Part shown: positions 1 to 64,000 of the stretch, one piece after another | Position numbering within the stretch: position 1 is the stretch's first letter | How the letters are laid out: the number at the start of each line of letters is the position of its first letter | From: Caballeronia insecticola | GTDB lineage: Bacteria; Pseudomonadota; Gammaproteobacteria; Burkholderiales; Burkholderiaceae | Direction of reading: 5' to 3' | DNA length: 64,000 nucleotides | Assembly (NCBI RefSeq): GCF_000402035.1 | Contig: NC_021289.1 | Location: 682,001 to 746,000 of the forward strand | Program-made: the position numbers and the translations under genes | The notes under the pieces: generated by a model | What the model saw: only the letters and a program-made list of their open reading frames with translations | Database searches by the model: none | What the model was told of the DNA's origin: nothing

Positions 1-795
1 GCAGCCGACGAACGGTCGTTCCCGTGTCGCCCGCCGAAAGCCGCCGACGCACCACGCCGTCACGCGGTCCGCGAAGCCCTTGACGACGAGCGCATCGCGC
101 TGGACGCAATCGAGCCGGTCGGACAAGGGGCGCCATATGGATTCCGATATCAGGATTTCGCCCGGAGCGGCTGCGTCGGTGAGACGCGAGGCGAGGTTCA
201 CGGTGTCGCCTGTGACGGTGTACGCCCGGTGCTCCGCGCTGCCCGTGCCGCTTGCAACGACCTCGCCGCCGGCTATGCCGATATGCGCGAGAACCGGACG
301 CGCAAGGGCGCGTGAGAGGCCGTGCATCGCGTCGCGGATCGCGAGCGCCGCGCGCACGGCACGCTCGACGTCGTTTCCTTGCGAGACGGGCGCGCCGAAG
401 ATCGCCATGACGGCATCGCCGAGATGCTTGTCGACGTGTCCGCCATGTTGCGCGATGATCGGATCGATCGTCTCGAAGTATCGTTCGAGCACCGCGAGCA
501 CTTCTTCCGGGTCGGCCTGGCGGCTCATCTCCGTGAAGCCGCACAGGTCCGCGAAAAGCACGGCGACCTGGCGTCGCTCGCCTTGCGGCTCGCCGGGACT
601 CACGCTCGCGTTTCGGGTCCGCAGCTCGGCCAGCGCATCGAGCAGCTTACGACGATGGCCCACCGATGCAATACCGAGTTCCTTCAGATCGTCGGCAGTG
701 AGACTGCACAGCACGTCGGCGTCGATGGCGTTTTCGCGAAACACCGGCTCATAGCGTTGCATTCCGAGGCTGCGCAGCCACGCGGCGACGTCCAC
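1..795 (-). CDS. SAM-domain / class III adenylate-guanylate cyclase, C-terminal part outside the window
   Basis: Translation of the minus strand from a GTG at 795 gives an N-terminal SAM-like domain (about residues 1-60, with VAAWLRSLGMQRYEP and LKELGIASVGHRRKLL). A class III cyclase catalytic domain follows (about 70-240, with VAVLFADLCGFTEMSR, HLGDAVMAIFGAP and the EHRAYTVTGDTVNLASR segment). It probably makes cAMP or cGMP from the NTP. The frame is open to base 1, where it reads RERPFVGC. That resembles the entry to the AAA ATPase region in the known SAM-cyclase-AAA-TPR family, so most of a large cytoplasmic signalling protein may lie to the left. GGGAGA stands just before the GTG. Three 9-bp tandem units lie 60-90 bases upstream. 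The domain call is firm; the ligand and the missing C-terminus are unknown. Confidence 0.85.
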   Translation of the reverse strand, partial: MDVAAWLRSLGMQRYEPVFRENAIDADVLCSLTADDLKELGIASVGHRRKLLDALAELRTRNASVSPGEPQGERRQVAVLFADLCGFTEMSRQADPEEVLAVLERYFETIDPIIAQHGGHVDKHLGDAVMAIFGAPVSQGNDVERAVRAALAIRDAMHGLSRALARPVLAHIGIAGGEVVASGTGSAEHRAYTVTGDTVNLASRLTDAAAPGEILISESIWRPLSDRLDCVQRDALVVKGFADRVTAWCVGGFRRATRERPFVGC

Positions 796-860
796 GATCT
801 CTCCCGGGCGGAAGGTCTCCTATCCGCTTGAAAGATAGCATGAGGCGGGCGGCGTGGAGC

Positions 861-887
861 GTGTCGTGCGTGTCGTACGCGTCGTAC
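861..887. repeat. Three tandem 9-bp units upstream of the cyclase gene
   Basis: Units GTGTCGTGC, GTGTCGTAC and GCGTCGTAC follow each other without a gap, with one or two differences between neighbours. They lie in the intergenic space between the cyclase start and the end of ETF-QO. The role is unknown; this could be a slipped-strand repeat or part of the promoter. Confidence 0.6.
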
Positions 888-931
888 GATTTGCGGGCTT
901 AGAACGCGAAACGCTCGACTTAACAAAGCCC

Positions 932-2626
932 TCACATATTCGAATAATTCGGCCCGCCTCCGCCCTCCGGCGTGGTCCATACGATGTTCTGCATCGGGTC
1001 TTTAATATCGCATGTCTTGCAATGCAAGCAGTTCTGCGCGTTGATCACGAGGCGTTCGCTGCCGTCGTCGTTCTTCATGAACTCATACACGCCGGCCGGA
1101 CAATAACGCGACTCAGGCCCCGCATAAAGCTGCCGGTTCACGTTCATCGGCACGGTCGAATCGATCAACGTCAGATGCGCGGGCTGGTTCTCTTCATGAT
1201 TCGTGTTCGATATGAACACGGACGACAATCGATCGAACGTCAGCTTGCCATCCGGCTTAGCGTATTCGATCGGCTTGCACTGCGAAGCCGGCCTGAGCAT
1301 CTCGTGATCCGAATGCCGGTGATGCAGCGTCCACGGCACATTGCCCCGCAGCAGTTTCTGCTCGATGCCGACCATCAGCGTGCCGACGACGAGGCCCTTG
1401 CTCATCCACTGCTTGAAGTTGCGCGCGCGGTACAGCTCGTCATGCAGCCACGACGTCCTGAAGCTCTCCGGATACGCGGTGAGTTCGTCGGCCACGCGCC
1501 CGGCCTGCAATGCGTCGAACGCGGCTTGCGCGGCGAGCATGCCGGTCTTGATCGCCGCGTGCGAACCCTTGATGCGCGATGCGTTCAAAAAGCCCGCGTT
1601 GTCACCGACCAGCGCGCCGCCGGGAAAAACCAGCTTCGGCAGCGACATCAGGCCGCCCGCCGTGATGGCCCGCGCGCCATACGACAGGCGTTTGCCGCCC
1701 GCAAGCATCGCGCGGATCGCCGGATGCGTCTTGTAGCGCTGGAACTCGTCGAACGGCGACAAGTAAGGATTCGTATAGCCCAGCCCGACCACGAAGCCCA
1801 CCACGACCTGGTTCTGATCCATGTGATAGAGGAACGAGCCGCCGTATGTGTCGTTGTCGAGCGGCCAGCCCGCGGTGTGTATCACCAGCCCCGGTTCGTG
1901 CATGGCCGGATCGATCTCCCACACTTCCTTGATGCCGATACCGTAGACCTGCGGATCGACACCATCGCGCAACTTGAACCGCTCATTCAGGCGACGGCCC
2001 AGGTGCCCGCGCGCGCCTTCGCAGAACAACGTGTATTTCGCGTGCAGTTCCATGCCCGCCTCAAAATTCTCGCTTGGCCGACCGTCCTTGCCGACGCCCA
2101 AGTTGCCGGTCGCGACGCCCTTCACCGAACCGTCGTCGTTGTACAGCACTTCGGCGGCCGGAAAGCCCGCAAAGATTTCGACGCCCAGCGCCTCGGCCTG
2201 CTGCCCCAACCACCGCGTGACCTGCGCAAGACTGACCACGTAGTTGCCGTGGTTCCTGAAGTTGTCCGGAAGCGCCCACGTCGGCACGCGCTTCGAGGAC
2301 GTTTCGCTCAGGAACAGGAACCGGTCTTCGGTCACGGCCACCGTGAGCGGCGCGCCCTTCTCCTTCCAGTCCGGAATCAGTTCGGTGAGCGCGCGCGGGT
2401 CCATCACCGCGCCGGACAAAATATGCGCGCCGATCTCCGAGCCCTTTTCCAGCACGCAAACGCTCAGTTCGACGTCGCGTTCCGCTGCCAGTTGCTTCAG
2501 ACGGATCGCCGCGGACAGGCCGGCCGGGCCGCCACCGACGATCACGACGTCGTACTGCATCGACTCGCGCTCGATTGCGATCTCATCGTGATGAATATTC
2601 GTGTTTGACACGGCGCTGGTCTCCAA
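932..2626 (-). CDS. Electron transfer flavoprotein-ubiquinone oxidoreductase (ETF-QO)
   Basis: This membrane-associated flavoprotein passes electrons from reduced ETF, which collects them from acyl-CoA dehydrogenases, to ubiquinone. The product is 564 residues, the usual size. The N-terminus has the FAD dinucleotide-binding motif VVIVGGGPAG (27-36). The C-terminus has the 4Fe-4S ferredoxin-like cluster with cysteines 509, 533, 536 and 539, and ends GGGGPNYSNM as family members do. The start at 2626 gives a short N-terminal extension; Met23 (MQYDVVIVGG) is an alternative. A small hypothetical gene ends 21 bases upstream, so the two may be cotranscribed. The window encodes four acyl-CoA dehydrogenase polypeptides that would need this electron route. 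Confidence 0.96.
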   Translation of the reverse strand: METSAVSNTNIHHDEIAIERESMQYDVVIVGGGPAGLSAAIRLKQLAAERDVELSVCVLEKGSEIGAHILSGAVMDPRALTELIPDWKEKGAPLTVAVTEDRFLFLSETSSKRVPTWALPDNFRNHGNYVVSLAQVTRWLGQQAEALGVEIFAGFPAAEVLYNDDGSVKGVATGNLGVGKDGRPSENFEAGMELHAKYTLFCEGARGHLGRRLNERFKLRDGVDPQVYGIGIKEVWEIDPAMHEPGLVIHTAGWPLDNDTYGGSFLYHMDQNQVVVGFVVGLGYTNPYLSPFDEFQRYKTHPAIRAMLAGGKRLSYGARAITAGGLMSLPKLVFPGGALVGDNAGFLNASRIKGSHAAIKTGMLAAQAAFDALQAGRVADELTAYPESFRTSWLHDELYRARNFKQWMSKGLVVGTLMVGIEQKLLRGNVPWTLHHRHSDHEMLRPASQCKPIEYAKPDGKLTFDRLSSVFISNTNHEENQPAHLTLIDSTVPMNVNRQLYAGPESRYCPAGVYEFMKNDDGSERLVINAQNCLHCKTCDIKDPMQNIVWTTPEGGGGPNYSNM

Positions 2627-2647
2627 TAACTTTTGAATAGATGACGT

Positions 2648-2932
2648 TCAACCCATCGATGCAATCGCGCCCGGCTCGCCGCAGGGAACCGGCATGCGCG
2701 CCGGGTTCATCGTCGGCCGCTCGGCTTGCGGAGGGAACACGGACCACGATCCGTCGTCGTGGCGGAAGAAGAACATCGACAGTTCGCCGCTCGCTCGATA
2801 CGACGCCACGCGCACATAGCGCCACCGGCTTGCCCGCGAGTGACTGAACAGCGTCACGCGTGCCCGCATGTCCGACGCGGGCCCGAGCCACTTCTCGACA
2901 AGACGGCGCAACGACGTTTCCCGGATATTCAC
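2648..2932 (-). CDS. Small conserved hypothetical protein upstream of ETF-QO
   Basis: A 94-residue protein begins with GTG at 2932, right after a strong purine-rich ribosome site (AGGAGAGG). It is basic at the N-terminus (NIRETSLRRLVEKWLGP) and aromatic in the middle (SRWRYVRVASYR, then LSMFFFRHDDGSW), which looks like a small beta-rich fold. No signal peptide or membrane segment is visible. I recall similar short proteins in Burkholderia but cannot name a family or function. The 21-base gap to ETF-QO suggests one transcript. Confidence 0.6.
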   Translation of the reverse strand: MNIRETSLRRLVEKWLGPASDMRARVTLFSHSRASRWRYVRVASYRASGELSMFFFRHDDGSWSVFPPQAERPTMNPARMPVPCGEPGAIASMG

Positions 2933-3270
2933 TGCCTCTCCTCTCGTTCAGGCTGATACGGTTGCGAACCGGCGACTATCGTCGGCGGATTTCGGACCCG
3001 GCTGAACTGCCATCGCCCCGATACTCGATGTCGTCACGGTAAGGCAATGCACTCGCCGAACCACCACTCCGCGCGGGTAGAACGCGCATTGCGAGCACGC
3101 CGGCAGCAAAGGCCACATGGCTCGCAATGGCCGAAAACAAGGTTTTCCCTAACCTACCTGTTCCGGGTGGTGGCCCGCCCTCCCGTACCACTTACCGTGG
3201 CGCTACAAAGTCCGGTTCACCGGCAAAGACAGGAACGTCACACCGTGAACGGGACGACAGGAGACAGCCC
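2933..3270. other. Divergent intergenic region with no gene
   Basis: The region separates the minus-strand hypothetical gene from the plus-strand MFS gene. It must carry promoters for both directions, but I see no convincing consensus pair, repeat or conserved short frame. The right end holds the ribosome site (AGGAGA) of the transporter at about 3259-3264. Confidence 0.5.
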
Positions 3271-4560
3271 ATGACCGCTTCACCCGATTTCCAGGCGAAG
3301 TCCGCCTGGACGATGACCCTTCTGCTGACCGGGCTCGCCCTCATCAATTTCCTGGACAAGATCGTGCTCGGTCTCGTCGCGGTGCCATTGACCGCCGAAC
3401 TGAAGCTGTCGCCGGAAAAGTTCGGCGTCGTCGCCGGCAGCTTCTTCTGGTTGTTTTCTCTTTCGACGGTCCTCGTCGGCTTTCTCTCGAACCGCTTTCA
3501 GACGCGCTGGCTGCTGCTTGCGATGGGCCTGAGCTGGGCCGTGCTCCAGTTGCCGCAGGCCTGGGCGACGAGCGCACTCGGGCTGCTCGTCTGCCGCGTC
3601 ATTCTGGGCGCCGCCGAAGGGCCCGCGTTTCCCGTCTCCGTGCATGCGCTCTACAAGTGGTTTCCCGACCGCAAGCGCAATCTGCCCGTGGCCATCATCA
3701 ATCAGGGCGCGGCGTGCGGCATGCTGCTCGCCGGGCTGCTGATTCCGCTCGTCACGCGAGAGTGGGGATGGCGCATGAACTTCTTTCTGCTCGGTGCGAT
3801 CGGCGCGGTGTGGAGCGTGCTGTGGGCGTGCTTCGGACGCGAAGGAACGCTCGGCGCACGGCAGGCCGCACCGGTCGCGAACCTCCAGACGCCGCGCTTG
3901 CCCTACCGAAAAATCCTCACCGACCGTTCGGTCCTCTCGGTCTTCGCGCTCGGCTTCACGGCTTACTGGACGCTGGGCCTTAGCCTGACGTGGATACCCA
4001 TGTACTTCGAAAAAGGACTCGGCTTCAGCGGCGTGGACGCGGGTCGCTGCTTCGCGGTCGTGGTCGCGACCACGACGCCGGTCAACGTCGGTCTGAGCTG
4101 GCTGTCGCAGTTGATGCTCGGACGCGGCGTGAGCACACGCAGGGCGCGGGTTCATCTGCTGTGTGTGTCGGCGGTGGGCGGGGCGTTGGCGTTCATCGCG
4201 CTGATGCTGCTCCAGATGCCGCCGTTGCAAAAAGTGGCGCTACTGGCGATTGCATGCGCGCTGCCGACGTTGAGCTTCTCGCTGGCTCCCGCGCTGCTCG
4301 CTCAAATGGTCCCGGACAGCCAGCGCGGAGCGCTCGTCGCTATTCACACGGCGCTCGCCAGTCTCGGCGCCGCGTTCGCGCCCGCCGTGATGGGCCGGAT
4401 CGTTCAGGTCTACGGCAGCAGCAACAGCCATGCATATGAACTCGGCTTCACCGTCAGTGCGGTGCTGCTGATCGTGGCCGCACTCGCCGCGCTGCGGTGG
4501 CTTCATCCGGATCGTTCCCACCGCGCGCTCAATCAATTTCAGACGCGCGCCGCAGCCTGA
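3271..4560 (+). CDS. MFS transporter, anion:cation symporter-like
   Basis: An inner-membrane permease of 429 residues with about twelve hydrophobic segments. The first contains ALINFLDKIVLG, like the first helix of the anion:cation symporter group (organic acids such as sugar acids and phthalate-type anions). The central loop between the halves contains the basic stretch FPDRKRN. The start at ATG 3271 is chosen because AGGAGA lies seven bases upstream; a longer frame opening at 3127 begins with unlikely sequence. The gene heads a plus-strand set with a GMC oxidoreductase, a TauD/TfdA dioxygenase and an aldehyde dehydrogenase, so it probably imports their substrate. The substrate cannot be read from the sequence. 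Confidence 0.88.
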   Translation: MTASPDFQAKSAWTMTLLLTGLALINFLDKIVLGLVAVPLTAELKLSPEKFGVVAGSFFWLFSLSTVLVGFLSNRFQTRWLLLAMGLSWAVLQLPQAWATSALGLLVCRVILGAAEGPAFPVSVHALYKWFPDRKRNLPVAIINQGAACGMLLAGLLIPLVTREWGWRMNFFLLGAIGAVWSVLWACFGREGTLGARQAAPVANLQTPRLPYRKILTDRSVLSVFALGFTAYWTLGLSLTWIPMYFEKGLGFSGVDAGRCFAVVVATTTPVNVGLSWLSQLMLGRGVSTRRARVHLLCVSAVGGALAFIALMLLQMPPLQKVALLAIACALPTLSFSLAPALLAQMVPDSQRGALVAIHTALASLGAAFAPAVMGRIVQVYGSSNSHAYELGFTVSAVLLIVAALAALRWLHPDRSHRALNQFQTRAAA

Positions 4561-4638
4561 TGGCTTGATGACCCGATGACCCGCGACGGATGCGGCACTA
4601 ACGAGCCGTGACCGCCGCGCTTACGCCCACCCCTTCCA

Positions 4639-6342
4639 ATGAACAGAAGCCCAATGACCCGAACTGGCAACAACGCCCGCAACACAAGGATCGCAGCGGA
4701 GTACGACTACATCGTCGTGGGTGCGGGATCGGCCGGCTGCGCGCTGGCCGCCAGGCTCGCCGAGGACGCATCGGTCACGGTCGCGCTGCTCGAAGCAGGA
4801 CCGCACGACCACCACATGAGCGTGTGGATGCCGATCGGTCTTGCATCGACCGTGCAGAAGCCCGGCCCGCGCAACTACGCCTATTACACGGAACGCCAGA
4901 GCGGTCTCGACGGACGCCCCTCTTTTCAGCCGCGCGGACGCGGACTGGGCGGCAGTTCATCGATCAACGGCATGGTCTACATTCGCGGACATCGCAACGA
5001 CTATGACGACTGGGCCAGGCTCGGCTGCACCGGCTGGAGCTATGACGACGTGCTGCCCTACTTCCGCCGCAGCGAATGCAATCAGCGTCATACCGGACGC
5101 AGCGACGACCCCTGGCACGGCGGCGACGGCCCGCTGCACGTGAGCGACTTGCGCACGCCGAACCCGTTCTCCCATCGTTTTGTGAACGCGGCGCTGCAAG
5201 CGGGTCTGCCGTTGAACACCGACTTCAACGGCGAAGAGCAGGAAGGCGCGGGGCTCTACCAGGTCACGCAATATAACGGCGAGCGCTGGAATGCCGCGCG
5301 CGCCTATCTGCATGGCGGCAACGCAAAAGACGCGGACCTGAACGGCGGCCGCGCCAATCTGGCCGTGCTCCCGGACACGCAGGTATTGCGCGTGATCATC
5401 GAGGACAAACGGGCGCGCGGCGTCAGCATCGTGCGGGCGGGTGCCGCGCAAACCCTGCGGGCGCGACGCGAAGTCGTGCTCAGTTGCGGCGCGTTCAACT
5501 CGCCGCAACTGCTGATGGCGTCAGGCATTGGCCCAGGCGAACATCTGCGCAGCCACGGTATCGACGTCGTGCAGGATCTGCGCGGAGTCGGCGAGAACTT
5601 GCAGGATCACCTCGACGTGATCGTCAACAAGCAGGTCAAGTCGAACGATCTCTTCGGCTATTCGGCCGGCGGCTTCCTTCGCCTGGCCTCCGCGATGTTG
5701 CGTTACCGGCGTCACCGCACAGGCATGGTCAGCTCTAACTTTGCGGAAGCGGGCGCGTTCGTGAAGAGTCGTCCCGATCTGGCGATTCCGGACCTCCAGC
5801 TGGCTTTCGTTCTCGCGCTGCTGGGCAACCAGAGCGTGGCGAAACGCCGCGCGCTCGGGCACGGCTATTCCTGTCACGCTTATATCCTGCGTCCGCAGAG
5901 CCGCGGTCACGTGCGTCTGCGCAGCGCGGACATGCGCGATGCGCCGTCGATCGATCCGCGCTTTCTGTCGGCGGAGTCGGATATGGACGCGCTGGTCTCG
6001 GGCGTCCGGATCGTGCGGCGAATCTTTGCGCAGCCCGCGCTCGCCGAAGCAGGCGGAAAGGAATTGCTCACCGACGATTTCGGACCGGACGATTCGAACG
6101 AGGACGCCATCCGCGCATTCGTGCGCTCGCGTGCCGACAGCGTTTTTCATCCGGTCGGCACCTGCAAGATGGGGATCGACGACATGGCCGTGGTCGATCC
6201 GAGCCTGCGCGTCCACGGCATCGAGGGCCTGCGCGTGGCGGACGCATCGATCATGCCGACGCTGATCGGCGGCAACACCAACGCGCCTGCCATCATGATC
6301 GGCGAGAAAGCCGCCGACCTGATGCGCGTCGCGAATCGTTAG
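4639..6342 (+). CDS. GMC-family FAD oxidoreductase (choline dehydrogenase-like alcohol dehydrogenase)
   Basis: The protein has 567 residues, the usual GMC length. The FAD-binding motif VVGAGSAGCALAARL begins at residue 26. The GMC signature GRGLGGSSSINGMVYIRG follows at about residue 105, and the C-terminal catalytic region has FHPVGTCKMG and GGNTNAPAIMIGEKAAD. It should oxidise a primary alcohol to an aldehyde and pass electrons to a quinone or other acceptor. An aldehyde dehydrogenase lies two genes downstream, which fits an alcohol-aldehyde-acid route. It need not act on choline, because no betaine genes are nearby. The initiation codon is uncertain: ATG 4639 has no clear ribosome site, and ATG 4654 is possible. 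Confidence 0.9.
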   Translation: MNRSPMTRTGNNARNTRIAAEYDYIVVGAGSAGCALAARLAEDASVTVALLEAGPHDHHMSVWMPIGLASTVQKPGPRNYAYYTERQSGLDGRPSFQPRGRGLGGSSSINGMVYIRGHRNDYDDWARLGCTGWSYDDVLPYFRRSECNQRHTGRSDDPWHGGDGPLHVSDLRTPNPFSHRFVNAALQAGLPLNTDFNGEEQEGAGLYQVTQYNGERWNAARAYLHGGNAKDADLNGGRANLAVLPDTQVLRVIIEDKRARGVSIVRAGAAQTLRARREVVLSCGAFNSPQLLMASGIGPGEHLRSHGIDVVQDLRGVGENLQDHLDVIVNKQVKSNDLFGYSAGGFLRLASAMLRYRRHRTGMVSSNFAEAGAFVKSRPDLAIPDLQLAFVLALLGNQSVAKRRALGHGYSCHAYILRPQSRGHVRLRSADMRDAPSIDPRFLSAESDMDALVSGVRIVRRIFAQPALAEAGGKELLTDDFGPDDSNEDAIRAFVRSRADSVFHPVGTCKMGIDDMAVVDPSLRVHGIEGLRVADASIMPTLIGGNTNAPAIMIGEKAADLMRVANR

Positions 6343-6397
6343 CCCGTTCATTTGCACGCCGAACCGCCCCGCCGACGGCGATGCTCGAAGAAAAACC

Positions 6398-6424
6398 CCG
6401 GCGCACGCGAGACGTGTGCGCCGG
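6398..6424. other. Intergenic hairpin between the GMC and dioxygenase genes
   Basis: CCGGCGCAC and GTGCGCCGG form a perfect 9-bp inverted repeat around a 9-nt loop, about 22 bases before the next start codon. There is no T-run downstream on the plus strand, so it is not a clear terminator for the gene before it. A processing or mRNA-stability element is possible. Confidence 0.5.
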
Positions 6425-6446
6425 CCCGGACACATGGAGAAATGAC

Positions 6447-7364
6447 ATGCAAGCAACAATGATCGCCCCCGATTCAAACGTGATGCAGCCGCATTCCGAC
6501 GCGTGGCCATTCGCCGTCGAGCGTCAGACGCCGACGATCGGTGCGGAGATTGGCGGCATCGACCTGCGCGATCCTCTGGATGACGAAACTTACGCCGCGC
6601 TGCGTCGCGCCTTGCTGAAGTACAAGGTGCTGTTCTTCCGCGATCAGGACATCAGTCCGGCGCAGCATGTCGCGCTTGCCAGGCGGTTCGGCGAGCTGGA
6701 GATTCACCCTGCGTTTCCGCATCATCCCGAGCATCCGGAACTTGTGATCCTCGGTCGCAACGACACGAAACGCGGCCGCGAAAACCTGTACCACTCGGAC
6801 GTATCGTGGCGCGAAATTCCGTCGATGGGCTCCATGCTGCGATGCGTGCACTGCCCGGAAGTCGGCGGCGACACCATCTGGATCAACATGGCGGCGGCCT
6901 ACGACGCCCTGCCCGGCGACGTGAAAGCGCGTATCGACGGCCTCAATGCCGTCCACGACTTTTTGCCGCTCTTCGGCATTGCCGTCCCGGAAGACCAGCA
7001 TGCCGCGATGCGCGCGAAGTACCCGCCCGTCGAACATCCGGTCGTGCGCGTGCACCCCGAAACCGGCGAGAAGATTCTCTTCGTCAACGAGGCGTTCACG
7101 ACGCATCTTTCGAACTATGGCCGTCTGACCGCGCAGGAATATCGCATCGGCTTCGACTACAAGCTTGCCGAAATGGAACTGCTGCAGTACCTGTTCCGTC
7201 AGGCGCAGGCGCCGGAATATCAGGTTCGCCTCAAGTGGCGTCCGAATACGATCGCGTTCTGGGACAACCGCGCGTGCCAGCACTACGCAGTGCAGGACTA
7301 CTATCCGGCGCCGCGTCACATGATGCGGGCGACGGTGATCGGCGATCGCCCGGTCGCGGGTTGA
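6447..7364 (+). CDS. TauD/TfdA-family 2-oxoglutarate-dependent dioxygenase
   Basis: A cytoplasmic non-haem Fe(II) enzyme of 305 residues that couples 2-oxoglutarate decarboxylation to hydroxylation of a small substrate. The facial-triad residues are visible: H116 and D118 in YHSDVSW, and H279 near the C-terminus. R290 is placed to bind the 2-oxoglutarate carboxylate. GGAGAAATGAC precedes the chosen ATG at 6447; a longer frame opening at 6381 has no ribosome site. Family members act on taurine, 2,4-D, alkyl sulfates and other compounds, so the substrate is open. The gene lies between a GMC oxidoreductase and an aldehyde dehydrogenase, so hydroxylation followed by oxidation of the product is a reasonable inference. 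Confidence 0.9.
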   Translation: MQATMIAPDSNVMQPHSDAWPFAVERQTPTIGAEIGGIDLRDPLDDETYAALRRALLKYKVLFFRDQDISPAQHVALARRFGELEIHPAFPHHPEHPELVILGRNDTKRGRENLYHSDVSWREIPSMGSMLRCVHCPEVGGDTIWINMAAAYDALPGDVKARIDGLNAVHDFLPLFGIAVPEDQHAAMRAKYPPVEHPVVRVHPETGEKILFVNEAFTTHLSNYGRLTAQEYRIGFDYKLAEMELLQYLFRQAQAPEYQVRLKWRPNTIAFWDNRACQHYAVQDYYPAPRHMMRATVIGDRPVAG

Positions 7365-7398
7365 GTTCGACGCACCGCGACAGCTTCCGAGGATACGA

Positions 7399-8820
7399 AT
7401 GAAAACACTGAACACCTTCTACATCGCCGGCCAATGGGTCGCGCCGTCCGCGGGCGGCTCGCATATGGACATCGTCGATCCGGCCACCGAGACGCTGACC
7501 GGACAACTGTCGATGGGCACCGCGCGCGACGCGGATCGTGCCGTCGCCGCCGCGCGGGCCGCCTTTCCGGCGTGGTCGGAATCGAGCCGCGCAACGCGGA
7601 TCGAACTGCTCGAACGCATCATCGAATGCTATCGCGCACGGCTCGACGACATTGCCGAAGCGGTGCGCATGGAGATCGGCGCGCCCATCACGCTGTGCAA
7701 GCATCTTCAGGCCGCGATCGGACTCGCGCAGCTTCAGGCCGCCGTGGAAACGCTGCGCCACTTCGAGTTCGAAACCGATCATGGCAAGAGCACTGTGCGG
7801 CGCGAGGCGGTGGGCGTCGCGGCATTGATCACGCCGTGGAACTGGCCGCTGAATCAGATCGCGGCGAAGGTCGCGCCGGCGCTGGCCGCAGGTTGCACGG
7901 TCGTGTTGAAGCCTTCCGAGATCGCGCCGCTGGACGCCGTCATCTTCGCGGAAATCATGCACGAAGCAGGCACGCCGCCCGGCGTGTTCAACATGATCTT
8001 CGGCGACGGGCGAGTGGTCGGCGCAAGGTTGTCGTCGCATCCCGATGTGGACATGGTGTCGATTACCGGATCGACGCGCGCCGGCGTCGAAGTGGCGATC
8101 AGCGCCGCGCCCACGGTCAAGCGCGTGGCGCAGGAACTCGGCGGCAAATCCCCGCTCCTGATTCTCGACGACGCCGACCTGAAAGCATCGGTGACGAGCG
8201 GCGTCGCGCAATGCATGGTCAACTCCGGCCAGACCTGTGTCGCACCGACGCGCATGCTGGTGCCGCGCGAACGCTACGACGAAGCCATCGCGATTGCGGC
8301 GGCGGTGGCCAATGGCATCGTCGTCGGCGACCCGGCGGACCCTGCCACGAAAATGGGTCCCATCTCGAATCGCGGCCAGTACGAGAAGGTGCAGCAGATG
8401 ATCCGCATCGGCATGGAGGAAGGCGCGCGCGTGGTCGCGGGCGGTCCGGGCCGGCCCGAAGGACTGACGCGCGGCTTCTACGCGCGTCCCACCGTTTTCG
8501 CGGATGTCCGTAACGACATGAAGATCGCACGCGAGGAGATCTTCGGGCCGGTGCTCGTGCTGATTCCATACGACGACGAAGAACAGGCCATCGCGATAGC
8601 CAACGACACGCCGTATGGTCTCGCCGCCTATGTCGCCACGAGCGATGTCGCGCGCGCACGCCGCGTCGCTGCGCGTCTGCGTGCCGGGTCGGTGCGCATC
8701 AACGGTGCGATGCTGGACATCACGGTTCCGTTCGGCGGCTACAAGACGTCCGGCAACGGGCGCGAGTACGGTCGCGAAGGGCTGATGGAGTTTCTCGAGT
8801 GCAAATCGGTCACGGTTTGA
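7399..8820 (+). CDS. NAD(P)-dependent aldehyde dehydrogenase
   Basis: The protein has 473 residues. It has the family pattern: N148 in ITPWNWP, general base E246 in QELGGKSP, and nucleophile C280 in NSGQTC. It oxidises an aldehyde to the acid with NAD(P)+. It begins 34 bases after the dioxygenase gene and ends the plus-strand set; a strong hairpin follows at 8835. It is the likely last step for the aldehyde made by the GMC oxidoreductase two genes upstream. The exact substrate is not visible. Confidence 0.93.
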   Translation: MKTLNTFYIAGQWVAPSAGGSHMDIVDPATETLTGQLSMGTARDADRAVAAARAAFPAWSESSRATRIELLERIIECYRARLDDIAEAVRMEIGAPITLCKHLQAAIGLAQLQAAVETLRHFEFETDHGKSTVRREAVGVAALITPWNWPLNQIAAKVAPALAAGCTVVLKPSEIAPLDAVIFAEIMHEAGTPPGVFNMIFGDGRVVGARLSSHPDVDMVSITGSTRAGVEVAISAAPTVKRVAQELGGKSPLLILDDADLKASVTSGVAQCMVNSGQTCVAPTRMLVPRERYDEAIAIAAAVANGIVVGDPADPATKMGPISNRGQYEKVQQMIRIGMEEGARVVAGGPGRPEGLTRGFYARPTVFADVRNDMKIAREEIFGPVLVLIPYDDEEQAIAIANDTPYGLAAYVATSDVARARRVAARLRAGSVRINGAMLDITVPFGGYKTSGNGREYGREGLMEFLECKSVTV

Positions 8821-8828
8821 GTCTCTAG

Positions 8829-8861
8829 AAAAAAGGCCTGCTCATCGACGATGAGCAGGCC
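8829..8861 (-). terminator. Rho-independent terminator of the BON-domain gene, possibly bidirectional
   Basis: GGCCTGCTCATCG and CGATGAGCAGGCC form a perfect 13-bp inverted repeat. On the minus strand it is followed by a run of six T (A-run 8829-8834 on the plus strand). It lies between the convergent aldehyde dehydrogenase and BON-domain genes. The plus-strand side lacks a T-run, so termination there may be weaker. Confidence 0.85.
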
Positions 8862-8878
8862 CCGATGTCATTGCAGGT

Positions 8879-9229
8879 TTACAACGTCGACAACGTCAAC
8901 GCATTCCTCACCGACGTCACGCCTTCGACGCCCTCCGCCGCCTGAGTCGCGAGCCCCATCTGCGCCTGTTCGGGCACCGTTCCTTCGAGCGTCACCGCGC
9001 CGCTGCGCACGCGCACCGTGATCGCGGTCGCCCTGAGCCCTTTCGTCTTGCTCAGTGCGCGGACCACGCTTTTCTGCAGCGCACGGTCGGCGGCTTTGGC
9101 AGCCTTGGCATCCGACGCATACGGCTGCGCCGGCACCGCCGACGCCTCCCCGCCTTGTGCGTATGCGCCGAGTGACGCAAGAACCATCAGCGCCCCGGCC
9201 GCCAGTCTGCAAACCGTCCGTTGATTCAT
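8879..9229 (-). CDS. Exported BON-domain protein
   Basis: The 116-residue product begins with a signal peptide (basic MNQRTVCR, then a hydrophobic core, then a GAYAQ cleavage region). One BON domain follows, with ITVRVRSGAVTLEGTVPE and VEGVTSVRNALTL. BON proteins sit in the periplasm or outer membrane and help with envelope stability or binding of hydrophobic ligands. The gene shares orientation with the porin 29 bases upstream, suggesting an envelope-related pair, and ends in a strong terminator. Confidence 0.88.
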   Translation of the reverse strand: MNQRTVCRLAAGALMVLASLGAYAQGGEASAVPAQPYASDAKAAKAADRALQKSVVRALSKTKGLRATAITVRVRSGAVTLEGTVPEQAQMGLATQAAEGVEGVTSVRNALTLSTL

Positions 9230-9257
9230 CGATTCTTCCCCTTTGTCGTGTTGAAAA

Positions 9258-10421
9258 TCAGAAACGATGCGTCATGCCGAGCGCAGCGAGAATCTGCTTC
9301 GAACCGCTCGCCACCGCCGTGACGCCGGGCCAGCTCATATTCGCGGTGCCGTTGTTCTTCAGATACCCGGCTCGCATATAGAGGCTCGTGCGTTTAGACA
9401 GACTATGATCGACGCCCACTTCGATACCGAGCGTGTTGTCGTGCACGCCGCGCACGTCCCGCTCGACGCCGGCGATCTCGATTACGTCTTCCGGCGTGGC
9501 CTGAATCGTCGCGCCCAGTTCCATGATGCTGGACGAGTGCACCAGCGAGGCAAGCGGCACCTGAACCGTTGGCGTGATGACGACCACCGCGCCCGGCGGC
9601 GTATCCTTCGGCCGGTTATACGAGTAATTGAACTGGAAGTTCACGATGCCCACACGGTAAGCCAGCGCGCCTGTGAAATGCTCCGTGCCCATCAGATCGA
9701 AGGTGGTCAGCAAGCCCGGCGCGCTTGCCACGAGCGGCGCCGTTTCCTGCGCGCCGTGCTGATACTGATAGCCGAGGCCCGCGTAGAAGCCATAACCCGA
9801 GTAGTTCGCCGCCAGGTCGAGCATCGCGCCGGAACGAACCGGCACGGGTTGCGTCACGGTGGCTGGCAGCGCGTACATGGCGAAGAGATGCACGCCCTTC
9901 AGATCAGGCGACTGGTACACGATCGAGTTACTGGTCCGCCCGGACACATATTGCGTAGCGAGCGTGGAGCGATCCGTCGCGCTCGCGAGGTCGGCTGCCG
10001 CCAGCGGCGACATCACTTCATTGCCGCGGAAAGGATCGGTGAAATACACGGCCCAGAAGCTCGGCTGATACTGACGTCCGAACGTGAGCGATCCATAGGT
10101 ATCGTGCTTGATTCCCACCCACGACTGGCGGTAGAACATCGCCGTCGAGTCGGCAAAGAACGCGCCGTTATTGATGTTGTAGCCGTTCTCGACATCGAAT
10201 ACCGCCTTGAGCCCGTTGCCGAGATCTTCGGTGCCCTTCAGGCCGAACAGCGAGCCGGTGGACCCGCCGCTTCGTACGGAATACGAGTGCGTTCCTCCGT
10301 TACTCAGGTACTGAACGAACGTGTCCGCTACGCCGTACAGCGTCACGCTCGACTGCGCCGCCGCTCCCCCGGCAGCCAATATCAACGTAGCCCCACAGAC
10401 ACCGCGACTGATCAAACGCAT
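9258..10421 (-). CDS. Gram-negative porin (Burkholderia OmpC-like trimeric porin)
   Basis: A 387-residue outer-membrane beta-barrel with a signal peptide ending AAAQ. The mature start SSVTLYGVADTFVQY is typical of Burkholderiales porins, as are the GTEDLGNGLKAVFDVENGY and FGRQYQPSFWAVY segments. The C-terminal residue is phenylalanine (LGMTHRF), the assembly signal for BamA. It would allow passive uptake of small hydrophilic solutes, perhaps the substrate of the neighbouring oxidation genes. Confidence 0.95.
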   Translation of the reverse strand: MRLISRGVCGATLILAAGGAAAQSSVTLYGVADTFVQYLSNGGTHSYSVRSGGSTGSLFGLKGTEDLGNGLKAVFDVENGYNINNGAFFADSTAMFYRQSWVGIKHDTYGSLTFGRQYQPSFWAVYFTDPFRGNEVMSPLAAADLASATDRSTLATQYVSGRTSNSIVYQSPDLKGVHLFAMYALPATVTQPVPVRSGAMLDLAANYSGYGFYAGLGYQYQHGAQETAPLVASAPGLLTTFDLMGTEHFTGALAYRVGIVNFQFNYSYNRPKDTPPGAVVVITPTVQVPLASLVHSSSIMELGATIQATPEDVIEIAGVERDVRGVHDNTLGIEVGVDHSLSKRTSLYMRAGYLKNNGTANMSWPGVTAVASGSKQILAALGMTHRF

Positions 10422-10824
10422 GCATGTCTCCCCTTTTTTGATTGCCGTATCCGACGGGCGCGGGTCAAGTCAACTCATGCCGATGCCGGCCGTGACGACG
10501 CGCGGTCAATAGCCGTGCGGGTCGTCGCGGGCCATATTGCAGGGAGGTCCATGCGGATCACCTACCCCAACGGAGGGGGAACGGGAATACCCCGAGCGTG
10601 CAATCGACAGCCGCGCGCATCACGCCCCCCGGCACAGGGGGCTACGGGCGTTCGTCGTTCGACTAGGCTCGATGGTGTCGATCATGTGTTGATCACTTGC
10701 CGGCACTCGAGCGCACTCGAAGCGCGGATGCGCCTCGCTTCGAGAGATGCCATTCGTCACCGATGAAGCGGCGAATCTCGAGACCATCGCCACCGAAAGA
10801 TTGCCTTCCGAAAGCGAGAAACCT
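10422..10824. other. Divergent intergenic region, porin / DUF2889
   Basis: No convincing gene is present in these 403 bases. They should carry the porin promoter on the left and the DUF2889 promoter on the right. A GCCCCC/GGGGGC inverted repeat with a 7-nt loop lies at 10624-10642. A frame in phase with the DUF2889 protein extends back to 10747, but the extension looks non-coding. Confidence 0.5.
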
Positions 10825-11442
10825 ATGCCAGTCATCTCATCGAATCCTTCGGCGCGCAGGCTCATCCATACGCGTCATATCGAATGCATGGGCTTCGAAC
10901 GAAGCGACGGTCTGTTCGACATCGAAGGCCGCATGCGCGACACGAAGGCCGCCGACGCCGACCTGCTCTTCAAGACCGTGCCCGCCGGAATGCCGATTCA
11001 CGACATGCGCATCGTGGTCACGATCGATGCGAAGCTCGTGATCCGGCAAATCGTCGCGCACACCGACGCTTCGCCGAGCCGCTTCTGCACGGAAATCAAT
11101 CACGCGTATCGCAGCCTCGAAGGGCTGAGTATCGGCGCGGGCTTCATGAAGGAGGTCAGGAGCCGCTTGAGCGGGTCGAAAGGCTGCACGCATCTGACCG
11201 AGTTGCTCGGTCCCATCGCGACAACGGCCTTCCAGACCTTGATCGGCATGCGCCGCGCGGTCGCCCCGCCGAACGGCGCCGATGAAGGAGAACGCGCCGT
11301 TCAGGCCCATCCGATGATCGACACCTGCCACGCCTGGCGCGCGGGCGGCGAGGTCGTGAAATTCGTGCTGCAGAGCAAACAGGAACCGACGCGAGACAAG
11401 ACACACGCGACGGACGCGGCCCCCTTGCCGGAGCGCTCCTGA
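10825..11442 (+). CDS. DUF2889-family protein
   Basis: A soluble protein of 205 residues when started at ATG 10825. The opening (ARRLIHTRHIECMGFERSDG then FDIEGRMRDTK) and the centre (MPIHDMRIVVTIDAKLVIRQI, CTHLTELLGPIATTAFQT) match what I recall of DUF2889. The biochemical function of the family is unknown. It lies 130 bases before a large LuxR regulator on the same strand and upstream of acyl-CoA catabolic genes, so a link to that pathway is possible but unproven. An in-frame start at 10747 exists and is less likely. Confidence 0.8.
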   Translation: MPVISSNPSARRLIHTRHIECMGFERSDGLFDIEGRMRDTKAADADLLFKTVPAGMPIHDMRIVVTIDAKLVIRQIVAHTDASPSRFCTEINHAYRSLEGLSIGAGFMKEVRSRLSGSKGCTHLTELLGPIATTAFQTLIGMRRAVAPPNGADEGERAVQAHPMIDTCHAWRAGGEVVKFVLQSKQEPTRDKTHATDAAPLPERS

Positions 11443-11571
11443 TCCGGGAAGTCACTCCCCTGCGGACCGGAAAGCGCGACCTGCGCTGCGCTACAATGTG
11501 CCGATCATTATTTCGTCCTTCGGCCCTCGCCCTCGTTGCGCGAAGCCGAAGCGCGCAAGGCGCAGGTCACG

Positions 11572-14427
11572 ATGCCGCAGAATTCCCCTCCCGCGGACGC
11601 ACGCCAGCCTCATCGCGGCGCCGCGGAGTTCCGAGCTGATCCGCGCTTGATTCCGCCACGCAATACCGCCCGTGTCGTCGCGCGCGAACGTCTGCTGGCC
11701 ACGTTGCTCGACGCGCGGCGCAACCGTTGCGTCGTGCTCCAGGGCCCGGCGGGCTGCGGCAAGACGAGCCTGCTGATCGCGTGGCGCGAAGCATTGCTGT
11801 CGCTCGGTTTCGACATCGCCTGGCTCACGCTCGCGCCCGAAGACAACGAACTCACGCACTTCCTCGACTACCTCGTCGCGAGCCTCACTCAGGTCGATCC
11901 GGCGATATGCCACGAAGCCACGTTGCTCGGTGGCCGCGGCATGGACGACGAGGCGGTCGAGCGCACGATCATCGCCCTCGTGCGCGGTATCGCCGCACAT
12001 TCGAACGATGTCGTGCTGGTGCTCGACGACCTGCACCACGTCTCCAACGCGCGCAATCACGAAGCATTGCAATGGCTGCTCGATTACGCGCCGGCCAATC
12101 TCCATCTCGTGCTGGTTTCGCGCGCCGCGCTGCCGCTCTCGCTCGGACGCCCGCGCGATCAGGGTCTGGTGCTGGAACTGGACATGCGCGATCTGCGCTT
12201 CACGGCCGCCGAATCCGAGGCGTTCCTCAAGGCTCAGCTGGGTGAGATCAGCCAGCGCGATGCGCGCCACTTGCACGAACAAACCGACGGCTGGGTGGCA
12301 GGGCTGCAACTCTTCGCCATGCGCCTGAAAGACAAGAAGCAGGCCGCGACGGACTCCGCCTCCGCCGATCCGCTCGCGAACGCTCAACGTCTCGATGCCC
12401 GCGGTTTCGCGGCGTATTTCGAGCGCGAAGTGCTGTCGCGCCTTGCGCCTTCGGAAGTGGAATTGCTGGTCCGGATGGCGAGTTGCGCCCGCGTGTGCGC
12501 ACCGCTGTGCATCGCCCTGACCGGCGACGCGCAGTCTCCCGCCGAAGTGCGCGCGCTGCTGACGCGACTCGAGAGCGACAACCTGTTCATCGCGCCTGTC
12601 GCGCCTATCGAGAGTCCGGGCAGCGAGACGTGGTATCGGCTGAATCCGCTCTTTCGCGAGACCTTGCTCGAACGCTTTCACGAACGCAGCGAACTGCATC
12701 GGCGCGAGGTGCATCGGGCCGCGTGGATCTGGTTTCGCGATCACGATCAGCACGACGATGCCGTGCGGCACGCGCTGCTCGCCGGCGAATCGGCGGCGGC
12801 GGCCGACCTCGTGCTGCGCGTCGCGCGCGCGATGCAGATCAGGGGCGATCTGCGCAAACTGGTCGGGCTGATACGCCTGCTGCCGCTTGCCGAAGTGCAG
12901 ACGCGCATCGGACTGCGGCTGTGGATGGTGCACCTGCAACTGTATGCGCGCGAATTTGACGCCTGCGCCGCGGCCATCGAACGTTTGCAAGCCGACATCC
13001 CGGACAGCGACACGCATTCGCGCTATCGCCTCGTTCTGTTGCGGGCGGCGCTTGCGCTTCAGCGCGACGAAACCGACGAAGCCATGGCCGTGTTGCCGCA
13101 GATGCTGGAGATTCCCGCGCACGCGGACAACCTCGCCGTGGGCGGTCGCAACAATTTGCTGTCATGGATCTACATGCGGCGCGGCGAATACGAAGAGGCG
13201 CGGCGCGTGCAGCGCGAGGCGCCGCCGCTGCTCGTGGAAGGCGTGCCGCTCGTGGGCACGTCGGCGGGCATGCTGAATGGCCGATGCATCGCCGGGTTCA
13301 GCTATGCGCTGGAGGGCAAATTTATCCAGGTGGAACGCATCAGCCGCGACGTGCTGTTCGAAGCCGATCAACTCGGCAGCGCCGCCGCCGAAGCCGCGTG
13401 TTTTGCGGCGGCCCTGCTCGGCGAAGTGCTGTACGAGTTCAACGAACTGGACGCGGCGCGCAAGCTGCTGGAAGACCGCGTCGACGTGCTCGAACGCGTC
13501 TCCATTCCGGATTCCGTGCTGCGGGTGTTGACGGTGCTGTCGGCGGTGCACGCGGCGGCGGGTCATCATCTCGACGCGTTCGCCTATCTCGAACGTCTCG
13601 AAGAGTACGCGATGCAAAACGGCTTGCATCGGCTCGTCGCTCATAGCGTGGCTGCGCAGATCAATCGTCATCTGCAAAACGGACAGTCCGATGCCGCCGA
13701 GGCAGGCCTTGCCCGCATCGACATGATCGCCGCACGCGTCGCGATGCCTCCCTCGCAAGCCGCGATGGGAACCGCCGCCGAAGTTCACGCGCTGGCGGAG
13801 AGCGCGCACATCAACCGGTGTATCGCTCATGAAAATTTCGACGGCGCCGCAAGCCGTCTTCGCGCGCTGATTCCGTTCTGCGAGGCGCGCGGCTGGCAAC
13901 GGCATGTGGCGCACTTCCAGCTTCAGGCGGCTGTCGTCGATGCGCGCTGCGGACGAACCGACGCCGCCCGCAACGGCGTGCTTGCCGCGCTGCGCCGGGG
14001 CCATCGGCTCGGGCTCGTGCGCAGTCTGCTCGACGCCGATCCCGGCGCACTCGATCTCATCGACACCGTGGTGCAAGGCGAGGCGCACGACCCGGTTTTG
14101 TCGTTCTATGTGAGCCGGCTGCACGCGGCGCAAAAAGCGACAGCAGCCCTGCGCGAGCCGCCGGCGGCCAAACCCGGCAATCGCGGCGCGGCGGCCGTCG
14201 GCGCTGAAACCCTGAGCGAGCGCGAGGCGCGGGTGGTCGGCCTGCTCTCGCAAGCGTTGCCCAACAAGAAAATTGCCCGCACGCTCGGCATTTCGCCCGA
14301 GACCGTCAAGTGGCATCTGAAGAACATCTACGGCAAGCTCGGCGTATCGAGCCGCGATGAGGCCGTCGCCCGCGTGCGCGACCTCGAACTGGGCACGCCA
14401 CCCATTACCGGCGACGAAGCCGTCTGA
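11572..14427 (+). CDS. MalT-type LuxR-family transcriptional regulator A
   Basis: A very large regulator (951 residues) with STAND ATPase architecture. Walker A GPAGCGKT is at 58-65 and a Walker-B-like VLVLDDLHH follows. A long helical-repeat (TPR-like) sensor region fills about 350-850, and a C-terminal LuxR helix-turn-helix at about 881-935 has LSERE, NKKIARTLGISPETVKWHL and KNIYGKL. Such proteins bind an inducer and ATP, oligomerise and activate transcription. It stands upstream of acyl-CoA gene set A in the same direction and probably activates it. ATG 11572 was chosen over an upstream TTG at 11536 because AAGG precedes it. TACAAT at 11492-11497 is a possible -10 element. A close paralogue heads set B. 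Confidence 0.92.
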   Translation: MPQNSPPADARQPHRGAAEFRADPRLIPPRNTARVVARERLLATLLDARRNRCVVLQGPAGCGKTSLLIAWREALLSLGFDIAWLTLAPEDNELTHFLDYLVASLTQVDPAICHEATLLGGRGMDDEAVERTIIALVRGIAAHSNDVVLVLDDLHHVSNARNHEALQWLLDYAPANLHLVLVSRAALPLSLGRPRDQGLVLELDMRDLRFTAAESEAFLKAQLGEISQRDARHLHEQTDGWVAGLQLFAMRLKDKKQAATDSASADPLANAQRLDARGFAAYFEREVLSRLAPSEVELLVRMASCARVCAPLCIALTGDAQSPAEVRALLTRLESDNLFIAPVAPIESPGSETWYRLNPLFRETLLERFHERSELHRREVHRAAWIWFRDHDQHDDAVRHALLAGESAAAADLVLRVARAMQIRGDLRKLVGLIRLLPLAEVQTRIGLRLWMVHLQLYAREFDACAAAIERLQADIPDSDTHSRYRLVLLRAALALQRDETDEAMAVLPQMLEIPAHADNLAVGGRNNLLSWIYMRRGEYEEARRVQREAPPLLVEGVPLVGTSAGMLNGRCIAGFSYALEGKFIQVERISRDVLFEADQLGSAAAEAACFAAALLGEVLYEFNELDAARKLLEDRVDVLERVSIPDSVLRVLTVLSAVHAAAGHHLDAFAYLERLEEYAMQNGLHRLVAHSVAAQINRHLQNGQSDAAEAGLARIDMIAARVAMPPSQAAMGTAAEVHALAESAHINRCIAHENFDGAASRLRALIPFCEARGWQRHVAHFQLQAAVVDARCGRTDAARNGVLAALRRGHRLGLVRSLLDADPGALDLIDTVVQGEAHDPVLSFYVSRLHAAQKATAALREPPAAKPGNRGAAAVGAETLSEREARVVGLLSQALPNKKIARTLGISPETVKWHLKNIYGKLGVSSRDEAVARVRDLELGTPPITGDEAV

Positions 14428-14621
14428 CGCGCGGCCCGTCGGCATCTGCTTCGCGGCCGTGCTCCATCCGTTCCCGCTACCCGGCTCGGGTGGTTCGTGA
14501 TCGGGCGCGAGCCACTATTCTGTGACTCAAGAGTTCGCGCGCAATCGTCAGCAGCGCGCAACTCATAAAACCAACGCCAGCGCGCACCATGACGCGCGCT
14601 GATGCTCAGGAGACAAGCGTA

Positions 14622-16502
14622 ATGACGACGCTCATGGCTGATGAATCCACGGTAGCCCCTTATCGTCCTGTTCGCTTTCCGGAACGGCGTCCGACGGTCG
14701 AACGCCGCGCCGATGGCACGCTGGTGCTCCGGTCGTCGAGCCTGCCTCCCGACGTCGCGCAGAAGAGCTTCGCCGGTTTCATCCCCGAATGGGCCGAGCG
14801 TCGCGGCGACAGCCTCGCGTTCTGCCAGCGCGACGAAAACGGCGCGTGGCGCTCGCTCAGCTGGCGCGCGCTGTGGCTGCAAGTGCAGACGGTCGCGGCC
14901 AGCCTGCTCGACATGGGCCTCGGTCAGAAGCGGCCGCTGGTGCTGCTCTCGGGCAACTCCATCGAACAGGCCGTGTTGCTGCTGGCCGCCGAATATGTCG
15001 GCATTCCGACCGCACCGGTGTCGCCCGCCTACTCCACGCTGAGCAAAAATTTTGCGCGCCTGAAAGGCGTGCTCGAACTCGTGCCGCCTGCCGCGGTGTA
15101 CGTGCAGGACTCGACGCAATTCGAACGCGCACTCGCCCTCACCGAACTGGCCGCGACGCCGGTCATCGCAGTGCGCAATATCCAGCCCCAACAACGCGCC
15201 TGGACCGACCTGCTCGCCACTGACCTGACGCCCGCGCGCATTGCCGCAGTCGCAACGGCACACGCGGCGATTCGCGAGAGCGACACCGCGCGCATCCTCT
15301 TTACATCGGGTTCGACGGGTACGCCGAAGGGCGTGCCGCTCTCCTACGGCAATTTCAAAGCGGTGGCCTCGTATTACGCCGACAACCTCGGCTGGCTGAG
15401 CGAATCGCAACCGGTATTTCTCGACTGGCTGCCGTGGCACCACGGCTTGGGCGGCGTGCTGAACATCGGGCGCTCGATCCAGTTCGGGGCGACTCATCAT
15501 ATCGACGACGGACGGCCGCTGCCCGGCATGATCGAGCGCACCGTGCGCAATTTGCGCGAAGTCTCGCCGACGATCTTCACCAGCGTGCCTTCCGCATGGG
15601 CCGTGCTGGCGGGCGAACTCGAACGGGACCCGGTGCTGGCGCGCAGCCTGTTTGCCAACGTGCAGTATTTCGGCTACGGCGGCGCCAGCTTGCCGACCGA
15701 CGTATCGCGCCGCATCCAGCGCGCGGCCGTCGATACGGTCGGCGAACGCATCGTCTTCTCGACGGGTCTTGCTTGCACCGAGACGAGCGGCATGGGCACG
15801 TATTGCGGCTGGGCATCGGCGGATGTGGGCAACATCGGCGGCCCGGTGCCGGGCTCGGAAGTGAAGCTCCTGCCGCTCGCGGGCGGCGACGGGCGCTACG
15901 AAATCCGCATGCGCGGCGCCAACGTGTTTGCGGGCTATATCGGCAATCCGGCGCTCACGGCCGCCGCGTTCGACGACGAAGGCTTCTTCCGCCTGGGCGA
16001 CGCGGTGCGTCTCGCGAATCCGGACGATCCGGGCCAGGGCCTGCTCTTCGCCGGCCGCGTGGTCGAGGACTTCAAGCTGATGAACGGCACATGGGTGCAG
16101 ACCGGCGCGGTGCGCCTCGACCTGCTCGACCTCTGCGCGCCGCTCATTTCGGATGCCGTGATCTGCGGCCACGACCACGATTTTCTTGCCGCGCTCGCGT
16201 GGCCGAACGTGGCCGCATGCCGGCGCCTCGCGCCCGAACTCGCCGAACTCGACGCGGCCGCGCTCGCCGAGCATCCCGTCGTGGTCGCGGCGTTGCGCGA
16301 ACGTCTCGCCGGGAATCAGGGCGGCGGTGCGAGCCGCACCATCGAACGTCTGATGCTGATGGCGGAGCCGCCTTCGATCGATGCCAATGAAATCGCCGAG
16401 AAAGGATACGTGAACCAGGCCGTGACTCGCGCGCGCCGGGCGCATCTCATCGAACAGCTTTACTGCACCGAACCCGCAGCACATATCGCCCGAGTGCGAT
16501 AA
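14622..16502 (+). CDS. AMP-forming acyl/aryl-CoA ligase, feruloyl-CoA synthase-like
   Basis: The protein has 626 residues and activates a carboxylic acid with ATP and CoA. The adenylate-forming P-loop ILFTSGSTGTPKGVP lies at about residues 225-239. The ATP motif and the hinge GDAVRLANP are present in the second half. The C-terminus (DANEIAEKGYVNQ followed by RRAHLIEQLY) follows the feruloyl-CoA-synthase subgroup rather than the fatty acid ligases. ATG 14622 has AGGAGACA upstream; ATG 14589 is in frame but lacks a ribosome site. It is the first gene of set A and should feed the dehydrogenase, hydratase and thiolase downstream. The acid is not identifiable and could be aromatic, cyclic or branched. 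Confidence 0.9.
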   Translation: MTTLMADESTVAPYRPVRFPERRPTVERRADGTLVLRSSSLPPDVAQKSFAGFIPEWAERRGDSLAFCQRDENGAWRSLSWRALWLQVQTVAASLLDMGLGQKRPLVLLSGNSIEQAVLLLAAEYVGIPTAPVSPAYSTLSKNFARLKGVLELVPPAAVYVQDSTQFERALALTELAATPVIAVRNIQPQQRAWTDLLATDLTPARIAAVATAHAAIRESDTARILFTSGSTGTPKGVPLSYGNFKAVASYYADNLGWLSESQPVFLDWLPWHHGLGGVLNIGRSIQFGATHHIDDGRPLPGMIERTVRNLREVSPTIFTSVPSAWAVLAGELERDPVLARSLFANVQYFGYGGASLPTDVSRRIQRAAVDTVGERIVFSTGLACTETSGMGTYCGWASADVGNIGGPVPGSEVKLLPLAGGDGRYEIRMRGANVFAGYIGNPALTAAAFDDEGFFRLGDAVRLANPDDPGQGLLFAGRVVEDFKLMNGTWVQTGAVRLDLLDLCAPLISDAVICGHDHDFLAALAWPNVAACRRLAPELAELDAAALAEHPVVVAALRERLAGNQGGGASRTIERLMLMAEPPSIDANEIAEKGYVNQAVTRARRAHLIEQLYCTEPAAHIARVR

Positions 16503-16560
16503 CGCCATTCACGAAAGTAATTCACGAAACTGAGCCGGTTCCCTTTTCAGGAATTTAGTT

Positions 16561-17700
16561 ATGCAAATCACACGCACCGTCTTTCGTGACGACCATGAAA
16601 TGCTGCGCACCACGGTGCGCCGCTTCCTGCAAAAGGAATGCGCGCCCAAACAGGCGGAATGGGACAAGGCCGGCCGCGTCGATCGCGAGACCTGGCTCAA
16701 GGCAGGCCGCGAAGGTCTGCTGTGTCTCACCTTGCCGACGGAATACGGCGGCGGCGGCGGCGACTTCGGCCACGCGGCGATCCTCAACGAGGAAACGAAT
16801 CGCGCGGGCCTAAGCGGTCTCGGCTTCGGCGTGCACTCGGACATCATCGCGCCGTATATCGCGCGCATCGGCAACGAGGAGCAGAAGCAGCAATGGCTGC
16901 CGAAAGCGTGCTCCGGCGAATCCATTCTCGCGATCGGCATGACGGAGCCCGGCACCGGCAGCGATCTGAAGGCGATCCGCACCACCGCGTTGCGGGACGG
17001 CGACGAGTATGTGATCAACGGCAGCAAGACGTTCATCAGTAACGGCTTGAACGCCGACCTGATCGTGCTCGTCTGCAAGACCGATCCCAGCGCGGGCGCC
17101 AAGGGCGTCAGCCTGATCGTCGTCGAGGCGAACCGCGAGGGATTCCGCCGTGGCCGCAAGCTCGACAAAGTCGGCATGCATTCGCAGGACACGGCCGAGC
17201 TGTTCTTCGACAACGTCCGCGTGCCGGTGAGCAATCGGCTCGGCGAGGAAGGCAAGGGCTTCGCCTATCTGATGGGCGAGCTGCCGCAGGAGCGGCTTTC
17301 AATCGCCATCGGCGCGGCCGCGAAACTCGAAGCCTGCCTCGAACACACGATCGATTACGTGAAGGACCGCAGGGCCTTCAATCAGACCGTGTGGGACTTC
17401 CAGAACACGAAATTCAAGCTCGCCGACATCAAGGCACAGGCCACCGCCGTACGGCTGATGGTCGATCACTATCTCGCCGAGCATGTGCGCCGACGCCTGA
17501 CGCTGGAAGAAGCGGCCATCGCCAAGCTGTTCGCGACGGAATCGCTCGGCAAGGCGCTCGACGACATGGTTCAACTGCACGGCGGCTACGGCTACATGCT
17601 GGAGTACCCGGTGGCCCGGGCCTTCGCCGATGCACGCGTCAACCGTATCTACGGCGGCACCAGCGAGGTCATGCGCGACCTCATCTCCCGCAAGCTGTAA
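16561..17700 (+). CDS. Acyl-CoA dehydrogenase (set A)
   Basis: A flavoenzyme of 379 residues that introduces the alpha-beta double bond in an acyl-CoA and hands electrons to ETF. Family motifs are complete in one chain: MTEPGTGSD at 127-135, the FAD-contact segment [17 protein letters not shown] near residue 268, and the C-terminal RIYGGTSEVMRDLI. The Glu of the common YEGT motif is Gly here, as in long-chain and isovaleryl-type enzymes whose base lies elsewhere. The paralogue opening set B has the same length and long identical stretches ([26 protein letters not shown]). It begins 58 bases after the ligase gene and ends 26 bases before the thiolase gene. Confidence 0.95.
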   Translation: MQITRTVFRDDHEMLRTTVRRFLQKECAPKQAEWDKAGRVDRETWLKAGREGLLCLTLPTEYGGGGGDFGHAAILNEETNRAGLSGLGFGVHSDIIAPYIARIGNEEQKQQWLPKACSGESILAIGMTEPGTGSDLKAIRTTALRDGDEYVINGSKTFISNGLNADLIVLVCKTDPSAGAKGVSLIVVEANREGFRRGRKLDKVGMHSQDTAELFFDNVRVPVSNRLGEEGKGFAYLMGELPQERLSIAIGAAAKLEACLEHTIDYVKDRRAFNQTVWDFQNTKFKLADIKAQATAVRLMVDHYLAEHVRRRLTLEEAAIAKLFATESLGKALDDMVQLHGGYGYMLEYPVARAFADARVNRIYGGTSEVMRDLISRKL

Positions 17701-17726
17701 ATCGAACAATCCCAAGGAGCAGTGAT

Positions 17727-18911
17727 ATGACTCGTAACGTGTTCGTCGCCGGTGTCGGCATGATTCCGTTCAAGAAGCCCGGCACCAGCGATACCTACGA
17801 CGTGATGGGCGCAGGCGCGGTGCGCGCGGCGCTCGCCGACGCAGGCATCGATTACGCGGATGTGCAGCAGGCCTACGCGGGCTATGTGTACGGAGACTCG
17901 ACCTGCGGTCAGAAGGCGCTTTATCACGTCGGCATGACGGGCATTCCCGTCATCAACGTGAACAACAATTGCGCGACGGGCTCGTCGGCGTTGTTTCTCG
18001 CGCGGCAGGCGGTGCAAAGCGGCGTGGTCGATTGCGCGCTCGCGGTGGGCTTCGAATTCATGCAGCCGGGCGCGTTGTCGTCGAAATGGAGCGATCGTGC
18101 GCCGGCGCTCGAACGTGCGCTGAATCTCGTCAACGAACTGGTCGATCGCACCGATCTGCCGTCCGCGATCCGCCAGTTCAGCGGCGCGGGCCGCGCTCAC
18201 ATGGAAAAGTACGGCACGAAGCTCGAAACCTTCGCGAAGATTCGCGCGAAGGCGAGCCAGCACGCGGCGCGCAATCCGCTGGCCGTGTTCCGCACCGTGG
18301 TGAGCCCGGAAGAAGTGCTCGCCTCGCCGATGATCTGGGAAGGCGTGCTCACGCGCCTGATGGCGTGCCCGCCGACGTGCGGCGCTGCGGCGGCGATCGT
18401 GGTGTCGGAAGCATTCGCGCGCAAACACGGCCTGCGCACCGATGTGCTGATCGCCGGCCAGTCGCTGACCACGGACCGGCCCAGCACTTACGACAGCCGC
18501 GACATGATCCGCGTGGTCGGCTTCGACCTGACGCGCGAAGGCGCCGCACTCGCGTATGAGCAGGCGGGTGTCGGTCCGGAAGACATCGACGTGATCGAAC
18601 TGCACGACTGCTTCGCGCAGAACGAACTGCTGACGTACGAAGGCCTCGGTCTGTGCGCGGAAGGCGAAGCCGAAAAGCTCGTCAACGATGGCGACAACAC
18701 CTACGGCGGCAAGTGGGTGGTCAATCCGTCGGGCGGCTTGCTGTCGAAGGGACATCCGCTGGGCGCTACCGGTCTCGCGCAATGCTTCGAACTGACGCAC
18801 CAGTTGCGCGGCACGGCGGAGCAACGTCAGGTCGAAGGCGCGAAGGTCGCGCTGGCGCACAACCTGGGGCTCGGCGGCGCGTGCGTGACCACCGTGTACA
18901 AGGCCGCCTGA
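17727..18911 (+). CDS. SCP-x-type thiolase / lipid-transfer acetyl-CoA acyltransferase (set A)
   Basis: The protein has 394 residues and should cleave a 3-oxoacyl-CoA with CoA. The nucleophilic cysteine is C82 in NNNCATGSSA. The C-terminal half has ELHDCFAQNE, then H343 in SKGHPLGATG, and a second cysteine in GGACVT. These belong to the non-decarboxylating SCP-x/lipid-transfer branch, which handles alpha-methyl-branched and sterol side-chain substrates in characterised members. AAGGAG precedes ATG 17727. No DUF35 partner, which some retro-aldolases of this branch require, is adjacent; MaoC-fold genes follow instead. It is nearly the same length as its set B paralogue. Confidence 0.93.
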   Translation: MTRNVFVAGVGMIPFKKPGTSDTYDVMGAGAVRAALADAGIDYADVQQAYAGYVYGDSTCGQKALYHVGMTGIPVINVNNNCATGSSALFLARQAVQSGVVDCALAVGFEFMQPGALSSKWSDRAPALERALNLVNELVDRTDLPSAIRQFSGAGRAHMEKYGTKLETFAKIRAKASQHAARNPLAVFRTVVSPEEVLASPMIWEGVLTRLMACPPTCGAAAAIVVSEAFARKHGLRTDVLIAGQSLTTDRPSTYDSRDMIRVVGFDLTREGAALAYEQAGVGPEDIDVIELHDCFAQNELLTYEGLGLCAEGEAEKLVNDGDNTYGGKWVVNPSGGLLSKGHPLGATGLAQCFELTHQLRGTAEQRQVEGAKVALAHNLGLGGACVTTVYKAA

Positions 18912-18939
18912 CGCCGCCGCTTTCAACGGAGTGTTCGAC

Positions 18940-19380
18940 ATGATCGATAAAAAGCACATCGGCAAAGTCATACCCGCGTTTCGCACGGTGGCCGAAACGG
19001 GCCGGCTGCGCTTTTTCGCGAAGGCGACCGGCGAGACCAATCCCATCTACTTCGACGAGTCCGCCGCGCGCGATGCAGGCCATCCCGGCCTGCCCTTGCC
19101 GCCTACGTTCCTGTTCTCGCTGGAACTGGAGCAGCCGGACAAACGCTGGCGCGACGAGATCGGCATTCAGGTCGCGCGCATCCTGCACGGCGAGCAGTCG
19201 TTCACGTATCACCGCATGGCCTATGCCGGCGACGTGCTGCTGTTCGAATGCCGCATCGCCGATATCTACGAGAAGAAAGGCGGCGCGCTCTCGTTCGTGG
19301 TGCGCGAGACCCGCGTGACCAACCAGCGGGGCGAGCACGTAGCCGATATGCGCAGCGTGCTGGTGCATCGCAACGGCTGA
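18940..19380 (+). CDS. MaoC-fold hydratase subunit lacking the catalytic His (FAS1-like dehydratase)
   Basis: A 146-residue hot-dog-fold protein. At the position of the usual hydratase-2 motif it reads GETNPIYFDE (31-40): Glu32 stands where Asp is expected and Tyr37 where the catalytic His is expected. It is therefore probably the non-catalytic partner of the next gene, as in HadAB- or ChsH-type heteromers. ATG 18940 is preferred to GTG 18931 because GGAG lies at the right distance. The next gene starts 10 bases after its stop codon. Confidence 0.85.
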   Translation: MIDKKHIGKVIPAFRTVAETGRLRFFAKATGETNPIYFDESAARDAGHPGLPLPPTFLFSLELEQPDKRWRDEIGIQVARILHGEQSFTYHRMAYAGDVLLFECRIADIYEKKGGALSFVVRETRVTNQRGEHVADMRSVLVHRNG

Positions 19381-19390
19381 GGAGAACACC

Positions 19391-19804
19391 ATGAAGACAT
19401 TGTTCGACGACGTGAAGGTCGGCGACACGCTGCCGCCGCTGACGCTCGCGCCTATCGACCGCACGACGCTGGCGCTGTTCGCCGGCGCATCGGGCGATCA
19501 CAACGCGGTTCATATCGACATCGATTTCGCGCGCCGCAGCGGCATGACCGACGTGTTCGCGCACGGCATGCTGTCGATGGCGTATCTCGCGCGTCTGCTG
19601 AACGGCTGGGTGGACCAGCGCCAGTTGCGGCAGTTCGGCGTGCGTTTCGTCGGCATCACGCATCTCGGCCACAGCATCACTTGCAGCGGCCGCGTGGTCG
19701 AGAAGTTCGAAGCCGATGGCGAACAGCGCGTGAAGGTGGAGATTCAGACGGCCAATCAATATGGCGAACCGCGCGTCCTGGGCGACGCCGTGATCGCCCT
19801 GTAA
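19391..19804 (+). CDS. MaoC-family enoyl-CoA hydratase, catalytic subunit
   Basis: A 137-residue hot-dog-fold protein with the full hydratase-2 motif GASGDHNAVHID, giving D36, N38 and H41 as active-site residues. It should add water to the enoyl-CoA made by the set A dehydrogenase, giving an (R)-3-hydroxyacyl-CoA in characterised MaoC enzymes. It sits 10 bases after the gene for a related subunit without the His, so a heterodimer is likely. GGAGA precedes the ATG. A short-chain dehydrogenase gene begins 25 bases downstream. Confidence 0.9.
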   Translation: MKTLFDDVKVGDTLPPLTLAPIDRTTLALFAGASGDHNAVHIDIDFARRSGMTDVFAHGMLSMAYLARLLNGWVDQRQLRQFGVRFVGITHLGHSITCSGRVVEKFEADGEQRVKVEIQTANQYGEPRVLGDAVIAL

Positions 19805-19829
19805 ATGCATCAATCAAGGAGACAGGAAA

Positions 19830-20654
19830 ATGGGCAAGCTTGACGGCAAGGTGGCACTCGTCACGGGTTCGGGTCGCGGCATTGGCCGTGCGATCGCCGA
19901 GAAACTGGCGAGCGAAGGCGCGCGCCTCGTCATCAACGATCTCGACGCCGAACCGGCGCACGAAACGGTCGAACTGCTGAAGAAGCGCGGCACGGAGGCG
20001 GTCGCCTGCGTGGGCAACGTGGGCGCGCCGGACTTCGCGGACCGCTTCATCAACACGGCGATGAGCGCGTACAAGGGTATCGATATCATCGTCAACAATG
20101 CGGGTTATACGTGGGACGACGTGATCCAGAAGATGACCGACGAGCAGTGGTACGCGATCATCGACTGCCATATGACCGCGCCGTTCCGCATTCTGCGCGC
20201 CGCGTATCCGCACGTGAAGGCGCTGCACGCCGCCGACAAGGAAGCGGGCCGCGACGTGTATCGCAAGATCGTCAATATCTCGTCGGTGTCGGCGCTCAAC
20301 GGCAATGCCGGGCAGATGAACTACTCGTCGGCCAAGGCCGGTGTGATCGGCATGACGCGTGCGCTGTCGCGTGAATGGGGCCGCTTCAACGTGAACGTCA
20401 ATTGCGTTGCGTTCGGTCTGATCCACACACGCATGACCACCGCCGATGCCAACGCGGGCGCGACCGTGAACATCGAAGGACGCGATATTCGCGTGGGGGT
20501 CAATCCGGACGCGCTCAAGATGCATGCGCAGCGCAATCCGCTCGGGCGCGGCGGCACGCCGGAGGAAGCGGCTGGTGGCGTCTATCTGTTTTGCTCGCCG
20601 GAGTCGAACTACATCACCGGGCAGACTATCGCGGTTGCGGGGAATTTGCAGTAG
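19830..20654 (+). CDS. Short-chain dehydrogenase/reductase (3-hydroxyacyl-CoA dehydrogenase candidate, set A)
   Basis: The protein has 274 residues with the classical SDR pattern: TGSGRGIG at 12-19, the NNAG motif, and catalytic Y165/K169 in NYSSAKAG. By position it should oxidise the 3-hydroxyacyl-CoA produced by the MaoC pair to the 3-oxoacyl-CoA used by the SCP-x thiolase. It resembles the FabG and 17-beta-HSD-type SDRs in general; the preferred substrate cannot be read. A strong terminator follows at 20692, so this is the last gene of set A. Confidence 0.88.
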   Translation: MGKLDGKVALVTGSGRGIGRAIAEKLASEGARLVINDLDAEPAHETVELLKKRGTEAVACVGNVGAPDFADRFINTAMSAYKGIDIIVNNAGYTWDDVIQKMTDEQWYAIIDCHMTAPFRILRAAYPHVKALHAADKEAGRDVYRKIVNISSVSALNGNAGQMNYSSAKAGVIGMTRALSREWGRFNVNVNCVAFGLIHTRMTTADANAGATVNIEGRDIRVGVNPDALKMHAQRNPLGRGGTPEEAAGGVYLFCSPESNYITGQTIAVAGNLQ

Positions 20655-20691
20655 TAGTCGAGGGCGAGCTTCGGTTCGAACTTTTGCGTTG

Positions 20692-20725
20692 GCTGGCATG
20701 CGTCTAGGCGCTTGCCAGCTTTTTT
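20692..20725 (+). terminator. Rho-independent terminator after acyl-CoA set A
   Basis: GCTGGCA (20692-20698) pairs with TGCCAGC (20713-20719), followed at once by six T. It lies 38 bases after the stop codon of the SDR gene and closes the set A transcript. Confidence 0.88.
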
Positions 20726-20844
20726 ATTTGGGGCCTGCGGCTTGGCATTTTTACTGCGACGAACACCGCGATCGTGACGACGAGATCGGCGATCTCGTCG
20801 TGCAACTTCATATACCGAATCCGCTACTCGGACAGATCGGGATT

Positions 20845-20887
20845 ACGCGCGATGACGCAGCCAACGTTCGGCCGCGTCATCGCGCGT
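20845..20887. repeat. Long near-perfect palindrome between convergent genes
   Basis: ACGCGCGATGACGC (20845-20858) and GCGTCATCGCGCGT (20874-20887) are exact inverted copies. Inside them, after one mismatch, a GCC/GGC pair closes a 7-base loop. The predicted hairpin is unusually long and stable, but no T-run follows on either strand. It lies just downstream of the DUF3597 gene. It may stop or process that transcript or be a REP-like element. Confidence 0.75.
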
Positions 20888-20925
20888 GGTGATTCACGCT
20901 GTCGCGGAAACCGGTCGATACAACT

Positions 20926-21306
20926 TTACGCCAGATTCGCCGGCAGCTTGCCGCCATTGACAGCCAGCGCAGTCATCAACTGAGCGTGCAACCACACGTT
21001 CATGCTGGCCGAGTCGTTCATGTCGCCGGTGTACTTGAGTTCTTGCGCCAACTGCTTGCGATGATCAAGGCTGCTGTCGATGCCCAGTGCCTTCATCGTG
21101 TCGACGATGGACGCGCGCCAGTTCAGCGACTGGCCGCATTCCGCGACGCATTGATCCATCACCGACGCCACATCGACGTTAGCCAGAGGGGCCGGTGCAC
21201 CAGCTTGAGCCGCTGCGGGATCCGGAGTGGGATTGGCCACGGGCGCTGCCGCCTCAGGGTTGGCCTTGTGGAACAGCTTGTTCACGATGTCGCCAAAAAT
21301 GCTCAT
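20926..21306 (-). CDS. DUF3597-family protein
   Basis: A 126-residue protein. It opens MSIFGDIVNKLFHKA, continues through an Ala/Pro-rich linker, and ends in a helical domain with VASVMDQCVAE, LNWRASIVDTMKALGIDSS and LAQELKYTGDMNDSASMN. This matches DUF3597, whose members are often annotated as LysM-associated or helical proteins of unknown function. No signal peptide is seen. It lies alone between the set A terminator and the racemase gene, and I see no functional tie to either. Confidence 0.85.
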   Translation of the reverse strand: MSIFGDIVNKLFHKANPEAAAPVANPTPDPAAAQAGAPAPLANVDVASVMDQCVAECGQSLNWRASIVDTMKALGIDSSLDHRKQLAQELKYTGDMNDSASMNVWLHAQLMTALAVNGGKLPANLA

Positions 21307-21659
21307 TTCTCTTTCCTTTCACCGAAATTAGTCTGTTGACAAAAGCGCGCACCATCTTGAATTGGGTGGCGATCAACCTGAGAATTATGCATCAGCCCGC
21401 AGCAAATATTTCTCACGAAAGGTCAAGATTGCGAGGGACGGACATCGCCGAAATGCGGCGTAACAAGACGTGTGCCGGCATGCCGTTCGCGCCCAAAAAA
21501 CACAAGGGGCATCGCTGCGCAAAGCAGCGATGCCCCTGCCTCAAAATGCCGCGATGTGTGCCGATGATCGACCGTGAGTACATCGAACGAATCGATTGTC
21601 ATCCGGACGGTCGGCCTCGACCAAAGGCTACATCAGTCGCCTTCGAAACACGACGGCGC
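21307..21659. other. Intergenic region with no gene apart from the racemase terminator
   Basis: These 353 bases separate two minus-strand genes. The right half holds the terminator at 21495-21536. The left half must hold the DUF3597 promoter; it is A+T-richer than the surroundings, but I cannot assign -35 and -10 elements. Confidence 0.5.
21495..21536 (-). terminator. Rho-independent terminator of the racemase gene
   Basis: GGGGCATCGCTGC (21506-21518) and GCAGCGATGCCCC (21524-21536) form a perfect 13-bp stem with a 5-nt loop. On the minus strand it is followed by TTGTG and then six T. It lies about 120 bases beyond the stop codon of the minus-strand CoA-transferase-family gene. Confidence 0.85.
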
Positions 21660-22820
21660 TCACCCTTCCGACCGATACCCCAGCCCATGTTCACGCAAAC
21701 GCTCGACCGCGGCGTCGTCGAAGCCCCAGTCGCGTAACGCGGCAAGCCCGTGTTCGCCCCGCTGCGGCGCGGCCTTTGCGATCGTCGATGGCGTCGCCGA
21801 GAAGCGCGGCGCAGGCGCGGGCTGAACCACCCCCGCCACCTCGACGAAGCTGCCGCGCGCACGATGCTGCGGGTGCGCAGGCGCTTCCGAAAAGCTCAGC
21901 ACAGGCGCGACACACGCGTCGCTGCCTTCGAACACGGCACACCATTCGTCGCGGGTACGCGTGAGAAAAGCTGCGGCAAAGCGTTCACGCAGCACCGGCC
22001 AGCCGCTTCGGTCGTGCTGCGCGGGCAGGCCCGCATCCGCGAGACCGAGCTTCGACAGCAACTCCGCATAAAAGCGCCCTTCGACCGCGCCCACCGACAT
22101 GTAACCGCCATCGCGCGTTCGATAGCTGTCATACCAGGGCGTGCCGCCATCCAGCAGATTGCTGCCGCGCTCTTCCCGCCAGTTGCCCGACGCGAGCAGT
22201 CCCCAGATCACCGAGCCCAGCTGCGCCGCGCCCTCGATCATCGCGGCATCGACGACCTGGCCCTCGCCGCCGCGCTGCACGTTGAACAGCGCCGCCACCA
22301 CGCCCAGCGCCAGCAGCATGCCGCCACCGCCGTAATCGCCGACGAGGTTCAGCGGCGGCACAGGCGGACCGTCGGCCCGGCCGATGCCCGACAGCACGCC
22401 CGACAGCGCGATGTAGTTGAGATCGTGGCCCGCGCGCTGCGCGAGCGGGCCCGTCTGCCCCCAGCCCGTCATGCGCCCGTAGACGAGACGCGGGTTGCGC
22501 GCCAAGGCGGCTTGCGGTCCGAGCCCGAGGCGCTCCATGGTGCCGGGGCGAAACCCTTCGATCACTACATCGGCGCGCGCCATCAGATCCAGCGCAGCTT
22601 CCGCCGCCTGCGGGTCCTTCAGATCGAGCGTGACCGAGCGACGGCCGCGCCCCGTGACGTCCGCACGCTTGCCGTTGGTCTTCGGCCCCAGGTCCTGCGG
22701 CGCGAGCGGCCTGTCGATACGCAAGATGTCCGCGCCCATGTCGGCGAGCAACATGGCGCCGAACGGCCCCGGTCCAATGGCCTCGAATTCCAGCACGCGA
22801 ATACCGCTCAACACTCCCAT
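21660..22820 (-). CDS. Alpha-methylacyl-CoA racemase (CaiB/BaiF family III CoA-transferase fold)
   Basis: The protein has 386 residues. The N-terminus (LEFEAIGPGPFGAMLLADMG) has the racemase-type GPGPF rather than the transferase aspartate signature. The proton-transfer residues of characterised alpha-methylacyl-CoA racemases are recognisable: H132 in AGHDLNYIALSG, D162 in GDYGGGG, and a Glu in GAVEGRFYAELL. It would interconvert (2R)- and (2S)-methylacyl-CoA so that S-specific dehydrogenases can act. It lies opposite and beyond set A with its own terminator. Together with the SCP-x thiolases it hints at methyl-branched substrates. Confidence 0.88.
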   Translation of the reverse strand: MGVLSGIRVLEFEAIGPGPFGAMLLADMGADILRIDRPLAPQDLGPKTNGKRADVTGRGRRSVTLDLKDPQAAEAALDLMARADVVIEGFRPGTMERLGLGPQAALARNPRLVYGRMTGWGQTGPLAQRAGHDLNYIALSGVLSGIGRADGPPVPPLNLVGDYGGGGMLLALGVVAALFNVQRGGEGQVVDAAMIEGAAQLGSVIWGLLASGNWREERGSNLLDGGTPWYDSYRTRDGGYMSVGAVEGRFYAELLSKLGLADAGLPAQHDRSGWPVLRERFAAAFLTRTRDEWCAVFEGSDACVAPVLSFSEAPAHPQHRARGSFVEVAGVVQPAPAPRFSATPSTIAKAAPQRGEHGLAALRDWGFDDAAVERLREHGLGYRSEG

Positions 22821-23511
22821 CGTCTCTCCCTATTTCGTTTTGCATCACGGCGAAACGGGTTCGCCGTCGATGATTTCGGGTTTGGCATTGCCTGCGTAAA
22901 AGTAAGCCAGAAAACGCGGCGGAGGGGACCACCCGGGCGGAGTGGCGAGGGCGGGGGAAACGCGAGCCGTGTGCGGTGATCGAACCATACTACCCGAAGC
23001 GCGGTAACGGCCGTCCTGCCGATTGGCCTGAGAACACATGCCGAGGCAATACTTCGTTTAGCACGAATTCAATATGGATAATCTTCCGTGCGAAGAGGCT
23101 CTGTACGACAGCACCCGCTTGAGCCGTTTCGCGGGGCATCGATCTAGTCAAAACGATTCATTGGTAATGCTTACCAACCATGATTCGATTGGGCCGAACT
23201 TATTTTCTTAAAAAGCCTCATTCGCCTGTTTAGGCGCGCGTCGCCCGCATCCGGGTGCTCGAATTACGTTTATGTCCAGGACGACGATCCTTAATCAAGG
23301 TGTTCGCTCAAAAGAGCACACTAAACGACATCAGCCATCTGCCTTTAAATGCCATTCCATTCTGTTGAAACACGGGCGAGCGTTATCGCAATTTTTAATC
23401 TCTTTGCAATGCGGTCTGCATATACTGATCGAACGGATCGAGCATGACGATCCGGATCATTAATAACTTCAAGAATCGTGTTCTGAATTCACACAGTTAT
23501 TGGAGGCAGGA
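22821..23511. other. Long intergenic region, left part GC-rich, right part A+T-rich
   Basis: I see no convincing gene in these 691 bases. From about 23040 the composition becomes visibly A+T-richer, and it stays so through the next gene, as if it had a different origin. The A+T-rich part contains the 17-base palindrome at 23161-23177 and the 10-base palindrome GATCCGGATC at 23449-23458. The right end carries the GGAGG ribosome site of the exported protein. Confidence 0.55.
23161..23177. promoter_or_regulatory. Perfect 17-base palindrome, candidate operator
   Basis: TTGGTAA, a 3-base spacer (TGC) and TTACCAA form an exact inverted repeat in the A+T-rich upstream region of the exported protein gene. 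The size suits a dimeric regulator. The position about 335 bases before the start codon is far for a simple operator, and no protein can be assigned to it. Confidence 0.4.
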
Positions 23512-25179
23512 ATGAAATGGAGAGTTGCAGTTTTTCAAATATTCACGTCTTTCTTCGCATGCATGGCAACAATGGCGGCTGCCCCGTACGCTTGGGCCGA
23601 TAGTGCCCCTCCCAATCCGTTTCTGTCGGCACCGGTCTACGCAATTACCCACTTCGATTCAGCGCAGACGAATGACTTCCCTTACCCCGTCTCGACGAGT
23701 GCCTATAACGTCAATACATTACTGCCCGCGACGCCTCAAGTACCCGCAGGCCCGATCAATCTGATGACGCTGGCATCGACCGATCCCAATTACATGTGGG
23801 GTGTGTCAGCGACAGGCGTCAACTATATGTCGTTGGCCAATAATACTTTGACGGCGGCATCGCTTCCCTATGTGCTTCCCAGCGTGACTGCGCCGGTTCT
23901 CAATCTGGTGACGAGTCTTCTCAGCTCACCGATTACTACCCTGCAACAAGCTCAGAACATTATCAGCCAGTTGGGTCTGGCGGGAGGCGGAGGTCTTCCG
24001 TCGGCGTATAGCGTCGTGGATAAAAACAACATTCTCTACACCAATTACGGCAGCATGATTTACGCTTTTGGCGTCAACGCGCTTAAACAGATTACAGTAA
24101 AAGGGATGTTGAATACGGGGCTTTTCCTGCAAAGCGGCGAGTCGATTACCGGCGTGGTCATGACGTATGACGGAAAACTTGTTGTGCTGGGTTCTCATTC
24201 TGCTACCGTGGTCGATCCTGGCGGCTTCAATCAGGGGCAAAGCACATACTCCGGGATCATGTCCACTCAGCAGATTAACTCGGGCGAAACCATCAGCAAT
24301 TCCGCAGCAGTCGATCCCGACGGCGGCATTTACATCGTTTCGAACGCGACAATGTATAAGTTCGTCTGGACGGGTACTACGCTCTCCAACAGCGCATCTA
24401 ATGGCGCCTGGTCGTCGTCATACCCAAGTGGCGACACCTATTTTACGGCGTTTGGTTCAGGCTCGGGCAGCACGCCTGCGCTAATGGGTTTTGGAAGCGA
24501 TCCTGATCAACTCGTGGTCATCACGGATGGCAAAGCGCGCATGCATCTGGTCGCTTTCTGGCGCAATGGCGTTCCATCGGGTTTCACGCCGCCCTTTCCC
24601 GCTACGCCTCAAATTGCAGGAATGATCCAGGTCAATTGCGGATTACCAGCAGGCCAGCAAATTCAGACCGATCAGTCGGTATCTGTTTACAACTACGGCG
24701 CCTTCGTGGTGAATAATATTGCCGCATCCAATTCGGGCACGACTCCGCTAGTCGATAATCTGCTCCGTGGCACCGCGATCTATCCTTCGCCGCTCGGGGT
24801 GGAGCGTTTCCAATGGGACACCGGTTCGCATAGCTGGAGTTCGGTTTGGTCGCGCCCGGATATATCTTCCAACAGCATGGTGCCCGCCATTAGCAGCGGT
24901 CCAGGCGTTTCCAATACTCAAGTATTCACAAGCGGTAATTACGGCATGACAACCGGCCAGGGATGGGTGGTGACAGGAATGAACTGGAACACGGGCGCGA
25001 CCCAGTTCCAGGTTGTCATGGGATCCAGCATCGTGGGGAATGGATTCTATGGATTGATTCAGTTTTTGCCCAATGGCGATCTATTATTTAATAGCTTTGT
25101 CGGGCCTACGCGGGTCAGAATTCCGGCATCAGGCTCCTCAGCCTGCGTACCGATGGCGCTGACAGGCATTTGCCTATGA
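23512..25179 (+). CDS. Orphan exported protein, Ser/Thr/Gly/Asn-rich, beta-propeller-like
   Basis: A 555-residue protein with a clear signal peptide (MKWRVAVFQIF, hydrophobic core, AYAWAD with cleavage near residue 29). The mature part is rich in S, T, G, N and short beta-type stretches, with recurring patterns such as VMTYDGKLVVLG, AAVDPDGGIYIVS and LIQFLPNGDLLFN. These resemble blades of a propeller or a quinoprotein-like repeat. It has three cysteines, two of them in the C-terminal SACVPMALTGICL. I do not recognise a family. Codon and base composition are clearly less GC-rich than in the neighbours, suggesting horizontal acquisition. ATG 23512 follows GGAGG; an upstream TTG at 23500 overlaps that site and is unlikely to be the start. 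Confidence 0.8.
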   Translation: MKWRVAVFQIFTSFFACMATMAAAPYAWADSAPPNPFLSAPVYAITHFDSAQTNDFPYPVSTSAYNVNTLLPATPQVPAGPINLMTLASTDPNYMWGVSATGVNYMSLANNTLTAASLPYVLPSVTAPVLNLVTSLLSSPITTLQQAQNIISQLGLAGGGGLPSAYSVVDKNNILYTNYGSMIYAFGVNALKQITVKGMLNTGLFLQSGESITGVVMTYDGKLVVLGSHSATVVDPGGFNQGQSTYSGIMSTQQINSGETISNSAAVDPDGGIYIVSNATMYKFVWTGTTLSNSASNGAWSSSYPSGDTYFTAFGSGSGSTPALMGFGSDPDQLVVITDGKARMHLVAFWRNGVPSGFTPPFPATPQIAGMIQVNCGLPAGQQIQTDQSVSVYNYGAFVVNNIAASNSGTTPLVDNLLRGTAIYPSPLGVERFQWDTGSHSWSSVWSRPDISSNSMVPAISSGPGVSNTQVFTSGNYGMTTGQGWVVTGMNWNTGATQFQVVMGSSIVGNGFYGLIQFLPNGDLLFNSFVGPTRVRIPASGSSACVPMALTGICL

Positions 25180-25242
25180 TATGAATCTTCGTAAAACGTG
25201 GTCGGCCACGCATCCCGTCAAGATAATTTGCGGCACTGGGCG

Positions 25243-26799
25243 TTATTCCACCGCGCGCGTCCTGTTCGCCCAATACGGCGCGCGTAAGTCGCGTTTCAAA
25301 ACCTTGCCCGCGCCCGACAACGGCAGTCGATCGCGGAACTCGACCGTCTTCGGGCATTTATAGCCGGCGATCGCCTGACGGCAATGCGCGCGCACCTCGT
25401 CCTCCGCGAGCGCCGCGCCCGGCTTGCGAACGATCACCGCGTGCACGGCCTCGCCCCAGACGTCGTGCGGAATGCCGATCACCGCGCACGCCGCCACCGC
25501 CGGATGACGCACGATCACGTTCTCCACTTCGGCGGAATACACGTTTTCGCCACCGCTGACGATCATGTCCTTGATGCGATCGACGATATAGAGATAACCC
25601 TGCGCATCCATATAGGCGCCGTCGCCGGTATGCAGCCAGCCGTCGCGCACGGCCTGCGCGGTTTCATCGGGCTTTTTCCAGTAGCCTGCCATCACGTTCG
25701 GTCCGCGCACGACGATCTCGCCGACGGTGCCGCGCGGCACTTCATCGCCGTGTGCGTCGACGACTTTCACCATCAGGCCCGGCAGACCGCGCCCAATCGA
25801 GCGATACAGCCCGCTCTTGCGCCCCGCTTCATCGTGATTGGCAGGCGGGTTCGCCGAAACGCTCGGACACGCCTCGGTCATGCCGTATGAATGCGCCAGT
25901 TCGACGCCCGGCAGCGTGCCGATCACGCGGTCGAGCAGCGCCTCCGGAATCGGCGATGCGCCGTACGTCAGCCTCCGCAGACTGCCGAGATCGGTACGCG
26001 CGAAGTCGGGATGATCGAGCAGCGACTGGATCATGGTCGGCACGAGTAGCGTTTCGCTCACGCGCTCGGCGCCGATTGCATCGAGCACGGCGCCGGCGTC
26101 GAAGGCGGGAATGATGACGTGCGCCTCGCCGGCCATGAACTGCACCAGCGCGCGGCCGAGTCCCGCCGCGTGGAAGAACGGCGCCGCGTGCAGAACCGCG
26201 CTGTCGGGCAATGGCGCGGATTCGGCAATCCGCATGACGCACGACGACCACATGTTCAGATGCGTCTGCATCACGCCTTTCGGAAAGCCGGTCGTGCCGC
26301 CGGTGTACATGATGCACGCGAGGTCCGCGCCACCCCGGCCGGCATCCGCCACGGGAGATGCAGCCGCGATCAGCGCGTCGAACGCGTGCATGCCGGCGGG
26401 CGCCGCGCCGTCGCCTGCGTGAATCAGCATCGGCGGCGTGCGTACGAGCGCGGACACCGCGCGCGCCATGTCGACGAAATGATCATCGACGATCAGGATT
26501 TGCGTATCGCAATCATCCAGCGAATAAGCGATTTCCGGCGCGCTCCAGCGCGTGTTGACCGGATTGAGCACGCCGCCGCCCCACCACACGCCCATCGCGT
26601 ATTCGAGGTAGCGGTCCGAGTTGAGCGCGAGCATGCCGACCCGGTCGCCCGCCGCCATGCCGAGCCCGCGCAACGCGGCGGCGAGGCGCGCGACACGATC
26701 CGCGAATGTGCGGAACGTCGTGCGGCGTCCTTTGAACGTGATCGCGAGCCGGTCCGGATTCTGTTGCAGCGAACGATGCAGGCCCTGAGTCAGATACAT
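25243..26799 (-). CDS. Long-chain-fatty-acid/acyl-CoA ligase (set B, last gene)
   Basis: An AMP-forming ligase of 518 residues. It has the P-loop-like CIMYTGGTTGFPKGVM, the ATP-binding YGMTEACPS, the hinge YIVDRIKDMIVSGGENVYS and the C-terminal catalytic Lys in PLSGAGKVLKRDL. ATG 26799 has AGGAAGA upstream; the frame stays open further back without a ribosome site. The gene is the eighth and last of the set B operon, 43 bases after the enoyl-CoA hydratase gene, and converges with the orphan exported protein. It likely activates the acid substrate or a later degradation intermediate. Confidence 0.92.
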   Translation of the reverse strand: MYLTQGLHRSLQQNPDRLAITFKGRRTTFRTFADRVARLAAALRGLGMAAGDRVGMLALNSDRYLEYAMGVWWGGGVLNPVNTRWSAPEIAYSLDDCDTQILIVDDHFVDMARAVSALVRTPPMLIHAGDGAAPAGMHAFDALIAAASPVADAGRGGADLACIMYTGGTTGFPKGVMQTHLNMWSSCVMRIAESAPLPDSAVLHAAPFFHAAGLGRALVQFMAGEAHVIIPAFDAGAVLDAIGAERVSETLLVPTMIQSLLDHPDFARTDLGSLRRLTYGASPIPEALLDRVIGTLPGVELAHSYGMTEACPSVSANPPANHDEAGRKSGLYRSIGRGLPGLMVKVVDAHGDEVPRGTVGEIVVRGPNVMAGYWKKPDETAQAVRDGWLHTGDGAYMDAQGYLYIVDRIKDMIVSGGENVYSAEVENVIVRHPAVAACAVIGIPHDVWGEAVHAVIVRKPGAALAEDEVRAHCRQAIAGYKCPKTVEFRDRLPLSGAGKVLKRDLRAPYWANRTRAVE

Positions 26800-26842
26800 G
26801 CGTTGTCTTCCTGCCGTGTGGGTGCGCACGTGGCGCGCCAGA

Positions 26843-27637
26843 CTATCCGCGAAATGCGGGCGTGCGTTTCTCGATGAACGCAGCCACGGCTTCCCGATGA
26901 TCCGCCGTCTGATGCGAAAGCGCCTGATACGCCGCCGACATCTCCAGCAATGTATCCAGACGGCAATGCATGCCCTCGCGCAGCAGCCGTTTCGCGAGCC
27001 GCACCGCGTGCGGCGGATTGGCGGCGATCGTGCGCGCGAGACCCTGCGCGACGTAGAGCAGTTCGTCATGCGCGACGACTCGCGAAACCAGATTCCATTC
27101 GAGCGCCTGTTGCGCGTCGATCGTCTGGCCGGTGAAGGTCAGTTCCGCCGCGCGCGACACGCCGACGATGCGCGGCAGCAGCCATGCGCCGCCATCGCCG
27201 GGAATGATGCCCAGCTTGACGAAACTCTCGGCGAACTTCGCGCGCTCGGACGCGATGCGGATGTCGCACATGCACGCGAGATCGAGCCCCGCGCCGATTG
27301 CCGCGCCGTTGACGGCGGCGATGACCGGCACTTCGAGGTTGAACAGCGCCAGCGGCAGTTGCTGAATGCCGCGCCGGTAGTCCTGCCGAATCTCCATGCC
27401 GGGCATGTTGCCTGACGCATGCCGCTCCATGTCGTGGATATTGCCGCCCGACGAAAACGCTGTGCCCGCGCCCGTCAGGATCACGGCCCGCACGGAACGG
27501 TCGGCTTCGATCCGTCCTATCGCTTCAAGCAATTCCGCCACCGCCGTGTTGCCGGTGAGCGGATTGCGCCGCTCCGGTTCGTTCATCGTCAGCGTGACGA
27601 TGTGTTCATCTTGCTCGTAACTCAAAAACTTATTCAT
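26843..27637 (-). CDS. Enoyl-CoA hydratase/isomerase family protein (set B)
   Basis: A crotonase-fold enzyme of 264 residues. The oxyanion-hole segments are FSSGGNIHDM and NGAAIGAGLDLACMCDIRIAS, and the second active-site region is LGIIPGDGGAWLLPRIVG. It should hydrate the enoyl-CoA formed by the neighbouring acyl-CoA dehydrogenase pair. Set B uses this crotonase where set A uses a MaoC pair. The start at 27637 (MNKFLSYEQDEHIV) is a normal crotonase N-terminus; the open frame extends far upstream but only as antisense-like Arg-rich sequence. Confidence 0.92.
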   Translation of the reverse strand: MNKFLSYEQDEHIVTLTMNEPERRNPLTGNTAVAELLEAIGRIEADRSVRAVILTGAGTAFSSGGNIHDMERHASGNMPGMEIRQDYRRGIQQLPLALFNLEVPVIAAVNGAAIGAGLDLACMCDIRIASERAKFAESFVKLGIIPGDGGAWLLPRIVGVSRAAELTFTGQTIDAQQALEWNLVSRVVAHDELLYVAQGLARTIAANPPHAVRLAKRLLREGMHCRLDTLLEMSAAYQALSHQTADHREAVAAFIEKRTPAFRG

Positions 27638-27687
27638 AGGATGCCTGATCGTCTTCGCTGATGAAAAGATTTGCCGCCCCGGTTCGT

Positions 27688-28689
27688 CTAAGCGGCGACG
27701 CAATGCGGCGCGGTGCGCGCGAAATCCACGATCGTGCCGTGCTCCTGCGCCAGGACGGCGCTTCCCACCACGCCGTTCCAGAAGATCTCCGAGCCATCCG
27801 CGATGCGCCATTCGTGCATCCTGCGCGTGTAGAGCTGGAGATCGTATTCGGCGGTGACACCGATTGCGCCATGCAGCGCATGCGCCGTCGCGGCGATCAG
27901 CGGCACGGCCATGCTGGTGCGAGCCTTGCCGATGGCCGTCGCGAGCCGTTCGGGGACGGCGCCCGTGCCGCTGAACGCCAGCGCCGATGCCATTCCCGCC
28001 GACGCCACATGCTCGGCCATCACGCTCAACTGGTGCTGGACCGCCTGAAACTTGCCGATGGATTTGCCGAACTGCGAGCGATCGTTGCAGTACTGGAGGG
28101 TCATCGCGAACACGCGATCCATGGCCCCGGCGATGGCGGCCGCATGGATCGCCGCGCTGAACAGCAGCACCTCCGCGCCGTTCGAGCCGAGTGCTACGGG
28201 CACGGCGCCCGAGCGCCAGCGAAGCGTGCCGCAAGAACTTCCGTGTACGCCGTCCGGCTCGCGCTCGGCCTGCGTCGCGTCGAGCAACAGCAGCGCGCCA
28301 TCGACGTTGGCGAGCACGTTGTCGCAGATCATGCCGAACGGCACCTGCGGCGCTTTCAGCGAGCCGTCCGCGCGACGCAGGCAGCTACCGGCGAGCGTCG
28401 TCATTCCGGCCGGGGCCGTCACGCCGCTGTCGCGCAACAACGCGCGCGCCGCGATGCTCTGTGCCAGCGGCACCGGCACCGCATAGCGTCCGAAGGCCGT
28501 GAAAATCGGCTCGATCGACGACAGCGGCAGTCCGGCGCCGCCCGCGCTTTCCGGCGTGAGCAGTTCCAGAAATCCGGCTTCCTCGACTGCGTTCCAGATC
28601 GACGCAGCCGAGCCGCCGTTTTCGATGGCGCGCACGGCCTCGGAAGTGGCGCGGTCGCGCAGAATAGCTTCAATGGCTTCGGTGAACAT
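27688..28689 (-). CDS. Short acyl-CoA dehydrogenase subunit (set B, beta-like)
   Basis: The product is 333 residues, shorter than a normal acyl-CoA dehydrogenase. It keeps the FAD-contact motif RSQFGKSIGKFQAVQHQLS but shows no recognisable M-S/T-E-P-G/D-x-G-S-D motif in the middle. Its neighbour upstream has exactly the opposite pattern. This is the signature of heterotetrameric acyl-CoA dehydrogenases known from steroid side-chain degradation (ChsE-type pairs), in which two chains build one active site. Its start codon lies 27 bases after the partner's stop. On its own it is unlikely to be active. Confidence 0.9.
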   Translation of the reverse strand: MFTEAIEAILRDRATSEAVRAIENGGSAASIWNAVEEAGFLELLTPESAGGAGLPLSSIEPIFTAFGRYAVPVPLAQSIAARALLRDSGVTAPAGMTTLAGSCLRRADGSLKAPQVPFGMICDNVLANVDGALLLLDATQAEREPDGVHGSSCGTLRWRSGAVPVALGSNGAEVLLFSAAIHAAAIAGAMDRVFAMTLQYCNDRSQFGKSIGKFQAVQHQLSVMAEHVASAGMASALAFSGTGAVPERLATAIGKARTSMAVPLIAATAHALHGAIGVTAEYDLQLYTRRMHEWRIADGSEIFWNGVVGSAVLAQEHGTIVDFARTAPHCVAA

Positions 28690-28716
28690 GCTGGTCTCTT
28701 TCGTGTGTCCGGATGG

Positions 28717-29874
28717 TTAGCGCAGGCCCAGTCCGCGCGCGATCATGCCGCGCAGCACTTCGCGCGTGCCGCCACGCAGCGAGAACGTCGGTGAAATCTG
28801 GCTCAGGTAGGCCACCGTGCGATACAGCTCGGGGTCCACGGTGCGTGCGGGATTCGCGCCGAGCATGGCTTCGAGTTGCGCGGGAATCGCCTGCTCGAAC
28901 TCGGTGCCGATGTCCTTGACGAGCGCCGCCTCGACCACCGGGCTCTCGCCGCGCGCGAGCCGCGCCGTGATCGCGATCGACAGACAGCGCAACGTGGCCA
29001 GTTGCGTCGCGAAGCCGCCGAGCAACGCAAGCTCGGCTTCGCCCGTGCCGTGACGGCGCAACTGTGCGCGCCAGCAATCGAGCAGCACGACGCTCGAATA
29101 AAGCCGCTCCGGTCCGCTGCGTTCGAACGCGAGTTCGGCCGTGACCTGTTCCCAGCCAGCGCCTTCGTCGCCGATCAAGGCATCGTCGGCGAGCAATACG
29201 TCGTCGAAGGTCACTTCCGAAAAGTGCGCGTCGCCGGCGAGATCGACGATCGGCCGCACGTGAACGCCCGGCAACGACAGATCGACGATGAATTGCGACA
29301 AGCCCTTCTGCCGATCTTCCGGCGCGCCCGACGAACGCACGAGCGCGATCATGTACTGGCAATGCTGCGCGTTGGTCGTCCAGATCTTGCGTCCGGTGAG
29401 ACGCCAGCCGCCGTCACAACGCACCGCGCGCGTGCGCACGCTCGCGAGATCGGAACCCGCGTCGGGCTCGCTCATGCCGATGCAAAAAAACGCGCGCGCG
29501 GCGCAGATGCGCGGCAAGTAGAAGTCCTTCTGCGCCTCGGTGCCGTAGCGCAGGATCAACGGACCGCTCTGACGGTCGGCAATCCAGTGCGCGGCGACGG
29601 GCGCGCCCGCGGCCAGCAGTTCCTCGACCAGCACAAAGCGGCGGAACGCGTCCATGCCCGCGCCGCCGTAGCTCGCCGGCAGCGTCAGCCCGATCCAGCC
29701 GCGCGCGGCAAGGCGGCGGCTGAAGTCGGCGTCGAAGCCCATCCACGAGCGGGCGCGTACATCGGCGGGCGCGGACGGCAAGTGTTCATCGAGAAACTGC
29801 TTCACTTGCGCGCGAAAGGCCTCGGCCTCGGCGGGCAGCGCCGTCAGGTGGAAAGCATCCAGCAGGTTGTTCAC
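28717..29874 (-). CDS. Acyl-CoA dehydrogenase subunit (set B, alpha-like)
   Basis: The protein has 385 residues. The central motif FFCIGMSEPDAGSDLASVR is intact, as is the C-terminal ISPTFSLRGGTREVLRGMIARGL. In the place of the usual R-x-x-F-G...F-Q...H segment it has an unrelated CWRAQLRRHGTGEAELALLG stretch. That missing motif is present in the next gene, so the two should form one alpha2beta2 enzyme. Such pairs act on bulky CoA thioesters with short side chains in steroid catabolism; the substrate here is inferred. It follows the set B ligase gene by 45 bases. Confidence 0.9.
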   Translation of the reverse strand: MNNLLDAFHLTALPAEAEAFRAQVKQFLDEHLPSAPADVRARSWMGFDADFSRRLAARGWIGLTLPASYGGAGMDAFRRFVLVEELLAAGAPVAAHWIADRQSGPLILRYGTEAQKDFYLPRICAARAFFCIGMSEPDAGSDLASVRTRAVRCDGGWRLTGRKIWTTNAQHCQYMIALVRSSGAPEDRQKGLSQFIVDLSLPGVHVRPIVDLAGDAHFSEVTFDDVLLADDALIGDEGAGWEQVTAELAFERSGPERLYSSVVLLDCWRAQLRRHGTGEAELALLGGFATQLATLRCLSIAITARLARGESPVVEAALVKDIGTEFEQAIPAQLEAMLGANPARTVDPELYRTVAYLSQISPTFSLRGGTREVLRGMIARGLGLR

Positions 29875-29919
29875 GTCTCGCTCCAGATTGTTTTTTGGTC
29901 GGCGTTCTGCATGCGCGCG

Positions 29920-31473
29920 TCAGGCTTGCCCGGCGTAACGCTCGCGCAGCGCCTGCTTGTAGAGCTTGCCGGTGGGCAGGCGCGGCATCGTGTCGATGAA
30001 GTCGATCGAGCGCGGCACCATGTAGCGCGCCACGCGCGTGCGCAGATACGCGAGCAGCGCGTCCGCAAGCGCATCCGATGGCACGACGCCCGGCACCGGC
30101 TCGACGATCGCCTTGACCTGCTCGCCCATTTCGGCGTCGGGCACGCCGATCACGGCGGCGTCCTGCACGTCGGGATGCACGGCGAGCGCGTCTTCGATCG
30201 CTTGCGGATAGATGTTGACGCCGCCCGAAATGATCATGAACGCCTGGCGGTCGGTGAGATACAGATAGCCGTCGCCATCGACATGGCCGATATCGCCGAC
30301 CGCCGTCCACGCCGGATGACGCGGATGCTGTGCGGCACGGGTCTTGTCGGGATCGTTGTGATAGTGAAAAGGCAAGTGGTCGCGTTCGAAGTAGACGACG
30401 CCGTCTTGCCCCGTTGGCAGTTCGTTGCCTTCTTCGTCGCAGATATGGATCACGCCGAGCAACGCGCGCCCGACCGAGCCCGGATGCGCGAGCCACTCTT
30501 CGGTGTTGAGCGTGGTCACGCCATTGCCTTCGGTGGACGAGTAATACTCTTCGATGATCGGCCCCCACCAGTCGATCATCCGCCGCTTGATTTCTTGCGG
30601 ACACGGCGCGGCCGCGTGGATCGCCACCCGATGACTCGACAGGTCGAACGCAGCGCGCTGCGCGGGAGCGAGCTTGAGCAGGCGGATCAGCATGGTCGGC
30701 ACCCACTGGCTGTGCGTGACGCGATAACGCTCGATTGCCCGCAATGCGTCGAGCGGATCGAACTTTTCCATGAACACCACGGTGCCGCCGCCGAACTGCG
30801 TCTCGATCCCGTAGCCGAGCGGCGCGGTGTGATAGAGCGGCGCCGGGGAGAGATAGACCGTTTGCGCGTCGAAGCCATAACGCTCGAACTGCGGCCGACG
30901 CGCGGAGCCGGAGCCGTCCGAGACGCGCCCCTGCGGCTGCGCGCGAATGATGCCTTTAGGGCGGCCGGTCGTGCCCGAGCTGTAGATCATCATCGCGCCG
31001 AGCCATTCGTCGGTCAGGCGCGTTGCCGGGTAGCGGCCGGTCACCGCTTCGTAGCTGCTCCAGTCGGCAATGGTGCCGTCGATCATCAGGCGCAGGCCGC
31101 AGGTCGGCATCATGCCGGTCAGTTCGGCCGCAAGCTCACGCATCGCATACGAACTGACCACGGCCTGCGCTTGACTATCCGCGATGATGCCCGCCGCCTC
31201 CGACGCGGTCAGGAAGCGGTTGACCGGCGTGATCAGCAAGCCCGAACGCAACGCTGCCCAGCACACTTCGAAGCAGCGGATGTTGTTCTCGAGCACCATC
31301 GCGATGTGGTCGCCGCGCCTCAGCCCGATTGCGTGCAGACACTGCGCGAAGCGATTGGAACGCTCGTCGAGTTCGCGGTAGGTGAGCACGTCGCCGGTGG
31401 TGCTGTTGATCGCCGCGGGCTTGTCGGGAGTCAGCGCCGCGTGGTCGCCGAGGTACTTCGGGATTTTGATCAT
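29920..31473 (-). CDS. AMP-dependent acyl-CoA synthetase (set B, FadD-like)
   Basis: An AMP-forming ligase of 517 residues. It has the P-loop MMIYSSGTTGRPKGIIRAQP, the adenine-contact YYSSTEGNG, the hinge YLTDRQAFMIISGGVNIYP and the C-terminal catalytic Lys in RLPTGKLYKQALRERY. It is one of two ligases in set B, so two different acids, or a starting acid and a partly degraded product, may be activated. It lies 55 bases after the SDR gene. The first 20 residues (MIKIPKYLGDHAALTPDKP) are a normal start for this family. Confidence 0.93.
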   Translation of the reverse strand: MIKIPKYLGDHAALTPDKPAAINSTTGDVLTYRELDERSNRFAQCLHAIGLRRGDHIAMVLENNIRCFEVCWAALRSGLLITPVNRFLTASEAAGIIADSQAQAVVSSYAMRELAAELTGMMPTCGLRLMIDGTIADWSSYEAVTGRYPATRLTDEWLGAMMIYSSGTTGRPKGIIRAQPQGRVSDGSGSARRPQFERYGFDAQTVYLSPAPLYHTAPLGYGIETQFGGGTVVFMEKFDPLDALRAIERYRVTHSQWVPTMLIRLLKLAPAQRAAFDLSSHRVAIHAAAPCPQEIKRRMIDWWGPIIEEYYSSTEGNGVTTLNTEEWLAHPGSVGRALLGVIHICDEEGNELPTGQDGVVYFERDHLPFHYHNDPDKTRAAQHPRHPAWTAVGDIGHVDGDGYLYLTDRQAFMIISGGVNIYPQAIEDALAVHPDVQDAAVIGVPDAEMGEQVKAIVEPVPGVVPSDALADALLAYLRTRVARYMVPRSIDFIDTMPRLPTGKLYKQALRERYAGQA

Positions 31474-31528
31474 GCACGCTCTCCTGCGCTTCGAGACGGT
31501 TAGCGACGGTTCGAGACGGTTCGAGCGC

Positions 31529-32464
31529 CTACGCCACCGCTACCGGAATCTCGCCCGAGGTCAGCGCGTTCGGCGCGGCCTGCTCCACCAGTTGCGGGAT
31601 CAGCGCGCCAAGCTCGGCCGCATCCCAGCGTCCCTGCTTTTCGATGCGCGGACCGGCGCTCCAGCCTTCGGCCACCGTGATGCGACCGCCGCGCACGCCG
31701 AACACCCGTCCGGTGATGCCGCTCGATGCCGCGCTGCCGAGCCATGCGACCAAAGGCGCGACGTTGCCCGCGTCGAGCGGATCGAAGCCGGGCGCCGCGC
31801 CCGCGGTGAATTCGTCGCGGCGGACCGCGAAGATGTCTTCGGTGAGGCGGCTCATCGCCGTGGGATAGATCGCGTTGACCGTCACGCCGTAGCGTTCGAG
31901 TTCGCGCGCCGCAATCACCGACATCGCCGCGATGCCCGCTTTCGCCGCGCCGTAGTTGGCCTGACCCGGATTGCAGTACAGCCCCGACGACGAACTCGTA
32001 TTGATGAGCCGCCCGACCCGCGCGCGTCCCGCTTTCGCCTCGTCGCGCCAGTAAGCTGCGGCGTGACGCGACGGCGCAAAGGTGCCGCGCATGTGCACGC
32101 GAATCACCGAGTCCCAGTCGTCTTCGCTCATGTTGGCGAGCGTGCGGTCGCGCAGGATGCCGGCGTTGTTGACCAGCACGTCGAGTCCGCCGAATGCGGA
32201 AATGGCCGTGTCGATCATGCGTTTTGCGCCGTTCCAGTCGGCGACGTCGTCGAAGTTCGCGACAGCCTGGCCGCCGAGCGCTTCGATTTCGGCGACGACG
32301 TCGAGTGCGGGGCCGCTCGCGGCGCCGGAGCCGTCTCCGTTGCCGCCGAGATCGTTGACGACGACCTTCGCACCCTGCCGGGCAAACTCAAGCGCGTATT
32401 CGCGCCCGAGGCCGCGCCCCGCACCGGTGATGATGACGACGCGGTCCTTGCAAAGCTGTTGCAT
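31529..32464 (-). CDS. SDR-family dehydrogenase, 17-beta-HSD type 4-like (set B)
   Basis: The protein has 311 residues. The cofactor motif TGAGRGLG is at 13-20, followed by the insert VVNDLGGNGDGSG typical of the multifunctional-enzyme-2/HSD17B4 subgroup, then NNAG, a serine cluster and Y171/K175 in NYGAAKAG. Members oxidise 3-hydroxyacyl-CoAs, including bile-acid and steroid side-chain intermediates. In set B it should act between the hydratase and the thiolase. It lies 71 bases downstream of the thiolase gene. Confidence 0.9.
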   Translation of the reverse strand: MQQLCKDRVVIITGAGRGLGREYALEFARQGAKVVVNDLGGNGDGSGAASGPALDVVAEIEALGGQAVANFDDVADWNGAKRMIDTAISAFGGLDVLVNNAGILRDRTLANMSEDDWDSVIRVHMRGTFAPSRHAAAYWRDEAKAGRARVGRLINTSSSSGLYCNPGQANYGAAKAGIAAMSVIAARELERYGVTVNAIYPTAMSRLTEDIFAVRRDEFTAGAAPGFDPLDAGNVAPLVAWLGSAASSGITGRVFGVRGGRITVAEGWSAGPRIEKQGRWDAAELGALIPQLVEQAAPNALTSGEIPVAVA

Positions 32465-32535
32465 GGCTAATCCTCAATGCTGTGTGCGATTCAAGTTGGC
32501 ACGCGGCGCGCCGTGACGCCTTGCGCGCCGGAGCT

Positions 32536-33723
32536 TCAGTGCTTGCCGTACAAGGTCACGACGCACGCGCCGCCGAGTCCGAGATTGTGCTGAAGCGCAT
32601 GCTTTGCGCCCTGCACTTGCCGACGGTCGGCGCTGCCGCGCAACTGATGCGTCAGCTCGTAACATTGCGCAAGACCTGTCGCGCCCAGCGGATGTCCCTT
32701 CGAGAGCAGACCGCCGGACGGATTGACCACGACCTTGCCGCCGTATGTGTTGTCGCCGTCGCTGACGAATTTGTCCGCGCCGCCTTCCGGGCAGAACCCG
32801 AGCGATTCGTAGCAGATGACCTCGTTGTGCGCGAAGCAGTCGTGCAGTTCGCACACGTCGATGTCTTCCGGTCCGATCCCGGCCTGCTCGTAGACCTTGT
32901 TCGCGGCCGAGCGCGTCATGTGCGTGCCGACGTAGTTGAGCATCGACGGCGGATCGAACGATGCGGGCGGATCGGTAGTCAGCGCCTGCGCGACGATCTG
33001 CACATCGGTGCGCAGGTTGTGCCTGCGGGCAAACTTCTCCGACACGAGGATCGCCGCCGCGCCGCCGCACGTGGGCGGACAGGCCATCAGACGCGTCATC
33101 ACGCCGGGCATCAGCACCGTGTCGTTCATCACGTCTTCGGTCGTCACTTGCTTGCGAAACAACGCGAGCGGGTTGTTCGCCGCGTGGCGGCTCGCCTTCG
33201 CGCGTACCGCCGCAAAGGTTTCCATGCGGGTGCCGTAGCGCTGCATATGTTCGCGTCCCGCGCCGCCGAAAGTGCGCAGTGCCTGCGGCAGATGCGCGAG
33301 GTCGGCGGTCAGGCCGTGCATGATCGGCACGAAGCGCGCGCGCGTCACGGGCCGGTCGTCCCAGTGCGACTTCAACGCGCCGGCCTGCATCTGCTCGAAG
33401 CCGAGCGCGAGCACGCAGTCCGCGTCGCCGGTGGCGATCGCCTGGCGCGCCAGATAGAGCGCGGTGGAACCCGTCGAGCAGTTGTTGTTCACGTTGACGA
33501 TCGGAATGCCCGTCATGCCCACTTCGTACAAGGCGGTTTGCCCGCAAGTGGAGTCGCCGTACACGTAACCGGCGAACGCTTGCTGGACGAGATCGTAGGC
33601 GATGCCGGCATCGGCCAGCGCGCGGCGGGTCGCTTCGGCGCCCATTTCGGTGTAGCTCTGGCTTGCGCCCGGCTTGGCGAATTGAATCATGCCGACGCCT
33701 GCCACCAGTACTTTTTCGCTCAT
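32536..33723 (-). CDS. SCP-x-type thiolase / lipid-transfer acetyl-CoA acyltransferase (set B)
   Basis: The protein has 395 residues and is closely similar along its whole length to the set A thiolase (394 residues). The nucleophile is C82 in NNNCSTGSTA, H344 lies in SKGHPLGATG, ELHDCFAHNE is present, and the end is GGACVVTLYGKH. It should perform the final CoA-dependent cleavage. The start at 33723 is supported by the match to the paralogue (MSEKVLVAGVGMIQF) and lies 26 bases after the dehydrogenase stop, the same spacing as in set A. Confidence 0.93.
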   Translation of the reverse strand: MSEKVLVAGVGMIQFAKPGASQSYTEMGAEATRRALADAGIAYDLVQQAFAGYVYGDSTCGQTALYEVGMTGIPIVNVNNNCSTGSTALYLARQAIATGDADCVLALGFEQMQAGALKSHWDDRPVTRARFVPIMHGLTADLAHLPQALRTFGGAGREHMQRYGTRMETFAAVRAKASRHAANNPLALFRKQVTTEDVMNDTVLMPGVMTRLMACPPTCGGAAAILVSEKFARRHNLRTDVQIVAQALTTDPPASFDPPSMLNYVGTHMTRSAANKVYEQAGIGPEDIDVCELHDCFAHNEVICYESLGFCPEGGADKFVSDGDNTYGGKVVVNPSGGLLSKGHPLGATGLAQCYELTHQLRGSADRRQVQGAKHALQHNLGLGGACVVTLYGKH

Positions 33724-33749
33724 GTTGCTGCCTCGAAAGGTAGGAGAAC

Positions 33750-34889
33750 TCAAAGCTTGCGCGAGATCAGATCGCGCAACACTTCGCTGGTGCCGCCGAA
33801 GATGCGTGTTACACGCATGTCGGCGAACGCACGGGCGATCGGATATTCCAGCATGTAGCCGTAGCCGCCATGCAGCTGCACCATTTCGTCGATGCACTTC
33901 CACATCGCTTCGGTCGCGAAGAGCTTGGCGATCGCCGCTTCCTGCAACGTGAGCTTGCGCTCCATGTGCTCGCGAATGTAGTAATCGACCAGCGTGCGGA
34001 CCGCAACGGCTTGCGCCTTCACGTCGGCCAGTTTGAATTTGGTGTTCTGGAAGTCCCACACGGTCTGATTGAACGCGCGGCGGTCCTTCACGTATTGCAG
34101 CGTCAGTTCGAGTTGCCGCTCCAGCTTCGCCGCGCAATACACCGCGATGATGAGCCGCTCCTGCGGAAGCTCTTCCATCAGATGGATGAAGCCGCCGTTC
34201 TCGTTGCCGATCAGGTTGCTCGCGGGTACGCGGACGTTATCAAAGAAGAGTTCGGCGGTATCGGCGGCGGCCTGGCCAACTTTCTCCAGCTTGCGGCCAC
34301 GGCGGAATCCTGCGCGGTCGGTTTCGACCATGATGAGGCTCACGCCCTTCGCACCCGCCGACGGATCCGTCTTGCAGACCACGACCACCATGTCGCAGTT
34401 CAGGCCATTCGAAATGAAGGTCTTGCTGCCGTTGATGACGTAGTCGTCGCCGTCGCGTACGGCCGTGGTGCGGATCGATTTCAGATCGGAGCCGGTGCCG
34501 GGCTCGGTCATCGCGATCGCGAGAATTTTTTCGCCGCGGCAGATCGGCGGCAGCCACTTGCGTTTCTGTTCTTCCGTGCCGAGGCGCGCGATATACGGCG
34601 CGGTGATGTCGGAATGCACGGAATAGCTGAAGCCCGACACACCCGCGCGATGCAGCTCTTCCGCGACGATGGCCGAATGCCCGAAATCGCCGCCGCCGCC
34701 GCCGTATTCCTCCGGCACCGTCACACACAGCAGGCCTTCGCGGCCGGCCTTGAGCCAGGTTTCGCGATCGACGCACCCGGCTTCGTCCCACTGAGCCTGA
34801 CGCGGCAGGCACTCGCGTTCGAAAAAACGCCGCGCGGTATCACGCAGCATTTCGTGATCCTCGCGATAGACATTACGCTTGACTTCCAC
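33750..34889 (-). CDS. Acyl-CoA dehydrogenase (set B, first gene)
   Basis: The product is 379 residues, exactly the length of its set A paralogue. The GTG start at 34889 follows GAGGAG at good distance; the open frame continues upstream to 35078 into the regulator's 3' end but without coding character. It has [40 protein letters not shown] and the C-terminal [14 protein letters not shown]. It is complete in itself, unlike the split pair later in the operon, so set B encodes two different dehydrogenation activities. It opens an eight-gene minus-strand operon 148 bases downstream of regulator B. Confidence 0.94.
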
Positions 34890-35037
34890 CGGACGCTCCT
34901 CATCGATTGATTGCGTTCGCAGCGCGGGCCGGTCCGGCATCGTCGGCATGGTCGGCTGGCTGCTTTCGTGAAGGCATTGTGCGCGGCAGGAAGCGTGTGC
35001 AAGCCTACCCTCGTGGAGTGGGATCGGCGGGTGGGAG

Positions 35038-37782
35038 TTAGCGTGCAGCGGCGTCGCGCATCCTTGCGACGGCGCCATCGCGGCCCGTCACTTCCAGCTT
35101 CCGGTAGATGTTCTTCAGATGCCACTTCACCGTATCGAGCGACACGTCCATCACGCGTGCGATCTTCTTGTTGGGCAGCGCGAGCGCGAGCAGACCCAGC
35201 ACTTCGTTTTCGCGCTCGCTCAGCGACTGGATCGGCGCGTGCATTTCCGCCGTGTGCGGTTCGTCAGATGCCGCTGCCTGTGCGGCGTCGATCAGCCGCT
35301 GCGCATAGAAGCCAAGCACGGGGTCGAAGTCCGGCTCGAGCGGCAAGCCGCCGAGCATATGCCGGTATTCGCCGAGTTCGTCCAGCAGGCTGCGCATCAA
35401 ACCGAGCCGATGACCCACGCGCAAGGCTCCGATCAAATGCTCGCGCGACGCCTGATGGTTGTGGCGGCCCTTCTCGGCAATCGACATCTGCACGCGCAGA
35501 CCGGCCACGCGACACCATCGGCCGCCCGCTTCGGACAGCGCGTGAAGCGGCTTCAGGCGACGCATGGCGCCTTCGAAATCGTTCAGATGCAGACACATGC
35601 GGATGCGCGCGAGATCGGCGCACACGCTGATTTCCCAAGCTGTGCTGCGCACCGCGCCCGCATACCGCGCCGCCAGCGCTTCGCAGCGCGCGACCGTTTT
35701 TTCGGCTTCATCGGGGCGGCCTTCTTCCAGCAGCCAGCGCGTACGCAAGCACAATGCGTTGGCGAGCAGACGATCCACGCCGTGACGTTTCGCGTGTTCT
35801 TCGAGCCGGTCGAGACACGCGCGCGCATCGATGCGGCGTCCCGCGAACCAGTGCGCGCGGGCGAGCACGATCAACGCACGCAGGACCGTATCGGGAATCG
35901 ACACGCGCCCGAGCACGTCGATGCGTTCGTCCAGCAGACGCAGTGAAGCATCGACGTCGCTGAGTTCGTAGAGCGCCTCGCCCAGCAACGCCGCCGCCAT
36001 GCACGCGATGCCGACGTACGCCTGCCCCTGCTGTTCCGCCTGCACGAGCACGTCGCGGAACACGCGCTCGGCGAGCAATACCTGGCCTTCGGCGGCATGC
36101 GTCATGCCGCCCATGCAACGACCGAGCAGAATGCCGCGCGGCGCGCCGCCATGTGCCGCGCCTTCCTCCAGAACCTTGCGGGCCTGCTCATGCTCGCCGC
36201 GATGAATGAACATCCACGAAAGGATATTGGCGCGCGCGACCCGCGTGAAATCGTCCGCGCCGGGCGGCACGCGCTGCAATTCAGGCAATAGCGCGACGAC
36301 GAGATCCGTATCGTCCCGTTGTAGCGCGACGCCGCCGCGAAGCAGCGCGAGCGCATAACGCCGACGCGGATCCGGTCGCTCGCTCAGTGCGGCGATTTCC
36401 CGAATGCTCTGCATCAGCGCGTCGGTTTCACCGGCGTACATATGCAGATACGCGGCGATCACGCGCAGATCGAAGCGCTCCTCGATCTGCGCCGGCGGCA
36501 GACGTCGCACCAGACCGGCAAGCTGGCGAAGCTCGCCGCGCGCGAGCAGATCGTGCGCGCATCCTTCGACGAGATCGCCGGCGGCCTGCGCGTTGTCCGC
36601 CAGCACCGCATGATGCACGGCTTCATCGACGTGGCCGTGCGCATCGAGCCATTGCCACGCCGCCGCGTGCAGTTCGCGCAGTTCCGTGGCCGGCAGCCCG
36701 GCAACCCGGCGCTGCAAAACCTCGCGCAGCAGAGGATGCAGGCGATACCAGGTGTCGCCGTCCTGACCGACACTGCTGCGCGTGATGAACAGGTTGTCGT
36801 CTTCCAGGCGACTGAGTCTGGAGGCGACGTCCACAACGGTGCCTGCATGCCGCAGCAGGCTTGCGCAAAGCGGCGCGCAAAATCGCTCGCACAGCGCGGC
36901 ACGCGTGAGCAGAAGCAGATCCTCGGCTGCGAGCCGGACCAGCACTTCGCGTTCGAAGTAATGGGCGAAGGTTTCGGCATCGCGCACGGTCGCGGGCGCG
37001 AAGGCGCTGCCTTTGCGCGTCTTCAGGTCGATCGCGAACAACTGCAAGCCAGCCGCCCAGCCGTCCGTCAGTTCATGCACCGTTCGCGCGTCGCGCCGGG
37101 CGATCTCGCCAAGTTGCTCGCGCAAGAACCGCTCCGATTCCTCGGCCGAAAAACGCAAGTCATGACGATCGAACTCGGTCGCCAGACCTTGCGAACGCAG
37201 ACGCGCCAGCGAGACGGGCAGCGAACGCCGCGATGCCAGCACGATGTGAAGCTGCGGCGGCGCGTAGTCCACCAGCCAGTGCAAGGCTTCGACGATGCGG
37301 GGGTTCTGAAGGCAGTGAACGTCGTCGAGCATCATCACCAGTTCGCGCTTGCGGCGAGCGATGCCGCGTACGAGCGTGATGACCCAATGTTCGACGGCAG
37401 TTTCGTCGCTCTTGCGTCCGACCAGCAATTCGGCTTCGCGCACGATTGCCGGATCGACGGTCGCCAGGCTTGCCAGCAAACCGTGGAAGAACGCGGTCAG
37501 GTCGTCGTCTTCGGGAGCGAGCGAGAGCCAGGCGACGTCGAAGTCGAGTGTGAGCATCGACTGCCGCAGCGCCAGCATCGTGCTGGTCTTGCCGCTGCCG
37601 GCCGGGCCCTGCACGACGACGCAACGATGCCGGCGCGCTTCGAGCAGACGGGCCATCAAGGCTTCGCGCGGCATGAGTTGCCGTGCACAACGAGGCGGTA
37701 TGGACCTTCCGCTCGATACGGCGTCGAAGGAGCGTTCGGGCGGGACGCCCAAATCTAATGGATATTCTGCGAAATCGGACAT
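35038..37782 (-). CDS. MalT-type LuxR-family transcriptional regulator B
   Basis: A 914-residue STAND-type regulator. Walker A GPAGSGKT is at 59-66, VMMLDDVHCLQ serves as the Walker B region, a long helical-repeat section follows, and the C-terminal LuxR HTH (854 to about 910) has LSERENEVLGLL, NKKIARVMDVSLDTVKWHL and KNIYRKLEV. Its recognition region is almost the same as in regulator A (SPETVKWHLKNIYGKL), so the two may bind similar sites. It lies upstream of set B in the same direction and is the likely activator. The start at 37782 (MSDFAEYPLDLG) is chosen by comparison with regulator A; the frame extends to 37908. Confidence 0.92.
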   Translation of the reverse strand: MSDFAEYPLDLGVPPERSFDAVSSGRSIPPRCARQLMPREALMARLLEARRHRCVVVQGPAGSGKTSTMLALRQSMLTLDFDVAWLSLAPEDDDLTAFFHGLLASLATVDPAIVREAELLVGRKSDETAVEHWVITLVRGIARRKRELVMMLDDVHCLQNPRIVEALHWLVDYAPPQLHIVLASRRSLPVSLARLRSQGLATEFDRHDLRFSAEESERFLREQLGEIARRDARTVHELTDGWAAGLQLFAIDLKTRKGSAFAPATVRDAETFAHYFEREVLVRLAAEDLLLLTRAALCERFCAPLCASLLRHAGTVVDVASRLSRLEDDNLFITRSSVGQDGDTWYRLHPLLREVLQRRVAGLPATELRELHAAAWQWLDAHGHVDEAVHHAVLADNAQAAGDLVEGCAHDLLARGELRQLAGLVRRLPPAQIEERFDLRVIAAYLHMYAGETDALMQSIREIAALSERPDPRRRYALALLRGGVALQRDDTDLVVALLPELQRVPPGADDFTRVARANILSWMFIHRGEHEQARKVLEEGAAHGGAPRGILLGRCMGGMTHAAEGQVLLAERVFRDVLVQAEQQGQAYVGIACMAAALLGEALYELSDVDASLRLLDERIDVLGRVSIPDTVLRALIVLARAHWFAGRRIDARACLDRLEEHAKRHGVDRLLANALCLRTRWLLEEGRPDEAEKTVARCEALAARYAGAVRSTAWEISVCADLARIRMCLHLNDFEGAMRRLKPLHALSEAGGRWCRVAGLRVQMSIAEKGRHNHQASREHLIGALRVGHRLGLMRSLLDELGEYRHMLGGLPLEPDFDPVLGFYAQRLIDAAQAAASDEPHTAEMHAPIQSLSERENEVLGLLALALPNKKIARVMDVSLDTVKWHLKNIYRKLEVTGRDGAVARMRDAAAR

Positions 37783-37901
37783 GCTCGGAAAACGAAAGAG
37801 GCCGGGATCGTGCGCAAGGTCAGACGACACGTGCACTCGCAGAGAAGTGTGGTCGACCGAGTATAGATTCGCCACGCGATACTTCGAAGCGAAGCGCGGG
37901 T

Positions 37902-37924
37902 CACCCACCCGATGCGGGTGGGTG
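37902..37924. other. GC-rich hairpin between cytochrome b561 and regulator B genes
   Basis: CACCCACCCG, a 3-base loop (ATG) and CGGGTGGGTG form a perfect 10-bp inverted repeat. It lies 70 bases past the end of the minus-strand cytochrome gene and 120 bases before the regulator start. It could end the cytochrome transcript or fold in the regulator leader. The only nearby T-run is on the plus strand, where no gene ends. Confidence 0.6.
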
Positions 37925-37994
37925 GTGGTCTTTTAGGTCCGGATGCGTCTCCGGTTCCGGGATGCCGGGTGCAGGATTGCTTCGACCGTACTAA

Positions 37995-38558
37995 TCAGGA
38001 GGTCGACTTGCTGTCTCGACTCGTCGGCAGCATTCGGATCAACGTCCCGTCTCGCAAGACGAGGTGATGATATATAGCCGCGCAAACGTGCAGCACGACC
38101 AGCGCAAGCAGCACCCAGGCGAGATTGGCGTGCCAGTCGCCCAGTGCGTGGCCGAACCGCGAACCCGGTGACGACAGATACGGCAGGGGAATCCTGGCAA
38201 ACAGCGCAACGGGCCAGTCGCGTGACGAAGCGTTGGCCCATCCCATCAGCGGCAGGACGATCAGAAGCGCGTAGAGCGCGATGTGAGTCAATCCAGCAAG
38301 CGTTCGCATGACACGGGGTGACGTCGCTGGTTCGGGTGGCGCCGGGTGCGCGACTCTCCAGGTAAGACGGACTAAAACAAGCAGTAAGATGACCACGCCG
38401 ACGCCCAGATGCCAGGCGATCAGGCCAACTGGCTTTGTATCGCGATGGACCTCGGGCATGGACCAGGCGAGCACAAACTGAACAAGAAGCAATCCCGCAG
38501 TTAGCCAGTGAAACACGCGTGCCGGCGCGTTGTACACGAGTTGCGAATCGTTTCTCAT
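37995..38558 (-). CDS. Cytochrome b561 family membrane protein
   Basis: A 187-residue inner-membrane di-haem protein with four hydrophobic segments. The N-terminal NAPARVFHWLTAGLLL is typical of bacterial b561. Histidines H17, H50, H143 and H157 are placed as the four haem ligands. Family members move electrons between the quinone pool and periplasmic acceptors, including superoxide. The gene stands alone; upstream is a gene-free 251-base stretch and downstream a GC hairpin. Confidence 0.9.
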   Translation of the reverse strand: MRNDSQLVYNAPARVFHWLTAGLLLVQFVLAWSMPEVHRDTKPVGLIAWHLGVGVVILLLVLVRLTWRVAHPAPPEPATSPRVMRTLAGLTHIALYALLIVLPLMGWANASSRDWPVALFARIPLPYLSSPGSRFGHALGDWHANLAWVLLALVVLHVCAAIYHHLVLRDGTLIRMLPTSRDSKSTS

Positions 38559-38809
38559 GTAATACCTCTTATCACGACTGTAGGTTTGAAGGCCGAAGGC
38601 CGCTACTATCTGCCCCCTTTCCTTAACACAAGCTTAGGGTCGTTTAAAGAAGCCACACGCCATTCAGGGCGTGTTCGCGTCGAGAGTCGGTATGAGACGC
38701 AGCAAAAGAACGCCGACGTGTTCCTGTGGCTCTGCCGCGATGCCTCGCGCTACGTAACGAGTCAGTCCAATCCCGTCGATGGCGGCTTCATCTTGCGACG
38801 AGCTTGACA

Positions 38810-39649
38810 TCACGAAAACGCGGACTGATAAACCTTCGGCGTCACGCCGGTCAACTGCTTGAAGACGCGCGTGAAGTGCGACTGATCCGCAAAGCCGGTT
38901 CTAGCGCCGACCTCTGCAATCGGCCTGCCTTTGCGGAGCATCGGCATTGCTGCACGTAAGCGCTCCTGCTGCTGGAATGCATGTGGACTCAGGCCCGCTT
39001 CGCGCACGAACGCGCGCAAAAGCACGAACGGAGTGACGCCGAATTCGGCGGCGAGCGTAGACAACGTCACCTTCGCGTGAAGGTCTTCGCGCAAACGGCG
39101 TCTGATCGCACGCACCAGCGCCGGCTCGCTGCGCACCACGGGCAGATCGCCCGCGCGCCCGGGCCTGCGCGCATGCAGGCCGACGATCGCGCAGGCCAGC
39201 GCTTCACTGCGCTTGAAGGGATCGTCGTCTGTTTCGGAGCACCAGTTCACGCCATAGAGATGGCGCGACAGTTCCGCATCGACGATAAACGGACTCGCCA
39301 GTTCGAATCGCTCGCGCCGCGGAATGCCGAGCCGCTCACAGTAGGCCGCGAGTTCCGCAGGCTGCACGTGCTCGACGCGCATCTTCCATGTGCCGTCACC
39401 GGCGGCGGCGCCTGAATGCACGACGTCGGCATCGACAACGACAACGACAACATCGCCGCGCTTGCATACGCGCCGCTGCCCTCGAACGTCGACCGCCAGT
39501 TCACCGCCGGTAATCACCGCGAGGCAATGCGTATCGTGTGCGTGCGGCGGATATCGATGGCCGACGAACTGGCCCTTCAGCATGACGGCGTCCATGACGT
39601 CGGGCGCGCGCCAGACCTTGACCGAACGAATCGTCGATGCAGCTTTCAT
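38810..39649 (-). CDS. AraC-family transcriptional regulator
   Basis: The protein has 279 residues: an N-terminal cupin-like effector domain (PPHAHDTHCLAVITGGEL, then VVDADVVHSG), a linker, and two C-terminal AraC helix-turn-helix units (LSTLAAEFGVTPFVLLRAF and IAEVGARTGFADQSHFTRVFKQLTG). Its start codon overlaps the stop of the upstream reductase gene by four bases (ATGA), so it is the last gene of a translationally coupled operon. It probably autoregulates that operon. The effector is unknown. Confidence 0.92.
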   Translation of the reverse strand: MKAASTIRSVKVWRAPDVMDAVMLKGQFVGHRYPPHAHDTHCLAVITGGELAVDVRGQRRVCKRGDVVVVVVDADVVHSGAAAGDGTWKMRVEHVQPAELAAYCERLGIPRRERFELASPFIVDAELSRHLYGVNWCSETDDDPFKRSEALACAIVGLHARRPGRAGDLPVVRSEPALVRAIRRRLREDLHAKVTLSTLAAEFGVTPFVLLRAFVREAGLSPHAFQQQERLRAAMPMLRKGRPIAEVGARTGFADQSHFTRVFKQLTGVTPKVYQSAFS

Positions 39650-40368
39650 GATGAAACCGTCCGTGGAAGTGCTCTGAACACGTCATCATAGGCCTCGATC
39701 CGCGGCATCGTCATACGTGGCTGCGCCTCGAGGCTATCGACGAAGCCGCACCAGCGCGCCAGCGTGTCGGCGCGCTCGGCGTCCGCGCAATAGGGAACGT
39801 GCCACGCAAAGAACGGTTCGAGCACGTCATAACCCACATATCCCAACGTGCCTTGCAGCAGATGACGCAGCATGCCGCTCGCGAGTTCGCCATGAATGCC
39901 TTGCGGACCGAACATGTGTTCCCGTCCCCCGAGGCTTACGCCAATCACGGCGCGCTTGCCCGTCATGCCGCCGCGTCCGTAGATGCGCTTGCCGCCATAC
40001 ATTGCGCCCGACAGGAAGCATCGGTCGATCCAGCCTTTGATCAGCGCGGGCACCGAGAACCAGTAGAGCGGGAACACCAGCATGAGCGTATCGCTGGCGA
40101 GCAGCGCGTCGACTTCTCGCTGCACGTCGGGTGAAAGCGCATCGTGCTCCAGCGCGTGACGCTGCTCCAAGGCATAGACGAGATAGTCGCTGTTAGCGCG
40201 TTCGGTGAACTCGCTCGCGCGAACCACGGGATCGAAATTCAGCGCATACAGGTCCGAAAAGCTCACATCGTGACCGCGCGACGTCAGTGTGCGTTCTGCT
40301 TCGCGGGCCATTGCCGAACAGAACGAACGGGGCTCGGGATGAGCGTGAACAAGATGCACTTTAGCCAT
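39646..40368 (-). CDS. Flavodoxin-fold NAD(P)H oxidoreductase (quinone reductase type)
   Basis: A 240-residue protein of the NQO1/MdaB/KefF group (flavodoxin_2 fold). The opening VHLVHAHPEPRSFCSAM is the typical FMN/FAD phosphate-contact start, followed by MLVFPLYWFSVPALIKGWIDR and the GKRAVIGVSLGG segment. It should reduce quinones or nitro/azo compounds by two electrons with NAD(P)H. ATG 40368 lies inside the end of the enoyl-CoA hydratase gene (8-base overlap), and its stop overlaps the AraC start by four bases. Confidence 0.88.
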   Translation of the reverse strand: MAKVHLVHAHPEPRSFCSAMAREAERTLTSRGHDVSFSDLYALNFDPVVRASEFTERANSDYLVYALEQRHALEHDALSPDVQREVDALLASDTLMLVFPLYWFSVPALIKGWIDRCFLSGAMYGGKRIYGRGGMTGKRAVIGVSLGGREHMFGPQGIHGELASGMLRHLLQGTLGYVGYDVLEPFFAWHVPYCADAERADTLARWCGFVDSLEAQPRMTMPRIEAYDDVFRALPRTVSS

Positions 40369-41095
40369 GAGGAATCGGTCTCCTGATGCACGCCGGGATG
40401 AAGGCATTGAGATGAAAAAACTCTCGCTCGATCGCCTCTTTTGCCGGTAACGTGGCGCCGTCAAGAATCAAACGCCGCGTGGTCTGCAGCGCATTCGGCG
40501 ATTTGGCGGCGAGGCGCCGCGCGTAGTCATTTGCAACCGCGCGCACGTCCGCGTCCGGTACGACGCGGGAAACGAATCGGCGCTGCAAGGCTTCCGATGC
40601 CGTTATCGCGCGGCCGCTCATCAGCCAGTCGCGTGCGGCGAGATCGCCTATTCTGCGCGCCAGCAACGCGGTCGCCCCCGCTTCGGGCACGATGCCGAGA
40701 TCGGAAAACGGAAACCGGAAGATCGCGCTTTCGCCCGCGACGACCCAATCGGCGTGTAGCAGCATCGTGGCGCCGAATCCCACCGCCGCGCCATTGACGG
40801 CGGCAATCAGCGGCTTGGGCTGCTCGGCGAACGCGGCGATACATCGCCGGACCGCACCATCGTCGGCTTGCGGCCACAGTGCGGCGAACGCGGCGGTGTC
40901 GTGTCCCGAGCAGAAGCTTTCATCGGTTCCGTGCAGCAGCACGCAGCGCACGCGTTCGTCGCCTTGTGCGAGGCGCAGCGAGTTCGCCAGCGCGTCGAAC
41001 ATCAGACCGTCGAGCGCGTTGCGCTTGTCGGGGCGATTCAAGCCGATAGTCCATATCTGCCCGATAAGCTCCGATGCAATGCGGGCGTCCATCAT
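40361..41095 (-). CDS. Enoyl-CoA hydratase/isomerase family protein
   Basis: A crotonase-fold protein of 244 residues. The oxyanion-hole segments are FCSGHDTAAF and NGAAVGFGATMLLHADWVVAG, followed by FRFPFSDLGIVPEAGATALLARRIG. A Glu equivalent to one hydratase base is visible in VPEAG. The ATG overlaps the DUF2000 stop by four bases, and the end overlaps the reductase start by eight, so the four products are made in step. Unlike sets A and B there are no other beta-oxidation genes here, so the role may be an isolated CoA-ester reaction. Confidence 0.88.
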   Translation of the reverse strand: MMDARIASELIGQIWTIGLNRPDKRNALDGLMFDALANSLRLAQGDERVRCVLLHGTDESFCSGHDTAAFAALWPQADDGAVRRCIAAFAEQPKPLIAAVNGAAVGFGATMLLHADWVVAGESAIFRFPFSDLGIVPEAGATALLARRIGDLAARDWLMSGRAITASEALQRRFVSRVVPDADVRAVANDYARRLAAKSPNALQTTRRLILDGATLPAKEAIEREFFHLNAFIPACIRRPIPHG

Positions 41096-41544
41096 GCAAA
41101 CAGCGATAAACCGCCGACCAGTTTGCTGACACGGTTCTTCGGCCCGATCAGACCGACCGCCAGATACTGAAGCGCATCGTCGGCGTGCGTCTGGATGGCA
41201 TCGAGGAACATGGCGTAGTCCGTGGTGGCCTGCCCTTGCACGGGAAAGTCCACTACGTCACAGTGGGCGAGCGATTTTTGACGAAGCTCGCTCAACTGAA
41301 GCGCGCTTGCCTTCAGGACCGGAATGCCGATGGGGATGAGGCCGGGGTGCGCCGTGCCATCGCGTTCGAGCAAAGGCGCACCGACGAGATGACTATGACG
41401 CTGCCCCAGCGTGAACGCGACCACAGCGGCCGCGTTCGACGCTCGACCGGCGGGCAGCGCTTCATCCACGACGATCACACAACGTTCCGGCTTTGGCTGC
41501 GCTTTTTGAGCGTTCGCTTCGAGTGCTTCGGTATGCAATAGCAA
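41092..41544 (-). CDS. DUF2000-family protein, first gene of a coupled operon
   Basis: The protein has 150 residues. After a short N-terminal stretch it has CVIVVDEALPAGRASNAAAV and FTLGQRHSHLVG, then GIPVLKASALQLSELRQK, a pattern I associate with DUF2000 (a peptidyl-tRNA-hydrolase-2-like fold of unknown function). No signal peptide is seen. It leads four genes that overlap by 4, 8 and 4 bases. The 106 bases upstream must hold the operon promoter; I cannot assign its elements. Confidence 0.75.
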   Translation of the reverse strand: MLLHTEALEANAQKAQPKPERCVIVVDEALPAGRASNAAAVVAFTLGQRHSHLVGAPLLERDGTAHPGLIPIGIPVLKASALQLSELRQKSLAHCDVVDFPVQGQATTDYAMFLDAIQTHADDALQYLAVGLIGPKNRVSKLVGGLSLFA

Positions 41545-41650
41545 CGTTCCTCTCCTGAAAAATCGACCTTGGAGAGCATGCTATGAGTTTCGTTACCGAA
41601 AGTATTGGACGATTTTGCAGCGGGCCGCGCGGGACGACGTGCCAAACCCC

Positions 41651-42298
41651 TCACTGCATCGAAGCGACGGCTTCGTCCGTACTGATGACGCCATGCGCGA
41701 GAAACGCGTAGTTGATCATCGCCGCCTTGTAGCCGTCGCCCCAAACGGGATGACGCGGCCCCGCGGTGGCGTCGCTGACGACATGCACTTCGAAGCCTTG
41801 TTCGAGCAGGTCGCGCAAATGAGATTCGACGCACATATTGGCCAGCATGCCGCCAAGAACGATCCGCCGAATGCCTCGCTTGCGCAGTTGCAGCACGAGA
41901 TCGTTGGTCTGAGGACCGAATACCTTGTGCGGACTCACGACAACCGTCTCGCCGTCGTCGATATACGGCTTGAACTCGTCGAGCCAGTCGGCGCCGGAGC
42001 CTTCGAAACCATCCAGGCTCAACGTACCGCTGCGAGCAAACGTACCGGTGGCGAATTCATCGGTTTCCAGCGGCCCGTTGAACTTCCAGTTGCGATCCGT
42101 CGGGAAGAAATAATGCGGCGAAATGAAGACGCCGTACTTCGCCGACTTTGCCGCCTTGAATATTCGAAGCATGTTTTCTACGGTCTTGTTCTCCGTCACG
42201 CTTGCTCCGACCGCGCCCCAGTTCTTGCCATTCTTGCTCAGGACATCCACTTGCGGGTCGATGAAGACGACCGCCGTCTCGCTTCGATCAAAGTTCAC
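41651..42298 (-). CDS. Isochorismatase-family cysteine hydrolase
   Basis: The protein has 215 residues when begun at GTG 42298, which has a strong GGAGG seven bases upstream; the frame is open to 42535, but the extension is Arg/Ser-rich and non-homologous. The catalytic triad of the family is in place: D14 in VVFIDPQVD, K125 in VSPHKVFGP and C156 in GGMLANMCVESHL. Members hydrolyse amides or vinyl ethers (nicotinamide, isochorismate, N-carbamoyl compounds). It stands as a single gene between the coupled operon and the citrate-synthase-like regulator. Confidence 0.88.
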   Translation of the reverse strand: MNFDRSETAVVFIDPQVDVLSKNGKNWGAVGASVTENKTVENMLRIFKAAKSAKYGVFISPHYFFPTDRNWKFNGPLETDEFATGTFARSGTLSLDGFEGSGADWLDEFKPYIDDGETVVVSPHKVFGPQTNDLVLQLRKRGIRRIVLGGMLANMCVESHLRDLLEQGFEVHVVSDATAGPRHPVWGDGYKAAMINYAFLAHGVISTDEAVASMQ

Positions 42299-42586
42299 TT
42301 TGGGCCTCCGACAAGTTGCGGAATGACTCGACGCCGATGGTGCCACGCGCCTTCGTCTGCTTGCTTGCGTTGCATTCGATGCTTCGGGCTTCGACGCAGA
42401 ATCGGCATCCGGCGACCGGTCCGTTCGGACGGGCGAAAAGGCAACCGTATTGCGTCGCGTCGAGAATAGACCTAATCCGCAGGCGTTGCCAAAATCACGC
42501 AATGCATGACGACGCCCACGCCAACGCGCCGACATCGACGTTCCGTTGATTCATCAAGAGTACAAAGACTTCTGGCCGATTTACGC

Positions 42587-43885
42587 TCAGGCACCCGCGC
42601 TGTTCTCAGCGGACAGCGTCATCTCGTACTTCGCTCGCGGACGCAGCAGGAAAGCCTGCGTGCGCTGCTCCATCACGTGCGCGACCCATCCGGCCGTGCG
42701 GCTCACGATCCAGATTGCGGTGGCCGAGCCGTCGGGCATGCCCAATGCGCGGGCGAGCGTCACGAGGCCGAGCGACACGCCCGGATGCGCGTCCAGTTCC
42801 CGTCGCATACGCTCCAGAAACGCGAGCGTCACGCGTGCGCGCTTGCGTGCGGCGGGCGCCGAATCGCGTTGCGCCGCAATATGTTCGGCCGTCTGCAACA
42901 TCAGATCCGCACGAGGATCGCCGCCCGGATACAGCGGATGGTTGAAGCCGAACAGGCTCGCGCCGTATTCGCGCACGCGTTCGACACGCGAATCCAGTTC
43001 CGACCATGGCTCGCACAGCAGCAGCGTTTCGACCTTCTCCGTGCCCGTACCGGTGGAAAAGCCGATGTGCGAGCCGATGGCCGCCGCCACGCAACTGAAG
43101 ATGTCCGCATTGGTCGATGCAGCCACGCGCGCCGAAAACGTCGCGGGCGCCAGTTCGTTGTCGGCAAGCACGACGAGCGCCGTATTGATCGCGCGCAGCG
43201 TGTCGGCGGTGACTGCAGCACCGGCGGCACGCAGTATCTGACCCGCGATGCTTTCGTTGTCGGCGCGCGGGCAGAATGCCTGCTCAGGCCCGAGAAAGCC
43301 GATACAGCCCGCCATGCTCTGCAACATCAGGCGCGCGGCCTGCACGGCGCCGCCGTCGGCAATCTCTCGCGTGCCGCGTCCCTGCATCGCGAGGGCAAAG
43401 GGCACCATGCCCAGCAATGCGCCAATGTCGCCGCTCACGACCCTGCCCTCGTAGACCGACAAGGAGCGCAGCACGTCGGGCGGCGTCGCGAGCGGCGACC
43501 AGACCGCGAGGCCGCTTTGCCAGACGCCGGTTGCGAGCAGATGCACGACCGATTCGAACGCGGCCCCCGAGTTGGCCAGATCGACCGCGAGCCGGTTGCG
43601 ATAGCGCGGCCCGTGCGGCGTGACTTGCGTGATCGCGGAGTGCAGCACCGGATCGCCGAGACGTAATGTCGATTCGGCCACCGCGCCGGTGGGCGGACGG
43701 CCGCGTTTGCGCGCGGCGAGCCGTTCGATGTCGCGCCGGAGATAAAGGCGCTTGCGGCCATCCTCGGCGGGCGTCGCGCGAATCAGCCCACGGCTGACGT
43801 AGGCGTACAGGGTCGCCGCCTTGATGTTCAGCCGCGCGAGCGCTTCCTCGCACGTGAGCACATCGTTCCAGTCTCGCTCGCTCAT
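42587..43885 (-). CDS. MerR-like DNA-binding domain fused to a degenerate citrate-synthase domain
   Basis: The protein has 432 residues. Residues 9-60 form a MerR/HTH_17-type winged helix (LTCEEALARLNIKAATLYAYV, then DGRKRLYLRRDIERLAARK). Residues about 75-425 align with citrate synthase, with good matches at GFNHPLYPGGDPRA and SRTAGWVAHVMEQ. Active-site residues are mostly lost. The HADHE motif reads LADNE (L240, N243), the catalytic His of GPLHGG is T278 in GFSTGT, and the catalytic Asp of NVDFYS is S371. Only H316, equivalent to the HRVY histidine, remains. I infer a transcription factor with a citrate-synthase-fold ligand sensor rather than an enzyme. GGGAGGAAC precedes ATG 43885. It is divergent from a transporter/aldolase pair, with palindromes between. 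Confidence 0.85.
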   Translation of the reverse strand: MSERDWNDVLTCEEALARLNIKAATLYAYVSRGLIRATPAEDGRKRLYLRRDIERLAARKRGRPPTGAVAESTLRLGDPVLHSAITQVTPHGPRYRNRLAVDLANSGAAFESVVHLLATGVWQSGLAVWSPLATPPDVLRSLSVYEGRVVSGDIGALLGMVPFALAMQGRGTREIADGGAVQAARLMLQSMAGCIGFLGPEQAFCPRADNESIAGQILRAAGAAVTADTLRAINTALVVLADNELAPATFSARVAASTNADIFSCVAAAIGSHIGFSTGTGTEKVETLLLCEPWSELDSRVERVREYGASLFGFNHPLYPGGDPRADLMLQTAEHIAAQRDSAPAARKRARVTLAFLERMRRELDAHPGVSLGLVTLARALGMPDGSATAIWIVSRTAGWVAHVMEQRTQAFLLRPRAKYEMTLSAENSAGA

Positions 43886-43922
43886 GTTCCTCCCCGCCAA
43901 AGTCCCGCCGGAGCGCAAAAAA

Positions 43923-43955
43923 AATCGATATATTGATTTTAAAACTCAATATTGA
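43923..43955. promoter_or_regulatory. Two A+T-rich palindromes in the divergent promoter, candidate operators
   Basis: AATCGATATATTGATT (43923-43938) is a palindrome with one mismatched pair. TCAATATTGA (43946-43955) is a perfect palindrome. Both contain TATTGAT, at 43931 and 43950, 19 bases apart. They lie in a strikingly A+T-rich stretch, 38 bases before the start of the HTH/citrate-synthase gene and about 100 bases before the transporter gene. This is where a divergent autoregulator would bind. Confidence 0.5.
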
Positions 43956-44057
43956 TAAATACAAATTGCGCCTATAAAGTGGGCTTCGGAACACCATAAA
44001 AGGCACCGCGCGCCGTATCGGCGAGAGCGGCAAGCCACTCATATCCGGAGACACCGC

Positions 44058-45419
44058 ATGACCCTGGACACGACGCCGGTTCAGCGCAAACGACTCGATC
44101 TGCGCGACACCCTGCAGGCCGCGCCGCTCGGCGCTTTTCATTTTCGCCTCGCCATCCTGCTCGCGCTGATCCTTTGGTACGACGGTTTCGATCTGTACAA
44201 CGCGTCGTACATCGTCCACGACGTGGCTCCCGCCTGGCATTTGTCGCCGAGTCAGATCGGCTTGCTGCTTTCGTGCGGGCTCGGCGGCTTTGCCATCGGT
44301 TCGGCCGTGTCGGGGCTGTTCGGCGACCGGTTCGGACGGCGTCGCGTGATCCTGCCCGGCGTCTGGATATCGAGCGTGATGAGTCTCGCCATCGCACTGT
44401 TCGCGCACGATCTGGATTCGTTCGTGGCGTTGCGCATCGTCATGGGCATCGCGCTCGGTCTGTTGATGCCGATGTGCGTGACCTACATCAACGAGATCGC
44501 CCCGAAGCGTTCGAACAACGTCTTCACGATCGGCTTTTTCTCGCTCGGCTGGATCGGCGGCGCAACCAGCTCCGGTTTCATCGCGGCGTGGCTGATGCCG
44601 CGCTTCGGCTGGCAAAGCATGTATTACACGGGCGCGCTGGCCATGGTGCTCGCCGTTGCGTTGCAGTTCGTACTGCCTGAATCCGTCGCTTTTCTCGGGA
44701 GCCGCAACCGTCAGGACGACGTGCGCGCGCAACTCGCGCGCTTCTGGCCGGCGCGCGCCGCGGAGTTTCGCGATGCCGAACTGGTCGTGCCCGCGCCGAC
44801 GGTCAAGGCCGGCTCGTTCCGTGCGCTGTTCGCCGCGCGCTTTCGTCGTCAGACGCTGTGTTTCTGGGCGATGGGCGCGCTCTCGCTGTTTTCGTCGTAT
44901 GGATTGTCGGGCTGGCTGCCGACGATCCTGCTGAAGCGCGGCGAGAATCTTTCGAGCAGTTTTGCCTACGGTTCGCTGCTGGTGTTCGCTTCCGCGTTCG
45001 GCAGCCTGCTCTCGGGCTTCATGGCCGACCGTATCGGCAACCGGCGTCTGGCGATGTCGATTGCGTGGCTGCTCGGCGCGAGCGCCATCGCGATGCTCGC
45101 GGTGATGACGGGCGGTCAGCTCTTCTGGGTCATCGCGATGGCGGGCATGTTCGTGATCGGCACGCAGACGGTTCTCAACAACCTCGTCGCGGTGAGTTAC
45201 CCGACTGAAATCCGCAGCACCGGCGTCGGCGTTTTCTTCGGCATTGCGCGCTTCGGCGCCATGTGCGGACCAGCGATCTCGGGCGTGCTGCAACAGGCGA
45301 CAGGCGGCCCCGGCGCGATGTTCGTCGTGCTGGGCGGCGCGCTCGTGACGGCCGCTGCGCTGGTGTTTCTCGTCGAGCGCCCGGAAAACCTGCCCGATGC
45401 GCCCGCCTTCGGACACTGA
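44058..45419 (+). CDS. MFS transporter, aromatic acid:H+ symporter-like
   Basis: A 453-residue inner-membrane protein with about twelve transmembrane segments. Helix 1 has LILWYDGFDLYNASYIV, matching the DGxD signature of the aromatic acid:H+ symporter group (PcaK, BenK type). The cytoplasmic loop motif GLFGDRFGRRRVILPG and its C-terminal counterpart FMADRIGNRRLAMS are present. It likely imports an organic or aromatic acid. It is divergent from the HTH/citrate-synthase protein and followed 88 bases later by a class II aldolase gene. Confidence 0.92.
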   Translation: MTLDTTPVQRKRLDLRDTLQAAPLGAFHFRLAILLALILWYDGFDLYNASYIVHDVAPAWHLSPSQIGLLLSCGLGGFAIGSAVSGLFGDRFGRRRVILPGVWISSVMSLAIALFAHDLDSFVALRIVMGIALGLLMPMCVTYINEIAPKRSNNVFTIGFFSLGWIGGATSSGFIAAWLMPRFGWQSMYYTGALAMVLAVALQFVLPESVAFLGSRNRQDDVRAQLARFWPARAAEFRDAELVVPAPTVKAGSFRALFAARFRRQTLCFWAMGALSLFSSYGLSGWLPTILLKRGENLSSSFAYGSLLVFASAFGSLLSGFMADRIGNRRLAMSIAWLLGASAIAMLAVMTGGQLFWVIAMAGMFVIGTQTVLNNLVAVSYPTEIRSTGVGVFFGIARFGAMCGPAISGVLQQATGGPGAMFVVLGGALVTAAALVFLVERPENLPDAPAFGH

Positions 45420-45507
45420 CCCGTCCCGACGCGACATCTCACGCGCGAAGAAATGTTCGACCTGAGGTTCGCGCCCTATCTCATTCTTATCCGCAACGAC
45501 ACAGACC

Positions 45508-46269
45508 ATGACGCAGAACACGCCCTACACCGCCGCCCCGATCACGCATGACGCGCACGACATGCAGCGCCTCTTCGACGACCTCGCCGCGGCCAACCAT
45601 ATCCTCGCGCAGCACGAAGTACTCGATGGCTTCGGCCACGTGAGCGTGCGCGATCCGCGCAATCCGGACCGTTTTCTGATCGCGCAGTCGATGGCGCCCG
45701 AACTGGTGCAGCCCGAAGATATCCTCACGCTCGACTTCGATTGTCAGCCCGTCGATGGCGACACGCGCAAACGCTATCTGGAGACCTGGATCCACGCCGA
45801 GATCTACCGCGCCCGCCCCGATGTGCAGTCGGTCGTGCACAGCCATTCGCCGTCGGTGATTCCGTTCGCGGCATCGTCGGTGCGGCTGCGTCCGATCTAT
45901 CACATGGCCGGCTTCCTTGCGACCGGCTCGCCGGTGTTCGACATCCGCCATTGCTTCGGCTGCACCGACATGCTCGTGCGCAACAGCGCCCAAGGCAAGG
46001 CGCTGGCCGACACGCTCGGCACATCGGACGTCGCGTTGATGCGCGGTCACGGTTTCGTGGCGACGGGCCCCTCGTTGCCGGCGGCCGTCTATCGCGCGAT
46101 CTATACGGAGCTCAATGCAGGCATGCAGCAGAAGGCCATCGCGCTGGGCGGCGATGTCACCTATCTCGACGAGGGTGAAGGCCGTGCCAGCAACGACACC
46201 AACCTTGGCGTCATCGAGCGGCCCTGGACGCTCTGGAAGCGGCAGGTCGAGGCGCTGCGTCGGGACTAA
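45508..46269 (+). CDS. Class II aldolase/adducin family protein
   Basis: The protein has 253 residues with the zinc site of the fuculose-phosphate-aldolase family: H111 and H113 in VVHSHSPSV and H181 in MRGHGFVATG, with E98 as a possible acid/base. Members are aldolases, epimerases or decarboxylases acting on sugar phosphates or hydroxy acids. Because the upstream gene is an acid transporter, the substrate may be an imported hydroxy acid. It ends 107 bases before a small lipoprotein gene. Confidence 0.88.
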   Translation: MTQNTPYTAAPITHDAHDMQRLFDDLAAANHILAQHEVLDGFGHVSVRDPRNPDRFLIAQSMAPELVQPEDILTLDFDCQPVDGDTRKRYLETWIHAEIYRARPDVQSVVHSHSPSVIPFAASSVRLRPIYHMAGFLATGSPVFDIRHCFGCTDMLVRNSAQGKALADTLGTSDVALMRGHGFVATGPSLPAAVYRAIYTELNAGMQQKAIALGGDVTYLDEGEGRASNDTNLGVIERPWTLWKRQVEALRRD

Positions 46270-46376
46270 GGGCACCAGACGACGTATCATAGGCGACGTG
46301 AACGCTACATCGACGTACGTTTCCTTCGCCAGCGCACGGCGGCGTGAGCGAATCCGTGACCGAAGGGAGACGCCCC

Positions 46377-46694
46377 ATGAACCATCTGCCGACTTTCCAT
46401 CCGCTGATCTGCGCGTGCGCCTTTGTGCTCGCTGGTTGTGTCGCGGCCCCCGTGCCCTATGGCGCCGCGCATCTGACCGAGAAGGAATGCCGCGACCTCA
46501 CCGCGCTCAAGAACAATGCGCCCATCACGCACGAACGCAACATGAGCGAGCTGGCGGCGCTGGAAAAAGCGGGCTATAACCCGTCGCCGTTCTACGATCC
46601 CTACTATCCGGACGATCTGCACGCCGCGCAGCGCCTCGTCGATATGTGGTATCGCACGGACTGTATCGGCACGGGAACGCCCACCAGCGGCTAA
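46377..46694 (+). CDS. Small putative lipoprotein (DUF4148-like)
   Basis: A 105-residue protein. The N-terminus is a type II signal peptide with lipobox LAGC (C21). The mature part has a single helical stretch with MSELAALEKAGYNPSPFYDPYYPDDLHAAQRLVD. That resembles the LxxLExAGYxP...YPxxLxAAE pattern of the DUF4148 proteins common in Burkholderia. The function is unknown. AAGGGAGA precedes ATG 46377. It would be anchored in the outer membrane, facing the periplasm. Confidence 0.75.
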   Translation: MNHLPTFHPLICACAFVLAGCVAAPVPYGAAHLTEKECRDLTALKNNAPITHERNMSELAALEKAGYNPSPFYDPYYPDDLHAAQRLVDMWYRTDCIGTGTPTSG

Positions 46695-46732
46695 TGCAGC
46701 GACGTACTCAATTCCCCTTTTGACAGCACCGA

Positions 46733-47446
46733 ATGCGAGACATGCTGACTTCTTATTATCGGAGCGGCGACGCCATCCGCAGTCGATGCGTAAGCGACAT
46801 CGTTCTGACCAGCACGCTCGACGTGCCCATGACCTCCGAACGCGTGCTCGCGGATTGGCAGAGAGAGACATCGTCGCAGCTTGCGCTGGAACCCGGTGAC
46901 GTCGAAGCAATGCCTCTCGCGCGCACGCAAGTGCGCTGGCCGGAGTACAAGCGTTGCGTGCAGATCATGTCCGACTGGACGTCGTCGCTCGGACTACGCG
47001 ATGTGCTCGCCGATAGTGACGTCGCGCTCATGGCGTGTCGCGGCGCGCGATATCACCACGACGCCGCGCAATATGGCGATGCCGCCTTCTGCAATCTTTT
47101 TCTGAGCGAAGACAAGGGTCTCGATCTGCATTTTCCCTCGACGGGTCGACGCATTCCTCTGACGCGGGGAACGGCCGTCATCTTCGATACGGGCCAGCCT
47201 CATGCCGTCATTCGACGCAACAGCACCGGCTTCAGTGCCGCCGACTTTGCGCCGGACGAAGACTACATCCAGATATTCCTGACGTGGGAGCTTCCTATCG
47301 AAGACGCCCACGTCGGACGTGCACTCGACGTGGTCTTCGACGTTGCCCGCTCGACCGCGCTGCAACTCGATGAAGAACAACTCTGGTTGAACGGCGCACC
47401 TGCCGTTCTATGCCCGGAGTCGGGGCGCTGGCACCGGCCTGAATAG
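46733..47446 (+). CDS. Putative 2-oxoglutarate/Fe(II)-dependent oxygenase-like protein
   Basis: A soluble protein of 237 residues. The centre looks like a double-stranded beta-helix: RGARYHHDAAQYGD, then CNLFLSEDKGLDLHFP, then RGTAVIFDTGQPHAVIRR. H108, D110 and H157 would form the iron triad, with R161/R162 nearby. The distance from H157 to the arginine is shorter than in most 2-oxoglutarate enzymes, so the cofactor may differ. I do not recognise a named family. No clear ribosome site precedes the ATG. It is not obviously in an operon with the lipoprotein gene 38 bases upstream. Confidence 0.65.
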   Translation: MRDMLTSYYRSGDAIRSRCVSDIVLTSTLDVPMTSERVLADWQRETSSQLALEPGDVEAMPLARTQVRWPEYKRCVQIMSDWTSSLGLRDVLADSDVALMACRGARYHHDAAQYGDAAFCNLFLSEDKGLDLHFPSTGRRIPLTRGTAVIFDTGQPHAVIRRNSTGFSAADFAPDEDYIQIFLTWELPIEDAHVGRALDVVFDVARSTALQLDEEQLWLNGAPAVLCPESGRWHRPE

Positions 47447-47499
47447 CGCGTTTGCGTCGTGCCGATGCCAGCGCAGTCGATACCGTCGGTTCAGCCGAT

Positions 47500-48708
47500 T
47501 TAGCCGAACGACGCTTGCGGATTGCCCGCGGCCAACGCCTCGACGCGATTCGGCGCGGGAGGATAAATCCACTTCGTGTTGATCATCTGCTTGCGCGTCT
47601 TGCCTTCTGCGTGAGTCAGCCTGATCTGCCGATCCCAGCCTTCGGAATAGATCGCGCCCCAGTCGCCGAGATCGATACACGTCGCGTAGAACGGTTGACG
47701 ATAAGGCAACGTCGGCGTGCCCAACAAATCCGCAGCGACATTGTGTCCGCCGAATTTGCCCATGAGGATCGCGTGCTGACAGGACATCAGCGCGTAATGG
47801 CCGTCGTCATCGGTCGGCACGCGCGCCACGTCTCCGGCCACGAACACATCAGGCGCTGCGGGCACGCGAAGATCGGCTGCCACTTCGACGCGGCCCAGCG
47901 CATCGAGTTGCGATGCAAGCTGCGAGGTCAACGTGCTCGCGCGCATGCCGCCCGCCCAGATCACCGTCATGGCGGCGATGTGCTTGCCCGATTGCGTGCG
48001 AACGCCTTGCGCATCGACGGATACGACGCCCGAGCCCAGCACAGCCTCGATGCCCAGCGACTCGAACGCTTGCGCGACGAACGGACGAGGATTGGGTCCG
48101 AGGTCCGGGCCAATCGTGTCCTGCGCACCGATCGCGACCACGCGAATCGCCGCATTGGCGCCGAATTTTTCGCGCAAACGCTTCGGCAATTCGGTCGCCA
48201 CTTCGATACCGGTGAAGCCGCAGCCGACCACCGCAACCGTGTTTCGCGCGGGCGAATCCGGGAGTTTCGCCAGCGTGTCGAGATGCTGGTCGAGCTTCAC
48301 CGCGTCTTCGACGCAATCGACGGAGAACGCAAGCTCCGCCAGGCCAGGAATCGGCGGCCTGTTCAGCTTGCTGCCGCTCGTTAGCAGCAGACGATCATAG
48401 GCGAGCGTATGCGTGCGGCCATCGGCAGATACGACGTTCACCGTCTTGTCATCGACGGAAATGCCGTGAACCGTTCCTTCGAAGAACTTCACGCCAATGG
48501 CATCGAGCAACGGAAGCAGCGGCGCAGTCATTGTGTGCGGCTCGCTTTCGTACATGCGCGGCCTAATCTGCAATTCGGGTTTCGGCGAGATCAGCGTGAC
48601 TTCGACGTCACGCTTCGTCACGCCGGCTTCATCGAGCACGCGCGCCGCGCCCAGTGCGCCCCACACTCCGGCAAAGCCGGCACCGACAATCAGGATCTTC
48701 TGCGACAT
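47500..48708 (-). CDS. FAD-dependent NAD(P)H dehydrogenase, NDH-2-like
   Basis: The protein has 402 residues and two dinucleotide-binding domains. The first is LIVGAGFAG at the N-terminus for FAD; the second is VAVVGCGFTGIEVATELP near residue 165 for NAD(P)H. The FAD segment PDVFVAGDVARVP is toward the C-terminus. It resembles type II NADH dehydrogenases, which pass electrons from NADH to quinone without proton pumping. A C-terminal membrane anchor is not obvious. It converges with the oxygenase-like gene and stands alone. Confidence 0.88.
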   Translation of the reverse strand: MSQKILIVGAGFAGVWGALGAARVLDEAGVTKRDVEVTLISPKPELQIRPRMYESEPHTMTAPLLPLLDAIGVKFFEGTVHGISVDDKTVNVVSADGRTHTLAYDRLLLTSGSKLNRPPIPGLAELAFSVDCVEDAVKLDQHLDTLAKLPDSPARNTVAVVGCGFTGIEVATELPKRLREKFGANAAIRVVAIGAQDTIGPDLGPNPRPFVAQAFESLGIEAVLGSGVVSVDAQGVRTQSGKHIAAMTVIWAGGMRASTLTSQLASQLDALGRVEVAADLRVPAAPDVFVAGDVARVPTDDDGHYALMSCQHAILMGKFGGHNVAADLLGTPTLPYRQPFYATCIDLGDWGAIYSEGWDRQIRLTHAEGKTRKQMINTKWIYPPAPNRVEALAAGNPQASFG

Positions 48709-48856
48709 GAGCTTTAGCCTCTTGAGTTAAATGAATAATGATTCGGATACCGAATCATTTGAATATCGATCCGGTTTGGACAACATTGCTTGCGCGCTTA
48801 TCGTCGAAAAGAATTGTAGGTTTGGATGCCGTAAGCCAATAGCATCGCGAAAGCGT

Positions 48857-49243
48857 TCACGGTGTTGCCTTGACCGCAACGATCGACGACACGCCGCGCG
48901 GCGCGCTTTCCGCGAGAATCATGTCCGGCGCGGTTGCGGGCATGCCGTGTCCGCGTCTGATCGGGCGGAAGATGAGATCACCGCGCCGCACCGCCGCGCC
49001 CGTCAGCTTGCACACGCCCGCGCCGCGCGCAATGCAGGCGCGCCATGCCTGATCTTCGCGTCGCCCGGCGGTGGCGTCGCTCCATGAAACGAGAATTGTC
49101 GATTGCGTCGACCATTCGATACGGCAGATCGGCGAGACGTCGGCCAGTACGTGCCGCGTGCGCCGATCGCGCATGCGTTGAGGTGGCGGCGCAGGCTCGC
49201 GTAAGTGCGTGACGATCGCGCGCCAGGGATCGGTGTTGTTCAT
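48857..49243 (-). CDS. DUF3331-family protein
   Basis: A protein of 128 residues when begun at 49243. The core reads SPICRIEWSTQSTILVSWSDAT, then QAWRACIARGAGVCKLTGAAVRRGD and IFRPIRR. This is the DUF3331 pattern found mainly in Burkholderiales, with conserved cysteines that may bind metal or form a small DNA/RNA-binding fold; the function is unknown. GGAAG lies before ATG 49243; ATG 49258 (MEASNM) is an alternative without a ribosome site. Confidence 0.78.
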   Translation of the reverse strand: MNNTDPWRAIVTHLREPAPPPQRMRDRRTRHVLADVSPICRIEWSTQSTILVSWSDATAGRREDQAWRACIARGAGVCKLTGAAVRRGDLIFRPIRRGHGMPATAPDMILAESAPRGVSSIVAVKATP

Positions 49244-49444
49244 GTTCGAAGCTTCCATGAGAAACGCCCGGCATCCTCGAATCACGAGCGATGTTCTTCG
49301 CGATCCTTCATGCGAAAGGACGGATGTAAATAAGCCCCGACGATCGTACGGGTGCGCCGTCATTCGCAGTAGTGTCGATGAACCGTTCGCCGTGTTGTCG
49401 TAGCGACAACAATCGATAGCGGCGCGAACGCGCCATGGCCGCGC

Positions 49445-50335
49445 TTATTGCGGCGGGCCGGTCAGCGGCGTGGTGGCCATTGCGCGCGTGAGTCCATGAA
49501 CGGGACGACGCACGGCGACATCGAATGGATTGATCTGCGGGCCGAGCGTCTGCGCCTGACGCTTGAGCAATTCGACGACCATCGGCAAGCGGTCTTCGCC
49601 GAGACGCGTCGACAACGTGCCGACGCTCAATGCGCCAACCGCTTGCCCCGATCGATCGAGAATCGGCACCGCGACGCCCGCCATGCCGTCGATCAGACCG
49701 CTGTTGCGGCCCGCATAGCCCTGCACGCGCACGCGCTCGATCTCCGTGCGCAGATAGACTTCGTCGAACACGCCGTAGCTGTGCAGACGCGGCACGTTAT
49801 AGCGGATGATCTCTTCGCGCTCGGCTTCCGGCTGAAACGCGAGAATGGCAAGGCTGCCCTGCCCGACGCCGAGTGCGACGCGGCCGCCCACGTCGCCGGT
49901 GAACGAGCGGATCGGAAACGGGCCTTCGCACATGTCGAGACACACTGCATCGAAGCTGCTTTTCACGAGCAGGAAGATGGTGTCGCCGAGACTCGCGCAC
50001 AGCCTGAGCAGCGCCGGGCGGCATAGCGTGCGCATGCCGCTCGGATTGCCCGCCTGCGCGGCCAGCGAAAAGAAATCGACGCTCAGCCGATAACGCTTGC
50101 TGCTCTCATCCTGCTCGACGACGCCTTCCGCGATCAGCGCATGAAGAATGCGATGCACCGTGGCCTGCGTGAGCCCGACCGCCTTCGCGAGCGCGGTGAC
50201 ACGGCTGCCTTCTGCCTGATCGTCGCCGAGCGCGCGAATCACGGCGAATGCGCGTTGCAGCATGCCCGCGCCGGGCGCGTCCGCCGCAGCGCTTCCATTT
50301 TCTTCGTTCGATGCCTTCATTCTCGCCTCGATCAT
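49445..50335 (-). CDS. IclR-family transcriptional regulator
   Basis: The protein has 296 residues. The N-terminal winged helix-turn-helix spans about 25-90 (MLQRAFAVIRAL, then SRVTALAKAVGLTQATVHRILHALIAEG). The C-terminal IclR effector domain has GNPSGMRTLCRPALLRL, GVGQGSLAILAF and MAGVAVPILDRSGQAVGALSV. It is divergent from the ABC transporter/oxidase operon and is its likely regulator. One ATTCC-N7-GGAAT site overlaps its own start codon, which suggests autoregulation. A second Met (MKASNEEN, 50320) could also be the start. Confidence 0.93.
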   Translation of the reverse strand: MIEARMKASNEENGSAAADAPGAGMLQRAFAVIRALGDDQAEGSRVTALAKAVGLTQATVHRILHALIAEGVVEQDESSKRYRLSVDFFSLAAQAGNPSGMRTLCRPALLRLCASLGDTIFLLVKSSFDAVCLDMCEGPFPIRSFTGDVGGRVALGVGQGSLAILAFQPEAEREEIIRYNVPRLHSYGVFDEVYLRTEIERVRVQGYAGRNSGLIDGMAGVAVPILDRSGQAVGALSVGTLSTRLGEDRLPMVVELLKRQAQTLGPQINPFDVAVRRPVHGLTRAMATTPLTGPPQ

Positions 50336-50350
50336 TCCATTGAGCGGAAT
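50334..50350. promoter_or_regulatory. ATTCC-N7-GGAAT inverted repeat overlapping the iclR start
   Basis: ATTCC (50334-50338), seven bases, GGAAT (50346-50350). The half-sites resemble the TGGAA/TTCCA halves of known IclR-type operators. Because it covers the initiation codon of the regulator gene, binding should reduce its expression. The same motif with the same spacer recurs at 50475. Confidence 0.5.
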
Positions 50351-50474
50351 CTATTGCGATGATGCTTTACGCGCTCTATTCGACACGATGTCGATGCATC
50401 GCACAATGCGCGCGATGATCAGGGATAACCCAAATCACGCCTGATGAAATAGATATTCAATCGGCCGGCCAAAG

Positions 50475-50491
50475 ATTCCGTTGATTGGAAT
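50475..50491. promoter_or_regulatory. Second ATTCC-N7-GGAAT inverted repeat, ABC operon side
   Basis: ATTCC (50475-50479), seven bases, GGAAT (50487-50491), identical in halves and spacing to the site at the regulator start. It lies 124 bases before the ATPase gene, a normal operator distance. A further single TGGAAT half-site occurs at 50517-50522. Both full sites lie in an A+T-richer stretch of the divergent promoter region. Confidence 0.5.
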
Positions 50492-50614
50492 TCAGCGCCA
50501 CATTCTAATCATTGAATGGAATTGCGATTGACGCAAGGAAATATGGCTAGCTAGAGTCGGTTCATCGAAATCAGTCGAATGCAGCCGGCGCGTCGATGCG
50601 CCGAAGGGGCAGCC

Positions 50615-51706
50615 ATGTCGTTTCTCACGTTGACCGATCTGTCGAAATCGTTCGGCGATCTGCAAGCCGTCGCCGACGTCAATCTCTCGGTCGAGAAAGG
50701 CGAGTTCGTGTCGCTGCTCGGGCCGTCGGGTTGCGGCAAGACCACGACCTTGCAGATGATCGCGGGCTTCATCGAGACCACGCGCGGCCGCATCATGCTC
50801 GACGGCCGCGATATCACGCACATGCGGCCGAACCGGCGCGGCCTCGGCATCGTGTTTCAAAGCTATGCGCTGTTTCCGCACATGAGCGTCGAGCAGAACG
50901 TGAGCTTCGGGCTAGAGATGCGCGGCATCGACAAGCGCGAGCGCCGCGATCGTGTGCGCGAGGCGCTGTCGCTCGTGCGGCTCGACGCGTTCGCGCAGCG
51001 CTTTCCGCGCGAGCTGTCGGGCGGTCAGCGTCAGCGCGTGGCAATCGCTCGCGCAATCGTGATCGCGCCGCCCGTGCTGCTGCTCGACGAACCCATGTCG
51101 AATCTCGATGCCAAGCTGCGCGAGGACATGCAGTTCGAGTTGCGCGGCATTCAGCGCAAGATCGGCACGACGACGATCATGGTCACGCACGATCAGTCCG
51201 AAGCGCTGTCGATCAGCGATCGCGTCGTCGTGATGGAAGCGGGCCGCATCACGCAGGTCGATACGCCGTATCGTGCGTACGAACGTCCCGAGACGAGCTT
51301 CGTGTCGCAGTTCATCGGCAAGGCCAACATGCTGCGCGGGACCATCGTTGCGCGTGACGGCGACGCTATTCGCATCGATCTCGGCCACGAGCTCGCGGAA
51401 ACCGGCTCGACATCGCAACTGCCGGAGCGCGAGCGCGCCATCGGCGTCGGCGATGCGGTGACCGTATGCATCCGCCCGGAAAAGCTGAAGCTCGGCGTAG
51501 CGGGCAGCGGCCGCTTGCCGGGCCGCGTGACGAGCCGCTTTTTTCTCGGCAGTCAGTGGCTTTACCGGCTCGACAGCCGCGCGGGCGAGATGCTCGTGTG
51601 CTGCCAGAATCACGGCGACGAGCCGCTGGAAGAAGGCGCGCAAGTCGGCATCGACTGGAACACGGAATCGATCCGCTTCATTCAGCAGGAGGCCGTCCGT
51701 GGATAG
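50615..51706 (+). CDS. ABC transporter ATPase, polyamine/opine type (PotA-like)
   Basis: A 363-residue nucleotide-binding subunit. Walker A GPSGCGKT is at 36-43, the signature is LSGGQRQRVAIARAI, Walker B is LLLDEPMSNLD, and a C-terminal TOBE regulatory domain (about 285-355) has CIRPEKLKLG. It powers the two permeases encoded next; their first gene overlaps this one by eight bases. ATG 50615 follows AAGGGG; an in-frame ATG at 50579 is less likely. The PotA-like type usually imports polyamines, opines, phosphonates or iron. Confidence 0.94.
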   Translation: MSFLTLTDLSKSFGDLQAVADVNLSVEKGEFVSLLGPSGCGKTTTLQMIAGFIETTRGRIMLDGRDITHMRPNRRGLGIVFQSYALFPHMSVEQNVSFGLEMRGIDKRERRDRVREALSLVRLDAFAQRFPRELSGGQRQRVAIARAIVIAPPVLLLDEPMSNLDAKLREDMQFELRGIQRKIGTTTIMVTHDQSEALSISDRVVVMEAGRITQVDTPYRAYERPETSFVSQFIGKANMLRGTIVARDGDAIRIDLGHELAETGSTSQLPERERAIGVGDAVTVCIRPEKLKLGVAGSGRLPGRVTSRFFLGSQWLYRLDSRAGEMLVCCQNHGDEPLEEGAQVGIDWNTESIRFIQQEAVRG

Positions 51707-52616
51707 CACGCTGCGCTCGTCCGAACCTGCCGCGAACGCGGAACCGAACAGCACGCGACGCGCACCCTGGCACGCTTATCTGCCCTTGTGGATGATGAGC
51801 GCGCCCGCGCTGCTGCTCTTTTCCGTGCTGGTCATCGTGCCGCTCGCGATGACGCTCGCGCTGACGTTCTATCGCTTCGATCCGTCGCTCGGGCCGGTCG
51901 CGGCGTTCGATCTGCACAACTACGCCGAAGTGCTCGGCTCGGAATATTTCCACACGATCTTTCTGCGCACGTTCGGCATCGCCGCGCTGGTGACGTTGCT
52001 GTGCGTCGTGATCGGCACGCCCGAGGCGTACATCCTCTCGCGCATGGGCGATCCGTGGCGCTCCGTGTTTCTGCTGGTGATTCTCGCGCCGCTGCTCGTT
52101 TCGGTGGTCGTGCGCGCGTTCGGCTGGAGCATGCTGCTCAACGTGAATGGGCTCGTGAACCAGTTGTTCGGCGTGTTCGGCATGGGCCCGTACAAGCTGC
52201 TGTATACGAACTTCGCGATCGTCATCGCGCTCGTGCATGTGATGCTGCCGTTCATGGTGATTCCGGTCTGGACCGCGCTGCAACGTCTCGATCCGCAGAC
52301 CGAAAACGCCGCGCTCTCGCTGATGGCGTCGCCCGCCGTCACGTTGCGGCGCATCGTGTTGCCGCAACTGGTGCCGGGCATTCTCTCGGGCAGCCTGATG
52401 GTATTCGGCCTTTCCGCGAGCGCGTTCGCCATTCCCGGCCTGCTCGGCGGACGGCGTCTGAAAGTGGCCGCAACGACCGTCTACGACCAGTTTCTGAGTT
52501 CGATGAACTGGCCGCTGGGCGCGACCATCGCGGTGCTGTTGCTCGTCGCTAATCTCGTGGTGATGCTGACTTATTACCGCGTGCTCGAACGGCGCTACGC
52601 GCGCAGCATGGGCTAA
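51699..52616 (+). CDS. ABC transporter permease 1 (PotB-like)
   Basis: A 305-residue inner-membrane protein with about six transmembrane helices and the BPD-permease coupling loop ENAALSLMASPAVTLRRIVLPQLVPG. GTG 51699 is the start, within the last codons of the ATPase gene. The fold is of the spermidine/putrescine PotB group. It works with the ATPase, the second permease and the periplasmic binding protein encoded at the end of the operon. Confidence 0.93.
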   Translation: MDSTLRSSEPAANAEPNSTRRAPWHAYLPLWMMSAPALLLFSVLVIVPLAMTLALTFYRFDPSLGPVAAFDLHNYAEVLGSEYFHTIFLRTFGIAALVTLLCVVIGTPEAYILSRMGDPWRSVFLLVILAPLLVSVVVRAFGWSMLLNVNGLVNQLFGVFGMGPYKLLYTNFAIVIALVHVMLPFMVIPVWTALQRLDPQTENAALSLMASPAVTLRRIVLPQLVPGILSGSLMVFGLSASAFAIPGLLGGRRLKVAATTVYDQFLSSMNWPLGATIAVLLLVANLVVMLTYYRVLERRYARSMG

Positions 52617-52635
52617 AGGCCAAGGACGATTCATC

Positions 52636-53430
52636 ATGCGCAAAAACGGTCCTCTCGCGCTGGCGTTTCACACGATCGTGATCCTGTTCGTGCTGGCGCC
52701 GCTCGTCATCGTCGTGCTGGTTGCGTTCACGCCCGAAGAAACGCTGACGCTGCCCACGCGCGGCCTCTCGTTGCGCTGGTTCCGCGCGATTCTCGATTAT
52801 CCCGACTTCATCTCGGCGTTCTTCAACAGCGTGAAGCTCGCGTTCGCGTCGGCGACGTTGTCGCTCGTCATCGCGCTGCCGGCGGGACTCGCAATTGGCC
52901 GCGCGCGCTTTCCCGGACGCGGCTTCCTGAACGCGTTGCTGCTCTCGCCGCTCGTGATTCCGGGCCTCGTGCTCGGCATTGCGATGCTGCGCTTCTTCGC
53001 GATGATCGGCGCAACCGGTTCGTTCGCGTGGCTGGTTCTCGCGCACATGATCGTGATCACGCCGTTCGTGATGCGGCTCGTGCTCGCGTCGGTGAGCGGC
53101 ATGGACCGCAGCATCGAACATGCGGCGGCGTCGCTCGGCGCGAATGCATGGACCACGTTCCGCCGCGTCACGTGGCCGATGATTCTGCCCGGCATCACCG
53201 GCGGCTGGCTGCTCGCGTTCATCAACAGCTTCGACGAATTGACGATGTCGGTCTTCGTCACGTCGCCGCAGACGGTCACATTGCCGGTGCGCATGTACAT
53301 GTACGCGACGGAATCGATCGATCCGATGATGGCGTCCGTATCGGCGCTCGTGATTTTCATTACCGCGGGCGCGATGCTGATTCTCGATCGCGTGTACGGG
53401 CTCAACCGCATTCTGATCGGCCAGCACTGA
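52636..53430 (+). CDS. ABC transporter permease 2 (PotC-like)
   Basis: A 264-residue inner-membrane protein with six hydrophobic segments and the coupling loop EHAAASLGANAWTTFRRVTWP. It belongs to the PotC group. The ribosome site is AAGGACG before the ATG. A ferredoxin-like subunit gene follows 11 bases later, which ties transport to the oxidase genes in one operon. Confidence 0.93.
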   Translation: MRKNGPLALAFHTIVILFVLAPLVIVVLVAFTPEETLTLPTRGLSLRWFRAILDYPDFISAFFNSVKLAFASATLSLVIALPAGLAIGRARFPGRGFLNALLLSPLVIPGLVLGIAMLRFFAMIGATGSFAWLVLAHMIVITPFVMRLVLASVSGMDRSIEHAAASLGANAWTTFRRVTWPMILPGITGGWLLAFINSFDELTMSVFVTSPQTVTLPVRMYMYATESIDPMMASVSALVIFITAGAMLILDRVYGLNRILIGQH

Positions 53431-53441
53431 ACCCTTATTCC

Positions 53442-53765
53442 ATGAGCATCGTCACGCCTCAACATGCGCCGCAGTTCGTTCGTCTCGTCGAGACTAACCG
53501 CGCGCGCGTTTCCTTCGTTCTCGATGGCGTCGCCGCCGAAGCGCTCACCGGCGACACGCTGCTGACCGCGATCCTCATGCAGCAGCGTCACGTGCGCCGC
53601 AGCGAATTCAGCGGCAAGCCGCGCGCGGGCTTTTGCCTGATCGGCGCGTGTCAGGACTGCTGGGTGCGCAGCGAAGACGGCAAGCGTCTGCGCGCCTGTT
53701 CGACGCGCATCGAAGCGGGCATGCGCATCGTCACGAACGGCGCCGGCACGGAGAACGCGCCATGA
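53442..53765 (+). CDS. (2Fe-2S)-binding small subunit, HcnA-like
   Basis: A protein of 107 residues. A ferredoxin-type cluster site has C65, C70, C73 (GFCLIGACQDCW) and C86 (LRACST). This is the small subunit of the three-part FAD/Fe-S oxidases that include hydrogen cyanide synthase HcnABC and opine oxidases. It overlaps the next gene by four bases (ATGA), so the products are made together. On its own it only carries electrons. Confidence 0.88.
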   Translation: MSIVTPQHAPQFVRLVETNRARVSFVLDGVAAEALTGDTLLTAILMQQRHVRRSEFSGKPRAGFCLIGACQDCWVRSEDGKRLRACSTRIEAGMRIVTNGAGTENAP

Positions 53766-55174
53766 ACGATGCGCATCGTGTGGTGATCGTCGGTGCGGGG
53801 CCCGCCGGAATTCGCGCGGCTGAGACGCTGGTGGCGGCGGGTGTGCGTCCTGTCGTCATCGATGAAAATGCGCGCTGGGGCGGGCAAATCTATCGCCAGC
53901 CACCTGCCGATGCAGGCTTCACGCGCACGAAATCCGCGCTGTATGGCTTCGAAGCGAAGAAGGCCGAAGCCGTCCATGACGCAATGGCAAGGCTGCTGCC
54001 CAAGATCGACTATCGTCCCGACACGCTCGTCTGGGCATGCGAGCAGAACCGGCTCGACACGCTTCACGCGGGGCACGAGGCGAGCGTGCCGTTCACGCGG
54101 CTGATCATCGCGAGCGGCGCGACGGATCGTATCGTGCCGCTGCCGGGCTGGACGCTCGCGGGCGTCTATACGCTCGGCGGCGCACAGGTCGCGCTGAAAT
54201 CGCAAGGCTGTGCGATCGGCTCGCGCGTCGTGCTGGCGGGCACGGGGCCGCTGCTTTATCTCGTCGCGTATCAGTACGTGAAAGCGGGCGCGCGCGTCGA
54301 GGCAGTGCTCGATACGAGTCCGTTCTCGCGCCAGATCGCAGCCGCGCTGCGCATGCTGAATCAGCCTTCGACGGTCGCCAAAGGGCTTTATTACGTCGGC
54401 TGGCTGCAGGCGCGCGGCGTGCGCATCGAGCGCGGCGTCACGCTGCTTTCGATCGATGGCGACGATGCCGTGCGCGCCATGCGCTGGCGCACGCGGGCAG
54501 GCGCAACACGCACGCTCGATTGCGATGCTGTCGGCATGGGTTTCGGCCTGCGTCCGGAGACGCAACTCGCCGATCTCGCCGGTTGCCGCTTTCGTTTCGA
54601 CGCGCTGAATCGCTGCTGGCTGCCCGAGCGCGACGCCGCAGGCCGCAGTTCGGTGCGCCACGTGTATCTCGCGGGCGACGGCGCAGGCATCGCGGGCGCG
54701 GACGCAGCCGAACTCGCCGGACGCCGCGCGGCGCTCGCGCTGCTCGAAGATATCGGCGTGGCCACGCAAGGCGACGCACAGAAGCTCGAACACGAACTCG
54801 GACGCATCGCCGCATTTCGCGCGGGCATCGAGCAGGCGTTCGCGCCGCCCGAGAACGCTGCATCAACCTGGCCCGACGATCTCACCGTCTGCCGCTGCGA
54901 AGAAGTCAGCGCCGGCACTCTGCGCGCGTGCGTCGGCAGCGGCCTCGCCACGGAGGTCAATCGGCTGAAGGCGCTGACGCGCATCGGCATGGGGCGCTGT
55001 CAGGGACGCATGTGCGGCGAATCCGCACTTGCCCTGCTCTCCGCCGAAACCGGCAAGCCGCTCGCCGAGCTTGGCCGTCTGCGCAGTCAGGCGCCGATCA
55101 AGCCGATCCCGATCACGCCCATGCTTTACGACGACGGCGTGCAAGTGCAGCCCGAGGAAGCCCACGATGAGTGA
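53762..55174 (+). CDS. FAD/NAD(P)-dependent oxidoreductase subunit, HcnB/OoxA-like
   Basis: The protein has 470 residues. The FAD motif VVIVGAGPAGIRAAE is at the N-terminus and a second dinucleotide fold (VVLAGTGPLLYLVAYQ) lies mid-chain. The C-terminal BFD-type 2Fe-2S domain has C377, C379, C413 and C418 (CRCEE and GMGRCQGRMCG). This is the alpha subunit of HcnB, octopine or nopaline oxidase systems. With the subunits on either side it should oxidise an imine-forming amine or amino acid. It overlaps the following gene by eight bases. Confidence 0.9.
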   Translation: MNDAHRVVIVGAGPAGIRAAETLVAAGVRPVVIDENARWGGQIYRQPPADAGFTRTKSALYGFEAKKAEAVHDAMARLLPKIDYRPDTLVWACEQNRLDTLHAGHEASVPFTRLIIASGATDRIVPLPGWTLAGVYTLGGAQVALKSQGCAIGSRVVLAGTGPLLYLVAYQYVKAGARVEAVLDTSPFSRQIAAALRMLNQPSTVAKGLYYVGWLQARGVRIERGVTLLSIDGDDAVRAMRWRTRAGATRTLDCDAVGMGFGLRPETQLADLAGCRFRFDALNRCWLPERDAAGRSSVRHVYLAGDGAGIAGADAAELAGRRAALALLEDIGVATQGDAQKLEHELGRIAAFRAGIEQAFAPPENAASTWPDDLTVCRCEEVSAGTLRACVGSGLATEVNRLKALTRIGMGRCQGRMCGESALALLSAETGKPLAELGRLRSQAPIKPIPITPMLYDDGVQVQPEEAHDE

Positions 55175-56294
55175 CGCGCGCCATTACGATGTGGTGATCG
55201 CGGGCGGCGGCCTCGTCGGTTCGTCGACGGCGCTCTTTCTCGCGATGCAGGGCAAGCGCGTCGCGCTCATCGAACGGCGTTTCTGCGGCGCGCAGGCGAG
55301 CGGCGTGAACTACGGCGGCGTGCGCACGCAGGGACGCACCGAAGAGCAACTGCCGCTCGCGGTGCGCGCACGGCGCGTCTTTGGCCGTCTGCCGGAGCTG
55401 ATCGGCAGCGACGGCGAGTTCGTCGTGTCCGGACATCTGCGGCTTGCGCGCCGCGAAGCCGATCTCGACGTGCTCGACCAATGGTCCGCGATGGCGCGCA
55501 CATACGGCGTCGATTCGCAGGTCATGAGCGGCGCGGCGTTTCGCAAACGCTATCCGTGGCTTGGGCCTGCTGCGATCGGCGGTTCGCTGTGTGCGAGCGA
55601 CGGACACGCGAATCCGCGCCTCGTCTCGCCGGGGTTTGCGCTGGCGGCGCGACGCGCGGGCGCCGACGTGCGCGAACAGACCGAGCTTGCCGATATCGTC
55701 TTCGACGGCACACGCTTTCAGATGCGCGCCGGCGGCGAACGCATCAGCTCCGACTGGCTCGTCAACAGCGCGGGCGCGTGGGCGAACCGGATCGCGGGCA
55801 GCTTCGGCGAACAAGCGCCGATGAAGCCCATCTATCCGAACATGTGGGTAACCGAGCCGCTGCCGCTTTTCATCGGCCATAGTCTGGGCGTGGTGGGCGG
55901 CGGCATCTATGCGCGTCAGGTCGAGCGCGGCAATTGCGTGATCGGCGGCGGACGCGGTCATGGCGACGGCGAGTACGCGCAGCCTTCCACGGCCACGACG
56001 CGCGCCGTGATGCGCGACGCCTGCGCGCTCTTGCCCGCCCTGCGCGATGCGCTGCTGATCCGCACGTGGAGCGGCGTGGAAGGCGAGACGCCCGACAGCA
56101 ATCCCGTTATCGGGCCGAGCCGCACGACGCCGCGTCTTCTGCATGCATTCGGTTTTTCGGGCGGCGGTTTCCTGCTCGCGCCCGGCGTCGGCGAAGTGCT
56201 TGCCGAACTCATCACGCAGGGTGAAACCAGCACGCCGATCGACGCGTTTTCGATCGGGCGCTTCAGCTTGATGCCTGTTTCCGCCACTCATTAG
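55167..56294 (+). CDS. FAD-dependent D-amino-acid-oxidase-fold subunit, HcnC/OoxB-like
   Basis: The protein has 375 residues. It has the FAD motif VVIAGGGLVGSSTALFLA, then GVNYGGVRTQGR, and the C-terminal FGFSGGGFLLAPGVGEVLAE typical of the DAO/GlyDH fold. It holds the substrate site of the three-subunit oxidase. GAGGAAG precedes ATG 55167, within the end of the previous gene. No cyanide-synthesis context is present; an amino acid, polyamine or opine substrate fits better because an importer is in the same operon. Confidence 0.9.
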   Translation: MSDARHYDVVIAGGGLVGSSTALFLAMQGKRVALIERRFCGAQASGVNYGGVRTQGRTEEQLPLAVRARRVFGRLPELIGSDGEFVVSGHLRLARREADLDVLDQWSAMARTYGVDSQVMSGAAFRKRYPWLGPAAIGGSLCASDGHANPRLVSPGFALAARRAGADVREQTELADIVFDGTRFQMRAGGERISSDWLVNSAGAWANRIAGSFGEQAPMKPIYPNMWVTEPLPLFIGHSLGVVGGGIYARQVERGNCVIGGGRGHGDGEYAQPSTATTRAVMRDACALLPALRDALLIRTWSGVEGETPDSNPVIGPSRTTPRLLHAFGFSGGGFLLAPGVGEVLAELITQGETSTPIDAFSIGRFSLMPVSATH

Positions 56295-56337
56295 CCCATC
56301 ACCTGACAACTACTCGCCAGAACAAGGACAACCCACG

Positions 56338-57375
56338 ATGAAACTGTCACGCACCCTCACCGCGCTCGTCGCGTTCGGCATCACGTCGGCCGCCTGGTCG
56401 CAGAGCAAGACGATCTACATCGGCATGAACGGCGGGCCGATGGAAAAGGCCTACACGAGCCAGGTCCTGCCCGACTTCGAGAAGGCCAACAACGTGAAGG
56501 TCGTCGTGGTGCCGGGCACGTCGTCGGATGTGCTCGCCAAGCTGCTCGCGAACCGCAACAGTCCGCAGATTCACGTCGCGTTCCTCGATGACGGCGTGAT
56601 GGCCCGCGCCGTCAGCATGGGCATATGCCAGAAGCTCGACGATACGCCCGTGCTCAAGGAGCTTTATCCGTTCGCGCGCCTGAAGGACGACATGGGCGCG
56701 GGCGTGCAGCTCGGCATGACGGGCATCGGCTACAACACGAAGCTCTTCAAGGAAAAAGGCTGGGCGCCGCCGACCTCGTGGATGGACTTCGCCGATCCGA
56801 AGTACAAGGGCAAGGTCGTGTTCCAGTCGGCGTCGAGCAGCACGTTCGGCCTGCACGGGTTTCTCGCGATCAACCGTCTTCTGGGCGGCAGCGAAAAGAA
56901 CGTCGAGCCGGGCTTCAGCAAGTGGGCGACGACGGTGGGACCGAACGTCGTCGAATACATTCCGAACTCGGCGAAGCTCTCGGAGATGATCACGACAGGC
57001 GAAGCCGGTCTCTTCCCGCTCACGCCGACGGCTATCGGCGATCTCAAGGACAAGGGCTTGCCGGTGGCATACGTTGCGCCGAAGGAAGGCGCGGTGTTGC
57101 TGCTCGTGGATCTGTGCGTCGTGAAGAACAATCCCGATCCGGCGCTTGCGCAGAAGCTCGCGCAGTTTCTGTTGTCCGCGCCCGCGCAGACGAAGGCCGC
57201 CGAAGCCGGCAAGCAGATTCCGACCAACACGCAAGCGAAGATGACGCCGGAAATGGACAAGAATCTCGGCGACCTGAATGCGCTCGCGAAGAAGGTGACG
57301 GTCGTGGACTGGGACACCATCAACGCAAATCGCGCACAATGGGATCAACGCTGGAATCAGCAGATCGAGAAGTAA
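56338..57375 (+). CDS. Periplasmic substrate-binding protein of the ABC transporter
   Basis: A 345-residue exported protein. The signal peptide (MKLSRTLTALVAFGITSAAW) is followed by a PotD/iron-binding-type SBP fold with TIYIGMNGGPMEKAYTSQVL and GMTGIGYNTKLFKEKGW. The last gene of the operon, it captures the ligand for the two permeases. The gene is followed by a strong hairpin at 57390. The spacing of 43 bases from the oxidase gene suggests the same transcript. Confidence 0.92.
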   Translation: MKLSRTLTALVAFGITSAAWSQSKTIYIGMNGGPMEKAYTSQVLPDFEKANNVKVVVVPGTSSDVLAKLLANRNSPQIHVAFLDDGVMARAVSMGICQKLDDTPVLKELYPFARLKDDMGAGVQLGMTGIGYNTKLFKEKGWAPPTSWMDFADPKYKGKVVFQSASSSTFGLHGFLAINRLLGGSEKNVEPGFSKWATTVGPNVVEYIPNSAKLSEMITTGEAGLFPLTPTAIGDLKDKGLPVAYVAPKEGAVLLLVDLCVVKNNPDPALAQKLAQFLLSAPAQTKAAEAGKQIPTNTQAKMTPEMDKNLGDLNALAKKVTVVDWDTINANRAQWDQRWNQQIEK

Positions 57376-57389
57376 GCAGCGTTCGCGTT

Positions 57390-57427
57390 GCGTATCGTGC
57401 GTGAAGCGGCGCTCGCGCACGATACGC
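57390..57427. terminator. Hairpin between the convergent binding-protein and peptide genes
   Basis: GCGTATCGTGCG (57390-57401) and CGCACGATACGC (57416-57427) form a perfect 12-bp stem with a 14-nt loop. It lies 14 bases after one stop codon and 18 bases after the other. A T-run is missing on both sides, so it may terminate weakly or protect the two 3' ends. Confidence 0.6.
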
Positions 57428-57445
57428 GGACGAACTTGCATTGGT

Positions 57446-57673
57446 TCACAGCAGACGCGGATCCTGCGCCGCCGGAGCCGTCTGCGATGGCCACGACAGA
57501 GGAATATGAAAGTCCTTCAGGATCGCAGCGATGGCTCCGGACGTCGGCAGTCCGGGAAAAGAAGGTTCGCTGTCGGGCTTTTTCAAGTAAGCGATGCCGC
57601 CGCGCACGGTGGACATCGCATCGCGTTGAAGCGTGCTTGCACGGGGCAGATCGGTGATCGTCAACGTAGTCAT
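57446..57673 (-). CDS. Short peptide precursor with a double-glycine-type leader
   Basis: A 75-residue peptide. The first 26 residues read like a double-glycine leader: MTTLTITDLPRASTLQRDAM then STVRGG, with hydrophobic residues spaced before the GG at 25-26. The 49-residue remainder (IAYLKKPDSEPSF, then proline- and alanine-rich sequence) has no cysteine. A strong ribosome site (CAGGAGA) precedes ATG 57673. I recall similar TITDL...VRGG small proteins in Burkholderia, but no processing or export genes are adjacent here. It could be a bacteriocin-like or signalling peptide, or an unprocessed small protein. Confidence 0.6.
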   Translation of the reverse strand: MTTLTITDLPRASTLQRDAMSTVRGGIAYLKKPDSEPSFPGLPTSGAIAAILKDFHIPLSWPSQTAPAAQDPRLL

Positions 57674-58140
57674 GGCTGGTCTCCTGGCAAAAGTAGAGTG
57701 AACGGCGAGACGAAAGTCGCCGGTCGTTCTTTTGCACACGGTGTGCCAATAGCCTGAAAGGCGTCGATTGCTCGTTTGCGTCGAATTAATGCGCGTAAAA
57801 CCGCGTCGTCCAAAAGAATTCGCGAGCATGCGCTGACGTCACGATGGCACAGCAGCAACAGTTCGACTGATTGCTGTCGGCGCGGGCCAGACATTTGCGT
57901 TGTGGCGTGGCGGGATTCAATCGTGAGGATTCGCGCGGCGCGCGAATGGGTCAGGACGGCAGGCCAGTCGGTCTTCGGCTTGCATCATGATGTCATTGGC
58001 TCGTCGCGCGCATCGTTATGTTATCGACATCCTTTTACGGCTGCGCAAACTCTGCCGTGCGATTCAAGGTCTCGCTAGACTCAGGTACGTTCGCCGCTGC
58101 ACCATCGTGCCATTCACGATAACTTCCAGGAGTTCCGCCG
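57674..58140. other. Divergent intergenic region with a 19-base palindrome
   Basis: No gene is convincing in these 467 bases, although frames of up to about 100 codons are open. ATTCGCGCG, one G, CGCGCGAAT (57929-57947) is a perfect palindrome. The left end holds the peptide gene's ribosome site; the right end holds CAGGAG for the membrane protein gene. Confidence 0.5.
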
Positions 58141-58749
58141 GTGCGCTACGCGTTCGCGATCCTGATCAATGTGGTCCTGCCGTGGCTGGCTTATCGGCTG
58201 GCACTTCCGCACGTGGGCATGGAAGGCGCGATGCTCGCTTCGGCAGTGCCGCTTGGTCTCTGGCTCGGCATCGACTTCATCCGCTTTTCTCATATCGATG
58301 CGTTGAGCGGTATCGTGCTTGCCGGTATTGTCATGTCGATCGCTGTGCTTGCACTGCAATCCGCGACGTGGCTGCTGAAGTCGCGTGAACCGCTGATCAG
58401 CGGCGCCATCGGCTTCCTGTTTTTGCTTTCGCTTCTGTTACGCCGCCCGCTCGTGTTCTATCTTGCGCGCTCGACACTCTCTCGCGAACGTCAAGGCCGC
58501 GAACTCGATTTCGATGTCATGTGGCGAAGCCAGCCGAAGCTCATGCGCTCCATACGGCTGATGACCGCTGTCTGGGGTATCGGCCTCGTGGTCGAGAATC
58601 TATTGCGGCTCGCGGTACTCGACTGGCTAAGTCCCGACGATGCCGAGCGCGCATCCACCTTCATCCGTTACGGCTTCTACGCCGCATTGACGATATGGAC
58701 AATGCTATATCGCCGTATGTATCTCAAGAAGCCGGATCAGGCTATCTGA
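58141..58749 (+). CDS. VC0807-family integral membrane protein
   Basis: A 202-residue protein begun with GTG after CAGGAG. Five or six hydrophobic segments are seen, starting with YAFAILINVVLPWLAYRL. The loop LARSTLSRERQGRELDFDVMWR and the final segment AALTIWTMLYRRMYLKK agree with what I recall of the VC0807 family. Its function is unknown. It stands alone, 180 bases before a small exported protein gene. Confidence 0.75.
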   Translation: MRYAFAILINVVLPWLAYRLALPHVGMEGAMLASAVPLGLWLGIDFIRFSHIDALSGIVLAGIVMSIAVLALQSATWLLKSREPLISGAIGFLFLLSLLLRRPLVFYLARSTLSRERQGRELDFDVMWRSQPKLMRSIRLMTAVWGIGLVVENLLRLAVLDWLSPDDAERASTFIRYGFYAALTIWTMLYRRMYLKKPDQAI

Positions 58750-58928
58750 ACACGATGCATTGTGGCTAATCCCCGCGATTGTTTTGATATCGAGACGTCA
58801 AGCTGATGAAAGGCCCGTCATAACATTTTGCTGTCATTCGACGCGGCACGCTGATTGCTGAAAATCCGTTCAAGCAGACGGCACTCGTCTGTGTCCATAT
58901 TTTCAGTTCGATCAAGGAGGCACGGATC

Positions 58929-59246
58929 ATGATCAAGGCAACTAGCACTCTCATCGCGGCCGTCGCCGCAGTTGCGCTATCGACCGGCGCTATGGCACAA
59001 ACCGCTGGCGGCGCAAACGGCGGCGGGACGGCGGGCAGCACGGCGAGCCCGGCCAACCAGGTGAACGGTGCAACGGGCGGCTACGGTACGCCTGGCAGCA
59101 CCAATTCGGAGAGCGGCATGGGACGGACGCAAAACTCCGGCTTGCCGAGCAGCACGAACAGCAATTCGGCGACCGGCACCGCCCCGCCGACCAGCAACAA
59201 CACGCTGGCAACCCCGAGCGTGAAGTCGCCGGCGGCTGGTCAGTAA
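58929..59246 (+). CDS. Small exported low-complexity protein
   Basis: A 105-residue product. The signal peptide is MIKATSTLIAAVAAVALSTGAMAQ; the mature part consists almost wholly of G, S, T, N, A and P with no Cys, Trp or Lys cluster. This suggests a disordered cell-surface or periplasmic protein, of a kind common in Burkholderia. AAGGAGG precedes the ATG. The function is unknown; the terminator at 59266 closes the transcript. Confidence 0.7.
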   Translation: MIKATSTLIAAVAAVALSTGAMAQTAGGANGGGTAGSTASPANQVNGATGGYGTPGSTNSESGMGRTQNSGLPSSTNSNSATGTAPPTSNNTLATPSVKSPAAGQ

Positions 59247-59265
59247 CGCGTTAATCGTTGATGAG

Positions 59266-59299
59266 AAAGGACCGCGGCCTTTGTGGGCAGCGGTCCTTT
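59266..59299 (+). terminator. Probable terminator after the low-complexity exported protein
   Basis: AAAGGACCGC (59266-59275) and GCGGTCCTTT (59290-59299) form a perfect 10-bp stem. The right arm ends in TTT, followed by GCCTTT, a weak T-rich tail. It lies 19 bases after the stop codon. Confidence 0.7.
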
Positions 59300-59485
59300 G
59301 CCTTTGCAGGCGTGGATGTCGATATAAATTTCAGCGTTTGTAGAAAAGAGGCACTTAGGCCCCACTGATTCGCCGTATTTGTCGGATCATTTCGTCGACA
59401 GAGTAAAGCTGATGCACTTTTAAGTGCCTGTCATGCCCGCTGAAATACGCGGCTCGTATCGCGACGCGACGCGCAACCGTCAATA

Positions 59486-60478
59486 TCAAATCTTGAAGCT
59501 TTCCAACGTCGCCGGATGAAAGAGTTCTTCAGGCTGAAGCAATCGGCTCGATAAACCCTCTTCGTGGTGACGTTTGAGAAAGCGCGACAGCACATGTCGA
59601 TTCGCGTCGAAACCGTAGGGCCAGAAGTCGTCGCCCATGAGACGGCGCGCGGCGCTCAACTGTTCTTCAACGAAGGGCAAGGTCACCTTGGTCGCGGATG
59701 TATCGCCGAGCCTCGCGAGCGCGACCGCCTTGCTCTTTTCGAACGCCTTCGCCACCGCGCCCGGCAACCACGGATGCTGCTCCGCGAGCGAACGCCGCAC
59801 GCCCAGCAGATGCATGATCGGGAACAGCTTCGTGCGCGTGTACCAGTCGGCTGCGGCCTTTTGCGGATCGTCGTAGAGATATTTCACGTTCGGATGACCA
59901 TTGCTGAAGCACGAGGGCGCGCGCGGACCGATAACTGCATCGATCTCGCCGGATGCCAGTAGACGCGAAATCGTCGTGTTCGACGGCGCGTCTTCCAGAC
60001 GAACATCCGGCGGCAGAGCGAGCTTGATCTTCTCCTCGCGTCCCGCTTCCTCGTAACCGCCGCGCACCCAGATCACATCCGACGCCTTCACGCCGTGATC
60101 TTCTTCAAGGAACAGACGCGCCCACACATTGGCCGTCAGTTGATACTCCGGCACGCCGATGCGCTTGCCCTTCAAATCCGCGGGCGATTCGATGCCGCGA
60201 TCGTTGCGCACATAGATCGACGTATGGCGAAACGCGCGCGACGGAAAAATCGGCACGCCGATATACGCGCTCGTTCCGGCCGCCGTCTTCACGCTATAGC
60301 TCGAAAGCGAGAGTTCGCAGATGTCGTAGTCGGCATGACGGAACGCGCGAAAGAAGATCTCTTCCGGGTCTTGCAGCATGAACACCGGATCGACGCCGTC
60401 GATCTGCACTTCACCGTCCACGAGCGGACGCATGCGGTCGTAGTTGCCCACCGCGACCGACAAGTTGAGCTTGGCCAT
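59486..60478 (-). CDS. ophC: 4,5-dihydroxyphthalate decarboxylase
   Basis: A 330-residue protein with the periplasmic-binding-protein-like fold used by this decarboxylase, but without a signal peptide. The opening AVGNYDRMRPLVDGEVQIDG, then PEEIFFRAFRHADYDICELS and FPSRAFRHTSIYVRND, match the Pht5/OphC group. It converts 4,5-dihydroxyphthalate to protocatechuate and CO2, the last step of the operon. It starts three bases after the dehydrogenase stop codon. Generic annotation as an ABC substrate-binding protein would be wrong given the neighbours. Confidence 0.9.
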   Translation of the reverse strand: MAKLNLSVAVGNYDRMRPLVDGEVQIDGVDPVFMLQDPEEIFFRAFRHADYDICELSLSSYSVKTAAGTSAYIGVPIFPSRAFRHTSIYVRNDRGIESPADLKGKRIGVPEYQLTANVWARLFLEEDHGVKASDVIWVRGGYEEAGREEKIKLALPPDVRLEDAPSNTTISRLLASGEIDAVIGPRAPSCFSNGHPNVKYLYDDPQKAAADWYTRTKLFPIMHLLGVRRSLAEQHPWLPGAVAKAFEKSKAVALARLGDTSATKVTLPFVEEQLSAARRLMGDDFWPYGFDANRHVLSRFLKRHHEEGLSSRLLQPEELFHPATLESFKI

Positions 60479-60481
60479 CGT

Positions 60482-61696
60482 TCAATGATCCCTGTTGTTT
60501 GAATGTTTCGAATGCTTTGAGTGTTCCCCGCCGATGAGCACGTCGCGCTGTTGCGCGCTGGAATGCAGCATCGCGATGCAGATTTCGAGCGTGCCGCGCG
60601 CCCAGACGCCGTCGTGCAGCGGCGCGATACCGCCATGCACGGCGGCGCTCAGTTCGTCGATGACTTCGGCGCGCGGCACATGCGGCGCATCGAGTTCGAT
60701 GCGTGCGCGCCGCTCGTCGCCATACACGAGGATCGCATCGGGAAGCGGCCGAAGATCGCCACGTTCACACGAAACGATCAGTGGCCCGAAATGTTGATAT
60801 GCGCGCGGCTCGGATTGCCCGCGCGATGGCGCGGTATAAGCCTCGCCGCCATAAGTGCCCGCCGCCTTCAACCGTGCCTCTTCTTCCTTCGATTCCACGC
60901 GCGAGAGCTTGCGCCGCGCGCTGCCGTAATCGTCGGCGTTGCGCGTCTGCCCCATCTCGCCGATCCAGCCGGTCCATTCGTCCGAATCGAAATGCGCGTA
61001 GCCGTTGTAGGCAAGCGTCGCGAACGCGCCGTTGTCGAACCAGAGCGTCGCTGTGTAAGCGCCTTCGGTCGGTCGCGCCGCATCCCAGTTGCCGACTGCC
61101 GCGCGAATACGTGTCGCGCGGCCGCCTGCCAGCAAGCGCACGATATCGACCTGATGCGCCGCCTGGCTGAACACCGCGCCGCCGCCCTCTTCCGTCTTCA
61201 ATTCCTCCGGCCTGCGCGGGCGGAACAGATAGTCGGTGTAGTTAAGCGCCTGAATCATCTTCACATCGCCATACTCGCCCGATGCAATCAGTTCGCGCGT
61301 GCGCAAATAAGGCGTATCGAAGCTATGACAATGACCGACGATCAGATGCACGTTCGCTGCACGGCACGCGTCGATCATCGCGTCGCATTCTTCGAGCGAC
61401 AGCGCCATCGGTTTTTCGACCAGCACATGTTTGCCGTGCCGCGCCGCGATGCGCGTATGCGCCGCATGAAACTGATGCGGGCTCGCGATATAGATCGCAT
61501 CGATTTCCGGCATGCGTGCGAGCGCTTCGATATCGTCGAAGGCAGGCGCATCGAAGTCGGCTTCGAACTGCGCACGCGCCGTCGCGCGCGGATCGCATGC
61601 ACCGACGAGCCGCACGCGCGCGTCCGCCAGAAAGGTCGGCAGCATCAGCGAGAATGCGCGGCCCAATCCCGCCACGCCAAGTCTGAGCGTATCCAT
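60482..61696 (-). CDS. ophB: Phthalate 4,5-cis-dihydrodiol dehydrogenase (Gfo/Idh/MocA family)
   Basis: A 404-residue NAD-dependent enzyme that oxidises the cis-dihydrodiol to 4,5-dihydroxyphthalate. The Rossmann motif [11 protein letters not shown] is at the N-terminus, [10 protein letters not shown] is at about 90-99 (E94, K95), and the catalytic-region [14 protein letters not shown] is near residue 180. ATG 61696 shares one base with the dioxygenase stop (TGATG), so the two are translationally coupled. The C-terminus carries a short HSKHSKHSN repeat, coded by three 9-bp units, beyond the conserved fold. Confidence 0.92.
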
Positions 61697-63015
61697 CACA
61701 CCTGAACCTGATAGTTCGGCTCGCCCACCGAAGCCGCTTCGACTTCGACCCAGACCGGTTGCGCGGCGTACTGCTTCCAGTCCGTGTCCTTCGGGACCAT
61801 CGCCTGAAACGAGCATACGGTGCGCGGGATCGCATTGTCGCCGGTGCCGATCGCGAGCTCGCCCGCCTGAAACGCCTTCAGCGCGTCGAGCATGCGGCGA
61901 CGGAACTCGACCACGGCAACATCGCTCGCGCCGAGCCGCTCTTCCGTGCGATCCGCGATCGGGCCCATCGTCACCCACATCGCGATGTCCTGATTCGGAA
62001 AGCCCTTGATGCCCGTGAAGTTGCCCGCCTTCATCGCCTCACGGTCCTGCCAGAAGCGGTTGTCCGTGTTGCGCAGCGGCCGGTAATACGCATCGAGATC
62101 GATGCCCACTTGCTGCCCGAGAAACTTGCGCCACGTCTCCGTTTCGGGCGTCTTGTCGGGATGGCCCCACGCCATGAAATAGAACGCGGTGCTGGTGTCG
62201 TCGCACGGCACGTTGATGTTCGCGACGTTATAGAGGTTGTTCGGCGGGATCAGCGCGGTGGCCGGCGCGACGAACACCGTCGAGCGCACGTAGTCGTGCG
62301 TGGCCGCGTTCTGAATCGGACGACGCAGCGCGGCGTAACGAAAGCCATACCCCGTGCGATGCACCTGCATGCGCGGCGCTTTATCGGTCGATGGGCGCAG
62401 CCAGTTCTTCGACGTCGCTTCCGCCCCGCCGACGCGCGCCGGCACGAAGTCCGACGAATGCAGGCTCGAACTGTGCGCGGAGTCGATCGCGCCTTCGAGA
62501 ATCTGCGCCCAGTTGCACGGCAGAATCGCCTTCGCGATGCTCACGCGCGTGTCTTCGGTCGGCGCCCAGGCCGGCGGCACGAACTCGGGAATCGCGTCCT
62601 GCGGGCCCATGTAGGCCCACACGAAGCCGCCCCACTCCTTCGTTTCATAAGCCTTGTGCCGGGTCTTCTTCGTCATGTCGCTGCATGACGGCTCCGAAAC
62701 CATTTCGATCACGTTGCCTTTCACGTCCATCTTCCAGCCGTGATAGAGACAACGCAGGCCGCAGTCTTCGTTGCGCCCATAGACGAGCGACACGCGACGA
62801 TGCGGACAATACTCATCCATCACGCCGACGTTGCCGTCGGTATCGCGGAACACGACGAGATCTTCGCCGAACACGCGCGCCTTGACGGGTGCGCCGTCCG
62901 GCTCGCTGACTTCTTCGATGAGGCACACGGGCGTCCAGTGACGCCGCATCAACTGGCCCATCGGGGCATCGCCTTCGATACGACACAGCAACATGTTTTC
63001 TTCATGCGTGAGCAT
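61696..63015 (-). CDS. ophA2: Phthalate 4,5-dioxygenase, Rieske oxygenase subunit
   Basis: The protein has 439 residues. The Rieske cluster is C70/H72 (CPHRRVS) and C89/H92 (RCLYHGWK); the mononuclear iron site is in [14 protein letters not shown] (H181, H186). The N-terminus ([20 protein letters not shown]) and the segment [14 protein letters not shown] are those of Pht3/OphA2. It adds O2 to phthalate to give the 4,5-cis-dihydrodiol, using electrons from the reductase encoded upstream. No small subunit is expected for this class. The reductase gene ends 47 bases before it. Confidence 0.95.
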
Positions 63016-63062
63016 TTTCGCTTCTCCTGACCAACGTATTCAACGGGGACACATTCACTTCG

Positions 63063-64000
63063 TTAGAGATCCAGCACGAGTTCTTCGCTCTTCGCACGCG
63101 ACACGCAGATCATGATGTGGCCGGCCTTTTCGTCCTCGCCCAGCACCATGTCGCGATGGTCGGCTTCGCCCGCGCACAAGGTCGTGCGGCACGATCCGCA
63201 CGTGCCGCTCTCGCACGAACTCGGCGCACGGATGCCGTTGTCGCGCAAGATTTCAAGGATCGAGCGGTCCTTCGGAATCTCGAAGGACCGGTCCGAACGC
63301 GCGAGCTTCACGCTGAACGGCACGTTCTCCGCCGCGCGCGACTGATCCACGCCGAAGCTCTCGAAATGCACGCTGCCGGTCGGCCAGTGGCCGGTCATGT
63401 CGCGCACGCCGTCCATCAGCGCACGGGGGCCGCAGCAATACACATGCGTGCCGCTGCCGGGCTTTTCGAAGACGGGCCAGAAGTCGAACGCGCGGGCAAG
63501 ATCGCCGTGATCGTGATGAATCACCACATGCGGCTTCCATTCCGCGCCCGACAGTTCGTCGAGGAACGCTGTCGTTTCGGGGCTGCGCGCGAGGTAATAG
63601 AGCTTGAAGCGCGGACCGCCGATGGCCTTGAGATGACGCATCATCGACAGAATCGGTGTAATGCCGATGCCGCCCGCGACGAACACGAAACTGCGCGCGC
63701 GTTCGCTCAATTCGAATTCGTTGCGCGGCGCGGAGACTTCGATGCGATCGCCCTCGTTCACCTGATCCGTCATGCTGACCGAGCCGCCGCGGCCCGCTGC
63801 ATCGCGCTTCACGGCAATCACGTAGCGGTCGGTTTCGTCGGGGTCGTTGCAGAGCGAATAGTTGCGATTCGTGCCGCTCGGCACGCGCAGCGTCAGATGC
63901 GCGCCCGCACTGAAGGGTTCGAGCGCGCCGCCTTCGGGATCGCGCAGCTCGAAGCTCACGATGCCCTCCGCGACCTGTTCCTTCTTCGTCACCACGAGGG
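63063..64000 (-). CDS. ophA1: Phthalate dioxygenase reductase, 5' end outside the window
   Basis: An open frame to the right edge, at least 312 residues visible. Reading starts LVVTKKEQVAEGIVSFELRD, a normal near-N-terminal segment of the PDR/VanB family, so only a few residues are missing. The FMN-binding RNYSLCNDPDE, the NADH-binding FVFVAGGIGITPILSMMRH and the C-terminal plant-type 2Fe-2S domain CESGTCGSCRTTL are all visible. It transfers electrons from NADH to the Rieske oxygenase. The GTG at 63995 is an internal codon and should not be used as the start. Confidence 0.94.
   Translation of the reverse strand, partial: LVVTKKEQVAEGIVSFELRDPEGGALEPFSAGAHLTLRVPSGTNRNYSLCNDPDETDRYVIAVKRDAAGRGGSVSMTDQVNEGDRIEVSAPRNEFELSERARSFVFVAGGIGITPILSMMRHLKAIGGPRFKLYYLARSPETTAFLDELSGAEWKPHVVIHHDHGDLARAFDFWPVFEKPGSGTHVYCCGPRALMDGVRDMTGHWPTGSVHFESFGVDQSRAAENVPFSVKLARSDRSFEIPKDRSILEILRDNGIRAPSSCESGTCGSCRTTLCAGEADHRDMVLGEDEKAGHIMICVSRAKSEELVLDL

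Follow-up and report, generated by a model that had tools for sequence, protein, structure and literature searches.

A citrate synthase-like protein with an N-terminal helix-turn-helix domain in Caballeronia insecticola is probably a gene switch made from a metabolic enzyme

Results

Gene and domain organization

A citrate synthase-like protein with an N-terminal helix-turn-helix (HTH) domain, the proposed regulator, is encoded on the minus strand at 42587..43885 of the window, by which we mean the whole 64,000-nucleotide stretch of DNA analysed here. The assignment draws on the ORF of 432 residues, Pfam, alignment and predicted structure. The ORF is taken from a start at 43885, which gives the 432 residues; the ORF list begins it farther upstream, at a TTG at 43918. 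Residues 10–60 (43706..43858, minus strand) are assigned to a winged HTH of the HTH_17/MerR-like type on the basis of Pfam, predicted secondary structure and the family consensus. The initial annotation had placed a MerR-like DNA-binding domain here, and Pfam bears this out: HTH_17 matches residues 10–60 with 30.1 bits against a cut-off of 27, and MerR_1 matches residues 11–58 with 20.1 bits, slightly under its cut-off of 21.6. The Pfam search matched no additional MerR-type domain in the protein; PF13411 is given for some of its homologues. A sequence search of the HTH alone against solved structures returned nothing meaningful (best E 1.8).

The remainder of the protein had been assigned a citrate synthase fold, in agreement with what we find. 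Alignment and predicted structure place this fold, without the catalytic His and Asp, at approximately residues 71–417 (42635..43675, minus strand), and the general domain model Citrate_synt is reached at residues 202–417 (151.7 bits, E 3.6e-44). None of the NCBIfam citrate synthase models reached its cut-off, the top one being TIGR01800 with 115 against 421.3 bits. Model confidence is low for residues 417–421 and for the linker at 64–79, and the block 411–420, which includes R415, has a mean of 61. The closest homologues with a name come from Caballeronia and are entered as citrate synthase in their sources, the automatic naming that had been anticipated. A plain citrate synthase identity is ruled out by the residues described below and by the curated models, which lie far below their cut-offs. 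Three other synthase matches in the genome, a GltA and a pair of PrpC-like proteins, have intact active sites.

Divergent from the regulator gene on the plus strand lies a gene for an MFS transporter resembling aromatic acid/H+ symporters (44058..45419; TIGR00895, 282.1 bits, below the cut-off of 418.55). It is followed at 45508..46269, on the same strand, by a class II aldolase/adducin-type protein, a probable decarboxylase according to Pfam, its solved relative and the PhtC model (89.3 bits, below the cut-off of 200). The top solved relative is Mlr6791 (2z7b, E 2.2e-47), a decarboxylase of a pyridine dicarboxylate. An isochorismatase-like ORF, whose listed start is probably too early, lies directly downstream of the regulator (41651-42535, minus strand); no clustered homologue of it was seen beside the orthologues in our home-made gene calls.

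Active-site residues

Residues were compared by alignment with the GltA and both PrpC proteins of the same genome. T278 stands in the column of the catalytic His and S371 in that of the catalytic Asp, presumably H264 and D362 of the E. coli enzyme; L240 and N243 occupy the two His columns of the HADHE motif, and H316 is the remaining His. These placements are exactly those proposed from the sequence at the outset, and the alignment restores no His or Asp at the catalytic columns. The GPxHGGAN loop of the synthases is replaced by GFSTGTGT. Both His residues of HADHE are indeed replaced, as had been claimed, but the first of them is not diagnostic, since a PrpC of this genome has Tyr there and keeps the rest of the set.

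The same columns were read in 112 proteins of at least 400 residues, the window protein included, which are its nearest kin since they were drawn from the 120 best of 1611 matches. No sequence has His at the catalytic His column (T 85, V 10, I 7, A 4, M 4, Q 2) and none has Asp at the catalytic Asp column (A 91, E 16, S 2, and K, P and R once each). The second HADHE position is N in 57 and H in 55, and H316 is retained in 111/112. From these substitutions we infer a loss of catalysis in the window protein. The statement that only H316 of the active-site set remains was too strong: R325, R396, R415 and R417 are retained in 112/112, and the first three are, we presume, the arginines that bind the carboxylates of oxaloacetate and citrate in real synthases. 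The retention of these arginines, which the earlier list omitted, makes a ligand of the dicarboxylate type likely.

Family distribution and phylogeny

A scan of genome contigs found at least 590 stretches encoding some relative, with or without an HTH; the best 80 of them all align from residue 21 or earlier, that is, with the HTH included. A relative is encoded in 11 plasmid records, and 46 of the 299 sampled genomes of the window's family, its own included, hold a relative at E 1e-60 or better. By the titles of the scanned loci, the HTH-citrate synthase family extends over Proteobacteria, Myxococcota, Chloroflexota, Gemmatimonadota and Actinomycetota. The HTH segment has the consensus TLYAYVSRG in both groups defined below, a conservation that is biased because this segment, as the pattern TLY[AST]YVSRG, was itself used in part of the search for the loci.

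Rows in which the catalytic His is absent were called reduced. There are 53 of them, including near-duplicates and two Acidimicrobiales sequences from outside the clade described below (L093 and L098); 39, these two included, remain under 90% identity. The 62 His-bearing rows include two partner-type proteins with extended starts (L094|7 and L101|3), which are retained in the 60-row set used for core and neighbour counts and excluded from the motif count (58 rows). Both catalytic residues, His and Asp, are present in 58/62 His-bearing HTH rows, and at least three of these rows (L049, L095 and L111) are without a His equivalent to H316.

A rapid tree based on the synthase domain used the 108 rows, out of 152, that remained once the set had been thinned at 80% identity and 280 residues. 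In it, 80 HTH-bearing rows group together with support 100; GltA and L101_3, misfiled as HTH-bearing by the column count, both fall outside this group. The window protein lies within a group of 28 reduced rows (support 98). Adjacent to this group in the tree are nine HTH-synthases, mostly myxobacterial, in which the catalytic His is retained (support 89). A more careful tree used 61 rows with the catalytic columns removed; it left out L098_2, L101_3 and GltA, and represented the His group by alternate rows together with eight more, mostly myxobacterial. The same 28 reduced rows form an exact clade in this tree, with support 100/99. Every clade row with a named organism is betaproteobacterial, and almost all of these belong to the Burkholderiales; the remaining rows of the clade come from genomes of the window's family. 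By sequence, this betaproteobacterial clade is one that has lost the catalytic His and Asp. The two Acidimicrobiales HTH-synthases without the catalytic His (L093, 3423-4682; L098, 1793-2974) sit on long branches outside the clade, the His having been lost elsewhere in the tree.

Candidate operator and promoters

The gap between the divergent genes (43886-44057) contains a candidate operator of 27 bp, ATATTGATTTTAAAACTCAATATTGAT, at 43930..43956, which is conserved in orthologues and has TCAAT/ATTGA half-sites in three places. It is the sole match at up to three mismatches in the genome (6.96 Mb), and a genome-wide regulon was rejected on this count. Its core, TCAANNTTGA, is present upstream of 18/39 reduced and 40/60 His-bearing genes after dereplication, against 4/905 control genes; it is absent from the 410 bases taken in 21/39 reduced genes.

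The full motif was scored as 25 fixed positions with up to eight mismatches in the upstream stretch. It occurs upstream of 26/53 reduced and 31/62 His-bearing genes, or 16/39 and 29/58 once near-duplicates are removed. Controls gave 0/905 for the stretches upstream of other genes at these loci, 0/126 for other divergent promoters and 0/575 for first-order resampled stretches. Among the reduced rows the motif accompanies 13 of the 17 with Asn at position 243, the type of the window protein, versus 3 of the 22 without it; the candidate operator thus appears well established for the Asn243 sub-clade and not for the whole reduced clade. As the motif was derived from the window's own sub-clade, the counts within that sub-clade are partly circular, and those in the His group are not.

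Two promoter-like sequences overlap the site. For the transporter gene, a promoter scan yields TTGATA-N17-TAAAGT at 43952..43980 on the plus strand, against 0.1 expected, and the element is conserved in orthologues. In 14 non-identical upstream regions, TANNNT follows TTGATN by 17 bases in all 14 and TANAGT in 13 (TAAAGT in the window); only the flanks of these regions count as independent evidence, because the regions were selected for a good operator match, and L129, one of the 14, has a divergent gene other than that for the MFS transporter. The operator is centred at about −44 from the predicted transporter start. For the regulator's own gene, a directed pattern gives TTGTAT-N17-TAAAAT at 43936..43964 on the minus strand, which the general scan did not pick, and the operator lies over the spacer and the second hexamer of this predicted promoter. 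Both predicted spacers are of 17 bases, versus the 19–20 of MerR-type promoters, and 17-base spacers are presumably unfit for the classical MerR twist mechanism. By home-made ORF calls, 10/39 reduced genes are not divergent and one is ambiguous.

Gene neighbourhoods

Genes in the fetched loci were called with a home-made ORF caller, and Pfam labels of neighbour clusters come from one or two representatives per cluster. A 4,5-dihydroxyphthalate decarboxylase-like protein is encoded in the divergent cluster of the Pandoraea locus L036 and of L139, L141 and L142; by these gene calls it was not found at other close loci. Other reduced loci carry ring-hydroxylating oxygenases, PdxA-type dehydrogenases, reductases, TctC receptors, aldehyde dehydrogenases and cupins. 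A list of "aromatic cluster" genes, compiled after viewing the reduced loci, or a Rieske motif was matched at least once at 30/39 reduced loci and not at all at 9/39. Genes with a Rieske motif lie up to six genes away at 14/39 reduced versus 0/60 His-bearing loci; this is the neutral count, yet it is confounded by taxonomy.

The His-bearing loci have other neighbours. An HTH-less synthase lies up to two genes away, mostly divergently, at 32/62 of them (for example L081, L055, L108, L046, L097 and L104) and at 1/53 reduced loci, namely L093. At L081, from Mesorhizobium amorphae, an HTH-synthase with an intact active site faces a citrate synthase-type gene. The 32 partners have Glu at the Asp position in 29 cases and are PrpC-like, with Asp, in three (L060, L066 and L072); six of the Glu type that were inspected have GPLHGGAP or similar, and NVE. 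Other His-bearing genes adjoin a type III CoA-transferase gene or one of the PEP-mutase/isocitrate-lyase type.

Discussion

Proposed mechanism

The window protein is probably a gene switch made from a metabolic enzyme, because its catalytic residues are lost, it carries an HTH domain, and a conserved site lies near transporter and decarboxylase genes. A regulator with a synthase-fold sensor, controlling the divergent genes, had been proposed in the initial annotation. The conserved HTH, the residue loss across the clade, the arginines, the operator-like site and the acid-related neighbours all argue for such a regulator, and the divergent region named as its target does hold a conserved operator-like site, over two promoter-like sequences. 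A conserved DNA-binding domain and a conserved operator-like site at the divergent promoter, as expected of a one-component regulator of the MocR kind with an enzyme fold for its sensor, are both present. On this sequence evidence we consider it highly probable that the protein is a one-component regulator in which an inactive synthase fold senses an acid, and that it acts on the divergent transporter and decarboxylase genes and on itself.

The regulator would dimerize through the synthase fold, as is expected for this family, and the dimer would set its two HTH domains on 43930-43956. At its own promoter, coverage of the spacer and second hexamer would cause autorepression. At the transporter promoter the protein would lie mainly just upstream and also over the first hexamer, and a contact-type activator fits this arrangement because of the centre near −44. 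Alternatively, repression might be relieved by the ligand, the direction of control being one that we infer from the site; simple repression of both promoters is nearly as likely as transporter activation combined with self-repression. The trigger would be a small organic acid in the old oxaloacetate/citrate pocket, held by R325, R396, R415 and H316. This ligand may be an aromatic or pyridine dicarboxylate or an acid from its breakdown, which the divergent transporter would import and the adjoining enzyme decarboxylate. The ligand class is our best guess, made from the neighbours and the arginines, and it is the weakest step of the model. Only a class is offered because the neighbours differ between orthologues, and an attempt to name the exact ligand from synteny failed on the same variation.

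Could the protein still be an enzyme, a citrate- or citramalate-like synthase or lyase with altered chemistry whose HTH only autoregulates, in the manner of a trigger enzyme? H316 and the acid-binding arginines would suit such an activity, as would the many His-bearing relatives with both catalytic residues. We regard it as improbable, given the disappearance of the catalytic His and Asp from all 112 sequences, with varied substitutes, and a genome already provided with one GltA and two PrpC proteins whose sets are intact. The lost residues could also be read as those of a functionless gene fusion in decay, a reading that is hardly conceivable and that dN/dS rules out. Values of 0.07–0.16 against the six closest relatives tested show that the gene is neither chance nor decay; they are 0.07–0.18 against eight relatives and 0.29 against a ninth, L116, the most distant tested. 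The conserved HTH and arginines, the conserved site and promoter flank, and the 46 genomes of the family with a strong match likewise speak against decay.

Two further readings are variants of the acid-sensing regulator that we prefer, and the likelihoods overlap. The regulator may instead respond to general carbon status through a central metabolite (oxaloacetate, citrate or 2-methylcitrate) or an acyl-CoA. The arginines of the pocket are the ones with which synthases bind oxaloacetate, and His-bearing relatives often adjoin genes for citrate synthase, an isocitrate-lyase-type protein or a CoA-transferase; but clade neighbours look pathway-specific and vary by locus, the genome has a single operator match, and the GPxHGGAN loop is gone, so that this ligand seems rather doubtful. 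A stronger, still tentative candidate keeps the protein and the operator but has the protein act purely as a repressor, at both promoters, until ligand releases it. This reading draws on the overlap of the operator with the transporter promoter's first hexamer, and has to contend with a site that lies mostly upstream, centred at about −44 from the predicted start, and with a second hexamer, TAAAGT, that is off consensus as at activator-dependent promoters.

Relation to known systems

GltA, PrpC and CitA (PF00285) differ from the window protein, which is without the catalytic His and Asp, has the loop GFSTGTGT and bears the extra N-terminal HTH. MerR-type and HTH_17 regulators share with it the N-terminal winged HTH and an adjacent divergent gene, but the sensor here is an enzyme fold and the predicted spacers are of 17 bases. 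HTH proteins with former enzyme domains are already known: in GabR/MocR a GntR-type HTH is fused to an aminotransferase fold. The likeness lies in a sensor derived from an enzyme domain, whereas both the HTH and the enzyme of the window protein are unrelated to theirs and no cofactor is expected. The trigger enzymes PutA, NadR and BirA join an enzyme domain to DNA binding and keep catalysis; the window clade has lost its catalytic residues, and activity may persist among relatives that lie outside it. Among the listed titles and abstract beginnings from open, mostly non-subscription literature, none describes an HTH-citrate synthase regulator. SCO5831 is treated in PMC9739823.

HTH-synthase fusions reach far beyond the window locus, and most of the members compared from outside the clade keep the catalytic His and Asp, often with the same core upstream. 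The unusual feature is a single fusion family that spans complete to lost active sites with a common operator core. On balance we favour the view that the whole HTH-citrate synthase family consists of transcription factors reading an operator of the TCAATNTTGAT type, many of them beside a target of the synthase, CoA-transferase or 2-methylisocitrate-lyase type, and that one betaproteobacterial lineage lost catalysis and was reused as a sensor for aromatic acid pathways. Most members keep the full catalytic set and may be enzyme-regulators sensing their own substrates. If this is true, living members would display a path from enzyme to pure sensor, and widespread genes named citrate synthase would be regulators; models of central metabolism would then be misled by these names, which would also conceal how aromatic acid breakdown is controlled. 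A series from complete to absent active sites within one fusion makes the change from enzyme to sensor open to assay and pocket mutation.

Other loci of the family

At eight Paraburkholderia/Burkholderia loci (L056, L070, L071, L079, L084, L086, L087 and L107) the HTH-synthase is intact and lies divergently from a gene for a type III CoA-transferase; the neighbourhood is largely conserved, with a GntR-UTRA protein, an aldo/keto reductase and a MocR-type regulator in all but L107. At four xanthomonad-type loci (L057, L060, L066 and L072) the intact HTH-synthase is divergent from a PEP-mutase/isocitrate-lyase-type gene, with a PrpC-like synthase next in three of the four, and control of the methylcitrate pathway is a possible role there. 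On a plasmid of Acidovorax carolinensis (L114, 14010-15232) the annotation splits an HTH-synthase gene into two overlapping pieces; the gene lies close to an IS5 transposase and adjoins Rieske and nadC-like genes. In a Burkholderiaceae MAG (L040), two reduced HTH-synthase genes flank genes for an aldehyde dehydrogenase, a TctC protein and a TPP enzyme.
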